Origin: Betaproteobacteria bacterium
GTDB lineage: Bacteria; Pseudomonadota; Gammaproteobacteria; Burkholderiales; JAHFQX01
Assembly: GCA_023259135.1 (NCBI GenBank)
Contig: JAHFQX010000003.1
Coordinates: 35,257-83,124, forward strand
Direction of reading: 5' to 3'
Length of the DNA stretch: 47,868 nucleotides
Shown: positions 1 to 47,868 of the stretch, piece by piece
Layout: each line of letters begins with the position of its first letter
Numbering within the stretch: the first letter of the stretch is position 1
Notes under the pieces: generated by a model
What the model saw: only the letters and a program-made list of their open reading frames with translations
What the model was told of the DNA's origin: nothing
Database searches by the model: none
Made by a program: the position numbers and the translations under genes

Positions 1-161
1 GCCAGTTCCCGCAGGGCGATGACGGTGGGTTTATCCCGATTCGCTTCCACCATGGGGGCGTTCCCGATGGCGAGCTGCCGCGCCCTATAGGTGGCGGCCA
101 AGGTCATTTCGAAGCGATTGGGAATACGCTCCATGCAATCTTCGACGGTAATTCGCGCCAT
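1..161 (-). CDS. rpoZ: RNA polymerase omega subunit (3' end outside window)
   Basis: The reverse strand from the ATG at 161 reads [20 protein letters not shown] and continues with the conserved RARQL and [11 protein letters not shown] segments of the omega subunit. Omega binds the beta' subunit and helps RNA polymerase assembly; in proteobacteria it also forms one ppGpp site. About 53 codons are present and the C-terminus lies beyond base 1. It follows gmk by 10 bp, so the two are probably cotranscribed. The usual next gene, spoT/relA, would be just outside the window. Identification rests on the N-terminal sequence plus this gene order. Confidence 0.93.
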
Positions 162-171
162 GCTGTCTCCG

Positions 172-780
172 TTACTTGATCGTATTGATCCACGCGCCAT
201 GGCGGCGCAGTTGATTCTCGGTTTTCAAGCGTTCCGCCCGGATCACGCTTATCAGATCGTGGGCGGCCGTTTCGAACACGTCATTGATAATAACATAGTG
301 AAATTCCGCCACGTGGGCCAATTCCTCCTTGGCCCCCGTCAATCGCAAGGCAATGACCTCATCGGGATCGTGATCACGGCTTCGCAACCGCTGGGCCAAG
401 GCCTCGAAAGACGGCGGCAGAATGAAAATGCCCACCGTGTCCGGAATCAACCGGCGCACCTGGGCCGCCCCCTGCCAATCGATCTCCAGCAGGATATCCC
501 GGCCGGCGGCCCGCTGCTCGGCAATCCAGGCCTGGGAAGTTCCGTATAAATTACCGTGGACCTCGGCGCTCTCCAGGAAATCTCCCCGCCCCGCCATCTC
601 CAGGAACCGTTCCCGAGACACGAAATGGTAGTCCCGACCCTCCGCCTCGCCGGGCCGCGGCGCCCGGGTCGTGAACGATACCGACAACCGCACCCCCGGA
701 TCGGCCGCCAGCAAGGCTCTCACCAGGCTGGTCTTGCCCGCCCCCGAGGGAGCACACACGATATAGACCTTGCCGCTCAT
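172..780 (-). CDS. gmk: guanylate kinase
   Basis: Guanylate kinase phosphorylates GMP/dGMP to GDP/dGDP with ATP in the cytoplasm. The 202-residue product starts [20 protein letters not shown], with the P-loop APSGAGKT at residues 10-17. It continues with the GMP-binding stretch [11 protein letters not shown] and GRDYHFVS, then [11 protein letters not shown]. The length matches the family (about 205). An in-frame ATG at 882 would add 34 residues that do not resemble the family, so the ATG at 780 is preferred. No strong Shine-Dalgarno is visible there. The gene lies directly upstream of rpoZ. Its usual upstream neighbour yicC is separated from it by a toxin-antitoxin pair on the other strand. 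Confidence 0.95.
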
Positions 781-1056
781 GGTTTGGTTTCCCGGAGCGG
801 TCCATGAAGCAAGACAGGGAAAATGTTTGGCGATGGCTCGGTCATTACTCAATATTCTAGATTTGAAGCGTGAATGTGCCATAAGAACCGCATAAATACT
901 CGCCTCGGTAAAATGGTTCTCTTTGTTGGAACACGCTTGGGTATGCAGAAAACGGATGATCGAAGGAGGGCGCTATCTCCCCACCCGGGCACCAGCTAAA
1001 TTTTACTATGTGGAAGCCCCACTGTCCGTAGAACATTGCAATCAAAACACGGCTGA

Positions 1057-1176
1057 CAGCTCTACGAGGAGTTCGAAGGGCAGCACGGCTATTTGCTCGA
1101 TACGGGCCTTGAAGCGAGAGCTCGACGAGCTGTTAGCGAAATACTGGTCCATAAGTCGTATGGCAATTTTGATTAG
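1057..1176 (+). pseudogene. short remnant of an unrecognised gene
   Basis: The 781-1233 interval holds no intact gene. Within it, one frame reads about 39 codons with protein-like composition (LYEEFEGQHGYLL, then EARARRAVSEILVHKSYG) and ends at TAG 1174-1176. It has no start codon and a TGA lies immediately upstream. Shifting one base near 1060 would extend it upstream by NIAIKTRLTA. I infer the tail of a decayed gene carried in with, or truncated by, the adjacent toxin-antitoxin insertion. I do not recognise the family, and chance coding-like sequence is possible. Confidence 0.25.
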
Positions 1177-1233
1177 ACGTTAGTATTATAAGCGTATAGG
1201 CGTTTATCCGCTTTTAGGGTGATTGGAGGCATT

Positions 1234-1512
1234 ATGGAAGACTCAATTCGTTGGACGATCAAGGTTTCAAAGGGCACGGATATTTCGCTCCGTTCTTACC
1301 TTGCCCAGCACGGCATGAAGAAAGGCGACTTATCTAAATTCGTCGAGGAAGCGGTACGTTGGCGCGTACTCGATAAGACTGTATCGGAAGTTCGGGAGCG
1401 CAATGCCCACGTTCCGGATGAAGAGATCGAGGCGGCAATCGACGAGGCGCTTGCCGCCGTAAGGGCAGAACGGCCAGCAGCAATACCCGCAAAACGGCCA
1501 CGCAAAAAGTAG
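1234..1512 (+). CDS. ribbon-helix-helix type antitoxin
   Basis: A 92-residue protein begins MEDSIRWTIKVSKGTDISLR. The N-terminal strand (RWTIKVS) followed by two helices (DISLRSYLAQHG and KGDLSKFVEEAVRWRVL) is the pattern of a ribbon-helix-helix DNA-binding domain. The basic C-terminal tail (AIPAKRPRKK) is presumably the toxin-binding, flexible part. A GGAGG at 1225-1229 supports the ATG at 1234 over the GTG at 1219, which lies upstream of that SD. The PIN-domain toxin gene begins 6 bp downstream, so the two form a type II toxin-antitoxin operon. Autorepression is expected for this class but no operator was demonstrated. The region has visibly lower GC than the flanking housekeeping genes, in line with acquisition. 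Confidence 0.82.
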   Translation: MEDSIRWTIKVSKGTDISLRSYLAQHGMKKGDLSKFVEEAVRWRVLDKTVSEVRERNAHVPDEEIEAAIDEALAAVRAERPAAIPAKRPRKK

Positions 1513-1518
1513 CCGAAC

Positions 1519-1932
1519 ATGCGTGTTGTGCTTGATGCGAATATCCTGATCAGCGCGCTGATACGCCCGAAGTCGGTAGCGCGCCAGATTTATGAAGGCG
1601 CAAGATCCGGGCGCATCGCGCTGGTGACGTGCGATGCGCAGTTCGACGAGTTTAGACGGCTGACCCGCTATCCGAAGGTCCAACGCTATATCAGGCCAGC
1701 GGAAGCGGGAGCTATGCTCAATGAACTGCGCGAACTGGCTGTGTACATTAAAGTGAACGAGAAGGTAGATGTCTCGCCTGATCCGGCAGACAACTTCTTA
1801 TTCACGATGGCGCAAGCAAGCCAGGCAGATTATCTGGCAACGGGTGACAAAGAAGACGTGCTCGCACTAGGCCGGCATGGGAAGACACAGATTGTCACCG
1901 CGCGAAGATTAGTAGAGCTTTTGAAACTATAA
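1519..1932 (+). CDS. PIN-domain toxin of a type II toxin-antitoxin pair
   Basis: A 137-residue protein starts MRVVLDANILISALIRP, the first acidic motif of PIN nucleases (D6 and N7). A middle acidic segment follows (CDAQFDEFRRL), then the second cluster (DPADNFLFTMA and ADYLATGDKEDVL). This matches the putative PIN-family toxin group often paired with small RHH or AbrB-like antitoxins. PIN toxins are Mg-dependent RNases. All expected acidic residues appear present, so it is probably active unless inhibited. It follows the antitoxin by 6 bp on the plus strand, opposite to yicC, gmk and rpoZ on either side. The 85 bp after its stop hold no gene. Confidence 0.85.
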   Translation: MRVVLDANILISALIRPKSVARQIYEGARSGRIALVTCDAQFDEFRRLTRYPKVQRYIRPAEAGAMLNELRELAVYIKVNEKVDVSPDPADNFLFTMAQASQADYLATGDKEDVLALGRHGKTQIVTARRLVELLKL

Positions 1933-2017
1933 CAATCAGTGCAACGGCGAAATGCGAAACCAGCATGAATAGCGGGTTTCCGGGACGTTCTGGGGTGGCG
2001 CTAGATGCCGTAAAACG

Positions 2018-2881
2018 TTACTCGATGTTTTGAATTTGTTCCCGCATCTGTTCCACCAGCAGCTTCAGGTCCATGGCGGTCTGGGACAATTCGGCATCCG
2101 CCGATTTGGAGCCCAGGGTGTTGGCTTCCCGATTCAATTCCTGCATCAGGAAATCCAGCCGCTTGCCCGCCGCGCCGCCGGCATCCAGGACCCGCCGCGT
2201 TTCCTTGATGTGGGTGCGCAGCCGGGTGAGTTCTTCGTCCACATCCACCCGGGCGGCGAACACCGCCACCTCCTGACGGACGCGCTCGTCGTCGGCGGCC
2301 AGGACCTCCCTGAGCCGGCTGGCCAATTTTTCCCGATAGGCGGCGATGATGGCTGGAAGCTTCGGGGCCACCTTCTCCAGCAACGCCTCCATCCCCGAGA
2401 GCCGCTCCAGCAGGACAACTTTGAGCTTGGCGCCCTCCCGGCCCCGGGCACCGGTGAATTCTCCCAGGGCGGTCTCCAGCAAACCCAGGCACGCGTCGCG
2501 CAGACGGTCCGGCTCCAGGGCCTCGGCGCCTATGATCCCCGGCCAACCGAGGATCTCCGACACCGTGAGGGGGCGGCTTCCCGTGAAAACTTTTCGCACT
2601 GCGTTTTCCAAGGCCGCCAGCCGGTCCAGCAAGGCATGGTTGAGGTGCGAGGCGGGGTCGCTTGCCGGCGACGGCGTGAAACCCACCCGGCATTCCACCT
2701 TGCCCCGCCGCAATCGAGCGGCCAGTCGCTCCCGCAGCTCGGTCTCGGCGCCGCGCAACTCGTCGGGCAGGCGAAGCTGAATTTCCAGGTAACGGTGATT
2801 GACCGCCCGCAACTCCAGGTGGAGGGTTCCGCCCTCCACCTGCCCCTGGACGGCGGCGTAGCCGGTCATGCTGAAAATCAT
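2018..2881 (-). CDS. yicC: YicC/YloC-family endoribonuclease
   Basis: A 287-residue protein begins [14 protein letters not shown], the hallmark N-terminus of the YicC family. [15 protein letters not shown] and [13 protein letters not shown] follow, and the C-terminal domain carries [21 protein letters not shown]. Family members are endoribonucleases that act on RNA in the cytoplasm. An AAAGGAG about 10 bases upstream supports the ATG at 2881. It is divergent from rph across 81 bp, an arrangement seen in many proteobacteria. In most relatives it is followed directly by gmk, whereas here about 1.2 kb holding the toxin-antitoxin pair intervenes. Confidence 0.93.
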
Positions 2882-2914
2882 GCGCGCGGGACTCCTTTAC
2901 AACGCTTCGGACCG

Positions 2915-2929
2915 CCTCCACAATGGAGG
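2915..2929. repeat. small hairpin in the yicC/rph divergent spacer
   Basis: CCTCCA (2915-2920) and TGGAGG (2924-2929) form a perfect 6-bp inverted repeat around CAA. It lies midway between the divergent yicC and rph starts, so it could be an operator or simply chance. No T-run follows on either strand, so it is not a terminator. Confidence 0.25.
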
Positions 2930-2962
2930 TCAGGCAAAGATATCACAGATTACCCTTCCCCG

Positions 2963-3738
<776 letters not shown>

Positions 3739-3742
<4 letters not shown>

Positions 3743-4611
3743 GTCAGCCCACCACCACGGACCGCTTGCTGGAGCATGCGGAACGGCTCCTCCGGCGGCT
3801 GGAGCAGCTACTGCCCGAAGCGCCCCAGGCCCCGGACTGGAACGCCGCCGTGGCTTTCCGCTGGCGCCGAACGGGGACGAAGGGCCGGCTGGTGCCCATT
3901 TCCCATCCCCACCGTATCGCCTTGGCGGACCTCCACGGCATCGACGAGCAGAAGCGCCGGATTAAGCAGAATACCCGGCAACTGGTGGCCGGGCGGCCGG
4001 CCAACAACGTGTTGCTCACCGGGGCCAGGGGCACCGGCAAATCCTCCCTGGTCAAGGCGGTGCTCAATCGCTTCGCGGCGGACGGATTGCGCTTGATCGA
4101 GGTAGACAAGGAGCACCTTGCCGACCTTCCGGACATTACCGACTTGATCCATGGCCGCCGGGAAAAATTCATCCTCTACTGCGACGATCTGTCTTTCGAC
4201 GCCGACGAGCCGGGCTACAAGGCCCTGAAAGTGGCGCTGGACGGTTCCATGACGGCGGCGGCCGAGAATCTGGTGATCTACGCCACCTCCAACCGGCGTC
4301 ATCTCATGCCCGAATACATGGCGGAGAATCTGGAAACCCGGCGCCTAGGGGAAGAAATCCACCCCGGAGAAGGCGTGGAGGAAAAAATTTCCCTCTCGGA
4401 GCGCTTCGGCCTGTGGCTGTCCTTTTACCCCTTCGATCAGGACCAATACCTGGCCATCGTGGATTACTGGCTAAAGCACTTTGCCGCCCCCGTCGAAGAT
4501 CCGGAAACGGCGCACCGGGCCGCTCTGCAATGGGCCCTGGAGCGCGGCTCCCGCAGCGGCCGGGTCGCGTGGCAATTCGCCCGGGACTGGGCCGGCCGGG
4601 GCGGCGGCTGA
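3739..4611 (+). CDS. DUF815-family AAA+ ATPase
   Basis: The 290-residue protein carries a Walker A loop ([18 protein letters not shown], around residue 95), a Walker B-like stretch ([13 protein letters not shown]) and a sensor-like [18 protein letters not shown]. This order, with the N-terminal [12 protein letters not shown], identifies the DUF815 group of predicted AAA+ ATPases. Their cellular role is not established. It overlaps rph by 4 bp and so is probably cotranslated with it. Nothing appears degraded. No gene is visible in the 80 bp before the convergent CoA-transferase gene. Confidence 0.88.
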
Positions 4612-4691
4612 AAATCCGAGCAGCCGACTACAGCGGTTTTATCAATGGATCCAATTCCGCCCAATGCAAATTCGAAAAAGGCCGGGCCGGT

Positions 4692-5819
4692 TCACGAAGG
4701 TTTTTGCCAGCTCCCCAGCGCCTCTTCGAAACCTGCTTCCCGCCAGGGTTTGCGGACTGCCGGAGGATGGCCGTCGATCCAGGCCGGGAACAGGGCCTCC
4801 TGCACTTGCCGCTCGCCTTCCTGGCGCACGGTCATCAGCTTGCGGGCCTGGATATGGGGGTGGTCGGGAAGCTCGGCCACTTTCAAGACGCCCTGGAAGC
4901 AGCACTCCACTTTGCCCAGCTTCTCTTCCCAATAGCGCAGCGGCTGGGCGGCGAACAGCCGCTCCACCTCGGCAATGAGATCGCTTTGCGGCGCCGGCTC
5001 GGCTTGCCGGTCCACCCAATCCGGGCGCTCCACGGCAACGCAGAAATTGGCCCAGAACTTAGGCTCGATGGCCCCCAAGGTGACAAAACGATTGTCGTTA
5101 GTGCGGTAGATGCGGTAATAGGCAGTGCCGCCGTTAATCAGGCCGGTGCCCCGGGATACGGCTTGGCCAGGATAGCTGGCCGCCGCCAGGGGCCAAGTCT
5201 GCCAGGCTAGCACCGTTTCGGCGATGCTCACGTCGATGAAACAGCCTTGGCCGGTGGCGGCACGGCGGAACAGGGCCCCGACGGTGGTCAGCGCCGCCAG
5301 TTGCCCGGAGGCATGGTCGGCCACCGGGGGAAAGGTGATGACGGGAGTCGCGGCGGTGCCCGACATGTCCAACCCGCCGCATAGCGCCAGATAGTTCAGA
5401 TCGTGTCCCGGCGCATGCTTGAGGGGTCCGGTCTGGCCGAAACCGGACAGGGCGCAATGCACCAAGCGAGGATTGATTTCCTCTAGCCGCCGCCGGGTGA
5501 AACCCAGCCGGTCCAGCACCCCGGGCCGATAGGATTCCAGCAGCACGTCCGCCAGGGCCAGCAATTCAGTCAACTGCCGCTTGCCGGCCTCGGCCTTCAA
5601 ATCCACCCGCACGGTGCGCTTGTTGCAGTTCAAGAGCTTGTACATCCCCGCCACTCCGTCGGGGTCCAGCGGCGGCATGCGGCGCGCCGGATCGCCTTCC
5701 GGCGGCTCCACCTTGAGCACGTCGGCCCCCAGATCCCCCAGGATGGAAGCCGCGAAAGGGCCGGGAAGATATTGGGACAGATCGATGAGCTTGATTCCGG
5801 AAAGGAAAGTGTTGAGCAT
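4692..5819 (-). CDS. CaiB/BaiF family III CoA-transferase or racemase-like enzyme
   Basis: The 375-residue protein has the family III start (IKLIDLSQYLPGPFAASILGDLGADVLKVE), the nucleotide-loop region CNKRTVRVDLK, SGFGQTGPLKHAPGHDLNYLAL and VADHASGQLAAL. The GHDLNY and DHASG segments resemble alpha-methylacyl-CoA racemase, where a His/Asp pair does the chemistry. In true CoA-transferases an equivalent Asp forms the acyl anhydride. Either racemisation of 2-methylacyl-CoA or transfer of CoA between acids is possible. It is the last gene of a minus-strand acyl-CoA operon, 12 bp after the thioesterase gene. Confidence 0.9.
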   Translation of the reverse strand: MLNTFLSGIKLIDLSQYLPGPFAASILGDLGADVLKVEPPEGDPARRMPPLDPDGVAGMYKLLNCNKRTVRVDLKAEAGKRQLTELLALADVLLESYRPGVLDRLGFTRRRLEEINPRLVHCALSGFGQTGPLKHAPGHDLNYLALCGGLDMSGTAATPVITFPPVADHASGQLAALTTVGALFRRAATGQGCFIDVSIAETVLAWQTWPLAAASYPGQAVSRGTGLINGGTAYYRIYRTNDNRFVTLGAIEPKFWANFCVAVERPDWVDRQAEPAPQSDLIAEVERLFAAQPLRYWEEKLGKVECCFQGVLKVAELPDHPHIQARKLMTVRQEGERQVQEALFPAWIDGHPPAVRKPWREAGFEEALGSWQKPS

Positions 5820-5831
5820 GGGAGGGTCCGG

Positions 5832-6281
5832 TCAGATGGCGGTATTGGGCAGCTTGGTGAGGGACTTCTGGATAAACACCCGCCAGGAAGAGTGGCCTCG
5901 GGCCACGACTTCTCCGGCCAGATCATCGAGTGTAATTTTCACGGAAACATAGGCGATAGTCTTACCGACTTTGTCCACCTTGCCGGTGGCATAGAGAGTT
6001 CCCGAGCCCACCGGCCGGATAAAGTCCGCCGAGAGACTAATGGTTACCACCGACTGGATGCGATTGTCGGCAGCCTTCAGCACCCGGCCGCCGATGGCGT
6101 CCAGCAAGGTCAGCAGGACTCCGCCATGCAGCACCCCGTGCAAGTTGAGATGGTCCGGGCGGATCGGCAGCTTGGCGTAGATGCGCCCCTGTTCGTCGGT
6201 CCCCAACTGGTACCCCACCATGTCCTGGAAAGGGCCATGGGCGTAAGCGCTTACGGCGGGAACAAGAAGCGTATTGTTCAT
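5832..6281 (-). CDS. PaaI-type hotdog thioesterase
   Basis: The 149-residue product contains LNLHGVLHGGVLLTLLDAIGG, the hotdog-fold signature (HGGVLLTLLD), and later SLSADFIRPVGSGTLYATGKV and GKTIAYVSV, typical of PaaI-like acyl-CoA thioesterases. Such enzymes hydrolyse acyl-CoA to free CoA and acid, often as relief when CoA intermediates accumulate. The ATG at 6281 overlaps the stop of the upstream SDR gene (ATGA), which fixes the start. A longer frame to 6557 is antisense-like read-through. Its substrate in this operon is unknown. Confidence 0.88.
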   Translation of the reverse strand: MNNTLLVPAVSAYAHGPFQDMVGYQLGTDEQGRIYAKLPIRPDHLNLHGVLHGGVLLTLLDAIGGRVLKAADNRIQSVVTISLSADFIRPVGSGTLYATGKVDKVGKTIAYVSVKITLDDLAGEVVARGHSSWRVFIQKSLTKLPNTAI

Positions 6282-7153
6282 GTTTCGACCTTGAAATAGT
6301 CTGGCTTGCCGCAGGGCCAGAAATCCCCCCACAGCAGCATGCCTCCCTCCACATTGAGCAACTCGCCGGTGATGAACTTGGCCGACGGCGCCGCCAGATA
6401 GACGGCAGCCTCGGCGATGTCCTGCACGTCGCCGGCCCGCAGCATGGGATTGCATTTGTAGAACCCCGGCACGTTCTCCTCCCGGTAGTTGTGGAAACCG
6501 GTGCTTTCGATGGCCCCCGGCCCCACGCAGTTGATCCGGATATTGTAGGGCGCCCATTCCACCGCCACGGTCTTGGACAGATAAATGACCCCGGCCCGGG
6601 ACGCCGCCGTGTGGGCCATGCCGGGCAGGCCGCGGCCTATCGGCGCGGTGATGTTGACGATGTTGCCGGGCTTGCCCTGGGCCATCCAGCGCTTGGCGGC
6701 GCCCTGCATCATGTAAAAAGTACCGTTGAGGTTGGTGTCGATCACCGCGTTCCAGCCCTTCAGCGTGAAATCCATGGCGAAAGCGGCGAATTGCCCGCCG
6801 GCGTTGTTGACCAGCACATCCACCCCGCCGAACCGCTCCCAGGCGGCGCTGAGCAGCCCATCCACCTGCTCCGGATCGCGAATGCTCATGGGATGCCAGT
6901 AGACTTCCCGGCCCGAGAGGACTTGCAGCTTGGCGGCGGCGTCTTCCAGCTTTTCCGGCTTGCGGCCGCAGATCACCAGCTTGGCCCCCAGCCGGGCGAA
7001 CAGAAAGGCGATGGCCTTGCCGATGCCGCTGCCGGCGCCGGACACCAGCACCACTTGATCGGCGAACAGGTCGTCCTTGAATACCGTGGGCATCTCCGCC
7101 AGGGCCGCGTCGGCGGGACCGAATTTAGGCTTGCGTTCGGGAATGGCGCTCAT
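6278..7153 (-). CDS. SDR, trans-2-enoyl-CoA / 2,4-dienoyl-CoA reductase-like (copy 2)
   Basis: The 291-residue protein has the Rossmann motif SGAGSGIGKAIAFLFARLG, VLVNNAGG and DTNLNGTFYMMQ. At the place of the classical YxxxK it reads HTAASRAGVIYLSKTVAVEW. The H-x-x-A-[AS]-R-A-G pattern is that of peroxisomal trans-2-enoyl-CoA reductase and 2,4-dienoyl-CoA reductase relatives, which use a different catalytic set. I infer NADPH-dependent reduction of a C=C bond in an acyl-CoA. It is a clear tandem paralogue of the gene at 7156-8016, with matching N- and C-terminal extensions (KPDYFKVET versus KPDYFKV). The start at 7153 lies 2 bp after the upstream stop. Confidence 0.85.
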   Translation of the reverse strand: MSAIPERKPKFGPADAALAEMPTVFKDDLFADQVVLVSGAGSGIGKAIAFLFARLGAKLVICGRKPEKLEDAAAKLQVLSGREVYWHPMSIRDPEQVDGLLSAAWERFGGVDVLVNNAGGQFAAFAMDFTLKGWNAVIDTNLNGTFYMMQGAAKRWMAQGKPGNIVNITAPIGRGLPGMAHTAASRAGVIYLSKTVAVEWAPYNIRINCVGPGAIESTGFHNYREENVPGFYKCNPMLRAGDVQDIAEAAVYLAAPSAKFITGELLNVEGGMLLWGDFWPCGKPDYFKVET

Positions 7154-7155
7154 GC

Positions 7156-8016
7156 TCACACCTTGAAGTAATCGGGTTTGCCCGCCGGCCAGGCTTCCCC
7201 CCACAGCGCGCCGCCGCCATCCACCAGGATCAGTTCGCCGGTGATGAATTTGCCGGAGGGGGCCGCGAGGTACGCCACCGACTCGGCGATGTCATGCACA
7301 TCCCCCGCCCGTTTCATGGGGTTGGGGCTGGCGAAAGTTTGCACGCCCTCGGGCGGATACTGCCGGAAGCCGGTACTCTCCACCACGCCGGGGGCGACGC
7401 AGTTGACCCGGATATTATAGGGCGCCCACTCCACCGCCACGGTCTTGGACAGATAGGTCACCGCCGCCCGGGCCGCGCAGGTGTGGGCGATGCCCGGCAG
7501 ACCCCGTTCGAATACCGCCACGATGTTGACGATGTTGCCGGCCTGACCCTTGTCGCGCCAATGCCGGGCCGCCGCCTGCATCATATAGAAGGTGCCGTTG
7601 AGGTTGGTGTCGATCACCGCGTTCCAGCCCTTCACCGCGAAATCGATGGCTGGCTGGGGATATTGACCGCCGGCGTTATTCACCAGCACATCCAGGGCGC
7701 CGAAGCGAGCCCATGCCTCGTCCATCAATTGACCCACCTGCTCCGGGTCCCGGATGGTCATGGATTTGACGAAGACCTCTGGACTGCCCAGTTTCTTCAG
7801 CCATTCCGCGGTGATCTCGAGCTTGGCCGGATCGCGGCCGCAAATGGCCAGATTCGCCCCCAGCCGGGCGAACAGAAAGGCGATGGCCTTGCCGATGCCG
7901 CTGCCGGCGCCGGATATCAAGACGGTCTGGCCCTTGAAAAGATCACCACGATAAACGGTGGGCATGGCCGCCAAGGCGGCGTCGGTCATGCCGAACGCGG
8001 GTTTGGATTCGGACAC
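7156..8016 (-). CDS. SDR, trans-2-enoyl-CoA / 2,4-dienoyl-CoA reductase-like (copy 1)
   Basis: The 286-residue protein begins MSESKPAFGMTDAALAAMPT. It has SGAGSGIGKAIAFLFARLG, VLVNNAGGQYPQPAIDF and DTNLNGTFYMMQAA, then HTCAARAAVTYLSKTVAVEW and IRVNCVAPGVVESTGF. As in PECR/DECR-type reductases, the classical Tyr and Lys of YxxxK are replaced (Thr and Arg here). The expected role is reduction of an unsaturated acyl-CoA with NADPH. It is nearly collinear with the next gene, so a tandem duplication is inferred; divergence at substrate-facing positions could give two specificities. It sits 33 bp downstream of a crotonase gene in the same operon. Confidence 0.85.
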   Translation of the reverse strand: MSESKPAFGMTDAALAAMPTVYRGDLFKGQTVLISGAGSGIGKAIAFLFARLGANLAICGRDPAKLEITAEWLKKLGSPEVFVKSMTIRDPEQVGQLMDEAWARFGALDVLVNNAGGQYPQPAIDFAVKGWNAVIDTNLNGTFYMMQAAARHWRDKGQAGNIVNIVAVFERGLPGIAHTCAARAAVTYLSKTVAVEWAPYNIRVNCVAPGVVESTGFRQYPPEGVQTFASPNPMKRAGDVHDIAESVAYLAAPSGKFITGELILVDGGGALWGEAWPAGKPDYFKV

Positions 8017-8049
8017 TGGGGGTTTCTCCTTCAGGAAATTTTCAATGAA

Positions 8050-8838
8050 TCAACGGCCCTTCCACACCGGCTTGCGCTTCTCGGCGAAAGCCCGCGGCCC
8101 CTCGATGGCGTCCTCGCTGGCGTAGACATGCTTGTACAGGCGCTTGGCCTCCACCAGCCCGGCCTCGCAACCCAAGGAAAGCGCCTTGATGAGGCACGCC
8201 TTGCCCGCCATGACCGACAACGGGGCGTTGTCCCGGATGCGCTCGGCAAGCTGGCGGGCCCGCGCCTGGACGGCTTCCTCGCTATCTTCCAGGTAGTTGA
8301 CCCAGCCGATCTCGTAGAGTCGCTCAATGGGCATCCAGTCGCCGGTGAGCACCAAATCCATGATGACCGACTGGGGCATTTGCCACAGCAGCGGCACCGC
8401 CCAGGGCGAACCGCGGCCGCGCTGGGTTTCGGTGATGGCGGCGCGGGTGCCGCGCAAAGCCACCCGCAAGTCGGAGTTCAGGCTCAGCATCATGCCGCCG
8501 GCCGGCAGGTCGCCGTTGAGGGCGGCGATGATGGGTTTTTTCACCTCCCGCATGCAGTCGTGAAACGGGTCCTTGATCTTGCTCAGCACGTCCACGCCCT
8601 CTTCCTTGCGAATGCGGGCCGCTTCCTTGAGGTCCATGCCGGCGGAGAAAGTGCCGCACGCGGCGCCGGTGAGGATGATGACCCGCACCTGGGGATCGTC
8701 GTCCACCGTGTTCCAGACCTCGTGCAGGCGGTTGATCAGCTCCACCGAGAGCGCATTGCGACTCTCCGGGCGGTTCAATTTCACCGTGGCGATATAGTCT
8801 TTCTTCTCGTAAATCAGCACGTCTTTGTCGGCAGCCAT
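8050..8838 (-). CDS. enoyl-CoA hydratase/isomerase family protein (crotonase 2 of the operon)
   Basis: The 262-residue product has crotonase-fold marks: VKLNRPESRNALS, GTFSAGMDLKEA (oxyanion loop) and ALNGDLPAGGMMLSLNSDL. At the usual first catalytic Glu it reads AITETQRGRG, so Glu is retained. At the second it reads SVIMDLVLTGDW, so Asp replaces Glu. The reaction may therefore be hydration with altered geometry, or another crotonase reaction. The ATG at 8838 follows an SD-like GAGGAGAAATC; an upstream open frame to 8997 covers the end of the preceding gene and is not used. Lies between a second crotonase gene and the duplicated SDR genes. Confidence 0.85.
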   Translation of the reverse strand: MAADKDVLIYEKKDYIATVKLNRPESRNALSVELINRLHEVWNTVDDDPQVRVIILTGAACGTFSAGMDLKEAARIRKEEGVDVLSKIKDPFHDCMREVKKPIIAALNGDLPAGGMMLSLNSDLRVALRGTRAAITETQRGRGSPWAVPLLWQMPQSVIMDLVLTGDWMPIERLYEIGWVNYLEDSEEAVQARARQLAERIRDNAPLSVMAGKACLIKALSLGCEAGLVEAKRLYKHVYASEDAIEGPRAFAEKRKPVWKGR

Positions 8839-8863
8839 GATTTCTCCTCGATGGGTAATGGTG

Positions 8864-9649
8864 TCATACGCCCCGGAAGCGGGGCTCGCGTTTTTCCAGA
8901 AGGGCACGGACCCCTTCTTTGGAATCTTCCATTTCGATGGTGCGGGATTGGCAATGGGCCTCGTATTCTCCGGCCGGCCGGGGATCCCAATTGACATGCC
9001 GATACAAGGAGCGCTTGATCATGCGCACCGCCGCCGGAGCACAGGCGGCGATTTCCCGGGCCAATTCCCAAGCCTTGCCCGACACTTCCTGTTCCGCCAC
9101 CGCGTAATTGGCCAGTCCCATCTCGGCGGCCTGAACCCCCGTCATCATGCGGCCGGTGAACAGCATTTCCGCGGCCCGCGGCAGGCCCACCACTCGGGGG
9201 AGCATGTAGCTGATCGCCATCCCCGAATGCAGTCCCAGCTTGACGAAATTGGCGGCGTAACGAGCTTCCCGATTCGCCACCCGGATGTCGCAAATGAGCG
9301 CCAGCCCCAAGCCGCCGCCGACGGCATGGCCGTTCATCGCCGCGATAACCGGCACTTCCACTTCCAGAATGGCCAGGAACGGCCGATAGATGCCGAAAGT
9401 GGCTTCCTGAGGCAACAGCTTGCCCTTATCCAGCAGATCGCTGCGGAAATCCGCGCCCGAGCAAAAGGTATTGCCGCTGCCGGTGATGACCAGGCAACGC
9501 AATTCCCGATTTTGCTTGACGCTGTCGATGACCTGGCCGAAGGCGGCCAGGGTCTCGCCATTCATGGCGTTGCGATTATGGGGCCGGTTCAGGGTGATTT
9601 CCCCGATGGCGCCTTCCTTGCGGTAGAGCACCGCTGAATCGTTATCCAT
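8864..9649 (-). CDS. enoyl-CoA hydratase/isomerase family protein (crotonase 1 of the operon)
   Basis: The 261-residue protein shows ITLNRPHNRNAMNGETL, GSGNTFCSGADFRSDLL (oxyanion loop), AAMNGHAVGGGLGLALICDIRVAN and the C-terminal EGVRALLEKREPRFRG. It is a complete crotonase-fold enzyme. The first catalytic Glu position aligns with Phe/Val in AANFVKLGLHSG, whereas the second Glu is kept (RAAEMLFTG). This argues against a textbook hydratase and fits an isomerase or other crotonase chemistry. It is the first gene of the acyl-CoA operon at 4.7-9.65 kb; gmd lies 35 bp upstream on the same strand and may be separate. Confidence 0.85.
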   Translation of the reverse strand: MDNDSAVLYRKEGAIGEITLNRPHNRNAMNGETLAAFGQVIDSVKQNRELRCLVITGSGNTFCSGADFRSDLLDKGKLLPQEATFGIYRPFLAILEVEVPVIAAMNGHAVGGGLGLALICDIRVANREARYAANFVKLGLHSGMAISYMLPRVVGLPRAAEMLFTGRMMTGVQAAEMGLANYAVAEQEVSGKAWELAREIAACAPAAVRMIKRSLYRHVNWDPRPAGEYEAHCQSRTIEMEDSKEGVRALLEKREPRFRGV

Positions 9650-9684
9650 TTTTCCCCCTTGTTTAGCCGGCCGGATCGGCGGCT

Positions 9685-10776
9685 TTATTCGTGATAGTCA
9701 TAGGCCGAGTAGCCATGACGCTTGACCAGCGCATCCCGCTCGGCGGCCTTGAAATCCTCCCGGGCCATTTCCGCTACCAACTCCCGAAAACCGACCTGGG
9801 GCCGCCAGCCGAGTTTCTCCCTGGCCTTGCTGGGATCGCCCAGCAGCGTCTCCACTTCGGTGGGACGAAAATAGCGAGGATCCACTGCGACCATGCAGCG
9901 TCCACCGGGATCATAACCTTTTTCATCAATGCCGGAACCCTCCCAGCGCAATTGCATGCCCAGTTCCCCGGCGGCGGCCTCGACGAATTCCCGGACGCTG
10001 TGCTGCTCGCCGGTGGCGATGACGTAATCCTCGGGCTGCTGCTGTTGCAGCATGAGCCATTGCATCTCCACGTAATCCCGGGCGTGCCCCCAGTCCCGCA
10101 AGGCATTCAGGTTGCCCAGGTACAGGCAATCTTGCAGCCCGGCCTTGATGCGGGCCAGGCCCCGGGTGATCTTGCGGGTCACGAAGGTCTCGCCGCGAAC
10201 GGGAGATTCGTGGTTGAACAGAATGCCGTTGCAGGCATACATGCCATAGGCTTCCCGGTAGTTCACCGTGATCCAGTAGGCATAGAGCTTGGCCACCGCG
10301 TAAGGGGAGCGGGGATAAAAGGGCGTGGTCTCCTTTTGCGGGGTTTCCCGCACCAGGCCGTAAAGCTCCGAGGTCGAGGCCTGGTAATAACGGGTCTGGC
10401 CGGTCAGGCCGAGGATGCGGATGGCCTCCAGCACCCGCAACGCCCCCAGGGCGTCGGAATTGGCGGTATATTCCGGCTCTTCGAAGGACACCGCCACGTG
10501 GCTCTGGGCCGCCAGGTTATAGATCTCGCCGGGCCGCACCTGTTGGATGATGCGGATCAGGCTGCTGGAATCGGTCATGTCGCCGTAGTGGAGGATAAAT
10601 CTACGGTCGGCGACATGGGGATCCTCGTACAAATGATCGATCCGATCGGTATTGAATAGCGAAGTACGGCGCTTGATGCCGTGGACTTCGTAGCCCTTGT
10701 CGAGCAGGAACTCGGCGAGATAAGCCCCGTCCTGGCCGGTGATGCCGGTGATGAGGGCGATTTTTCTAGTCGTCAT
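9685..10776 (-). CDS. gmd: GDP-mannose 4,6-dehydratase
   Basis: This enzyme converts GDP-mannose to GDP-4-keto-6-deoxymannose, the precursor of GDP-fucose, GDP-rhamnose and related sugars. The 363-residue protein shows the NAD(P) motif [50 protein letters not shown], the STSELYG stretch with the catalytic Thr/Glu, and [15 protein letters not shown] (YxxxK). [18 protein letters not shown] and [14 protein letters not shown] complete the family pattern. No other glycan gene is adjacent, so its pathway partners must lie elsewhere. It is on the same strand as the acyl-CoA genes but functionally unrelated to them. Confidence 0.95.
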
Positions 10777-10839
10777 GGAAATCCGGATAGGTTGGGGGGA
10801 AATCGCAACAGAGAGGCGGCCCAGCCACTCCCTGTCCCG

Positions 10840-11085
10840 ATTATCCTAGAAACCGCGGTTGGACGGGGTGGAGTGTGGGGTTTTTGGAGCGCGGGGCAAG
10901 GCGCAATGACGCGGAAGGGTCGTTCCCTTCCAAGGAGTTGCAACGCCGCCCTGTGCTCCAAAAACCCTGCAATTCGCCCCGTAGTGGGCTCACCAAGAAG
11001 GTGAATCCATGAACATCGAAAACCTTCATTCCAGTCACGACATTAATCTTCCAGATGAGCGGTCAACTGCGGTTTCTGGGATTAT
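10840..11085. repeat. MITE-like element with nested inverted repeats
   Basis: The gap between gmd and hemA (10777-11188) has no gene. It does contain a 23-bp terminal inverted repeat: 10840-10862 pairs with the reverse complement of 11063-11085 at 19 of 23 positions, core AGAAACCGC. Inside, TTTTTGGAGC (10881-10890) is perfectly repeated in inverted orientation at 10955-10964, and GGAAGGG (10913-10919) pairs with CCCTTCC (10925-10931). The nested symmetry and the roughly 246-bp size fit a non-autonomous miniature element or other dispersed palindromic repeat. Its movement is inference; no second copy was found in this window. Confidence 0.55.
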
Positions 11086-11188
11086 AGTGCTCCCGGGAAC
11101 CGGGATGAAGGTCCCCGTCTCGCCATTTACCCCTCGGGGCATTAAAATCAGGCACTTTTTCCCCTGGGATCGGACCGGATCCCGCGCC

Positions 11189-12445
11189 ATGCACCTATTC
11201 GCCTTCGGGATCAACCACCAGACCGCGCCCCTGCCGGTGCGGGAGCGGGTGGCGTTCGGCCCGGATCATGTGACGGCGGCGCTGCGGGACCTGGTGGCCC
11301 ATCACCCCCCCGTGCGGGAAGCGGCCATCCTCTCCACCTGCAACCGCACCGAGATCTATTGCAACGCGGCGGAATCCGGGCCGGCGGTCGGCTGGCTGGC
11401 GGATTACCATCATCTGAGCCCCCGGTCCCTGACTCCCTATCTCTACACCCTCCCGGCCGATCAAGCGGTGCGCCATGCGCTGCGGGTGGCCAGCGGCCTG
11501 GATTCCATGGTGCTGGGGGAACCCCAGATTCTCGGCCAGATGAAGGAAGCGGTACGCTTCGCCGAGTCGGCGGGCACCCTGGGGGTGCTGCTCAATAAGC
11601 TGTTCCAGCATACCTTCGCGGTGGCCAAGGCCGTGCGCACCCGCACCGAGATCGGCACGAATTCGGTATCCCTGGCTTCGGCCGCGGTGCGGATTGCCCA
11701 ACGGATTTTCCCCGCCATTTCCAGACAAAAGGTGCTGTTCATCGGCGCCGGCGAGATGATCGAGCTGTGCGCGACGCATTTCGCCGCCCAGCAGCCCGCC
11801 GCGCTGGCCTTCGTGAACCGTACTACCGCCCGGGCCGAGGAGCTGGCGCAACGCTTCCAGGCCCCGGCGTTTTCCCTGCAAGAGCTGCCGGAGCGGCTGG
11901 CGGATTACGACATCATCGTATCCTGCACCGCCAGCCCCTTGCCCATCATCGGCAAGGGGCTGATGGAGCGGATCATCAAAGCCCGCCGGCACCGGCCGGT
12001 GCTGATGGTGGATCTGGCGGTGCCCCGCGACGTGGAAGCGGAAGTGTCCCGCATGGACGACGTGTTCCTCTACACCGTGGATGATCTGGGGAAACTGGCG
12101 GAGGAAGGCCGGGACGCCCGCCAAGCGGCGGTGGAGCAGGCGGAAATCATCATCGACGAGGGCGTGGCGGATTTCATGCGCTGGATCGAGGGCCGCGGCG
12201 CGGTTCCCGCCATCCGGGCGCTGCGCGACCAAGCGGAGCGGGCCCGCCGTCACGAGTTGGAACGGGCGCTGCGCCGCCTGTCGCGGGGAGATCCCCCCGA
12301 ACAAGTGCTGGAAGCCTTGAGCCAGGGACTCACCAACAAGCTGCTCCACGCTCCCACCGAAACCCTGCATCGAGCCGGCCCCGACGAGCGGGCCGAATTG
12401 CTGGCCGCCGCGGCCCGAATCTTCAGGATCGACATCAAGGAATGA
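11189..12445 (+). CDS. hemA: glutamyl-tRNA reductase
   Basis: This enzyme reduces Glu-tRNA(Glu) to glutamate-1-semialdehyde, the first step of C5 tetrapyrrole synthesis. The 418-residue protein begins [20 protein letters not shown] and carries the catalytic-Cys region [41 protein letters not shown] and FVNRT follow. Its length equals the usual gammaproteobacterial or betaproteobacterial enzyme. The frame is open upstream to 11009, but the ATG at 11189 begins the conserved N-terminus. The stop overlaps the prfA start (ATGA), giving the conserved hemA-prfA-prmC coupling. Confidence 0.96.
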
Positions 12446-13533
12446 AACCCAGCATCGCCAAGAAACTGGCCCAATTGAGCACCCGCCTCAAGGAACTCGA
12501 TCGCATACTCAGTTGCGAAACCGTCACCGCGGATCTGGAGCATTACCGGCGGCTGTCCCGCGAGCACGCCGAGATCAGCCCCGTGGTGACGCTCTACGAG
12601 GAGTATCTGGGGAGTGAGGCGGATCTGGCCGCCGCCCAGGAAATGCTGGCCGACGCCCAGCTCAAGGAATACGCCGAAGCGGAAATCCGCGAAGGCCGCG
12701 GCCGCCTGGAGCGCATCGAACTGGAATTGCAAAAGCAATTGCTGCCCAAGGATCCCAACGACGAGCGCAACATCTTCCTGGAAATCCGCGCCGGCACCGG
12801 CGGCGATGAATCGGCGCTGTTCTCCGGCGACTTGTTCCGCATGTATGCCCGCTTCGCCGAGCGCAACCGCTGGCAGGTCGAAATCATTTCCCAGAGCCCC
12901 TCCGAGCTCGGCGGCTACAAGGAGATCATCGCCAAGATCATCGGCCACGGCGCCTATTCCAAGCTCAAGTTCGAATCCGGCGGGCACCGGGTCCAGCGAG
13001 TGCCCGCCACCGAGACCCAAGGGCGCATCCATACCAGCGCCTGCACCGTGGCGGTAATGCCCGAGGCGGACGCGGTCGCCGACGTGGTGCTCAATCCCGC
13101 CGAGCTCAGGATCGATACCTTCCGCGCTTCCGGAGCCGGCGGCCAGCACATCAACAAAACCGATTCGGCGGTGCGGGTCACTCACCTGCCCACCGGCATC
13201 GTGGTGGAATGCCAGGACGACCGCTCCCAGCACAAGAACAAGGCCCAGGCGCTGTCGGTGCTGGCGGCCCGCATCAAGGATAGGCAATTGAGGGAACAGC
13301 AGGCCAAGCAGGCCGCCACCCGCAAATCCCTGATCGGCAGCGGCGACCGCTCGGAGCGTATCCGCACCTACAACTTCCCCCAGGGGCGAATCACCGACCA
13401 CCGCATCAACCTCACGCTATACAAGATCAACGACATCATGGACGGCGACCTGTACGAGCTGTGCTCGGCCCTGATGGCGGAGCACCAGGCGGAACAATTG
13501 GCCGCCCTGGGCGAGGAACGCTCGGCGGCATGA
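12442..13533 (+). CDS. prfA: peptide chain release factor 1
   Basis: RF1 terminates translation at UAG and UAA. The 363-residue protein has the GGQ motif in [19 protein letters not shown], whose Gln is methylated by PrmC, and the codon-recognition region [15 protein letters not shown] with the RF1-type P-A-T. The start overlaps the hemA stop by 4 bp and the end overlaps prmC by 4 bp. Full length, no oddities. Confidence 0.96.
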
Positions 13534-14387
13534 GCTCCTCCGGCGTTGCGCCGCAAGCTCCCCGCCGCACCGTCGGGGAAGCGCTAGCCGCTTCTCCCCT
13601 GGAGCGGCGCGAGGCGGCCCGGCTGCTGCGTCATGTGCTGGAGGTGGACGCGGCCCGGCTCATCGCCCACCCCGAGCGCGTCCTCACCGAAGCCGAAGCC
13701 CGCGCCTTCGCCGCGGCGGCGCAAAGAAGGCAAGCCGGCGAACCCGTGGCCTACATCCTCGGCCGGCGGGAATTTTACGGACTGCTCCTGGAAGTAAGCC
13801 CGGCGGTGCTGATTCCCCGGCCCGAGACCGAGTTGCTGGTGGACACGGCCCTGGGCCTCGTCCCGGCCGACCGGCCCAGCCGGGTCTTGGAATTGGGCGC
13901 CGGCAGCGGCGCGGTCGCCATCGCCCTGGCCCGGCACCGGCCCCAGGCACAAGTCGTCGCGGTCGAGCGTTCCCTCGCCGCCCTGGAGGTGGCGCGGCGC
14001 AACGTCCGGCGGCTGCAGCCGGACAACGTGCGCCTCGTGCAAGGCGATTGGTACGACGCCGTGGCGGGAGAGGTTTTCGATCTCATCGTCTCCAACCCAC
14101 CCTACGTTGCCACGGAAGACCCCCATCTTCGCCAAGGAGACGTGCGTTTCGAGCCCGCCGAGGCGCTGCTGGGCGGGGCGGATGGACTCGAAGCCCTTCG
14201 GTCGGTGATCGCCGGCGCCCCTGACCACTTGGTGGCCGGGGGGCATCTGCTCATGGAACACGGCTGGGATCAAGCCCCGGCGGTGGCCGGGCTGCTGGCG
14301 GCGGCCGGCTTTCAAGCCCGGCAATGCCACCACGACCTGGCCGGCTGCCCGCGGGTGAGCGGCGGCCACGTCGAGGCGAATGCTTGA
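13530..14387 (+). CDS. prmC: release factor glutamine methyltransferase
   Basis: PrmC methylates the GGQ glutamine of RF1 and RF2 using S-adenosylmethionine. The 285-residue product has an N-terminal helical domain with [27 protein letters not shown]. The SAM-binding motif [16 protein letters not shown] and the catalytic NPPY ([15 protein letters not shown]) follow. The ATG at 13530 overlaps the prfA stop (ATGA), and an upstream in-frame start inside prfA is disfavoured. Coupling to its substrate gene prfA is the normal arrangement. Confidence 0.94.
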
Positions 14388-14395
14388 ACTCCGCA

Positions 14396-14425
14396 TTGAC
14401 GGGCCGCCGGAAGCCTCGCTAATAT
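14396..14425 (+). promoter_or_regulatory. candidate sigma70 promoter of grxD
   Basis: TTGACG (14396-14401) and TAATAT (14420-14425) are separated by 18 bp and lie about 45 bp upstream of the grxD ATG. An AAAGGAAAA Shine-Dalgarno region precedes that start. The spacing is good and both hexamers are close to consensus. This would let grxD be expressed independently of hemA-prfA-prmC. Confidence 0.5.
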
Positions 14426-14470
14426 AACCCACCATTTCTGTCAGGAATTAACGCAAAGGAAAACCTAACC

Positions 14471-14776
14471 ATGAACGCCCAAGACCGCATCAAGGAACAA
14501 GTCACCGGCCACCCGGTGACGCTTTACATGAAGGGCTCGCCGCAGTTTCCCCAGTGCGGCTTTTCCGCCGCGGCGGTGAAGATTCTGCAAGCCTGCGGCG
14601 TGGAAAATTTCTTCAGCGTGGATGTGCTGGCCGACGCGGAAATCCGCCAGGGCATCAAGGACTACGCCAACTGGCCCACCATCCCGCAGCTCTACGTGCA
14701 CGGCGAGTTCGTCGGCGGCGCCGACATCATGCGGGAAATGTACGAAAGCGGGGAATTGCAGAAGCTGCTGAAGTAA
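14471..14776 (+). CDS. grxD: monothiol glutaredoxin, CGFS type (Grx4/GrxD)
   Basis: The 101-residue protein reads VTLYMKGSPQFPQCGFSAAA, with the CGFS active site of monothiol glutaredoxins, then YANWPTIPQLYVHGEFVGGADI with the WP and GG glutathione-binding residues. These proteins carry or deliver 2Fe-2S clusters with BolA partners rather than reducing disulfides. The position directly after prmC is a betaproteobacterial gene order. The last 50 bp overlap the 3' end of the convergent methyltransferase frame. Confidence 0.93.
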   Translation: MNAQDRIKEQVTGHPVTLYMKGSPQFPQCGFSAAAVKILQACGVENFFSVDVLADAEIRQGIKDYANWPTIPQLYVHGEFVGGADIMREMYESGELQKLLK

Positions 14777-15508
14777 CCGGCGAGGCCGGATTTTGTGCAA
14801 CACGATGTCGAGATCGGATCATTCCCGCGAGAACGGGGGCGACCGGTTCCGATGACTCGCGGCTAACGTCGCGCTGCCTGTCTCCGGCGACAACCAGAAA
14901 ACCGCCGAAGGGGAATGCCGTCGGCAGACAGCGCTCCACCAGGCGGGCCGCCCCGGAACCGGACGGCAGGAAGACGGCGCTGCGTGCGCTCACGCGGCCG
15001 ACCGGCAATGCATCGAGGACGCGACGAATTTCTTGCGCGGTATGCCAATGCGCTCCCCGATAAGCGCCCACCCCACCGTCCCGGCCCTTTTGCCGCCATA
15101 GCAGGCTGCGGCGATTGAGCAGTCCGATGGCAAAGCGCCTGCGACAGACGCGAACGATTTCCCCGAGCGCTCGCGGCCAGTCGGCGATGAAGCACAGCGC
15201 CGTCACCGAAATCACCCGGTCGAAGCTACCGTCGGCGAAAGGCAGACAGAGCGCGTCGGCGCGCAGGTAGCTCGAATGGCGATCACGGCTACGGGCAAAC
15301 TCCAGCCATTCAGTGTTGATGTCGATGCCGGTCACGCCGATGCCCGGCTGCCCGGCCAGCCTGCGCGTGAACCAGCCGGTACCGCAGCCGACATCCAGGA
15401 GTTGTTCGCCGGCTTGCGGCTCGAGCCGGCACAGCAGAAGGCGGTTTTCGGTTTCGCCGATCCAGCTTCCACGGGGCGTGTCATACCAGGCGTCGTACTC
15501 GGCCGGCT

Positions 15509-15512
<4 letters not shown>
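14727..15512 (-). CDS. class I SAM-dependent methyltransferase
   Basis: The 261-residue protein starts at a GTG (VKPAEYDAWYDTPRGSWIG) overlapping the stop of the cysteine desulfurase gene (GTGA). It carries the SAM motif LLDVGCGTGWFTRRL, the acidic VTGIDIN, and FADGSFDRVISVTALCFIADW, typical of UbiE/type-11 methyltransferases. The substrate is unknown. Translational coupling to the desulfurase gene suggests a sulfur- or selenium-related role, by inference only. The C-terminal 35 or so residues look atypical and the frame runs 50 bp into the opposite-strand grxD, so the native stop may have been lost. Confidence 0.82.
14777..14795 (+). terminator. short terminator-like hairpin after grxD
   Basis: Directly after the grxD stop, CCGGC (14777-14781) and GCCGG (14785-14789) form a GC stem with a three-base loop, followed by ATTTTG. 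The stem is short, so this is only a weak intrinsic terminator candidate. Confidence 0.4.
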
Positions 15513-16665
<1,153 letters not shown>

Positions 16666-16666
<1 letters not shown>

Positions 16667-17017
16667 CAGAACACCAGCACCTTGTCGGCCTCCGCGGTCC
16701 ACTCAGCCAGTTGGGCCAGCGTGGAGCGCCTCGCGCCTTCCACCATCTCTACATCGAGCATGCCACGCGCATCCATGCAGGTTCCGCACAGGGCGATCTC
16801 ATCCTTGCGCAGCACCTTGGCCAACATGAGCTGGATGTTGTAATAGCCCTCCGGCACCTTTTGCCCGGTCTTGGCGCAAGCTACCGCGTCGGCCAGCAGA
16901 AACATCGGCACCCGTTGATCTTCCTTGTCGGCCCAGCGTCCCGGCCGGGCGCAACGCGTTGTAGGCGCGTTCGTTGCCGTAGGACGCGTCATTAATAATG
17001 AAAAGCGTGCCGGTCAT
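16666..17017 (-). pseudogene. DsrE-like sulfur-relay protein, frameshifted
   Basis: The N-terminal frame reads MTGTLFIINDASYGNERAYN; the C-terminal frame reads DKEDQRVPMFLLADAVACAK and later ALCGTCMDARGMLDVEM. Together they make one DsrE/F-like protein of about 116 residues, with the CGTC motif and the Cys of DAVACAK. The two frames are joined by a one-base insertion at the CCC run 16932-16934 (GGG on the coding strand). Removing one G gives a continuous AGTLADKED. DsrE-like proteins pass sulfane sulfur between partners. A sequencing or assembly error at this short homopolymer cannot be excluded, but the next upstream gene is also broken. Confidence 0.8.
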
Positions 17018-17047
17018 TTCTGTTCCCTCCGCTCTGGCCATCGGTAT

Positions 17048-17706
17048 TCAACCGGGCGCGGCTCGCTCCACCGGCAAGCCCGCCGCCTGCCACTCGCTCA
17101 CCCCATCCTGGATCTTGCGCACCCGGAGTCCGCGCCTGGCGAATAATTGCACCGCCTCTTCCGACAGCAGGCAAAACGGACCGCGGCAGTAAGCGACGAC
17201 CTCGCGGTCATGCGGCAACTCGTCGACACGTTTTTCGATCTTGGCCAGGGGCATGGAGCGCGCATAGGGCAAGTGCGCGGTCTGCTACTTGTCTTCCGGG
17301 CGCGCGTCGATAACGACAATCTCGCCGCGCCGCGCTTGCTCGATCAGTTCGGCGCGGCCAAGCTGAGCCAGTTGCTGCGGGTCGGCGGAAATCCTCTCCA
17401 GCGCCACGCGCAGCTCGATCAGGTGCTCCTCGGCGACTTCGCCCATCTTGACCCGCGGCCCGGCGACATCGTCGCCGCTTAAGCGGTAAATCATTTGCTT
17501 GCCGCTGCGCCTGACGGCAACGAGCCGTGCCTCGCGCAGCGCCTTCAAATGAGCACTGGCGAGCCCCATGTCGATGCCGAGCGCGAGATAGCCAGCACCT
17601 CCACCGATTTCTCGCCTTGGGCAAGCACCTCGAGCATCTCAAGTCGCTTTGGGCTGCTGATTGCCTTGCCGATGCGGGCGACCTGCTCATACAGGAGATC
17701 TTTCAT
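17048..17706 (-). pseudogene. ArsR-family regulator fused to a rhodanese domain, broken twice
   Basis: From the ATG at 17706 one reads MKDLLYEQVARIGKAISSPK, the start of an ArsR winged helix. After EVLAIS the frame is lost by a one-base deletion near 17585-17590, and it resumes as LGIDMGLASAHLKALREARL and GKQMIYRLSGDDV. A rhodanese domain follows (EIVVIDARPEDK), is interrupted by an in-frame TAG at about 17285-17287, and continues HLPYARSMPLAKIEK and VVAYCRGPFCLLSEEAV, with the active-site loop CRGPFC. The intact protein would be about 219 residues. Such fusions regulate sulfur-handling genes next to them. Two lesions plus the DsrE frameshift suggest real decay. Confidence 0.8.
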
Positions 17707-17726
17707 GGCTCTATATATTCATGGCA

Positions 17727-17757
17727 ACAATCTAATGTTTATTGGATTGTATGTCAA
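17727..17757 (-). promoter_or_regulatory. promoter with overlapping palindromic operator, upstream of the ArsR-rhodanese gene
   Basis: On the minus strand TTGACA (complement of 17752-17757) and TAGATT (complement of 17729-17734) are spaced by 17 bp, a near-consensus sigma70 promoter reading toward the ATG at 17706. The same DNA holds a 24-bp palindrome at 17727-17750: arms of 10 bp with a GTTT centre, 9 of 10 positions symmetric (ACAATCTAAT / ATTGGATTGT). It covers the spacer and -10 box, exactly where an ArsR repressor would block RNA polymerase. Autoregulation by the now-broken ArsR-rhodanese protein is inferred. Confidence 0.6.
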
Positions 17758-17852
17758 ACCTCGCCCCCGAAGACCCGACCATCCAATGCATGCGCTGCAA
17801 GCGCGGCCTGCCGTCGTGACGACCCTCGCCAACGCATAGGGAGTCTTGCGAT
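17751..17852. other. spacer between the broken ArsR gene and the IS relic
   Basis: No convincing gene is visible here. A 22-codon plus-strand frame from the ATG at 17751 (MSNLAPEDPTIQCMRCKRGL) contains a CxxC pair and ends at a TGA near 17819. It could be the 5' stub of a gene destroyed by the neighbouring insertion sequence, or chance. Confidence 0.25.
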
Positions 17853-17899
17853 GGCGCGAGCGCGGCACGCGCCGACATTGCCGGCTATCTGGACTGGTA
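17853..17899 (+). pseudogene. IS3-type transposase relic, left part
   Basis: The plus strand reads GASAARADIAGYLDWY and then stops resembling a transposase where the recombinase element begins. In IS3-group OrfB proteins this segment immediately precedes the C-terminal N-x-x-RPHSSL motif, which is found in the correct frame 2.6 kb away at 20532. Only about 16 codons are clearly transposase-like, so the 5' part of the transposase is missing. Confidence 0.6.
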
Positions 17900-17927
17900 C
17901 AAGTACGTTTCATACTACCCCATCTCG

Positions 17928-20003
17928 CTATGTCATTGATGCGTCGAACAAGTCGCATTGTGGGATTGGTAATGCGGGGTGGCGCTGATTTGAACGGGCC
18001 CGCCCAATCAGGTCTGACGCCGCTTGGCTTCGCAGCACTTCGCGGTTGAAGATCCACGGTCCGTCTTGCAGAGGATGCTCGGCGGTGAGATCTCCGCGTT
18101 CAGCAGCCAAACGCAGCGTCTTCGGGCTCAGTTTCATGAACCGGGCGGCATGCGTCAGATTCATCCAGCCTTCTTGACCACAGCGATCGGCATCGTAGCA
18201 AGGTATCGTGTGGTGGCTGCGCAAAGCGGTAACGCGCTCGCGCGTCCAACGATTGCCGCGACCTGTCAGGATCGAATTACGGTTGAGCACGCCCGCGATG
18301 ACATCATCTGTACAGATTCGGACCAAGGCGCGGACTGCATCGATGACTTCGGGTGGGGTCTGCGAGGTAGTCTGACCACGCCGCCGTCTGGGCAATCGCA
18401 ATTCGGTATGAACGCCACCCTTCCAATGAATATTGAGGACGACCTCGCTGACTTGAGGATCAACATCTACGACGACCTCGTGAAGCAGGGAACGCACGAT
18501 GCGTTTCTTGAGTCGCGCATCGGCCTGTGGGTGGTTCCACACCGATTCCAGATCTGCGGCAAGGTCTTCGAAGTCGGTGCGGTGAAACTCCCGGACATTG
18601 AGCTGCGGCCGCTCCTGCTCCTCGATTCGGAGTTCGATTTCCCGGAGGCGCTGTAGGCCATGATTCCAGCGCCGCTCGAGTTCGTCCGCTACCAAGCGAT
18701 TCTCAGGATCAGCGGCATCGTACTGCTTCTGCGCGCGACGGACGGCATAGCGCGCTGCCTCCAAATCTCGCTTCAGGGCCTCCAGCACTTCATCGTGTTT
18801 GCGAACGCTATCTTTGCTTGCCAACATTGCCGCCTCAATCGCTGCAGGTTGCACGACGCGCAGTATCTCGCGAGCCATCGCTTCATCGACAGGTATGCCG
18901 CCAAAGGCAATGCAGCGGGGGTCCCCGTTATCGAGCCACCCCCGATGGCAGCAGTAGCGCAGGACATCGTGCCGGTTACCTGTATAGCGCACTGTGAGCT
19001 TACGGCCGCAGCGCCGGCAACGCAACATGCCAGCCAGCAGGGCGCCACCCCCTTGGGCAGCGCCGGCTTGTTCCGCGCCGCGCAGATTCGCCTTAATGGC
19101 CTGCTGAATCTGCTCGAACTGCTCCCAAGCGACGTAGCCCTCGTGCGCGTTGGGAATAAGCGCGAGCCACTCCGCGCGGGGTTTTCGACGATGTGCCTGA
19201 CGGGCTTCGCCAGCATCATATTGCGTCTTGGTTTCAGACTTGCCATAGGCGTAGGCGCCGCCGTAGGCCGGGTTGGTCAGCAAGCGATAGAGCGCTCCAT
19301 AGGTCGGACGCTTCCAGCATATTTCGCCCCGCGCGGTGACGGCCGGAATTTGTAAACCATGCTCGAGAAACCAAAGCAAAGTTTGACGCACAGATCCGAT
19401 TTCGACGAACTTGCGGAACAGCAACAGCACCGCTTGTTGTACCCGTTGATCAGGATCTTTTTCGATGAACTGTTCGCCCGTCTTCAGGTATCCGACCGGA
19501 GCGGCAACGATGAGTTCGCCCCGCTTGGCCTTCGCGCGGCGGGCCTCCAGCGAACGCTGTCGCAGAAGATCGAGTTCGTACTCGTTCAAACTGCCTTTGA
19601 GCCCCAGAAGCAACCGGTCATTGCTCTGTCGCGGCAAATACACCGCTTCCTGATCAATCAACACCGTGTCCACCACGCGACAGACTTCCACCAATTGCTG
19701 CCATTCTCGGCTGTTACGGGCAAAGCGCGAGACTTCCCGTGCCGCCACGGCGCCGACGTGACCCAGGCACACTTCCGCCACCATGCGCTCAAATCCGGCG
19801 CGCGCCACCGCACCCGAAGCCGATCTGCCGAGATCCTCATCAATAACCTCGATCTCGCGCCAGCCCAATTGGTGCAAACGCCCCTGCATCGCGTATTGCA
19901 GCTTCTGGCTCTCGAGATTATGGCTGACCTGGTAGGCAGATGACTGTCGAATATACAGAATGGCTTTGCGCGCCAAATGCTGCGGCTTGATCTTTTCACT
20001 CAT
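17928..20003 (-). CDS. large serine recombinase with C-terminal HTH
   Basis: The 691-residue protein has an N-terminal resolvase domain with ILYIRQSSAYQVSHNLESQ, containing the presumed nucleophilic Ser of YIRQSS, and REVSRFARNSREWQQL. The recombinase domain follows (GYLKTGEQFIEKDPDQRV, NPAYGGAYAYGK), then a zinc ribbon (CRRCGRKL and later YCCHRG), a long coiled coil (about residues 390-460) and a late HTH-like segment (LTHAARFMKLSPKTLRLAAERG). Large serine recombinases integrate and excise DNA between short att sites. The stop lies 28 bp from the proposed left end. No truncation is visible, so the enzyme may be active. Confidence 0.9.
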   Translation of the reverse strand: MSEKIKPQHLARKAILYIRQSSAYQVSHNLESQKLQYAMQGRLHQLGWREIEVIDEDLGRSASGAVARAGFERMVAEVCLGHVGAVAAREVSRFARNSREWQQLVEVCRVVDTVLIDQEAVYLPRQSNDRLLLGLKGSLNEYELDLLRQRSLEARRAKAKRGELIVAAPVGYLKTGEQFIEKDPDQRVQQAVLLLFRKFVEIGSVRQTLLWFLEHGLQIPAVTARGEICWKRPTYGALYRLLTNPAYGGAYAYGKSETKTQYDAGEARQAHRRKPRAEWLALIPNAHEGYVAWEQFEQIQQAIKANLRGAEQAGAAQGGGALLAGMLRCRRCGRKLTVRYTGNRHDVLRYCCHRGWLDNGDPRCIAFGGIPVDEAMAREILRVVQPAAIEAAMLASKDSVRKHDEVLEALKRDLEAARYAVRRAQKQYDAADPENRLVADELERRWNHGLQRLREIELRIEEQERPQLNVREFHRTDFEDLAADLESVWNHPQADARLKKRIVRSLLHEVVVDVDPQVSEVVLNIHWKGGVHTELRLPRRRRGQTTSQTPPEVIDAVRALVRICTDDVIAGVLNRNSILTGRGNRWTRERVTALRSHHTIPCYDADRCGQEGWMNLTHAARFMKLSPKTLRLAAERGDLTAEHPLQDGPWIFNREVLRSQAASDLIGRARSNQRHPALPIPQCDLFDASMT

Positions 20004-20193
20004 TGCCGAACTCCTGGCCTTCGGGATGGGCCAGACTTCTTGCGCAATGATCGCGCAGAAGACGCGCCAGGAGATGAACGCTTTGTTGTTGAATCTCCCT
20101 CGGTAAGGTTTCCCACCGAATGCTCACCTGAGGTGGATGGAACAGGTTCAGTTGAGCCACCTTCAACCGCGTCGCTTCGCTTTGCATTTGCAC
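19996..20193 (-). CDS. small accessory protein of the recombinase element
   Basis: A 65-residue product starts MQMQSEATRLKVAQLNLFHP and contains SIRWETLPREIQQQSVHLLARLL. Its stop overlaps the recombinase ATG at 20003, so the two are translationally coupled. The central RWETLPREIQQQ-type segment is, to my memory, recurrent next to recombinases of this kind, but no function is known to me. It overlaps the next upstream frame in a different phase. Confidence 0.6.
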   Translation of the reverse strand: MQMQSEATRLKVAQLNLFHPPQVSIRWETLPREIQQQSVHLLARLLRDHCARSLAHPEGQEFGNE

Positions 20194-20353
20194 CCTCCAT
20201 GCTGGACAAGGAATGGTGCTCAGCTTGCCTTACCGTGCAGTGGCTTTCCAGCGCAACTGACCTGAGCAACGTCTGCAGATCAATCAGCGCGACAGCATCT
20301 ACCTCGGGGCTTTCAGCCGTCCGTATGCTCCGGCACGCTGCCCCGTCGCACAT
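20000..20353 (-). CDS. accessory ORF of the recombinase element, start unclear
   Basis: The first ATG in this frame is at 20353, but coding-like sequence continues upstream to about 20530: PCTHNPEIQEVHYRWHPWYG, then RRGATIYQC and SRTFEIPQWMCDGAACRS. I recognise the THNPEIQEV..RWHPWYG pattern as recurring beside large serine recombinases, function unknown. No ATG, GTG or TTG precedes it before a TAA near 20565, so the true start may be non-canonical, supplied by flanking DNA, or lost. The 3' part, after SLSSMEGANAKRSDA, overlaps the small ORF in another phase and may not be conserved. Confidence 0.55.
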   Translation of the reverse strand: MCDGAACRSIRTAESPEVDAVALIDLQTLLRSVALESHCTVRQAEHHSLSSMEGANAKRSDAVEGGSTEPVPSTSGEHSVGNLTEGDSTTKRSSPGASSARSLRKKSGPSRRPGVRQ

Positions 20354-20531
20354 CCACTGCGGAATCTCGAACGTTCGACTATCATCTGAATCTTCGAGAC
20401 TACACTGGTAGATCGTTGCGCCCCGCCTCTCGACAACATGAATTACGCTGACTCGACAACCGTACCAGGGATGCCATCGGTAATGGACTTCCTGTATCTC
20501 GGGATTGTGGGTGCATGGTCGTCGAGTTGTA

Positions 20532-20622
20532 TAACGTGCATCGCCCTCATAGCAGTCTGGAACGCATTACGCCGAATGAAAAGTACTTGGCCGTCTTGCT
20601 ACCGATAAAGCCGGCCGCGTAA
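20532..20622 (+). pseudogene. IS3-type transposase relic, right part
   Basis: Just outside the proposed right end of the recombinase element the plus strand reads NVHRPHSSLERITPNEKYLA and ends at TAA 20620-20622. RPHSSL-x-x-x-TP is the classic C-terminal signature of IS3-family OrfB transposases. Its frame is continuous with the left relic ending at 17899 if the element is removed. Confidence 0.75.
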
Positions 20623-20645
20623 GATGAAAATCCCGGTGCGCCCCG

Positions 20646-20698
20646 AGTTGTCCGCGGCGTCGGTCGGCGCTTGCGACGAACCGACGCCGCGGACAACT
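20646..20698. repeat. perfect 19-bp inverted repeat
   Basis: The arm at 20646-20664 (AGTTGTCCGCGGCGTCGGT) is exactly the reverse complement of 20680-20698, around a 15-base spacer. It lies between the IS relic and the mscS-type gene. No T-run follows on either strand, so a standard intrinsic terminator is unlikely. A recombination site, protein-binding palindrome or structured RNA leader are possible. Confidence 0.7.
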
Positions 20699-20750
20699 AT
20701 GCATCTTCCGCAATCCGCCCGGAGTCCGCGTATAAATCAGGGAATATCGA

Positions 20751-21839
20751 ATGGATTACATCTACATATTTTTGAATGAAGAAACCTGGAAGAATGTGGG
20801 AATCTCGGCTGGCATAATTCTGGCCGCGCTTGTCCTCGGCACGCTCCTCTACCTTTTTGTTTTCGCGGGGCTAACCCGCCTGGCCCGCAGTACCTCTACC
20901 CCATGGGACGAAAAGGCACTGGAGTATGCCCGCAAACCGAGCCGCATTCTCTTCCCGCTGTTCATGCTCAATCTCATGGCGCCCTCCATCCGGCTTCCCG
21001 AGGGCGCGCTCGAGCTTCTCACTCACATCATCAGCCTTCTCTTTATCGCTTCCATCGCGCACCTTCTGATCAGCCTGATCTATCTTCTGCGTGACTTCCT
21101 GCTATCCCGGCACGATATCGGTCTCCAAGACAACCTGTCGGCCCGAAAGGTCTACACGCAGGTCCGTGTCTTGGAGAAGGTGCTCCTCTTCGTGGTAGCG
21201 TTGGCCACGGTCGCCTTCATGCTGATGACTTTCGACGGCGTCCGCCAGATCGGCATGAGCATTCTGGCCTCCGCGGGCATCGCCGGAATCATTCTCGGCC
21301 TGGCGGCCCAGAAGAGCATCGGGACCCTGCTGGCCAGCATTCAAATCGCCGTCACTCAGCCGATCCGCATCGACGATGTCGTCATCGTGGAGGGCGAATG
21401 GGGCCGGGTCGAGGATATCACCCTGACCTATGTGGTCATCCGCACCTGGGACCTGCGCTGCCTCATCCTGCCGATCGCCTATTTCATTGAAAAGCCATTT
21501 CAAAACTGGACCCGAAAATCGTCGGACATCCTCGGCACCGTATTCCTCTATACTGATTACACCGTTCCCATAGAGGCAGTGCGTCAGGAATTGCTCCGGC
21601 TCGTCAAAACGTCCGGCTTGTGGGACGGGAAGGTCTGCGGCTTACAAGTGACTGATTGCAAGCCAAATGTTATGGAACTAAGACTGCTGATCAGCGCAAG
21701 CGATTCGTCTAAAGCGTGGGATCTGCGCTGCCTGCTACGGGAAAAAATCGTGGCGTTCATCCAAGAAAATTATCCAGCGAGCCTCCCCCGGGTGAGAGTC
21801 GAAATCGACCATCTCGACTCGAAACATATCCAGCACTGA
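20751..21839 (+). CDS. MscS-family mechanosensitive ion channel
   Basis: The 362-residue protein has several N-terminal membrane helices (ISAGIILAALVLGTLLYLFV, RILFPLFMLNLMAPS, LISLLFIASIAHLLI) and the MscS pore helix ILASAGIAGIILGLAAQKSI. The beta domain follows with IDDVVIVEGEWGRVEDITL and RTWDLRCLILPIAYF. Such channels open on membrane tension to release solutes during osmotic downshock. The ATG at 20751 fits the first membrane segment; the region upstream contains the 19-bp inverted repeat. Freestanding gene. Confidence 0.9.
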   Translation: MDYIYIFLNEETWKNVGISAGIILAALVLGTLLYLFVFAGLTRLARSTSTPWDEKALEYARKPSRILFPLFMLNLMAPSIRLPEGALELLTHIISLLFIASIAHLLISLIYLLRDFLLSRHDIGLQDNLSARKVYTQVRVLEKVLLFVVALATVAFMLMTFDGVRQIGMSILASAGIAGIILGLAAQKSIGTLLASIQIAVTQPIRIDDVVIVEGEWGRVEDITLTYVVIRTWDLRCLILPIAYFIEKPFQNWTRKSSDILGTVFLYTDYTVPIEAVRQELLRLVKTSGLWDGKVCGLQVTDCKPNVMELRLLISASDSSKAWDLRCLLREKIVAFIQENYPASLPRVRVEIDHLDSKHIQH

Positions 21840-21882
21840 ACCGCCAATCATGAGTAACACGCATGGACGCCCACTTTTGCCC

Positions 21883-21925
21883 TCAAGCGGGGCCGCTTTA
21901 TTCTTTTCGGCCCTCCCCCGCTTGA
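21883..21925. repeat. 10-bp inverted repeat after the MscS gene
   Basis: TCAAGCGGGG (21883-21892) is perfectly complementary to 21916-21925, with an inner CCG/CGG that could lengthen the stem. It sits between the channel gene and the following SDR gene. No T-tract follows, so it may be a factor-dependent terminator or an operator. Confidence 0.45.
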
Positions 21926-21983
21926 AAATTGATACGATAAATGCCTCGCGTTCGATAAATTTGGCTTTGGAGGAGAAAACACC

Positions 21984-22772
21984 ATGGACTTCGGCTTGAA
22001 GGGCAAAACCGGAATAATCACCGGGGCCAGCCAGGGCATCGGCGAGGCCATCGTCCACGCCTTGGCGGCGGAGGGCATGCGGCTGGTGCTGTGCGCCCGG
22101 AACGGCCAGCGCTTGGCGGCGGTGGCGGCGGACCTCGCGGTGGGCTACGGCGCGGAAGCTTTCCCGGTGGCCACTGATTTGAGCAGCCAGCAGGGTGTGG
22201 ACACCCTGGTGCGGGAAGCCGTGGCAAAACTCGGCTGCATCGACGTGCTGGTGAACAACGCCGGAGCCATCCGCGGCGGCTCGCTGCTCAGCAAGCCCGA
22301 TGCGGAATGGCACGAGGACTGGGCCCTCAAGGTATTCGGCTATGTGCGCCTGACCCGCGCCGTATTCCCGCTGATGCAAGCCGCGGGCGGCGGCCGCATC
22401 ATCAACATCATCGGCCAGGCCGGACGCCAGCCCAAGGCCGACTACCTGGCGGGGGGCGGCGCCAACGCCGCCATCATGAACATGACCAAGGCCCTGGGGG
22501 ACGAAGGCGGCCCCCACAACATCCTGGTCAACGGCATCAGCCCCGGTCCCATCCGCACCCAGCGCTGGCAATCCCTCATGGCCCGCTCCGCCCAGGAGAG
22601 CGGCAAGACGGTCGCCGAGGCCGAAGCCGAATGGATGGCCAACAATCCGCTGCGGCGGGCCGGCGATCCGGAGGAGGTGGCGGCCCTGGCGGCCTTCCTC
22701 GCCTCCCGTCAGGCCTCTTATATCAACGGCGCCATCATTCCGGTGGACGGCGGAGACCAGCGTTGCATTTGA
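21984..22772 (+). CDS. short-chain dehydrogenase/reductase with atypical active site
   Basis: The 262-residue protein has GKTGIITGASQGIGEAIVHAL (NAD(P) motif), VLVNNAGAIRGG and RIINIIGQAGRQ. The segment that normally carries YxxxK reads DYLAGGGANAAIMNMTKALG: the Lys position is Asn and the Tyr is three residues too early. ISPGPIRTQRW and YINGAIIPVDGG complete the fold. It is a full-length SDR of a subfamily that does not use the classical Tyr/Lys pair. Paired with a CoA-transferase gene 60 bp downstream, so it probably acts on an acyl-CoA or its precursor. A GGAGGAG sequence supports the start. Confidence 0.85.
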   Translation: MDFGLKGKTGIITGASQGIGEAIVHALAAEGMRLVLCARNGQRLAAVAADLAVGYGAEAFPVATDLSSQQGVDTLVREAVAKLGCIDVLVNNAGAIRGGSLLSKPDAEWHEDWALKVFGYVRLTRAVFPLMQAAGGGRIINIIGQAGRQPKADYLAGGGANAAIMNMTKALGDEGGPHNILVNGISPGPIRTQRWQSLMARSAQESGKTVAEAEAEWMANNPLRRAGDPEEVAALAAFLASRQASYINGAIIPVDGGDQRCI

Positions 22773-22779
22773 CCGATAG

Positions 22780-22816
22780 CCCAGTAGCAATAGGCCACTA
22801 AAATTAGTCACCGGAC
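22780..22816 (+). repeat. short dispersed repeat, copy 1 (intergenic)
   Basis: Between the SDR and CoA-transferase genes, a stretch starting CCCAG and containing GGCCACTAAA and then GTCACC closely matches 27785-27831, which lies inside the AlgR-like gene. This copy lacks about 9-10 bases in the middle. No function is assigned. Confidence 0.5.
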
Positions 22817-22832
22817 GAAAAGGACGCGAACC

Positions 22833-24020
22833 ATGGCCGTATTGGAAGGCATCACCGTATTGGATCTTTCCCGGCTCATCGCCGGGCCCTACGCCACCAT
22901 GGTGCTGGCGGACCTGGGGGCTCGGGTCATCAAGGTGGAATCCCTGACGGGCGAGGACGGCCGTCATTTCGGTCCGCCCTTTTACGGCGACGTGAGCGTC
23001 ACCTTTATGACCTGTAACCGGGGCAAGGAATCCATCAGCTTCGACGTGCGCACTCCGGCTGGCAAGGAAATCCTGGCACGGCTGCTGCGCCGTTCCCAGG
23101 TGGTGGTCCACAACTTCCGGCCGGATTTCGTGGAGCAGCACGGGCTGGGCTACGAGGAGCTGCGGCGCGTCAATCCGGAGATCATCTACTATGCCGTGAC
23201 TTCTTACGGAGAAACGGGACCTTACCGCCTGAAGCCGGCGGTGGACAGCGTCATCCAGGGCGTGGCCGGAGCCTTTTATGCTTGCGGCGAGGAACAAGAC
23301 CCGCCGATTCGCATCGGCCTGCCCATCGTGGATATCTCCGCCGGCATGTGCGGGGCCACCGGCTTGCTGGCGGCCATCATGGAATACCAGAAAACCGGCC
23401 GGGGCCAGCGGGTGGAGCTCACCCTCATCGACACCATGCTGAATTTCCTGGCCGGCAAGATCGGCGAAACCGCGGTGGAAGGCCGCCCGCCCCTCCGGGA
23501 AATCAACCTGCCCATCGCCGTGCCCAGCCGGCATTTTCGGGCCGCCGACGGCGCCTATTTCAGCGTCTCGGTGGTGAACAACGGCGCCTTCAAGCGCTTT
23601 TGCAAAGTCATCGGTCGTCCCGAATGGATCGAGGACTCGCGCTTTTCCGGCAACCCCGGCCGCATCGCCAATCGCAAGACGCTGCTGGCCGAACTGGCCA
23701 CGATCTTCGCCACTCGCCCCGCTCAAGAGTGGGTAGCCGCCTTCGACGCCGCCGATATTCCCACCGGTCCAGTGAACACCGTGCCCCAAATGCTGCAAGA
23801 CCCGGTGCTGCGGGGCCGGCTGGTGGAGCATCCGCAAGTTCCCGGTCTGCCCGCCATCGGTTTCCCCGCTCAATTGTCCCAAGGCATGCTCAAGATCGAG
23901 GACATGCCTCCGCCCCCCCGCATGGGCCAGCACACCACGGCGATTCTGAAAGAAGTGGGTTACGGCGACCATGAAGTGGCCCGCCTGGTTGCCCAGGGGG
24001 CGGTAAAAGCTTCGGGTTAA
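22833..24020 (+). CDS. CaiB/BaiF family III CoA-transferase
   Basis: The 395-residue protein begins MAVLEGITVLDLSRLIAGPY, followed by ATMVLADLGARVIKVE and NRGKESISFDVRTPAGKE. VVVHNFRPDFVEQHGLGYEEL and ITSYGETGPYR-like VTSYGETGPYRLKPAVDSVI are present, then LPIVDISAGMCGATG with the Asp expected to form the acyl anhydride. Family III enzymes move CoA between carboxylic acids without ATP. It belongs with the upstream SDR gene. Substrate unknown. It is a different sequence type from the racemase-like member at 4692-5819 (no GHDLNY). Its stop overlaps the convergent fructosamine-kinase relic by 4 bp. Confidence 0.92.
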   Translation: MAVLEGITVLDLSRLIAGPYATMVLADLGARVIKVESLTGEDGRHFGPPFYGDVSVTFMTCNRGKESISFDVRTPAGKEILARLLRRSQVVVHNFRPDFVEQHGLGYEELRRVNPEIIYYAVTSYGETGPYRLKPAVDSVIQGVAGAFYACGEEQDPPIRIGLPIVDISAGMCGATGLLAAIMEYQKTGRGQRVELTLIDTMLNFLAGKIGETAVEGRPPLREINLPIAVPSRHFRAADGAYFSVSVVNNGAFKRFCKVIGRPEWIEDSRFSGNPGRIANRKTLLAELATIFATRPAQEWVAAFDAADIPTGPVNTVPQMLQDPVLRGRLVEHPQVPGLPAIGFPAQLSQGMLKIEDMPPPPRMGQHTTAILKEVGYGDHEVARLVAQGAVKASG

Positions 24021-24658
24021 CCCAGTTCGGCGAGCAGTTCGTCCGCCATCCCCTCCGCCTGCCGCAGGTAGCCGCCGCCGAACAGGTTGAGGGGGTTGAG
24101 AACGTGGTAGAGGTTGTACAGGGTCTTGCGGACGGCATAGCCGGGATCGAGGGGAAAATCGGCCCGGTAGGCGGCGTGGAAATCCTCGCCGAAGCCGCCG
24201 AACAGTTCCGTCATGGCCAGATCGGCCTCCCGGTCGCCGTAGTACACGGCCGGATCGAAGATCACCGGCTGCCCCGCGGCATCGAAACCCGCGTTGCCGT
24301 TCCATAGATCACCGTGCAGCAGGGCGGGGCGAGCATGATGGGACTCGAAGAACCGCCCCAGTTCGGCCAGCAGTCGCTCTCCTTGCCGTTGCAGCCGGCC
24401 GCCGTAACCCTGCCGCTGGGCCAGGCGAAGCTGGAACCCCAACCGCCGGTCGCGGAAAAACGCCGCCCAATCCGTATTCGGCGCGTTGACCTGGGGCGTA
24501 GCGCCGATGCTGTTGTCCCGCTCCCAGCCGAAGCTGTCCCGGCTCACCCGGTGCAAGGCGGCCAGCCCTTGTCCCAGCGCCCGCCAGCTTTGGGGATCGG
24601 GTCTCCCGAAGGGGATCCACTCCAGCACCAACCAAGCGGCATCGCCGCTGACGCCGTG
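24017..24658 (-). pseudogene. fructosamine kinase family protein lacking its N-lobe
   Basis: The frame reads GHGVSGDAAWLVLEWIPFGR, then LLHGDLWNGNAGFDAAGQPV and IFDPAVYYGDREADLAMTEL. These are the hinge and the catalytic HGDL and DP motifs of fructosamine/ketosamine kinases. The family is about 290 residues, but here only about 204-214 are present. The missing part is the N-lobe with the ATP-binding loop and lysine. Upstream of GHGVSGD the sequence changes directly into the 3' end of argH. Only a TTG at 24631 is available as a start. I infer a 5' deletion and an inactive kinase. Confidence 0.75.
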
Positions 24659-24671
24659 ACCAAACCGGCCA

Positions 24672-26078
24672 CTAGAGCCGAGCGCGGGCCCGGGTGATGG
24701 CTTTCCGGACCTGCTCCGGAGCCGTGCCGCCGATGTGGTTGCGACTCGCCAGGGAACCCTCCAAGGTCAACACCGCGTAGACGTCCTCCCCCACCAGCGG
24801 CGAGAACTCGCGCAGCGCCGCCAGGGACAGGGCGCTCAAATCGCAGCCTTGCTCCACCGCCCGCCGCACCGCCCGGGCCACGGCTTCGTGGGCGTCGCGG
24901 AAGGGCAAGCCCTTCTTGACCAGATAATCGGCCAGGTCCGTGGCGGTGGCGTAGCCCTCCTGGGCGGCCTGGGCCATGGCGGCGGGGCGCACGATGATGC
25001 CCCGCAGCATGTCGGCGAAGATCCGCAGGCTGACTGTCAAGGTATCCACGGTGTCGAACAGCGGCTCCTTGTCCTCCTGGTTGTCCTTGTTGTAGGCCAG
25101 CGGCTGGCCCTTCATCAGGGTGAGCAGCGCCATCAGGTGGCCGTTGATCCGGCCGGTTTTGCCCCGCAGCAGCTCGGCCACGTCGGGGTTCTTTTTTTGG
25201 GGCATGATGGAAGAGCCGGTGCAGAAACGGTCCGCCAGGTCCACGAAGCCGAAGCGGGGATTCATCCACAGGATCAGCTCTTCGGAGAAGCGCGACAGGT
25301 GGATCATCAGCAGCGCGGCCCAGGCGCAGAATTCGATGGCGAAATCCCGATCGGAAACGGCGTCCAGGGAATTTTCGCACACGCCGTCGAAGCCCAGTTC
25401 CCGGGCTACCCGCTCGCGGTCGATGGGAAAGCCGGTGCCTGCCAGGGCCGCCGCCCCCAGAGGCAGGCGGTTGATGCGCTTGCGGCAATCGGCGAGCCGG
25501 GCCGCATCCCGGTCCAGCATCTCGAAATAGGCCATGAGGTGATGACCGAAGGACACCGGCTGGGCCACCTGGAGATGGGTGTAGCCCGGCATCACGGTGT
25601 CGGCGTGCGGCTCGGCGACCTCCAGCAACGCCAGTCGGGCGTCTTTGAGCAAGGCCAGCAGCTCGTCCGCCGCCGCCCGCAAATAAAGGCGAATGTCGGT
25701 GGCGACCTGATCGTTGCGGGAACGGCCGGTGTGCAGCCGCTTGCCGGCATTCCCCACCAGATCGGTGAGACGCTGCTCGATATTGAGATGCACGTCCTCC
25801 CAGTCCAGCGACCAGGGGAAAGTGCCGCCGCGGATTTCCTCCAGGACGCGGGCTAGGCCGGTTTCGATGGCGGCCAGATCGGCGGCATTCAGAATGCCCA
25901 CGGCATGCAGCATGCGGGCATGGGCCAGCGAGCCTTGAATGTCGAATTCGGCCAGCCGCCGGTCGAAATCCACCGACGCGGTATAGCGCTTCACCCACTC
26001 GCTGACCGGCTCGCTGAAACGCCCCGACCAGAGCTTACCGGCGGCGGGGGAAGGAAAATCGGGTTGCTTTGGGTCCAT
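24672..26078 (-). CDS. argH: argininosuccinate lyase
   Basis: ArgH splits argininosuccinate to arginine and fumarate, the last step of arginine synthesis. The 468-residue protein shows [56 protein letters not shown] and the signature loop [19 protein letters not shown] with the catalytic Ser. The ATG at 26078 (MDPKQPDF) is preferred over an upstream start at 26135 inside the divergent kinase gene. The adjacent algZ/algR-type pair is its usual divergent neighbour in beta- and gammaproteobacteria. Downstream it abuts the truncated fructosamine kinase. Confidence 0.95.
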
Positions 26079-26101
26079 GGCTTGGTCAAAATCGTCGGGC
26101 C

Positions 26102-27118
26102 ATGGCAAGTATAAAGCAAAACCTCGCCCCCCCATCCTTGCCCAACTTCCGCAATTTGGGGGTGCAACTGCGGATTCTGGTGCTGGCCAACCTGGCCCTG
26201 GCGGCGGCAGCTTTCGCCAAATCCTCCGGCTATGCCGATGGGTGGCAGACCCTCGCGGCGGATTCCATGCTGGCCCAGCCCGTCATCATCGCAAGCCTGC
26301 TGTTGCTGGCGGCCGTCAATCCGGTGTTCTCCCGGCTGCCCTATGCCGCTGGGGCGATCTTGGTGCTGCTGCTGGAATTGGGGCTGACCGGCGCCCTGTA
26401 TCAACTCACGCGGGGACCCTGGGCCGACGCAACGATGGGGCCGGAGCGGCCGCTGATCTTCGCCGCCGCGGTGACCCTGCTGGCCCTGGGCTATTTCCAC
26501 CTGCGCATCCGCGCCCTGTCCCCCGCGGTGTCGGAAGCCCGGTTGCAAGCCTTGCAGACCCGAATCCGGCCTCACTTTCTGTTCAACAGCCTGAACGCGG
26601 TGCTGAGCCTGATCCGCAGCGATCCGAAGCGGGCCGAGGCGGCCTTGGAAGACTTGGCCGACTTGTTCCGGGCACTGATGGCCGATCACCGCAAGCTGGT
26701 GCCGCTTGCCCAGGAAGTGGAATTGTGCCGGCGCTATCTCGATCTGGAGCAGTTGCGCCTGGGGGAGCGGCTGCAAGTGGAATGGCATTTGGAGTCCATG
26801 CCCGAGGACGCCCTCATCCCGCCCCTGGTGCTCCAGCCCCTTATCGAAAATGCCGTCTATCACGGCGTGGAGCCGAGCCTGGAGCCCGGTGTGATCCGCA
26901 TCGAGATCCGCCTCTCGGGCAAGCAAATCAAGGCGACGCTGCGCAATCCCTATCACGGGGAAAACCGCCACCCGGCGGGCAACCGAATGGCGCTGGACAA
27001 CATCCGGGAGCGCTTGAGCCTGCATTTCGACGCCGAGGCGTCGCTGCGGACCGCGGTGCATGACGGGGGCTACGAAGTTCGTATCGTTTTGCCCTACCCG
27101 ACCCGGGAGGTGGCGTGA
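26102..27118 (+). CDS. LytS/AlgZ-type sensor histidine kinase
   Basis: The 338-residue protein has four N-terminal membrane helices (for example [47 protein letters not shown] and [15 protein letters not shown]). The phosphoacceptor box is [17 protein letters not shown], and the ATP-binding N-box is [17 protein letters not shown]. This is the His_kinase/LytS layout of AlgZ. The ligand is unknown. It starts only 23 bp from the divergent argH start, so the promoters must overlap coding DNA. Its stop overlaps the response-regulator GTG (GTGA). The gene symbol algZ would fit by synteny but the regulon is not known here. Confidence 0.88.
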
Positions 27119-27927
27119 GAGTCCACGGCCCCTTGCGGGTGGCCATCGTCGACGACGAGGCGCCGGCCCGCCGCCGGCTGCGGGAACTGCTGGAGGATTG
27201 CGCCGCGCAACTGCCGCTGGAAATCGTCGGGGAAGCCGATAACGGCCGGGCCGGAGTGGATTTGCTGGGCCGTTGTCCGGCCGATGTGGCGCTGCTGGAC
27301 GTGCGCATGCCGGGCATGGACGGCATCGAAGTGGCGCGGCATCTCGGCCGGTTGCCCCAGCCTCCGGCAGTGATCTTCGTCACCGCCTTCGATGCCTACG
27401 CTATCCAGGCTTTCGAAGTGCATGCCGTGGATTACCTGCTCAAGCCGGTGCGGCTGGCCCGCCTCAAGGAGGCGCTGCAACGGACCCATCCGGCGAAGCC
27501 GGAAATTCTGCGGGAAATCGCCCCTGCTCCCAACGGCTATCTGAGCATCCAGGAAAAAGGCCGGGTGCGGCTGATCGCCATCGAGGAGGTGATCTACCTC
27601 AAGGCCGAATTGAAATACATCACGGTACGCACTCGGGAGCGGGAATATCTGCTGGAGGATTCGCTGGCGGCGCTGGAGCAGGAATACGGCTCCCGCTTCC
27701 TGCGGGTGCACCGCAACTGCCTGGTGGCGCGGGACTGGATTCGGGGTTTCGAGAAACAAGCCGGGCCGGGCAATGAATCCCTGGCCCAGAAACAATGGCC
27801 ACTAAAGGGCCACCAGAATCGGTCACCCGACTGGGTGGTGGTGCTCAAGGAGATCGAGGAGAGATTGCCGGTCAGCCGCCGGCAACAGCATCTGATACGC
27901 AACACCGATTGGCTGGGCCCCGTTTGA
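27115..27927 (+). CDS. LytTR-type response regulator, AlgR-like
   Basis: The 270-residue product has a receiver domain (RVAIVDDEAPARRRLRELLE; phospho-Asp in VALLDVRMPGMDG; FVTAFDAYAIQAFEVHAVDY; Lys in LLKPVRL). A C-terminal LytTR DNA-binding domain follows (VIYLKAELKYITVRTREREY, RFLRVHRNCLVARDWI, EERLPVSRRQQ). It is translated from a GTG overlapping the kinase stop. Between RGFEK and WVVVLKEIEERLPVSRR there is an extra segment of about 26 residues (including QWPLKGHQNRSPD). It coincides with a dispersed DNA repeat, so the LytTR domain may be disturbed. Hence AlgR-like, functionality uncertain. Confidence 0.87.
   Translation: MRVHGPLRVAIVDDEAPARRRLRELLEDCAAQLPLEIVGEADNGRAGVDLLGRCPADVALLDVRMPGMDGIEVARHLGRLPQPPAVIFVTAFDAYAIQAFEVHAVDYLLKPVRLARLKEALQRTHPAKPEILREIAPAPNGYLSIQEKGRVRLIAIEEVIYLKAELKYITVRTREREYLLEDSLAALEQEYGSRFLRVHRNCLVARDWIRGFEKQAGPGNESLAQKQWPLKGHQNRSPDWVVVLKEIEERLPVSRRQQHLIRNTDWLGPV
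27785..27831 (+). repeat. short dispersed repeat, copy 2 (inside the AlgR-like gene)
   Basis: Starts CCCAG, contains GGCCACTAAA, and ends GTCACC plus a few bases; it resembles 22780-22816. It keeps the reading frame open and encodes the extra segment in the LytTR domain. No function known. Confidence 0.5.
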
Positions 27928-28000
27928 ACCATGACCGAATCGAATTGTTGGGCCCCTCGGTCCGGTGTATCTTTCTTCCTCTCCAAACCGGGTTTGCCTT

Positions 28001-29920
28001 GTGAATAAATTGTCATTTCGGTATTGGGTCGCCACGGCCCTGCTGTTGCTCTCCCCCACCGCTTTTCCAGGCCAGGACGAGGATCTGCTGGCGGCTCGGG
28101 AGGCTGTCCGGACCGGCAACCGGACGGAGCTCGATGTCCATGCGGCACGGCTTGCCGGCCATCCGCTGGAATCCTACGCCATCTATTGGCAGTTGCGCTT
28201 GCGTTTGAAGGAAGCCGACCCGGAAACGATCCGGGGATTCCTGACCCGCTACCCGGACACTTATCTCGCCGATCGGCTGCGGGGGGAATGGCTCAAGGAA
28301 TTGGCCCATCAGCAGCGCTGGGATCTATTCTCCCAGGAATACCGCAAGACCGCCGAGGAAGATACCGAACTGGCCTGCCATGCCTTGCAGGCTCGGCTGC
28401 GAGCCGGCGAGCCGGCGGTTTTGGAACAGGCCCGGCCGTTGTGGTTCACCGCCAGGGAGCTGCCGGAAAGTTGCAAACCCCTGATGCAGGCCCTGCTGGC
28501 CCGTGGCTCGCTGCGCACCGAGGACGTGTGGGCCCGCTGGCGGCTCGCCGCGGAAGCCGGCCAACTGACCGTGGCCAAGCAAGTGGCCGAGGCTTTGCCG
28601 CCGGGCCAAGCCCCTGCTTCGGGATCCATGGACCGCTTGGCGGAAAATCCGGAGCGCTACCTGCATCAAGGCGTCCTCGAGCTCCACTCCCGGGCCGGCC
28701 GGGAATTGCTGATTCTGGCCGTCCAGCGCTTGGCGCGAAGCAATGCGGTAGCGGCGGCGCGTTATTGGAGCAAGGCAGGCGGGCGGCTCTCCGCGGAGGA
28801 GCGGCGCCACGGTTGGGGCCTCATCGCCTATCACGGGGCGCTGCAGCAGCATCCGGAGGCTCTCGAGTGGTTTCGCGAGGCCGGCGATCAGCTCAACGAC
28901 CGGCAACTGGGTTGGAAAGTCCGGGCGGCGTTGCGAGCCGGGAACTGGAAAGAGGTGCTTGCGGCAGTGGAGGCCCTATCGGAGCGGGAGGCCAAGGAGC
29001 CCACCTGGCGCTATTGGAAAGCCCGCGCCCTGAAAGCGGAAGGCCGCCTCGTCGAGGCGAATGCGCTGCTGGCTCCCTTGTCCGCGGAAAATCATTTCTA
29101 CGGGCAATTGGCCAGCGAGGAATTGGGGCGCGTCGTGAGCGCCGCCTCCCCTGCGCCGGCCAACGACGCGGAAGCCGTGCAGCGGATGTTCGAAGTACCG
29201 GCAATCCAACGGGCCCTGGCCCTTTACCGGCTCAATCTGCGCTTTGAAGGAGGCCGCGAGTGGGCGTGGGCCACCCGCAACGCTTCCGACCGGGAACTGT
29301 TGGCCGCGGCGGAAGTGGCCAGCCGCCACGGCCTTTACGATAGGGCCATCGCCACCGCCAACCGGACCCTGCAACTTCATGATTTCGGCCTGCGGTTTCC
29401 CACCCCATTCCGAGAGGCGGTGCGGGAAACCGCCCGGCAATTCGATCTCGACGAAGCCTGGCTGTATGGCTTGATCCACCAGGAAAGCCGCTTCGTCCCC
29501 ACGATCCGCTCCAGGGCGGGCGCCGCCGGTTTGATGCAACTCATGCCGGCCACCGCGAAGTGGGTCTCGAAACGCATCGGGTGGACCGATTATCGCCCCT
29601 CGCTGTTGGACGAGTACCAGAGCAATCTCGCCCTGGGGGGCTACTATCTTAAATATGTGCTGGAAATTTTGGACCGGCAGCCGGTGCCGGCCTCGGCGGC
29701 CTACAACGCCGGGCCGGGCCGGGCGCGTCGCTGGCTGGGCGACAGCAACATGGAAGGAGCGATCTACGCGGAGACCATTCCCATCACCGAGACCCGGGAC
29801 TATGTGAAACGGGTCATGAGCAATGCCACCTATTACGCCGTCCAGTTCGGCTCCCGGATTGCGTCGCTGAAGGAACGGCTGGGGGTGATTCCCGCTCGGG
29901 ATGCGACAAAGGAGGAGTAG
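28001..29920 (+). CDS. slt: soluble lytic murein transglycosylase (Slt family)
   Basis: This periplasmic enzyme cleaves peptidoglycan glycan strands to 1,6-anhydromuropeptides. From the GTG at 28001 the protein (639 residues) has a signal peptide (NKLSFRYWVATALLLLSP, cleavage near AFPGQ). A long alpha-superhelical U/L region follows, then the C-terminal catalytic domain with GLIHQESRFVPTIRSRAGAA (catalytic Glu), GLMQLMPATAKWV and ASAAYNAGPGRARRWL. A GTG at 27965 is an alternative start but would extend the signal peptide unusually. The next gene starts 7 bp after the stop. Confidence 0.92.
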   Translation: MNKLSFRYWVATALLLLSPTAFPGQDEDLLAAREAVRTGNRTELDVHAARLAGHPLESYAIYWQLRLRLKEADPETIRGFLTRYPDTYLADRLRGEWLKELAHQQRWDLFSQEYRKTAEEDTELACHALQARLRAGEPAVLEQARPLWFTARELPESCKPLMQALLARGSLRTEDVWARWRLAAEAGQLTVAKQVAEALPPGQAPASGSMDRLAENPERYLHQGVLELHSRAGRELLILAVQRLARSNAVAAARYWSKAGGRLSAEERRHGWGLIAYHGALQQHPEALEWFREAGDQLNDRQLGWKVRAALRAGNWKEVLAAVEALSEREAKEPTWRYWKARALKAEGRLVEANALLAPLSAENHFYGQLASEELGRVVSAASPAPANDAEAVQRMFEVPAIQRALALYRLNLRFEGGREWAWATRNASDRELLAAAEVASRHGLYDRAIATANRTLQLHDFGLRFPTPFREAVRETARQFDLDEAWLYGLIHQESRFVPTIRSRAGAAGLMQLMPATAKWVSKRIGWTDYRPSLLDEYQSNLALGGYYLKYVLEILDRQPVPASAAYNAGPGRARRWLGDSNMEGAIYAETIPITETRDYVKRVMSNATYYAVQFGSRIASLKERLGVIPARDATKEE

Positions 29921-29927
29921 CCAAGAT

Positions 29928-30860
29928 ATGCAAATTCGAAACGTCTGCGTCCTGGGAGGGACGGGTTTTGTCGGAAGGCATGTGGTGCGCCGGTTGGCCG
30001 AGCGGGGCATCCAGGTGCGGGTGCCGACCCGGCGCCGGGAGCGAAGCAAGGAGCTGCTGGTGCTGCCCACCGCGGATGTGGTGGAAGGGCATGTCCACGA
30101 CCCGGCCCAACTTGCCGAAATGTTGCGGGGCATGGATGCGGTCATCAATCTGGTGGGCATACTCCACGAAAGCCGGAGCGCAAGTTTCCAGGAAGTTCAT
30201 GCCGAGTTGCCGAAAAAGGTGGCCGAAGCCTGCGTGGCCCAAGGCATCCGCCGGCTGGTCCACATGAGCGCCCTGCGCGCCGCCCCGGATGCGCCCAGCG
30301 CCTATCTGCGCTCCAAGGGGCGGGGCGAAGCCGCGGTGAAACAAGCCGATGGGCTTTCCACCGTGTTCCGCCCCTCGGTGATCTTCGGGCCGGGGGACCG
30401 TTTTCTGAATACCTTCTCCGCCTTGCAGCGGCGGCTGCCGGTCATGCTGTTGGCCTGCCCCCAAGCTCGCTTCCAGCCGGTGTTCGTGGAAGACGTAGCG
30501 CGGTCCATGGTGGACTGCCTGGAGAATCCGGCAACCTTCGGTCAAGCTTACGAGCTATGCGGTCCCAGGGTTTACACGCTGCGGGAGTTGGTGGCCTTCG
30601 CCGGCCGCATGGGGGGCCACCCCCGCCCCATCATCGGGCTCAATGATCGCCTGTCCCGGCTCCAGGCCCGCTGCCTGGAATGGCTGCCGATCAAGCTGCT
30701 GACCCGGGACAACCTTCTGTCCATGCAAGTGGACAGCGTATGCTCCTGCGCTTTTCCGTTCCCCTTCGCCCCCACTCCCCTGGAAGCCGCCGCCGGCTAT
30801 CTGCGGAACGCCGGCCCGCCAACGGGCTACTCCCGCTACCGGCCAAGGGCCGGGCGCTGA
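29928..30860 (+). CDS. NDUFA9-like NAD(P)-dependent epimerase/dehydratase
   Basis: The 310-residue protein starts MQIRNVCVLGGTGFVGRHVV (Rossmann GxxGxxG) after an SD GGAGGAG. It has DAVINLVGILHES, RRLVHMSALRAA, AYLRSKGRGEAAV (YxxxK) and FRPSVIFGPGDRFLN, a pattern of the complex I NDUFA9-type extended SDR group. Bacterial members are of uncertain function; quinone- or sugar-related roles have been suggested for relatives. Its place between slt and cca is a betaproteobacterial arrangement and suggests cotranscription. Confidence 0.85.
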   Translation: MQIRNVCVLGGTGFVGRHVVRRLAERGIQVRVPTRRRERSKELLVLPTADVVEGHVHDPAQLAEMLRGMDAVINLVGILHESRSASFQEVHAELPKKVAEACVAQGIRRLVHMSALRAAPDAPSAYLRSKGRGEAAVKQADGLSTVFRPSVIFGPGDRFLNTFSALQRRLPVMLLACPQARFQPVFVEDVARSMVDCLENPATFGQAYELCGPRVYTLRELVAFAGRMGGHPRPIIGLNDRLSRLQARCLEWLPIKLLTRDNLLSMQVDSVCSCAFPFPFAPTPLEAAAGYLRNAGPPTGYSRYRPRAGR

Positions 30861-30874
30861 CCCGATAAGCGGAC

Positions 30875-32137
30875 ATGGCGCGGGACAAGACTACCGGCCT
30901 GCGGATTTACTCCGTCGGCGGAGCCGTGCGGGACGCCTTGCTGGGGCTGCCGGTGCAGGATCGGGATTACGTGGTGGTGGGCAGCTCGCCGGAAGACCTG
31001 GTGCGGCTGGGCTTTCGGCCGGTGGGCAAGGACTTCCCGGTCTTTCTGCACCCCGAGACCCATGAGGAATACGCCTTGGCCCGCACCGAACGCAAGGTAT
31101 CCCAAGGCTATAAAGGTTTTCAAATCCAAGCCGACCGGAACGTCACCCTGCAGGAAGATCTGGCCCGCCGGGACCTCACCATCAATGCCATCGCCCAGGA
31201 TGAGCATGGCAACATCATCGACCCTTTCGGCGGGGTCGGCGACTTGGAGGCCGGGATCCTGCGCCACGTGAGCCCGGCGTTTCCGGAAGATCCGGTACGG
31301 GTGCTGCGGGTGGCGCGCTTCACCGCCCGCTTCGGTTTCCGGATCGCTCCGGAAACCCTGGAGCTGATGCGGGAGATGGTGCACAACGGCGAGGTGGAGG
31401 CCTTGGTGCCGGAGCGGGTGTGGCAGGAATTGGCCCGGGGGCTGATGGAGCACAAGCCTTCCCGGATGTTCTACGCCCTGCGGGAATGCGGCGCCCTGGG
31501 GCGCATCCTGCCGGAGCTGGATGTCCTGTTCGGGGTGCCCCAGCCCCCCGAGCACCACCCGGAGGGGGACACCGGGCTGCACGTCATGCTGGTGGTGGAC
31601 CACGCCGCCCAACGAAATGACTCCCTGCCGGTGCGGTTCGCCGCCCTGCTCCACGATCTGGGCAAGGGCACCACGCCTCCCGAGCAGTGGCCGCACCATC
31701 CCGGCCACGAGGAACGGAGCGTGGTTCTGGTGAAGGATTTATGCGAGAGAATCCGCGCCCCCAACGAATGCCGGGATCTAGCGGTGCTGGCGGCGCGGCA
31801 TCACGGCAACGCCCATCGGGCCCTGGAGTTGCGGCCCGGCACCCTGGTGCGGCTGTTGGAAACAGTGGACGCCTTTCGCAAGCCGGAACGCTTCGAGGCG
31901 CTGCTGGCGGCTTGCGCCTGCGACTTCCACGGCCGGCCCGGGTATGCGTCGCGGCCCTATCCCCAAGCCGAACGTCTGCGCCGGGCTTTCGCCGCGGCCC
32001 GCCAAGTGGACGCCGGGGCCATCGCCCGGCAGTGCGCCTCGGCGGCGGAGATCCGCGAGCGCCTGCACACGGCCCGCAGCCGTGCGGTGGCGAGCCTCAA
32101 CGAAGCCAGCGCTCTGGAATCCCCGGACTCCCCATAA
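30875..32137 (+). CDS. cca: CCA tRNA nucleotidyltransferase
   Basis: Adds or repairs the 3'-CCA end of tRNA. The 420-residue class II enzyme shows YSVGGAVRDALLGLPVQDRDYVVVG (GGxVRD and DxD metal-binding residues), EEYALARTERK, EDLARRDLTINAIA and PVRVLRVARFTARFGF. The C-terminal HD domain is present (AALLHDLGKGTTPPEQWPHH), as in multifunctional Cca with phosphatase/phosphodiesterase activity. It follows the epimerase gene by 14 bp. A short tandem repeat starts at its stop codon. Confidence 0.93.
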   Translation: MARDKTTGLRIYSVGGAVRDALLGLPVQDRDYVVVGSSPEDLVRLGFRPVGKDFPVFLHPETHEEYALARTERKVSQGYKGFQIQADRNVTLQEDLARRDLTINAIAQDEHGNIIDPFGGVGDLEAGILRHVSPAFPEDPVRVLRVARFTARFGFRIAPETLELMREMVHNGEVEALVPERVWQELARGLMEHKPSRMFYALRECGALGRILPELDVLFGVPQPPEHHPEGDTGLHVMLVVDHAAQRNDSLPVRFAALLHDLGKGTTPPEQWPHHPGHEERSVVLVKDLCERIRAPNECRDLAVLAARHHGNAHRALELRPGTLVRLLETVDAFRKPERFEALLAACACDFHGRPGYASRPYPQAERLRRAFAAARQVDAGAIARQCASAAEIRERLHTARSRAVASLNEASALESPDSP

Positions 32138-32172
32138 AAGGCAGTTAGCTAAAAGGCAGTTAGCGAACTGCC
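32135..32172. repeat. 15-bp tandem repeat ending in a hairpin
   Basis: TAAAAGGCAGTTAGC occurs twice back to back (32135-32149 and 32150-32164), beginning with the cca stop codon. The second copy is followed by GAACTGCC. GGCAGTT (32155-32161) and AACTGCC (32166-32172) form a 7-bp stem with an AGCG loop. Lying between convergent cca and thiolase genes, it could serve as a bidirectional terminator, though T-runs are poor. Confidence 0.5.
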
Positions 32173-32183
32173 AGCCCTTCGAT

Positions 32184-33368
32184 TCAGGCGCTTTTGTACA
32201 GCGTCACCACGCAAGCGCCGCCCAGACCCAGGTTGTGCTGCAGGGCGACCCGGGCGCCGGCCACTTGACGCTTGTCGGCTTGGCCCCGCAGTTGCTCCAC
32301 CAACTCGGTGCACTGGGCCAAGCCCGTGGCGCCCAAGGGGTGGCCCTTGGAAAGCAAGCCGCCGGACGGATTCACCACCACCTTGCCGCCGTAGGTGTTG
32401 TCGCCGTCGGCCACGAACTTGGCGCCGCCCCCCTCGGGGCACAATCCCAAAGCCTCGTAGGTGATGAGTTCGTTCTGGGCGAAGCAATCGTGCAACTCCA
32501 CCACGTCCACGTCTTTCGGGCCAATGCCGGCGGCTTCGTAAACCTCGTTGGCCGCCTTGCGGGCCATGTCGTAACCCACCACTCGCATCATGTCGTGGGA
32601 GGCGAAAGTGGAGGGAAGATCGGTGGCGATGGCTTGGGCCTCGATCCAGACGCGGGTGTCCAGGCCATGCCGCTTGGCGAAGGACTCGGAGCACACCACC
32701 GCCGCGGCCGCGCCGCAGGTGGGCGGACAGGCCATCAGCTTGGTCATGAGCCCCGGAAACACCACCGGGGCGTTGAGCACGTCTTCTTCGGTCACCACTT
32801 GACGGAATACCGCCATCGGGTTGTTGGCGGCATGGCGGCTCGCCTTGGCGCGGATCTTGGCGAAGGTATCGAGACCCGTGCCGTAGCGCTTCATGTGCTC
32901 CTGGCCCGCGCCGCCGAAATAGCGCAACGCCAGGGGAATTTCGCCGTGGCCCACCAATTCTTCGGTGGCCGCGTCGAAGCGCTCGAAGGGGCTGGAACGG
33001 TCGGTGAATTTGGCGCCAATGGCGCCAGCCTCCATCTGTTCGAAGCCCAGGGCCAGGGCGCAGTCCACGGCCCCGCCTTGCACCGCCTGGCGGGCCAGGA
33101 ACAGCGCCGTGGAGCCGGTGGAACAGTTGTTGTTGACATTGACCACCGGGATGCCGGTCATGCCGACTTCGTACAGCGCCCGCTGGCCACAGGTGGAATC
33201 GCCGTAGACGTAGCCGGCGTAAGCCTGCTGGATCTTGCCATAGTCCAGGCCAGCATTGGCTAAGGCTACTTGGGCCGCCCGAGCCCCCATGACGTAATAC
33301 GGCTCGCTCTTGCCGGGCTTGGTGAAGGGGATCATGCCGACCCCGGTAATATAGGCTTTAGTTGCCAT
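32184..33368 (-). CDS. thiolase family protein (SCP2/lipid-transfer type)
   Basis: The 394-residue protein has the catalytic Cys region VVNVNNNCSTGSTALFLARQ, VELHDCFAQNELITYEALG and the C-terminal NPSGGLLSKGHPLGATGLAQ with the active-site His. This is the SCP-x type thiolase pattern, which cleaves 3-oxoacyl-CoAs, often branched or sterol side-chain types in known members. The last gene of the catabolic array on the minus strand; an AGGAG precedes the ATG at 33368. Its substrate range here is inferred from context only. Confidence 0.88.
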   Translation of the reverse strand: MATKAYITGVGMIPFTKPGKSEPYYVMGARAAQVALANAGLDYGKIQQAYAGYVYGDSTCGQRALYEVGMTGIPVVNVNNNCSTGSTALFLARQAVQGGAVDCALALGFEQMEAGAIGAKFTDRSSPFERFDAATEELVGHGEIPLALRYFGGAGQEHMKRYGTGLDTFAKIRAKASRHAANNPMAVFRQVVTEEDVLNAPVVFPGLMTKLMACPPTCGAAAAVVCSESFAKRHGLDTRVWIEAQAIATDLPSTFASHDMMRVVGYDMARKAANEVYEAAGIGPKDVDVVELHDCFAQNELITYEALGLCPEGGGAKFVADGDNTYGGKVVVNPSGGLLSKGHPLGATGLAQCTELVEQLRGQADKRQVAGARVALQHNLGLGGACVVTLYKSA

Positions 33369-33412
33369 GGTCTACGCTCCTGATGGGTGATGAATAGAGG
33401 GGATGATCGGCT

Positions 33413-34651
33413 TCAATCGTATTTCCTGATGTCGTCAATGACCTTGCCGTCGTTGGGCAGCGAGCCCGGAGCGACGAATTTAACCTCGCCGCGCAGCTTG
33501 CAGACATCCCGCAGGGTGTGAATCACGGCCTCCGCCAGCGCGGCGGAACCGCCGCCTGCCACCTCGCTGTGCAAGGTCATCCGATCCTGGCCGGAAGCGT
33601 CCCGGTCCACCACCAGCCGCCCTTTGAGAATTCCCGCGTGGTGCTTGAGCACCTCCGCCACCTGGCTGGGATGCACGAACATGGCCTTGACCTTGGTGGT
33701 CTGGTTGGCCCGGCCCATCCAGCCCTTGATGCGAGTATGGGTGCGGCCGCAGGGGCTGGGGCCAGGCAACACGGCGGAAAGATCGCCGGTGGCGAAACGA
33801 ATCAAGGGGTACTCCGGCGTCAGGGTGGTCACCACGATTTCTCCGACCTCTCCCTCCGCCACCGGGTCTCCGGTGCCAGGACGCACCAACTCGACGATGA
33901 TGTCCTCGGCGAGGATCATGCCTTCCAGCGCCTCGGACTCATAGGCGATCACTCCCAGATCGGCGGTGGCGTAGCATTGAAATACCTGCACGCCTTTTTG
34001 CTTCAGCTCGGCCCGCAGGCTGGGCGGCAACGCCTCGGCTCCCACCAGGGCCTTGCTCATGAAGGAGATGTCCACCCCCATCTCACTGGCTTTTTCCAGG
34101 ATAATCTTCAGGAAAGACGGGGTCCCCACATAGCCATTGGGCCGTAGATCGGCGATGGTGCTCACCTGCAGTTCGGTCTGGCCAACACCCGCCGGGAAGA
34201 CCGCGCACCCCAGATCCCGGGCCGCCGAATCCACCAAAAGACCCGCCGGCGTAAAGTGGTAAGAAAAGGTGTTGTAAATCAATTCCCCGGAACGAAACCC
34301 CGCCGCATAAAGCGGCCGGACGAAACGGCCGTAGTCCTTGCGCCGTCCCTCGACTTCGTAGATGGGGCCGGGAGAACAGAACACTCGAGCGACTTGCCCG
34401 ACCGGAACCGCCAGCAAGCCGCCGAAGGGCCGGTTCTTTTTTTGCACCTCGATCAAATCTTCCTTGTAGGTCAGCGGCAGACGGGCCAGCGCCTCCCGGC
34501 TGCCGATCTCCTTGGCGGCGACGCCCTTCAAGAGATCCCGGAAATAGGGCGCGTTCTTTTGGGCATTCTCGATTTGCCCGGGTAGTTTGGCGAAGAGGTC
34601 CCGCTCGCGATCCGCGGGAGCCCGAGTTTCCAGTTGATCAAAATATTCCAT
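33413..34651 (-). CDS. phenylacetate-CoA ligase (PaaK)-like adenylate-forming protein
   Basis: The 412-residue protein aligns in architecture with PaaK: LPLTYKEDLIEVQKKN near residue 60, NTFSYHFTPAGLLVDSAARDLG, YVGTPSFLKIILEKASEMG, CYATADLGVIAYESEALEGM, and PEYPLIRFATGDLSAVLPGPSPCGRTHTRIKGWMGR. The phosphate loop, normally rich in Ser/Thr/Gly (TSGTTG-like), reads VFCSPGPIYEVEG here, which is unusual. It may activate an aromatic or other acid to its CoA ester, or have lost that activity. It is located between livK-type and thiolase genes. Confidence 0.85.
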   Translation of the reverse strand: MEYFDQLETRAPADRERDLFAKLPGQIENAQKNAPYFRDLLKGVAAKEIGSREALARLPLTYKEDLIEVQKKNRPFGGLLAVPVGQVARVFCSPGPIYEVEGRRKDYGRFVRPLYAAGFRSGELIYNTFSYHFTPAGLLVDSAARDLGCAVFPAGVGQTELQVSTIADLRPNGYVGTPSFLKIILEKASEMGVDISFMSKALVGAEALPPSLRAELKQKGVQVFQCYATADLGVIAYESEALEGMILAEDIIVELVRPGTGDPVAEGEVGEIVVTTLTPEYPLIRFATGDLSAVLPGPSPCGRTHTRIKGWMGRANQTTKVKAMFVHPSQVAEVLKHHAGILKGRLVVDRDASGQDRMTLHSEVAGGGSAALAEAVIHTLRDVCKLRGEVKFVAPGSLPNDGKVIDDIRKYD

Positions 34652-34711
34652 AACCCCCTCCTGCGATGATTTTCCCCAACAACCCCAAGGGACTCCGGAG
34701 CCCCGATTCCG

Positions 34712-36049
34712 TCACGATTCCTTGGAACAGTCCCGGAGCTTGATGTTCTTTTCCTTGGCGTATTTAGCCGCGGATTCCTCGATCAGAGGCCGAACGATGG
34801 ACTGGTCGGAAGACACCCAATCGGTGATGGTGTTCCACTTCTTTCCGTCCCACTGGGAGAACTTCACGGCTCCGCCACCCTCATGGTCCATGCACGAAGT
34901 TTTGAGTGGCTGCAGCAATCCCAATGCCCCAAGTTGCTTGAGGCGTTTCTCGTCAATGCTCAGATGCTCCAATCCCCAGCGTACCTGCTCCCCGGTCAAC
35001 GGCTTTTTCCCGTACTTGCCTTGCGCGACGCGAATGCCTTCGATATTGAGGATGCCGTGGATCACGCCGATGTTGTAATAAGCGCTCCCAACCCGCTTGA
35101 CGTCCTCCATGTTTCCTTTTTTGCCCTGGGAGTAAAAACGCTTGATCAACTCCTGGATCACCGGAAATTGAGTGCCTGTCGGGGTATGAGAGCTGGTGAT
35201 AAAACCCTGCGCCGCATCGCCGGCGGGAATGGTGTCTTCCTCGGCGCCGGACCACCAGCCGCTCACGATGCGATCCACAGGGTAGCCAACTTTCTGGGCG
35301 GATTTCAGGGCCACTGGGGTCATCACCCCGGCGGCCACCATGATCACCCAATCCGGTTTGGCTTGCCGGACTTGCAGCCACTGGGACTGCTGCTCGGTTC
35401 CGGGAGGAGTAATACCGACGTGGATCACTTCGAAGCCATACTTCTTGGCTTGCAAGTTCATTATATTGATGGTTTCCTTGCCGAAGGGGGAATCATGGTA
35501 AACGTGGGCGATCTTCTTGCCCTTGAGCTTGTCCATCCCGCCTTCCCGCATGCCGATAAATTTCACCTGGGCGGTATTCTGGCTCCAGTAAGTGGCCAGC
35601 AGGGGAAACGTGAAAGGGAAGACCCGCCCGTCGGCGGCATCGGTACGGCCGTAGCCGATGCTCACCAGGGGAACTTTATCCGCCACCGAACGCTCGATGG
35701 TGGCGTAAGTGGTTCCGGTATGAATGTGATTGAATACCGACGCGCCGGTGGAACCTTTTTTCTTGAGCCGCTCGTAGCACTCGACCCCGCGATCCACCTT
35801 GTATTCGGTCTCGCATTCCTCCCAGGCAAGCTTGACGCCGCCCACGCCGCCATCCCGCTGGTTAACCAATTCAATATAGTCGATGTACCCGCCGGACAGG
35901 CCCGTGCCGATGGCCGACATTTGACCAATTCTGGGGCTGGAAATAGGAATGAATTGCTCGCCGGCGGCCAGGGCGGCGCCGGCGCCTCCCATAAGACCTA
36001 AGGCAATCCAACGGGCCATGCGTCGAATGGCTTTAACATGCTGTCTCAC
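34712..36049 (-). CDS. ABC transporter substrate-binding protein (LivK-type)
   Basis: The product (445 residues from the GTG at 36049; 450 from an ATG at 36064) has a signal peptide (ARWIALGLMGGAGAALAAG) and a type I periplasmic-binding fold: ISSPRIGQMSAIGTGLSGGY, LVNQRDGGVGGVKL, KKIAHVYHDSPFGKETINIM and DWVIMVAAGVMTPVALKSAQ. The GTG is favoured because AGGAG lies 7 bases before it. It would capture the substrate of the adjacent LivHMGF-type transporter. The family includes binders of branched amino acids, aromatic acids and amides; neighbours suggest an organic acid. Confidence 0.88.
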   Translation of the reverse strand: MRQHVKAIRRMARWIALGLMGGAGAALAAGEQFIPISSPRIGQMSAIGTGLSGGYIDYIELVNQRDGGVGGVKLAWEECETEYKVDRGVECYERLKKKGSTGASVFNHIHTGTTYATIERSVADKVPLVSIGYGRTDAADGRVFPFTFPLLATYWSQNTAQVKFIGMREGGMDKLKGKKIAHVYHDSPFGKETINIMNLQAKKYGFEVIHVGITPPGTEQQSQWLQVRQAKPDWVIMVAAGVMTPVALKSAQKVGYPVDRIVSGWWSGAEEDTIPAGDAAQGFITSSHTPTGTQFPVIQELIKRFYSQGKKGNMEDVKRVGSAYYNIGVIHGILNIEGIRVAQGKYGKKPLTGEQVRWGLEHLSIDEKRLKQLGALGLLQPLKTSCMDHEGGGAVKFSQWDGKKWNTITDWVSSDQSIVRPLIEESAAKYAKEKNIKLRDCSKES

Positions 36050-36107
36050 TTGGATTCTCCTCATAACAATTTAGATATCAACGAACACTGTAAACGCATC
36101 GGAGATT

Positions 36108-36923
36108 TCAAGCCAGCCAACGCTTGCGGCGCCGATAGTGCTTGGCGTCCCTGAAACTCTTGCGGGCGCCGCTGCTGATGCCCAGATAAAATTCCTTGAC
36201 GTCTTCGTTGGTGGCCAGATCGGCGGCCTTGCCGTCCATCACCACTCGGCCGTTCTCCAGGATGTAGCCAAAATCGGCGTATCTCAGGGCGACATTGGTG
36301 TTCTGCTCGGCCAGCAGGAAGCTCACCTTCTCCTTCTGGTTCAGATCCCGGACGATTTCGAAAATCTCCTCGACCAACTGCGGGGCCAGACCCATGGACG
36401 GTTCATCCAGCAAGATCATGGAGGGGTGGGCCATCAAGGCACGGCCGATGGCGGTCATTTGCTGCTCTCCGCCGGAGGTGTAGCCGGCCTGGGAATTCCG
36501 TCGCTCCTTGAGCCGGGGAAAGTAGGCGTAGACCCGCTCCAGATCCCGCCTGATCTCGGCGCGACTGACCTTGCGCGTATAGGCCCCGGTCAGCAGGTTT
36601 TCCTCGACGGTGAGGTGGGCAAAACAGTGGCGCCCTTCCATTACCTGGATCACTCCTTGCTTAACCAACTCGGGGGGCGTCATTTTATCCACCCGCTTGC
36701 CCTTGAATTCGATGGAGCCTTTCGTGACATCGCCCCGCTCGGCCCGCAGCAGGTTGGACACCGCTTTCAAGGTGGTGGTCTTGCCGGCGCCGTTGGCCCC
36801 CAGCAGGGCGACGATTTTTCCTTCGGGCACGTCCAGGGATACCCCCTTCAGCACCAGGATGACGTGGTTGTAAATGACCTCGATATTATTGACGGTCAAA
36901 ATGGAATTTCCTTGGACGCTCAT
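36108..36923 (-). CDS. ABC transporter ATP-binding protein (LivF-type)
   Basis: The 271-residue ATPase has Walker A ALLGANGAGKTTTLKAVSNL, the Q-loop GVIQVMEGRHCFAHLTVEENL, signature YTSGGEQQMTAIGRALMAHP (a variant of LSGGQ) and Walker B MILLDEPSMGLAPQLVEEIF, with the switch His position occupied by LAEQNTNVAL. These are LivF features. It has a basic C-terminal tail (KHYRRRKRWLA). It forms an importer with the LivG, LivH, LivM and LivK-type proteins encoded around it. Confidence 0.92.
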   Translation of the reverse strand: MSVQGNSILTVNNIEVIYNHVILVLKGVSLDVPEGKIVALLGANGAGKTTTLKAVSNLLRAERGDVTKGSIEFKGKRVDKMTPPELVKQGVIQVMEGRHCFAHLTVEENLLTGAYTRKVSRAEIRRDLERVYAYFPRLKERRNSQAGYTSGGEQQMTAIGRALMAHPSMILLDEPSMGLAPQLVEEIFEIVRDLNQKEKVSFLLAEQNTNVALRYADFGYILENGRVVMDGKAADLATNEDVKEFYLGISSGARKSFRDAKHYRRRKRWLA

Positions 36924-36960
36924 GCTTTTTCCTCGGCGCGTGGAGAGGGTCGACTATGCA

Positions 36961-38028
36961 TCAATGGGGGAAAGGCCAGAGTCTCAGCTTCTGCTTGCCC
37001 AACTGCCAGAGCCGGGCCAAACCCAGGGGTTCCACGATCAAGAAGAAAATGATCATGCCCCCGAACACCAATTGCTCCAAATGGGACAGCATGCCGGGGT
37101 CCACTTGCCCGGCAAAGATGGTGGAGGTGAACAGATTGAGGAAGATGGGAAGCAGGACGATGAAAGCCGCGCCGAAGAACGCGCCGACGATGGTGCCCAT
37201 GCCCCCGATAATGATCATGAACAGCAACTGCATGGACCGGGTCAATTCAAATGCCTGAGGCTCGACCGTGCCCAAGTAACAGTAAGCCCACAGGGCGCCG
37301 GCGACTCCGAGGTAAAAAGAGCTGATGGCAAACGCCAGCAACTTGGTCTTCAGCATGGGTATGCCGATGACCTCCGCCGCCACGTCCATGTCTCGTATCG
37401 CCATCCAGTCCCGGCCGGTCCGGGTGCGCACCAGATTTTTCGCCGCTAACGCCAGCAGGGTGACGATCACCAAGGTCAGCAGGTAGCGGGACATGGGAGT
37501 ATCGAAGGCATAGCCGAACAAAACCATCTTCTGCGCGGTGATCACCCCGGAAGCGCTGTTGTTGGTGAACCAGGGGAATTTGGTGAGCACCCACTCGATG
37601 AAAAACTGGGAGGCCAGAGTAGCGGCGGCCAGATAAAAACCCTTTACCCGCAGGCTGGGCAGGCCGAACACGATACCGACCGCCGCCGCGGACAAGCCCG
37701 CCAGGATGAACCCCAGCAAAAAGGGCATGCCCTCGATACGCAACATGAAGTTATAGGCCGCGAACGCCCCCACCGCCATGAATCCGGCGGACCCCAGGGA
37801 CAACTGGCCGGCGTAGCCCGTCAGCAAGTTAAGCCCTATGGCGGCCAGGGACAGAATCAAAAACGGAATGAGTATGGCGCTAAACCAATAGTCGTCCCCG
37901 ATGAAAGGGACCGCCAAGTAGGCGAACGCCAGGATAATCATGACGCCGATCCGATCCTGCCGGATCGGAAAAATCTGCTCGTCGGCGCCGTAGTTGGTTT
38001 TGTACTGGCCTGTTTCCCTATAAAACAT
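36961..38028 (-). CDS. ABC transporter permease (LivM-type)
   Basis: The 355-residue membrane protein shows repeated hydrophobic helices and the LivM stretches ALAAIGLNLLTGYAGQLSLG-like LAAIGLNLLTGYAGQLSLGS, GFMAVGAFAAYNFMLRI and IRDMDVAAEVIGIPMLKTKL (the EAA-like coupling loop). FMIIIGGMGTIVGAFFGAAF is near the C-terminus. It pairs with the LivH-type permease upstream to form the inner-membrane channel. Confidence 0.92.
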   Translation of the reverse strand: MFYRETGQYKTNYGADEQIFPIRQDRIGVMIILAFAYLAVPFIGDDYWFSAILIPFLILSLAAIGLNLLTGYAGQLSLGSAGFMAVGAFAAYNFMLRIEGMPFLLGFILAGLSAAAVGIVFGLPSLRVKGFYLAAATLASQFFIEWVLTKFPWFTNNSASGVITAQKMVLFGYAFDTPMSRYLLTLVIVTLLALAAKNLVRTRTGRDWMAIRDMDVAAEVIGIPMLKTKLLAFAISSFYLGVAGALWAYCYLGTVEPQAFELTRSMQLLFMIIIGGMGTIVGAFFGAAFIVLLPIFLNLFTSTIFAGQVDPGMLSHLEQLVFGGMIIFFLIVEPLGLARLWQLGKQKLRLWPFPH

Positions 38029-38094
38029 ATTGAATCCTCGTTTGGCTATTCTTCCGGAAGGGGGGGTGCATCGGTCTTTGGAAACCCGCTCCTG

Positions 38095-38991
38095 TCATAC
38101 CCGCTCGATATGCTTTTCGCCGAACAGGCCGTCCGGCCGGATCAGCAGAAAAGCAAGAGCCAGCACGTAGGGGAACCAGTTTTCGATGCCCCCCCCGAAG
38201 TACGGTCCGATATAGACCTCGGCCAGCTTTTCCGTGGCGCCGATGATCAGGCCCCCGATAATGGCGCCGGGAATCGAAGTAAACCCGCCCAGAATCAACA
38301 CCGGCAAAGCCTTGAGCACCACCAGGGTGAGGGCGAACTGCACCCCCAGCCGGGAACCCCACAGCAAGCCCGCCACCAGGGCGACAAAGCCGGCCGCCGC
38401 CCAGACCACCGCCCACACGTGCTTCAGCGGAATGCCCACCGACATGGCGGCCTGATGGTCGTCGGCCACCGCCCGCAAGGCCCGGCCGATCTTGGTTTTG
38501 TGGAAAAACAGGCTCAGGCCCGCCACCAATACCGCCGCGCAGCCCGCCGCGAACAGGTCGAACTGGCTGATGAACACCCCGTAAAAATTGAACGGGATAT
38601 CGTTGATGCCCAGGTCCAGGCCGTGAACCTGGGAGCCCCATATCATCTGCCCCAGCCCCTCGATCAGAATGCTCAGGCCGATGGTGGCCATGAACAAGGT
38701 GATCTGGGGCTGGTTCACCAGGCGCCGCAACACCACTTTCTCGATCACCACTCCCAGCAGCACCATGATGGCCAGGGTCAGCACCAATGCCAGCCAGAAC
38801 GGCGCCCCCATGGCCAGGATGCTCACAAAGCTCAAGGCGGCGAACAACACCATGGAACCCTGGGCGAAATTCAGCACCCCCGAAGCCTTGTAGATCAGCA
38901 CGAAGCCCATGGCCACCAAGGAATACATCACGCCGGCCAGCAGGCCGCCGATCAACACTTCTATGAAAAATAGCACAATATGCTCCTCCAA
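38095..38991 (-). CDS. ABC transporter permease (LivH-type)
   Basis: The 298-residue permease begins with hydrophobic helices (FIEVLIGGLLAGVMYSLVAM, GFVLIYKASGVLNFAQGSMV), the LivH hallmark FAQG. It carries the coupling loop GRALRAVADDHQAAMSVGIPL and then LKALPVLILGGFTSIPGAII. A 66-bp spacer separates it from the livM-type gene downstream. Same transporter as the neighbouring genes. Confidence 0.92.
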   Translation of the reverse strand: MEEHIVLFFIEVLIGGLLAGVMYSLVAMGFVLIYKASGVLNFAQGSMVLFAALSFVSILAMGAPFWLALVLTLAIMVLLGVVIEKVVLRRLVNQPQITLFMATIGLSILIEGLGQMIWGSQVHGLDLGINDIPFNFYGVFISQFDLFAAGCAAVLVAGLSLFFHKTKIGRALRAVADDHQAAMSVGIPLKHVWAVVWAAAGFVALVAGLLWGSRLGVQFALTLVVLKALPVLILGGFTSIPGAIIGGLIIGATEKLAEVYIGPYFGGGIENWFPYVLALAFLLIRPDGLFGEKHIERV

Positions 38992-39007
38992 TCAGACCCG
39001 CTGGGTT

Positions 39008-39796
39008 TTAATGACTGACCCCGAGATAGGCATTGATCACCTCGGGGTTTTGTCGCACTTCGTCGGGGGTGCCGTCGGCGATTTTCTTGCCGTAGTCCAG
39101 CACCACCACTCGGTCGGAAATATCCATCACTACCCCCATGTCATGCTCGATGAGCACCACCGTGGTGCCGAATTCGTCGTTGACATCCAAGGCGAACCGG
39201 CACATGGCCTGCTTTTCCTCGATATTCATGCCCGCCATCGGCTCGTCCAACAACAGCAGTTCGGGTTCCGCCGCCAATGCCCGCCCCAGCTCCACCCGCT
39301 TTTGCAGGCCATAAGGCAACATGCCCACGGGGGTGCGCCGAATGTCCTCCAGGCGCAGAAAGTCGATGATCTCCTCCACTTTCTGGCGGTGCTCCAGTTC
39401 CTCGCGGCGGGCCGGCCCGAACCATAAGGCGTTCATCAAGAAATTAGACTTGATCTTCAAGCTGCGGCCGGTCTTGATGTTGTCGAGCACCGACATGCCC
39501 TTGAACAAGGCGATATTCTGGAAGGTCCGGCCGATCCCCAATTCCGCGGCCCGATGGGGCGGCATGTGGTGGCGGGTCTCCCCCTTGTAGGTCACGGTTC
39601 CCTTTTGCGGGTGATAGACGCCATTGATGACGTTGAGCATGGAGCTCTTGCCGGCGCCGTTGGGGCCGATGATGGCCAGAATTTCCCCCTTGCGGACCTG
39701 GAAGCTGATATCGGCCAGCGCGTTGACCCCGCCGAAAGACAGGGAAATGTGGTCTACCTTCAGAATGATGTCGCCAAGATGCCTGGATTCCGCCAT
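39008..39796 (-). CDS. ABC transporter ATP-binding protein (LivG-type)
   Basis: The 262-residue ATPase has Walker A AIIGPNGAGKSSMLNVINGV, the LivG-type GIGRTFQNIALFKGMSVLDN (Q-loop), LPYGLQKRVELGRALAAEPE (signature) and Walker B LLLLDEPMAGMNIEEKQAM. The switch histidine is in VVLIEHDMGVVMDISDRV. It lies 10 bp after the acyl-CoA synthetase gene, so the transporter genes and the activating enzyme are one transcript. Confidence 0.92.
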   Translation of the reverse strand: MAESRHLGDIILKVDHISLSFGGVNALADISFQVRKGEILAIIGPNGAGKSSMLNVINGVYHPQKGTVTYKGETRHHMPPHRAAELGIGRTFQNIALFKGMSVLDNIKTGRSLKIKSNFLMNALWFGPARREELEHRQKVEEIIDFLRLEDIRRTPVGMLPYGLQKRVELGRALAAEPELLLLDEPMAGMNIEEKQAMCRFALDVNDEFGTTVVLIEHDMGVVMDISDRVVVLDYGKKIADGTPDEVRQNPEVINAYLGVSH

Positions 39797-39806
39797 GAGA
39801 TCGCTC

Positions 39807-41777
39807 CTAGCTTGCCTGTTTAAGTTCTTCGGGAGTGAAGATCCGAACGTCCACGATCTTAATATCGGCTTTCACCGTTCCGACCCGTCCGTCCTCGAAC
39901 TTCACCTGGGTTTCGATCGGGCAGTGATCTTTTCCGCTGTACAGGGCCTCGATCAACACCCCATATTTTTCCGCGATGCTCCTGCGCCGCACTTTGCGGG
40001 TCCGGGTCAATTCGCCGTCATCGGCATCCAGCTCCTTATGCAGGATGAGGAAGCGCTTGATCTGGGAACCCGACAGATGGGAATCGGCGGCTAGATCCCG
40101 ATTGACCTGCTCCACGCATTCCTTGATCAAGGCGGACACCTCCGGCTTGCCGGCCAGGTCGGTATAGCCGCTATAGGGAAGGTTGCGGCGTTCCGCCCAG
40201 TTGCCCACCGCGGTGATGTCGATATTGATGAAGGCGGTCACCTCATCCCGCCCGTTGCCGAAGGTAACGGCCTCCTTGATATAAGGAAAGAATTTCAGCT
40301 TGTTTTCGAGAAACTTCGGCGCGAACATGTTGCCGTTGTTGAGCCGCCCCACATCCTTGGCCCGGTCGATGATGCGCAGATGGCCGTTGTCGTCGAAGAA
40401 ACCGGCATCCCCCGTGAGCAGCCAGCCCTCGTCGTTCTTGGCTTCCTGGGTGGCCTGGGGATTCTTATAGTAGGAATGGAACACCCCGGGACTGCGAACG
40501 ATGACCTCCCCCGCCTCGGTAATCTTGATTTCGACCCCGGGCACCGGCTTGCCCACCGTAATGGCATTCACCTCGCCATCGGGCTGCACCGTCACGAAAG
40601 CCGAAGCTTCGGTGGCGCCGTACAACTGCTTGATATTCACCCCCAGGGACCGAAAGAAGGCGAAAAGATCCGGACCGATGGCCTCTCCGCCGGTAATAGC
40701 CAGCCGCATGCGGCTGAATCCCAATACATTCTTGAGGGGCTCATACACCAGGAAACCACCGATGGCGTAAAGCAGCCGATCCATGAGAGACACGGGCTTG
40801 TGGTCCAGTATCGCAACGCCGACCCGGCGGGCCACTCTCATAAAGTAGCGGAACATGGCGCGCTTGAGCCAGGCCGCGTCCTCCATGCGGATCATTACCG
40901 ACGTCAGCAGGTTTTCATACACCCGGGGAGGCGCCAGATAATAAGTGATCCCGATCTCCCGCAAATCGGTCAGCATGGTCTCGGCGCTCTCGGGACAATT
41001 CACGCAGTAGCCGGCGATGTGGGCCTGGCAATAAGAGAACAGGTGATCCCCGATCCAGGCCATCGGCAAATAGGACAACACTTCCTCGTCGGGCTGGATG
41101 CGCTCGGACTCGATGGCGTTGCGGCTAGTCGTCATCAGGTTATCGTAAGTCAGCACCACCCCTTTGGGCTGGCCGGTGGTGCCCGAGGTGTAAAGAATCG
41201 CCGCGATGTCGGACCCCGCCCCCTGGGCGACTTCCTTAAGAAAAAAGTCCGGGTGTTCTTGATCGAAGATTTTGCCCAGGCCCTGAACCTCCTCATAACT
41301 GTCGAGAAACGGGAAGTCGTAGTGCCCCAGGCCCCGGGGCTCGTCGTAGATGATCAATTCGACGCGGGGAATCCGCTCCCTCATGTCCAACAGCTTGTCC
41401 ACCTGCTCTTGGTCTTCCACCACCACGAAGCGGATTTCCGCGTTGTCGATGACGAACACCATTTCCTCGGCCACCGCGTCCTGATATAGCGGAACCGGGA
41501 TGCCCCCCAAAGCCTGGGTGGCGGCGGCGGCCCAATAGAGGCGCGGCCGGTTGTCGCCGATAATGCCCAGCTTGTCGCCCCGCTTGAAACCCTTGGCCGC
41601 CAGGCCGCAGGCAAAAGCCCGCACTTCGGTGGCGTATTCGCCCCAACTCCAGGACTGCCAGATTCCGAAGCCTTTTTCCCGAATCGCCGGCCGATCGGGC
41701 CGATTTTTCAGATGATCAAGCAATAGCTTGGGAAAAGTGTCCAACAGTGCGGCACTCCGCTGACCGGTCGTTTCCAT
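39807..41777 (-). CDS. long-chain acyl-CoA synthetase (AMP-binding)
   Basis: The 656-residue enzyme has the adenylation motif IAAILYTSGTTGQPKGVVLT, YLPMAWIGDHLFSYCQAHI, KQLYGATEASAFVTV and GWLLTGDAGFFDDNGHLRII. The C-terminal Lys region is KRFLILHKELDADDGELTRTRKV. It activates a fatty or other carboxylic acid to acyl-CoA with ATP. The C-terminal extension resembles the longer members (FadD15-like/ACSL). The ATG at 41777 follows GGAGGGG and is preferred over the in-frame start at 41831. The adjacent LIV transporter suggests import coupled to activation. Confidence 0.9.
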   Translation of the reverse strand: METTGQRSAALLDTFPKLLLDHLKNRPDRPAIREKGFGIWQSWSWGEYATEVRAFACGLAAKGFKRGDKLGIIGDNRPRLYWAAAATQALGGIPVPLYQDAVAEEMVFVIDNAEIRFVVVEDQEQVDKLLDMRERIPRVELIIYDEPRGLGHYDFPFLDSYEEVQGLGKIFDQEHPDFFLKEVAQGAGSDIAAILYTSGTTGQPKGVVLTYDNLMTTSRNAIESERIQPDEEVLSYLPMAWIGDHLFSYCQAHIAGYCVNCPESAETMLTDLREIGITYYLAPPRVYENLLTSVMIRMEDAAWLKRAMFRYFMRVARRVGVAILDHKPVSLMDRLLYAIGGFLVYEPLKNVLGFSRMRLAITGGEAIGPDLFAFFRSLGVNIKQLYGATEASAFVTVQPDGEVNAITVGKPVPGVEIKITEAGEVIVRSPGVFHSYYKNPQATQEAKNDEGWLLTGDAGFFDDNGHLRIIDRAKDVGRLNNGNMFAPKFLENKLKFFPYIKEAVTFGNGRDEVTAFINIDITAVGNWAERRNLPYSGYTDLAGKPEVSALIKECVEQVNRDLAADSHLSGSQIKRFLILHKELDADDGELTRTRKVRRRSIAEKYGVLIEALYSGKDHCPIETQVKFEDGRVGTVKADIKIVDVRIFTPEELKQAS

Positions 41778-41912
41778 GAATCCCCTCCGGAGACTTCGTT
41801 CCAATGTTTCTCCACTCCCGCCGTTCGGCATCGGTGAAGATCCAACCGCATGACGCGGCGAAATTCTAAAGCTTTTTCCTTGCCCAGCGATATCTTTGAA
41901 TAATAAGCCGGG

Positions 41913-42707
41913 CTATTTTCCGAAAAACCGCGCCGGCCGTTTCTGCAGGAAAGCTTCCAATCCTTCCCGCCGGTCTTCAGTGGCGAAGACCAAGCCGAAA
42001 GCGTCGCTCTCCAGGGCGCAGGCATTATCCAAATCGAGGTCCAGCCCCCGCCGCACCACTTGTTTGGCGTGGCGCACCGCTAACGGCGCCTTATCCGCCA
42101 GCAGGCGCGCCGTTTCCAGAGCCTTGGCCAGCAACTCCTCGGCCGGCGCTACCTGGTTCACGAGACCGATGCGCCAAGCCTCCTCGGCCTTGATCTGGCG
42201 CCCCGTCAATATCAATTCCAGCGCCAGAGCCCGCCCCACCAGCCGGGACAGCCGTTGGGTACCCCCGAACCCCGGGATGATCCCCAGGTTGATCTCGGGC
42301 TGGCCGAATACCGCCTTTTCCGAAGCGACGATCCAGTCGCAAGCCAGCGCCAACTCGCAGCCCCCGCCCAGGGCGAATCCATTCACCACGGCAATGGCCG
42401 GAATGTCCAAAGCCTCGATGGCTCGGAAAGTCCGCAATCCGGCCTCGGAAAACCGTTGCGCTTCCACCGCAGTCAGGGACGACATCTCCACGATGTCCGC
42501 CCCGGCGACAAAAGCACGGTCCCCCGCCCCGGTCACCAGCAGTGCGCGGGCGTCCCGGTTCCGGGCCAAGCCCCCCAAGGCATGCTCCAATTCCCCCAAC
42601 AACTGGCTGTTGAGCGCATTCAGCGCCTGGGGCCGGTTCAGGGTCAACAAACAGATCCCGGGCGCCGGCTGTTCGAGCTTGATCGTCTGATAATCCATCG
42701 CTTCCAT
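41913..42707 (-). CDS. enoyl-CoA hydratase
   Basis: The 264-residue crotonase has LLTLNRPQALNALNSQLL, AFVAGADIVEMSSLTAVEAQ, VNGFALGGGCELALACDWIVA and FGQPEINLGIIPGFGGTQRL. Both catalytic glutamates are in place (QPEI and ALELILTG), so a true 2-enoyl-CoA hydratase is expected, unlike the two crotonases at 8-9.6 kb. It sits 78 bp after the 3-hydroxyacyl-CoA dehydrogenase gene. A second in-frame ATG at 42698 is an equally possible start. The 135 bp after its stop hold no gene. Confidence 0.92.
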   Translation of the reverse strand: MEAMDYQTIKLEQPAPGICLLTLNRPQALNALNSQLLGELEHALGGLARNRDARALLVTGAGDRAFVAGADIVEMSSLTAVEAQRFSEAGLRTFRAIEALDIPAIAVVNGFALGGGCELALACDWIVASEKAVFGQPEINLGIIPGFGGTQRLSRLVGRALALELILTGRQIKAEEAWRIGLVNQVAPAEELLAKALETARLLADKAPLAVRHAKQVVRRGLDLDLDNACALESDAFGLVFATEDRREGLEAFLQKRPARFFGK

Positions 42708-42785
42708 AGGATTTTGTTCCGGGTGACCGCAAAAACGACTGCTTCAACCCGCCCTGGGCTGCGGCCGGCAACGCTCCCTTACCCG

Positions 42786-43637
42786 CTAATATTGATAAAA
42801 ACCCCTGCCGGACTTTCGTCCCAAATATCCCGCGTCCACCATTTCCTTCAGCAGGGGGCAAGGGCGATACTTGGGATCATTGAACCCCTCATAGAGCACT
42901 TGCAGCACCGAAAGACAAACATCGAGCCCGATCATGTCGGCCAACGCCAGGGGGCCCTGGGGATGATTGGCCCCCAGCTTCATCACGGTGTCGATGTCTT
43001 CCGCGCTGGCCAAGCCTTCATGGAGGGCGCAGATAGCCTCGTTGATCATGGGCAGCAAAATCCTGTTGGCCACGAAAGCCGGGCTGTTCTTCACGCTGAC
43101 CGGGGTCTTGCCCAACCTCCGGGCCAGTGCCTGAACGGTTTCGAAAACCGCCTCGCTGGTCTGCAAGGCCCGAATCACCTCCACCAATTGCATTACCGGC
43201 GCCGGATTCATGAAGTGCATGCCAATCACCTGGCCGGGACGGCCGGTAACGGCCGCCAGCTTGGTGATGGACAGGGAGGACGTATTGGTGGCCAGTATGG
43301 TCTCGGGCGGGGACAAGCGATCCAATTCCTTGAAAAGCTTGGCCTTGACATCCCAACTTTCGCTGGCGGCCTCCACCACCAGTTGGGCGCGGGCTGCCTC
43401 GGCCAACCGAGTGGAACAGCGCAATCGGGCCAAGGCTTGGGTACGGACTTCCCCGCTGATTTTCTCCCGCGCCGCCATCCGCTCCAGATTCTTCTCGATA
43501 GTCGCCACGGCCCGTTGCAGGGCTGAATCCGCGATATCGCACAAAACCACCTCGAAGCCGCCGACGGCGAATACCTGGGCAATGCCATTGCCCATGGTTC
43601 CCCCGCCGATAACCGAAACGCTCTTGATATTGTCCAT
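42786..43637 (-). CDS. 3-hydroxybutyryl-CoA / 3-hydroxyacyl-CoA dehydrogenase
   Basis: The 283-residue protein begins MDNIKSVSVIGGGTMGNGIA (NAD-binding Rossmann). It has ILATNTSSLSITKLAAVTGR, VIGMHFMNPAPVMQLVEVIR with the catalytic His and HFMNP motif, and FVANRILLPMINEAICALHE. It oxidises a 3-hydroxyacyl-CoA to the 3-oxo form using NAD+. An open frame upstream to 43682 covers the end of icmF; the ATG at 43637 precedes the Rossmann motif and lies 10 bp after icmF, so the two are coupled. Confidence 0.93.
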   Translation of the reverse strand: MDNIKSVSVIGGGTMGNGIAQVFAVGGFEVVLCDIADSALQRAVATIEKNLERMAAREKISGEVRTQALARLRCSTRLAEAARAQLVVEAASESWDVKAKLFKELDRLSPPETILATNTSSLSITKLAAVTGRPGQVIGMHFMNPAPVMQLVEVIRALQTSEAVFETVQALARRLGKTPVSVKNSPAFVANRILLPMINEAICALHEGLASAEDIDTVMKLGANHPQGPLALADMIGLDVCLSVLQVLYEGFNDPKYRPCPLLKEMVDAGYLGRKSGRGFYQY

Positions 43638-43647
43638 GAACCCCTGC

Positions 43648-46600
43648 CTACATGTTGCGACGATACTGGCCGCCCACCTCAAACAACGCCCGGGTGATTT
43701 GCCCCAGGGAGCAGCAGCGAACGGTGTGCATCAATTCCGCGAAAATATTCCCTTTGCTTATCGCCGTCTGCTTAAGACGCTCCAGCGCCGGGCCGGCGGC
43801 CTCCTGGTGGCGACTCTGAAAATCCCGCAACCGGCTGAGCTGGCTTTGCTTTTCCTGCTCCGTGGAGCGGGCGAGCTCCATGGGTTTGGCGGCCGGCTGA
43901 GGATGGGGGTTGCGAAAAGCGTTGACTCCGATAATAGGCAAAGCGCCGTCGTGCTTCAACATCTCATAATGCAACGACTCGTCCTGGATCTTGCCGCGCT
44001 GGTAGCCGGTCTCCATGGCCCCCAGCACTCCCCCCCGCTCGGCTAGGCGGCAGAACTCAGCCAGCACCGCCTCTTCCACCAGGTCGGTCAGTTCTTCGAT
44101 GATGAACGAGCCCTGGTTGGGGTTCTCATTCTTGGCGAGCCCCCATTCCCGGTTAATGACCATCTGGATCGCCAGGGCGCGGCGCACCGAATCCTCGGTA
44201 GGAGTGGTCACCGCCTCGTCGTAGGCATTGGTATGCAAGCTGTTGCAGTGGTCGTAAACGGCGATCAGCGCTTGCAAGGTGGTGCGGATATCGTTAAAGG
44301 TCATCTCCTGGGCATGCAGAGAGCGCCCGGAAGTCTGGACATGATATTTCAGTTTCTGGCTACGCTCGTTGGCGCCGTAGCGGCGTTTCATGGCGGTTGC
44401 CCAGACGCGGCGCGCCACCCGGCCGATCACCGTATATTCGGGATCCATGCCGTTGGAGAAGAAGAACGACAGGTTGGGAGCAAAGTCGTCTACCTTCATG
44501 CCCCGGGCCAGGTAAGCCTCCACGTAGGTGAAGCCGTTGGCGAGCGTGAAGGCGAGCTGGGTAATGGGATTAGCCCCCGCCTCGGCGATGTGGTAGCCGG
44601 AAATGGAAACCGAGTAGAAGTTCCGCACCCCCTCGGCGACGAAATACTCCTGAATGTCCGCCATCACCCGCAAGGAAAATTCGGTGGAAAAAATGCAGGT
44701 GTTTTGTCCCTGGTCCTCCTTCAGGATATCCGCCTGCACCGTCCCCCGGATATTCCGCAGCACCCGCTCACGGATGGCTGCGGACTCGCTTTCGGAAGGG
44801 TCCCGCCCCGTCGCATCGCGGAATTTATCCAGTTGCTGATCAATGGCGGCGTTGAAGAACATCGCCAGGATGGTCGGCGCCGGCCCGTTGATGGTCATGG
44901 AAACCGAAGTGCGGGGACTCGTCAGGTCGAAACCCCGGTATAGATCCCGCATGTCCTCCAGGGTGGCGACGGAGACCCCGGAATTTCCCACCTTGCCGTA
45001 GATGTCAGGCCGTTCGTCGGGATCAAAACCGTAGAGCGTCACCGAATCGAAGGCGGTGGACAGCCGGATCGCGGAACCATCCTTGGAGAGATACTTGAAG
45101 CGGCGATTGGTGCGGAGCGGATCGCCCTCTCCGGCAAACATGCGGGTCGGATCTTCTTCTTCCCGTTTGAAGGGAAATACGCCGGCGGTAAAGGGAAAAT
45201 AGCCGGGAAGGTTTTCCTTCATCAGCCACTTGAGTATTTCCCCATGATCCTCGAAAGCCGGCAGAGCGACTTTCGGTATCCGGGTCCCCGACAAACTGAC
45301 GGCGTAGAGCGCGGTGCGGATCTCGGTATCTCGCACCCGGCTCACATGCGCTTCCCCAGAGTAGCTGTCCCGCAAGGCCGGCCAGAATTCCAGCAGCTTG
45401 CGACAGTCGGGCGCTTGCCGCTCTTCGCGGGCCTGAATGAGCGGCTCTAGATCTTCCCCCGCCTGCCCCGCCTCCAACAACATGCGCCGAGCTTCCCGAA
45501 GTTGCTGAATTTCCCGCGCCAAGCCTGATTGCTCTCGCGCGAGGCGATGATAAGCGCGCACCGTATCGGCAATCTCCGCAAGATAGCGCACACGGGCCGG
45601 CGGAACGATGACGGGATTCCCCGTGGGGATTTTCCCGGCGACCGCCGGCAGCTTGCCGGGAGCAAGCTTGAGGCCGTGTTCCGTCAGTAGCTTGGACAAA
45701 CCCTGGTACAGGGCCGTCACCCCGTCGTCACTGAACCGCGAAGCGATGGTCCCATAGACCGGCATCTGCTCCGGAGCCGCGGAGAATGCTCCGCGATTGC
45801 GCTGTATCTGCTTGGCCACGTCCCGCAAGGCGTCCTGAGCCCCCTTGCGGTCGAATTTATTGATGGCCACCAGATCGGCGAAATCCAGCATGTCGATCTT
45901 TTCCAGTTGACTCGCGGCGCCGAACTCCGGGGTCATGACGTACAAGGACAAATCCACATGAGGCACGATGGCGGCGTCCCCTTGGCCGATGCCGGAAGTC
46001 TCGACGATCACCAGATCGAAGCCCGCCGCCTTGCAGGCCGCGCACACTTCCGGCAGACAGGCGGCGATTTCCATTCCCGAAGCGCGGGTCGCCAGAGAAC
46101 GCATGTAAATATTGTCGCCATCGATGGCGTTCATCCGGATGCGGTCGCCCAGCAGCGCCCCCCCAGTCTTGCGCCGGGAAGGATCCACCGCGATGACGGC
46201 GATCTTCAGCCGATCTTCCTGGTCATAACGGAACCGGCGGATCAATTCGTCGGTCAGGGAAGATTTCCCGGAACCGCCGGTCCCGGTAATGCCCAATACC
46301 GGAACCGGCCTTTTCGCCGCCAAGGCAGCCAATTCGCCGCGCAACTCGGGGGCCAGCGCATCGCCCTCCAGGGCGGTGATGATGCGCGCCAAATCGAATC
46401 GGCTCCCCGCCCGCAGGCCATCCAGACTACCGGGCAGCGAAGCGCGGAGATCGAAATCGGCCGCCGCCAGCATGTCGTCGATCATGCCTTGCAGGCCGAG
46501 CCTTGCCCCGTCTTCGGGAGAGTAAATGCGGGTCACCCCGTAGGCATGCAACTCGGCGATTTCCTCCGGAACGATGACCCCGCCGCCGCCGCCGAAAATC

Positions 46601-46905
46601 TTGATATGGGCTCCGCCCCGCTGCCGCAGCAGGTCGATCATGTACTTGAAATATTCGACATGCCCGCCCTGGTAGGAACTGATCGCGATGCCCTGCACGT
46701 CCTCTTGCAAGGCGGCCGTGACCACTTCGCCCACCGAACGGTTGTGGCCCAGATGAATGACCTCCGCTCCGCTAGCCATTAATATGCGCCGCATGATATT
46801 GATAGCAGCGTCGTGACCGTCGAAAAGGCTCGTCGCCGTGACGAACCGCACCTTGTTGGCGGCGCGGTAAGCCCGGTGCGCGGCCTGTACGCTGAGATCG
46901 GTCAT
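43648..46905 (-). CDS. icmF: fused isobutyryl-CoA mutase with G-protein chaperone
   Basis: IcmF interconverts isobutyryl-CoA and n-butyryl-CoA with adenosylcobalamin. The 1085-residue protein has, in order, a B12-binding domain ([45 protein letters not shown]), a MeaB-like GTPase chaperone ([51 protein letters not shown]), and a mutase barrel ([38 protein letters not shown]). The Phe in AGVFPFK and the Gln in [10 protein letters not shown] match isobutyryl-type rather than methylmalonyl- or pivalyl-CoA mutases, as I recall them. First gene of the catabolic array. Confidence 0.95.
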
Positions 46906-46963
46906 GGGCGGACGGCAAACGGCCGGGTGGAGGGAGGGTGAGGGTCATCCATGACTTTGCGAC

Positions 46964-46991
46964 ACTACATTACGGAAGTTATGGGCGTCAA
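46964..46991 (-). promoter_or_regulatory. candidate promoter of icmF and the downstream array
   Basis: On the minus strand TTGACG (complement of 46986-46991) and TGTAGT (complement of 46964-46969) are separated by 16 bp, about 60 bp upstream of the icmF start. This intergenic region (46906-47078) also serves the divergent binding-protein gene and contains a long T-run. I found no sequence resembling a cobalamin-riboswitch B12 box here. Confidence 0.35.
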
Positions 46992-47078
46992 CCATGCTTG
47001 GTCCGGACAATTGCTGTTTTTTTTAGATGTTAGGGCATTTTTTCAAGCTCTTGGGGCCGTCTGAAATATTCTCTTTTT

Positions 47079-47868
47079 ATGATGGCAACATCGTTTTTTT
47101 CTTGGGTAGACGACTGGGGACAAATCCACCCAAGGGCATCTGTTTCCTGTCGGATCGTTTCCTTGGTTCCCAGCATCACAGAACTATTGTTCGATTTGAA
47201 TTTGGGAGAATATTTGGTGGGGCGGACCGGATTTTGCGTTCACCCAGCGCCGGCGGTCAGGAAAATTCCCAAAGTCGGCGGAACCAAAGCCGTGGATCTG
47301 GGTAAGATCCGTCAACTCAGGCCCACCCATGCGGTGGTCAATGTCGACGAAAATCCCAAATGGGTGGCGGAGGCCCTGGCGGAATTCGTCCCCCAAGTCA
47401 TCGTCACTCACCCCTTGGGTCCCTGGGACAACCTCAAGCTATACCGCCTGCTGGGGGGCATCTTTGATCGAGAAGAGCGGGCGGCGGCGCTCGAAAAAGA
47501 GTTCTCGGAATGCTACGCAGGCGTGGTCCGGGCGGCGGCGGCGCTACGGCGGCAACGGGTGCTTTACCTCGTCTGGCAAGACCCCTGGATAACGGTATCG
47601 CCGGATACCTACATATCCCGCACGCTGGCGCTGGTGGGCTGGGATACCGTGCCGATGGAGGCTGCGGTACGCTACCCGGAACTGGCGGGATTCCCGGAAT
47701 GGGCCGCGGGAGCCGATTGGGTGCTGCTGAGCAGCGAACCCTACCCTTTCCGGGAAAAACACCTAACCCAACTTCGCCGCGCCCTGCCTCCAGGCGCGGC
47801 TTGCCGAATAGCCCTAGTGGATGGGGAAATGGCTTCCTGGTACGGCAGCCGGGCGATCCGGGGTCTGC
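47079..47868 (+). CDS. BtuF-like helical-backbone substrate-binding protein (3' end outside window)
   Basis: From ATG 47079 (or the next ATG at 47082) the frame is open to the window end: MATSFFSWVDDWGQIHPRAS, then CRIVSLVPSITELLFDLNLG, YLVGRTGFCVHPAP, KIPKVGGTKAVDL and RPTHAVVNVDENPKWVAEAL. The IVSLVPSITELL and VGGTK motifs mark periplasmic-binding folds of the BtuF/helical-backbone metal-receptor type, which bind cobalamin or metal chelates. No clear signal peptide is seen, so a cytoplasmic cobalamin-binding role is possible. Divergent from icmF across 173 bp, which suggests shared cobalamin biology. The upstream SD is weak. Confidence 0.85.
   Translation, partial: MMATSFFSWVDDWGQIHPRASVSCRIVSLVPSITELLFDLNLGEYLVGRTGFCVHPAPAVRKIPKVGGTKAVDLGKIRQLRPTHAVVNVDENPKWVAEALAEFVPQVIVTHPLGPWDNLKLYRLLGGIFDREERAAALEKEFSECYAGVVRAAAALRRQRVLYLVWQDPWITVSPDTYISRTLALVGWDTVPMEAAVRYPELAGFPEWAAGADWVLLSSEPYPFREKHLTQLRRALPPGAACRIALVDGEMASWYGSRAIRGL

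Follow-up and report, generated by a model that had tools for sequence, protein, structure and literature searches.

The window analysed here, a stretch of 47,868 nucleotides, corresponds to C26:35257-83124 (contig:positions). The genome comprises 86 contigs with 2,581,219 bases in total, at 98.99% completeness and 0.47% contamination. An open reading frame at 27115..27927 (+) of the window encodes an AlgR/LytR-type response regulator, with Pfam matches to PF00072 (Response_reg, E 9.7e-24) and PF04397 (LytTR, E 1.3e-17). Directly upstream, at 26069..27118 (+), is an open reading frame that we take, from its motifs, to be a sensor kinase-like gene and the partner of the regulator. An argH-like gene on the opposite strand adjoins both genes within 24672-27927 (names by reading), an arrangement reminiscent of the Pseudomonas order, argH-algZ-algR. 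The LytTR domain of the regulator gene carries a 48-nt repeat copy at 27782..27829 (+). A second copy, of 38 nt, lies between genes at 22777..22814 (+). According to the ORF list, it has an SDR-type dehydrogenase gene on one side and, close downstream, the start of a gene at 22833..24020 (+) that we assume from its reading to be CaiB/Frc-type CoA-transferase-like.

The copy in the LytTR gene encodes LAQKQWPLKGHQNRSP in reading frame A3, which makes up residues 223-238 (L223-P238) of the regulator. The first-pass annotation of this DNA had described an extra segment of about 26 residues here. The insert is present, but the stretch from GFEK to WVVVL is 25 residues long, of which 16 come from the repeat and the other 9 are ordinary loop. 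In 39 regulator homologues, the distance from GFEx to the next strand was 5-19 residues compared with 25 here; it was 9 in 14 of the 39, and one homologue had 19. The alignment of AlgR homologues that the annotation had proposed therefore confirms the insert. When the 48 nt were removed from the gene by script, the frame was kept and a 9-residue loop was left. In an AlphaFold2 model of the regulator based on 11 sequences (mean pLDDT 81, pTM 0.49), residues 218-235, which hold most of the insert, were predicted as a loop with pLDDT < 50 between strands 209-214 and 240-244. The repeat lengthens one hairpin loop of the LytTR DNA-binding domain by 16 residues.

The annotation had also noted that 27785-27831 resembles 22780-22816 in the same order, with a shorter middle in the latter. 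With a model of the 48-nt unit, the first member of this pair extended over 27782-27829 (E 9.7e-17) and the second, whose middle lacks 10 nt of the unit, over 22777-22814 (E 5.1e-08). Since both copies are among the 10 sequences from which the model was built, they match it by construction. GGCCACTAAA by itself was not enriched, either in the window with up to 2 mismatches (29 matches vs 31.9 expected) or as an exact word across the genome (4 vs 15 for the reversed control). A genome search for GGCCACTAAA-N(up to 30)-GTCACC, the kind of pattern that had been suggested, found the literal form at the two window copies only, but the family proved far larger (at least 36 sites). The refuting condition named in the annotation, two occurrences in the whole genome, thus holds for the literal pattern and fails for the family. 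One of the four GGCCACTAAA places, in C42, sits in a longer stretch that is like the regulator copy throughout. Blastn of the whole genome with this 83-nt stretch returned 28 hits at E <= 10, with the top ten at E <= 1.5e-5 and the regulator copy at E 6.9e-10, which provides independent support for the LytTR copy. The family was detected once a 21-nt module was allowed to be absent, single or double.

The repeat unit consists of a left part, TAGCCCAGAAACAA, a 21-nt middle module, TGGCCACTGAAGGGCCACTAG, present 0, 1 or 2 times, and a right part, AATCGGCCACCAG. Without the module it is a 27-nt core, and the unit lengths are 27, 48 or 69 nt, all divisible by three. Most intergenic copies are also multiples of three in length; the two bounded copies of other lengths, 38 nt (C26:58033) and 29 nt (C83), are both intergenic. 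These results indicate that the length belongs to the unit itself, which is thus inherently tolerable in genes. The mean pairwise identity without gaps was 0.74 among nine 48-mers and 0.80 among sixteen 27-mers. The copies are therefore rather diverged and make no case for recent movement. Within each unit, a GGCCAC-type word occurs two to four times at short spacing. Units stand in tandem at C46, C42, C16 and C27, and C16 also has the 21-nt module twice, which suggests that repeat units also duplicate in place. Tandem words of nine (ATGGCCGCT) and twelve bases were found at C31:39717 and C31:23409. At loci L163, L174 and L175, copies lie beside other seemingly repeated words (GAAACCC/GGGTTTC tracts; GAAGCCTGTCCTGAGCGAAGTCGAAGGG), which hints that sites with neighbouring short words may collect small repeats.

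The census used three sequence-only models, R1 for the 48-nt unit (10 rows), R2 for the 27-nt unit (10 rows) and R3 for the middle module (11 rows). It is a lower bound, because 150 of 1951 (R1), 150 of 4734 (R2) and 150 of 3439 (R3) first-look candidates were scored. Model rows match their own model by construction. R1 gave at least 17 matches at E <= 2.2e-5, 6 of the 17 not being model rows, and R2 gave at least 18 at E <= 0.0036, with 8 of the 18 outside the rows. At least 22 matches were obtained with R3 at E <= 0.0019, and two of the sites found by R3 alone were not model rows. The union of the three models comprised at least about 42 units at a minimum of 36 sites on 20 contigs of the 2.58-Mb genome, with 7 of the 36 counted sites on contig C31. 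Several of the copies that R3 alone detected measure 22-33 nt, which is short, and the match at C3:36573 could be due to chance. Matches at C36:57048, C23:1902, C4:28637, C53:37217 and C42:48226 were judged to be natural protein motifs and excluded from the count. Plausible matches above the E cut-offs were left uncounted, namely C46:21988 (E 0.010) and C27:9595 (E 0.026) for R3, C48:11438 in an ABC-F gene (E 0.047) and C44:28855 (E 0.83) for R2, and C42:63955 (E 0.013) for R1.

Other genomes were searched with R1, R2 and a 37-nt pattern, with stricter filters applied above 40 genomes. Across 273 other genomes of the class, R1 gave one match (E 2.2e-4) compared with at least 17 here. This match, in G400, covered the middle part only in an AT-rich context and was taken as chance. 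At E <= 1e-4, R1 had no match in 398 other genomes of the order, all of them from other families, compared with at least 15 here, and at E <= 0.005, R2 had none in 184 other genomes of the class, compared with at least 18 here. The 37-nt pattern was absent from the 398 genomes of the order with up to 3 mismatches allowed. There was no match to the repeat in the plasmids searched and none to two patterns in viral contigs; a search of phages returned one 19-base match (E 0.9), which was taken as chance. Rfam gave a single match for seven repeat loci, under its gathering score and off the repeat. A literature search with four pieces of the repeat sequence found no match, and it is on literature searches alone that we call the family undescribed.

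By ORF reading, 21 of the 36 counted sites fall within a likely gene and keep its frame, and 11 are intergenic. The remaining 4 are ambiguous and lie at the PhoH N-terminus (C31:21039) and at the starts of a nucleotidase-like ORF (C39:39078), kdsC (C42:22797) and ruvB (C36:18251). The host gene was backed by a family or a solved structure at 16 of the 21 in-frame sites. Family matches were obtained for the LytTR regulator, PilW, a CorC-like protein, a Csx16-like protein, an E1 dehydrogenase, an AMP-binding ligase, an HD domain, a PolB-type exonuclease, GGDEF, radical SAM, MlaA and TonB, while PmbA, PrlC, YbeY and DctP were compared with a solved structure or family. The copy in a seventeenth supported host, an E2 acyltransferase, may be a chance match, since its domain has no extra length; this site is included in the 21 and left out of the 16. 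The in-frame sites without family support are C16, C31:39717, C39:15484 and C46:17135.

Both orientations are represented among the 21 in-frame sites, which were tallied by reading as A2 5, A3 7, C1 7, C2 1 and C3 1. Frame A1 opens with a stop, and five of the six frames are stop-free. As both orientations and five frames are in use, the repeated entity is the DNA and not a peptide. The peptides encoded by the in-frame copies are unrelated (SPETMATEGPLESAT, AQKQWPLKGHQNRPP, LVADSSGPSVAIVSGL), so peptide selection cannot account for the similarity of the repeats. Copies occupy loops, linkers, leader regions or the ends of proteins, and they lengthen the host proteins by about 9 to 32 amino acids. 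In the comparison of PmbA with structure 3qtd, two gaps (3 and 13 residues) fell at the copy and together made up 16 residues. PrlC had 38 residues where 4ka8 has 12, a gain of about 26, at a tandem of 27 and 48 nt that encodes 25. At the 27-nt copy of YbeY, comparison with 1xm5 showed 6 extra residues, three short of the 9 expected. The aligned part of DctP starts past the copy, which places the insert outside that comparison. The annotation had proposed a short, dispersed repeat whose insertion into coding DNA is tolerated, similar in idea to protein-coding repeats; the 36 or more sites, the homologues without the insert and the in-frame copies in many genes bear this out.

Copies at N-termini may lie outside the translated part if translation really starts further downstream, a warning that PMC3733652 gives for REPs. 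At C39:15484 and C46:17135, the repeat seems to code for some of the hydrophobic core in putative signal peptides (LLVAFQWLLL and LVAASASGPF, respectively), so it may have been co-opted into a secretion signal there. In a PilW-like protein (C42:52646) and another pilin-like protein (C31:39717), the copy stands immediately before the N-methylation motif and, if translated, makes the prepilin leader longer. At C39:39078 and C7:5895, the upstream gene (ArgB-like in the former, PmbA in the latter) ends with a TAG stop that the opening three bases of the unit provide.

The annotation had further suggested a mobile or palindromic repeat; a palindrome was not supported. Single-strand folds of five repeat sequences gave z of -0.41 to -1.56, none significant, and RNAalifold found 4 pairs, with no covarying pair. 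Inspection of the consensus and the folds revealed no terminal inverted repeats in the unit. Target-site duplications of 2, 3, 4 and 5 bases were matched in 1, 1, 0 and 0 of 26 bounded copies, compared with shuffle expectations of 2.3, 0.2, 0 and 0.05. The base preceding TAG at the unit start was not conserved. In the left flank, position -4 was C in 21 of 26 copies (binomial 4.7e-7 from the C content of the window, with 16 flank positions inspected) and in 18 of 23 when tandem neighbours were excluded (binomial 7.3e-6). This hints at a target preference or at a longer repeat end.

Taken together, we consider that the stretch in the regulator gene is probably (about 0.78) one copy of a modular, dispersed, non-palindromic DNA repeat that is tolerated in frame and was seen in this genome only. 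With a unit length that is a multiple of three and five stop-free frames, insertion would extend a protein; it is for these two reasons that the protein is lengthened and not broken. We infer that the repeat is mobile from its dispersal and from the homologues that lack the insert. The direction, insertion as opposed to loss, is drawn from distant homologues because the genomes compared include none of the same family. Copies would stem from DNA that was copied at another place in the genome and then inserted, the repeat would be a small non-autonomous mobile element served by some other function, and harmful insertions would be removed by selection. It is possible, although we regard it as doubtful, that the repeat is among the smallest known mobile DNA elements adapted to coding DNA. 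Such an element would have a 27-nt core free of hairpin and inverted ends that accepts the 21-nt module, prefer targets with C at -4 of the left flank, keep its length a multiple of three so as to spread through genes in either orientation and in five frames, and be moved by undescribed machinery.

Several of these features would be shared by a REP or REPIN that a RAYT (Y1 tyrosine transposase) moves, as with the intragenic GTAG repeats of other bacteria. The unit begins with TAG and supplies the upstream stop at two sites or more, which PMC3733652 also describes for GTAG REPs. Its tandem copies read GTAG, and the genome has two Y1_Tnp transposase genes, both in C42 (30321-30659 and 34453-34776). 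Yet no R1 match at E <= 1 was found within 1.5 kb of either gene, and the one R2 match within this distance (16 nt, E 0.033) was not convincing. Both genes are flanked instead by other short repeats, GGGGACAGACCACGGTTT and GACCCCATTACC. We rejected a RAYT link of the repeat on these grounds, and as the base ahead of TAG varies and neither a hairpin nor a covarying pair was found, a REP origin is unlikely. GGGGACAGACCACGGTTT, the flank of the first Y1_Tnp gene, fits GGGGWSAS, the motif of the TIR-associated Y1 transposases described in PMC3733652.

The closely spaced GGCCAC-type words and the roughly eleven intergenic sites would also fit clustered binding sites of a regulator or nucleoid protein that incidentally occur in genes. 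This is improbable, because the lengths fall on 27, 48 and 69 nt, in steps of the 21-nt module, and the whole segment is missing from homologous genes, whereas evolution by point changes would add no length. Local slippage or recombination could have expanded GGCCAC-rich words in place, independently in each gene and without movement between sites, and the nine- and twelve-base tandem words and the doubled C16 module are of the kind it would leave. However, local expansion cannot yield the non-repetitive TAGCCCAGAAACAA and AATCGGCCACCAG on many contigs, and these parts are nearly absent from hundreds of other genomes. We consider slippage very improbable as the origin of the repeat, although it may well act on copies after arrival. 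That the LytTR loop is ordinary lineage-specific variation, resembling 22780 by chance, is scarcely credible given the match of the C42 copy to the LytTR copy in the genome and the exact account of the 16 extra residues by the 48-nt unit; in its favour are the two genomic occurrences of the literal pattern and the 19-residue loop of one homologue in 39. The blastn match, the R1 census and the R1 search of 273 other genomes refute it, unless the family as a whole is due to chance.

In-frame dispersed repeats are an example of selfish or neutral DNA that extends working proteins. The in-frame cases that we found in print, Rickettsia palindromic elements (RPEs) and REPs, are palindromes. If a single genome holds about 36 sites of a modular family that is not palindromic, this would decouple in-frame tolerance from hairpin-dependent transposition. 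The copies of such a family are also natural insertion sites for probing the tolerance of 9 to about 32 extra residues, with the AlgR-like regulator, PmbA, PrlC, YbeY, TonB and the prepilin leader as candidates for such tests.

Small dispersed repeats (SDRs) of Nostoc reportedly have units of 21-27 nt with nested insertions, encode no transposase and occur in one lineage, and several are said to share a predicted secondary structure. In these respects they resemble the present repeat, whose 27-nt core takes up the 21-nt module 0-2 times and which was not found in the 398 other genomes of the order. Unlike them, it has another sequence and host and no significant fold, and its in-frame coding copies are its main feature. 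MITEs with ORFs are described in the review PMC10969869 as small non-autonomous elements that may form in-frame fusions with genes. The present repeat is likewise small and in frame with genes, but neither the terminal inverted repeats nor the target duplication of MITEs were found in it. RPEs, according to PMC10969869 and PMC3767692, are palindromic, about 100-150 bp long and in frame in Rickettsia genes. As in RPEs so described, the copies here are short and dispersed, many of them in frame in unrelated protein genes and others intergenic. In contrast to RPEs, they are modular, measure 27, 48 or 69 nt, have no palindrome and belong to another lineage. REPs are palindromes with a conserved tetranucleotide, many of them tied to a RAYT gene, and PMC3733652 describes GTAG- and CGTC-tagged REPs inside ORFs of several bacteria, with extra residues, a TAG end serving as stop codon and grouped units. 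Small intragenic units, extra residues, TAG-supplied stop codons and grouping are common to those REPs and the repeat reported here. However, it lacks a hairpin with a conserved tetranucleotide at its foot, and, unlike in a REPtron, no convincing matching repeats flank the Y1 transposase genes. Since it behaves in frame like RPEs and REPs but departs from them in palindrome, tetranucleotide and Y1-transposase link, we class it as a non-palindromic, modular, in-frame dispersed repeat.
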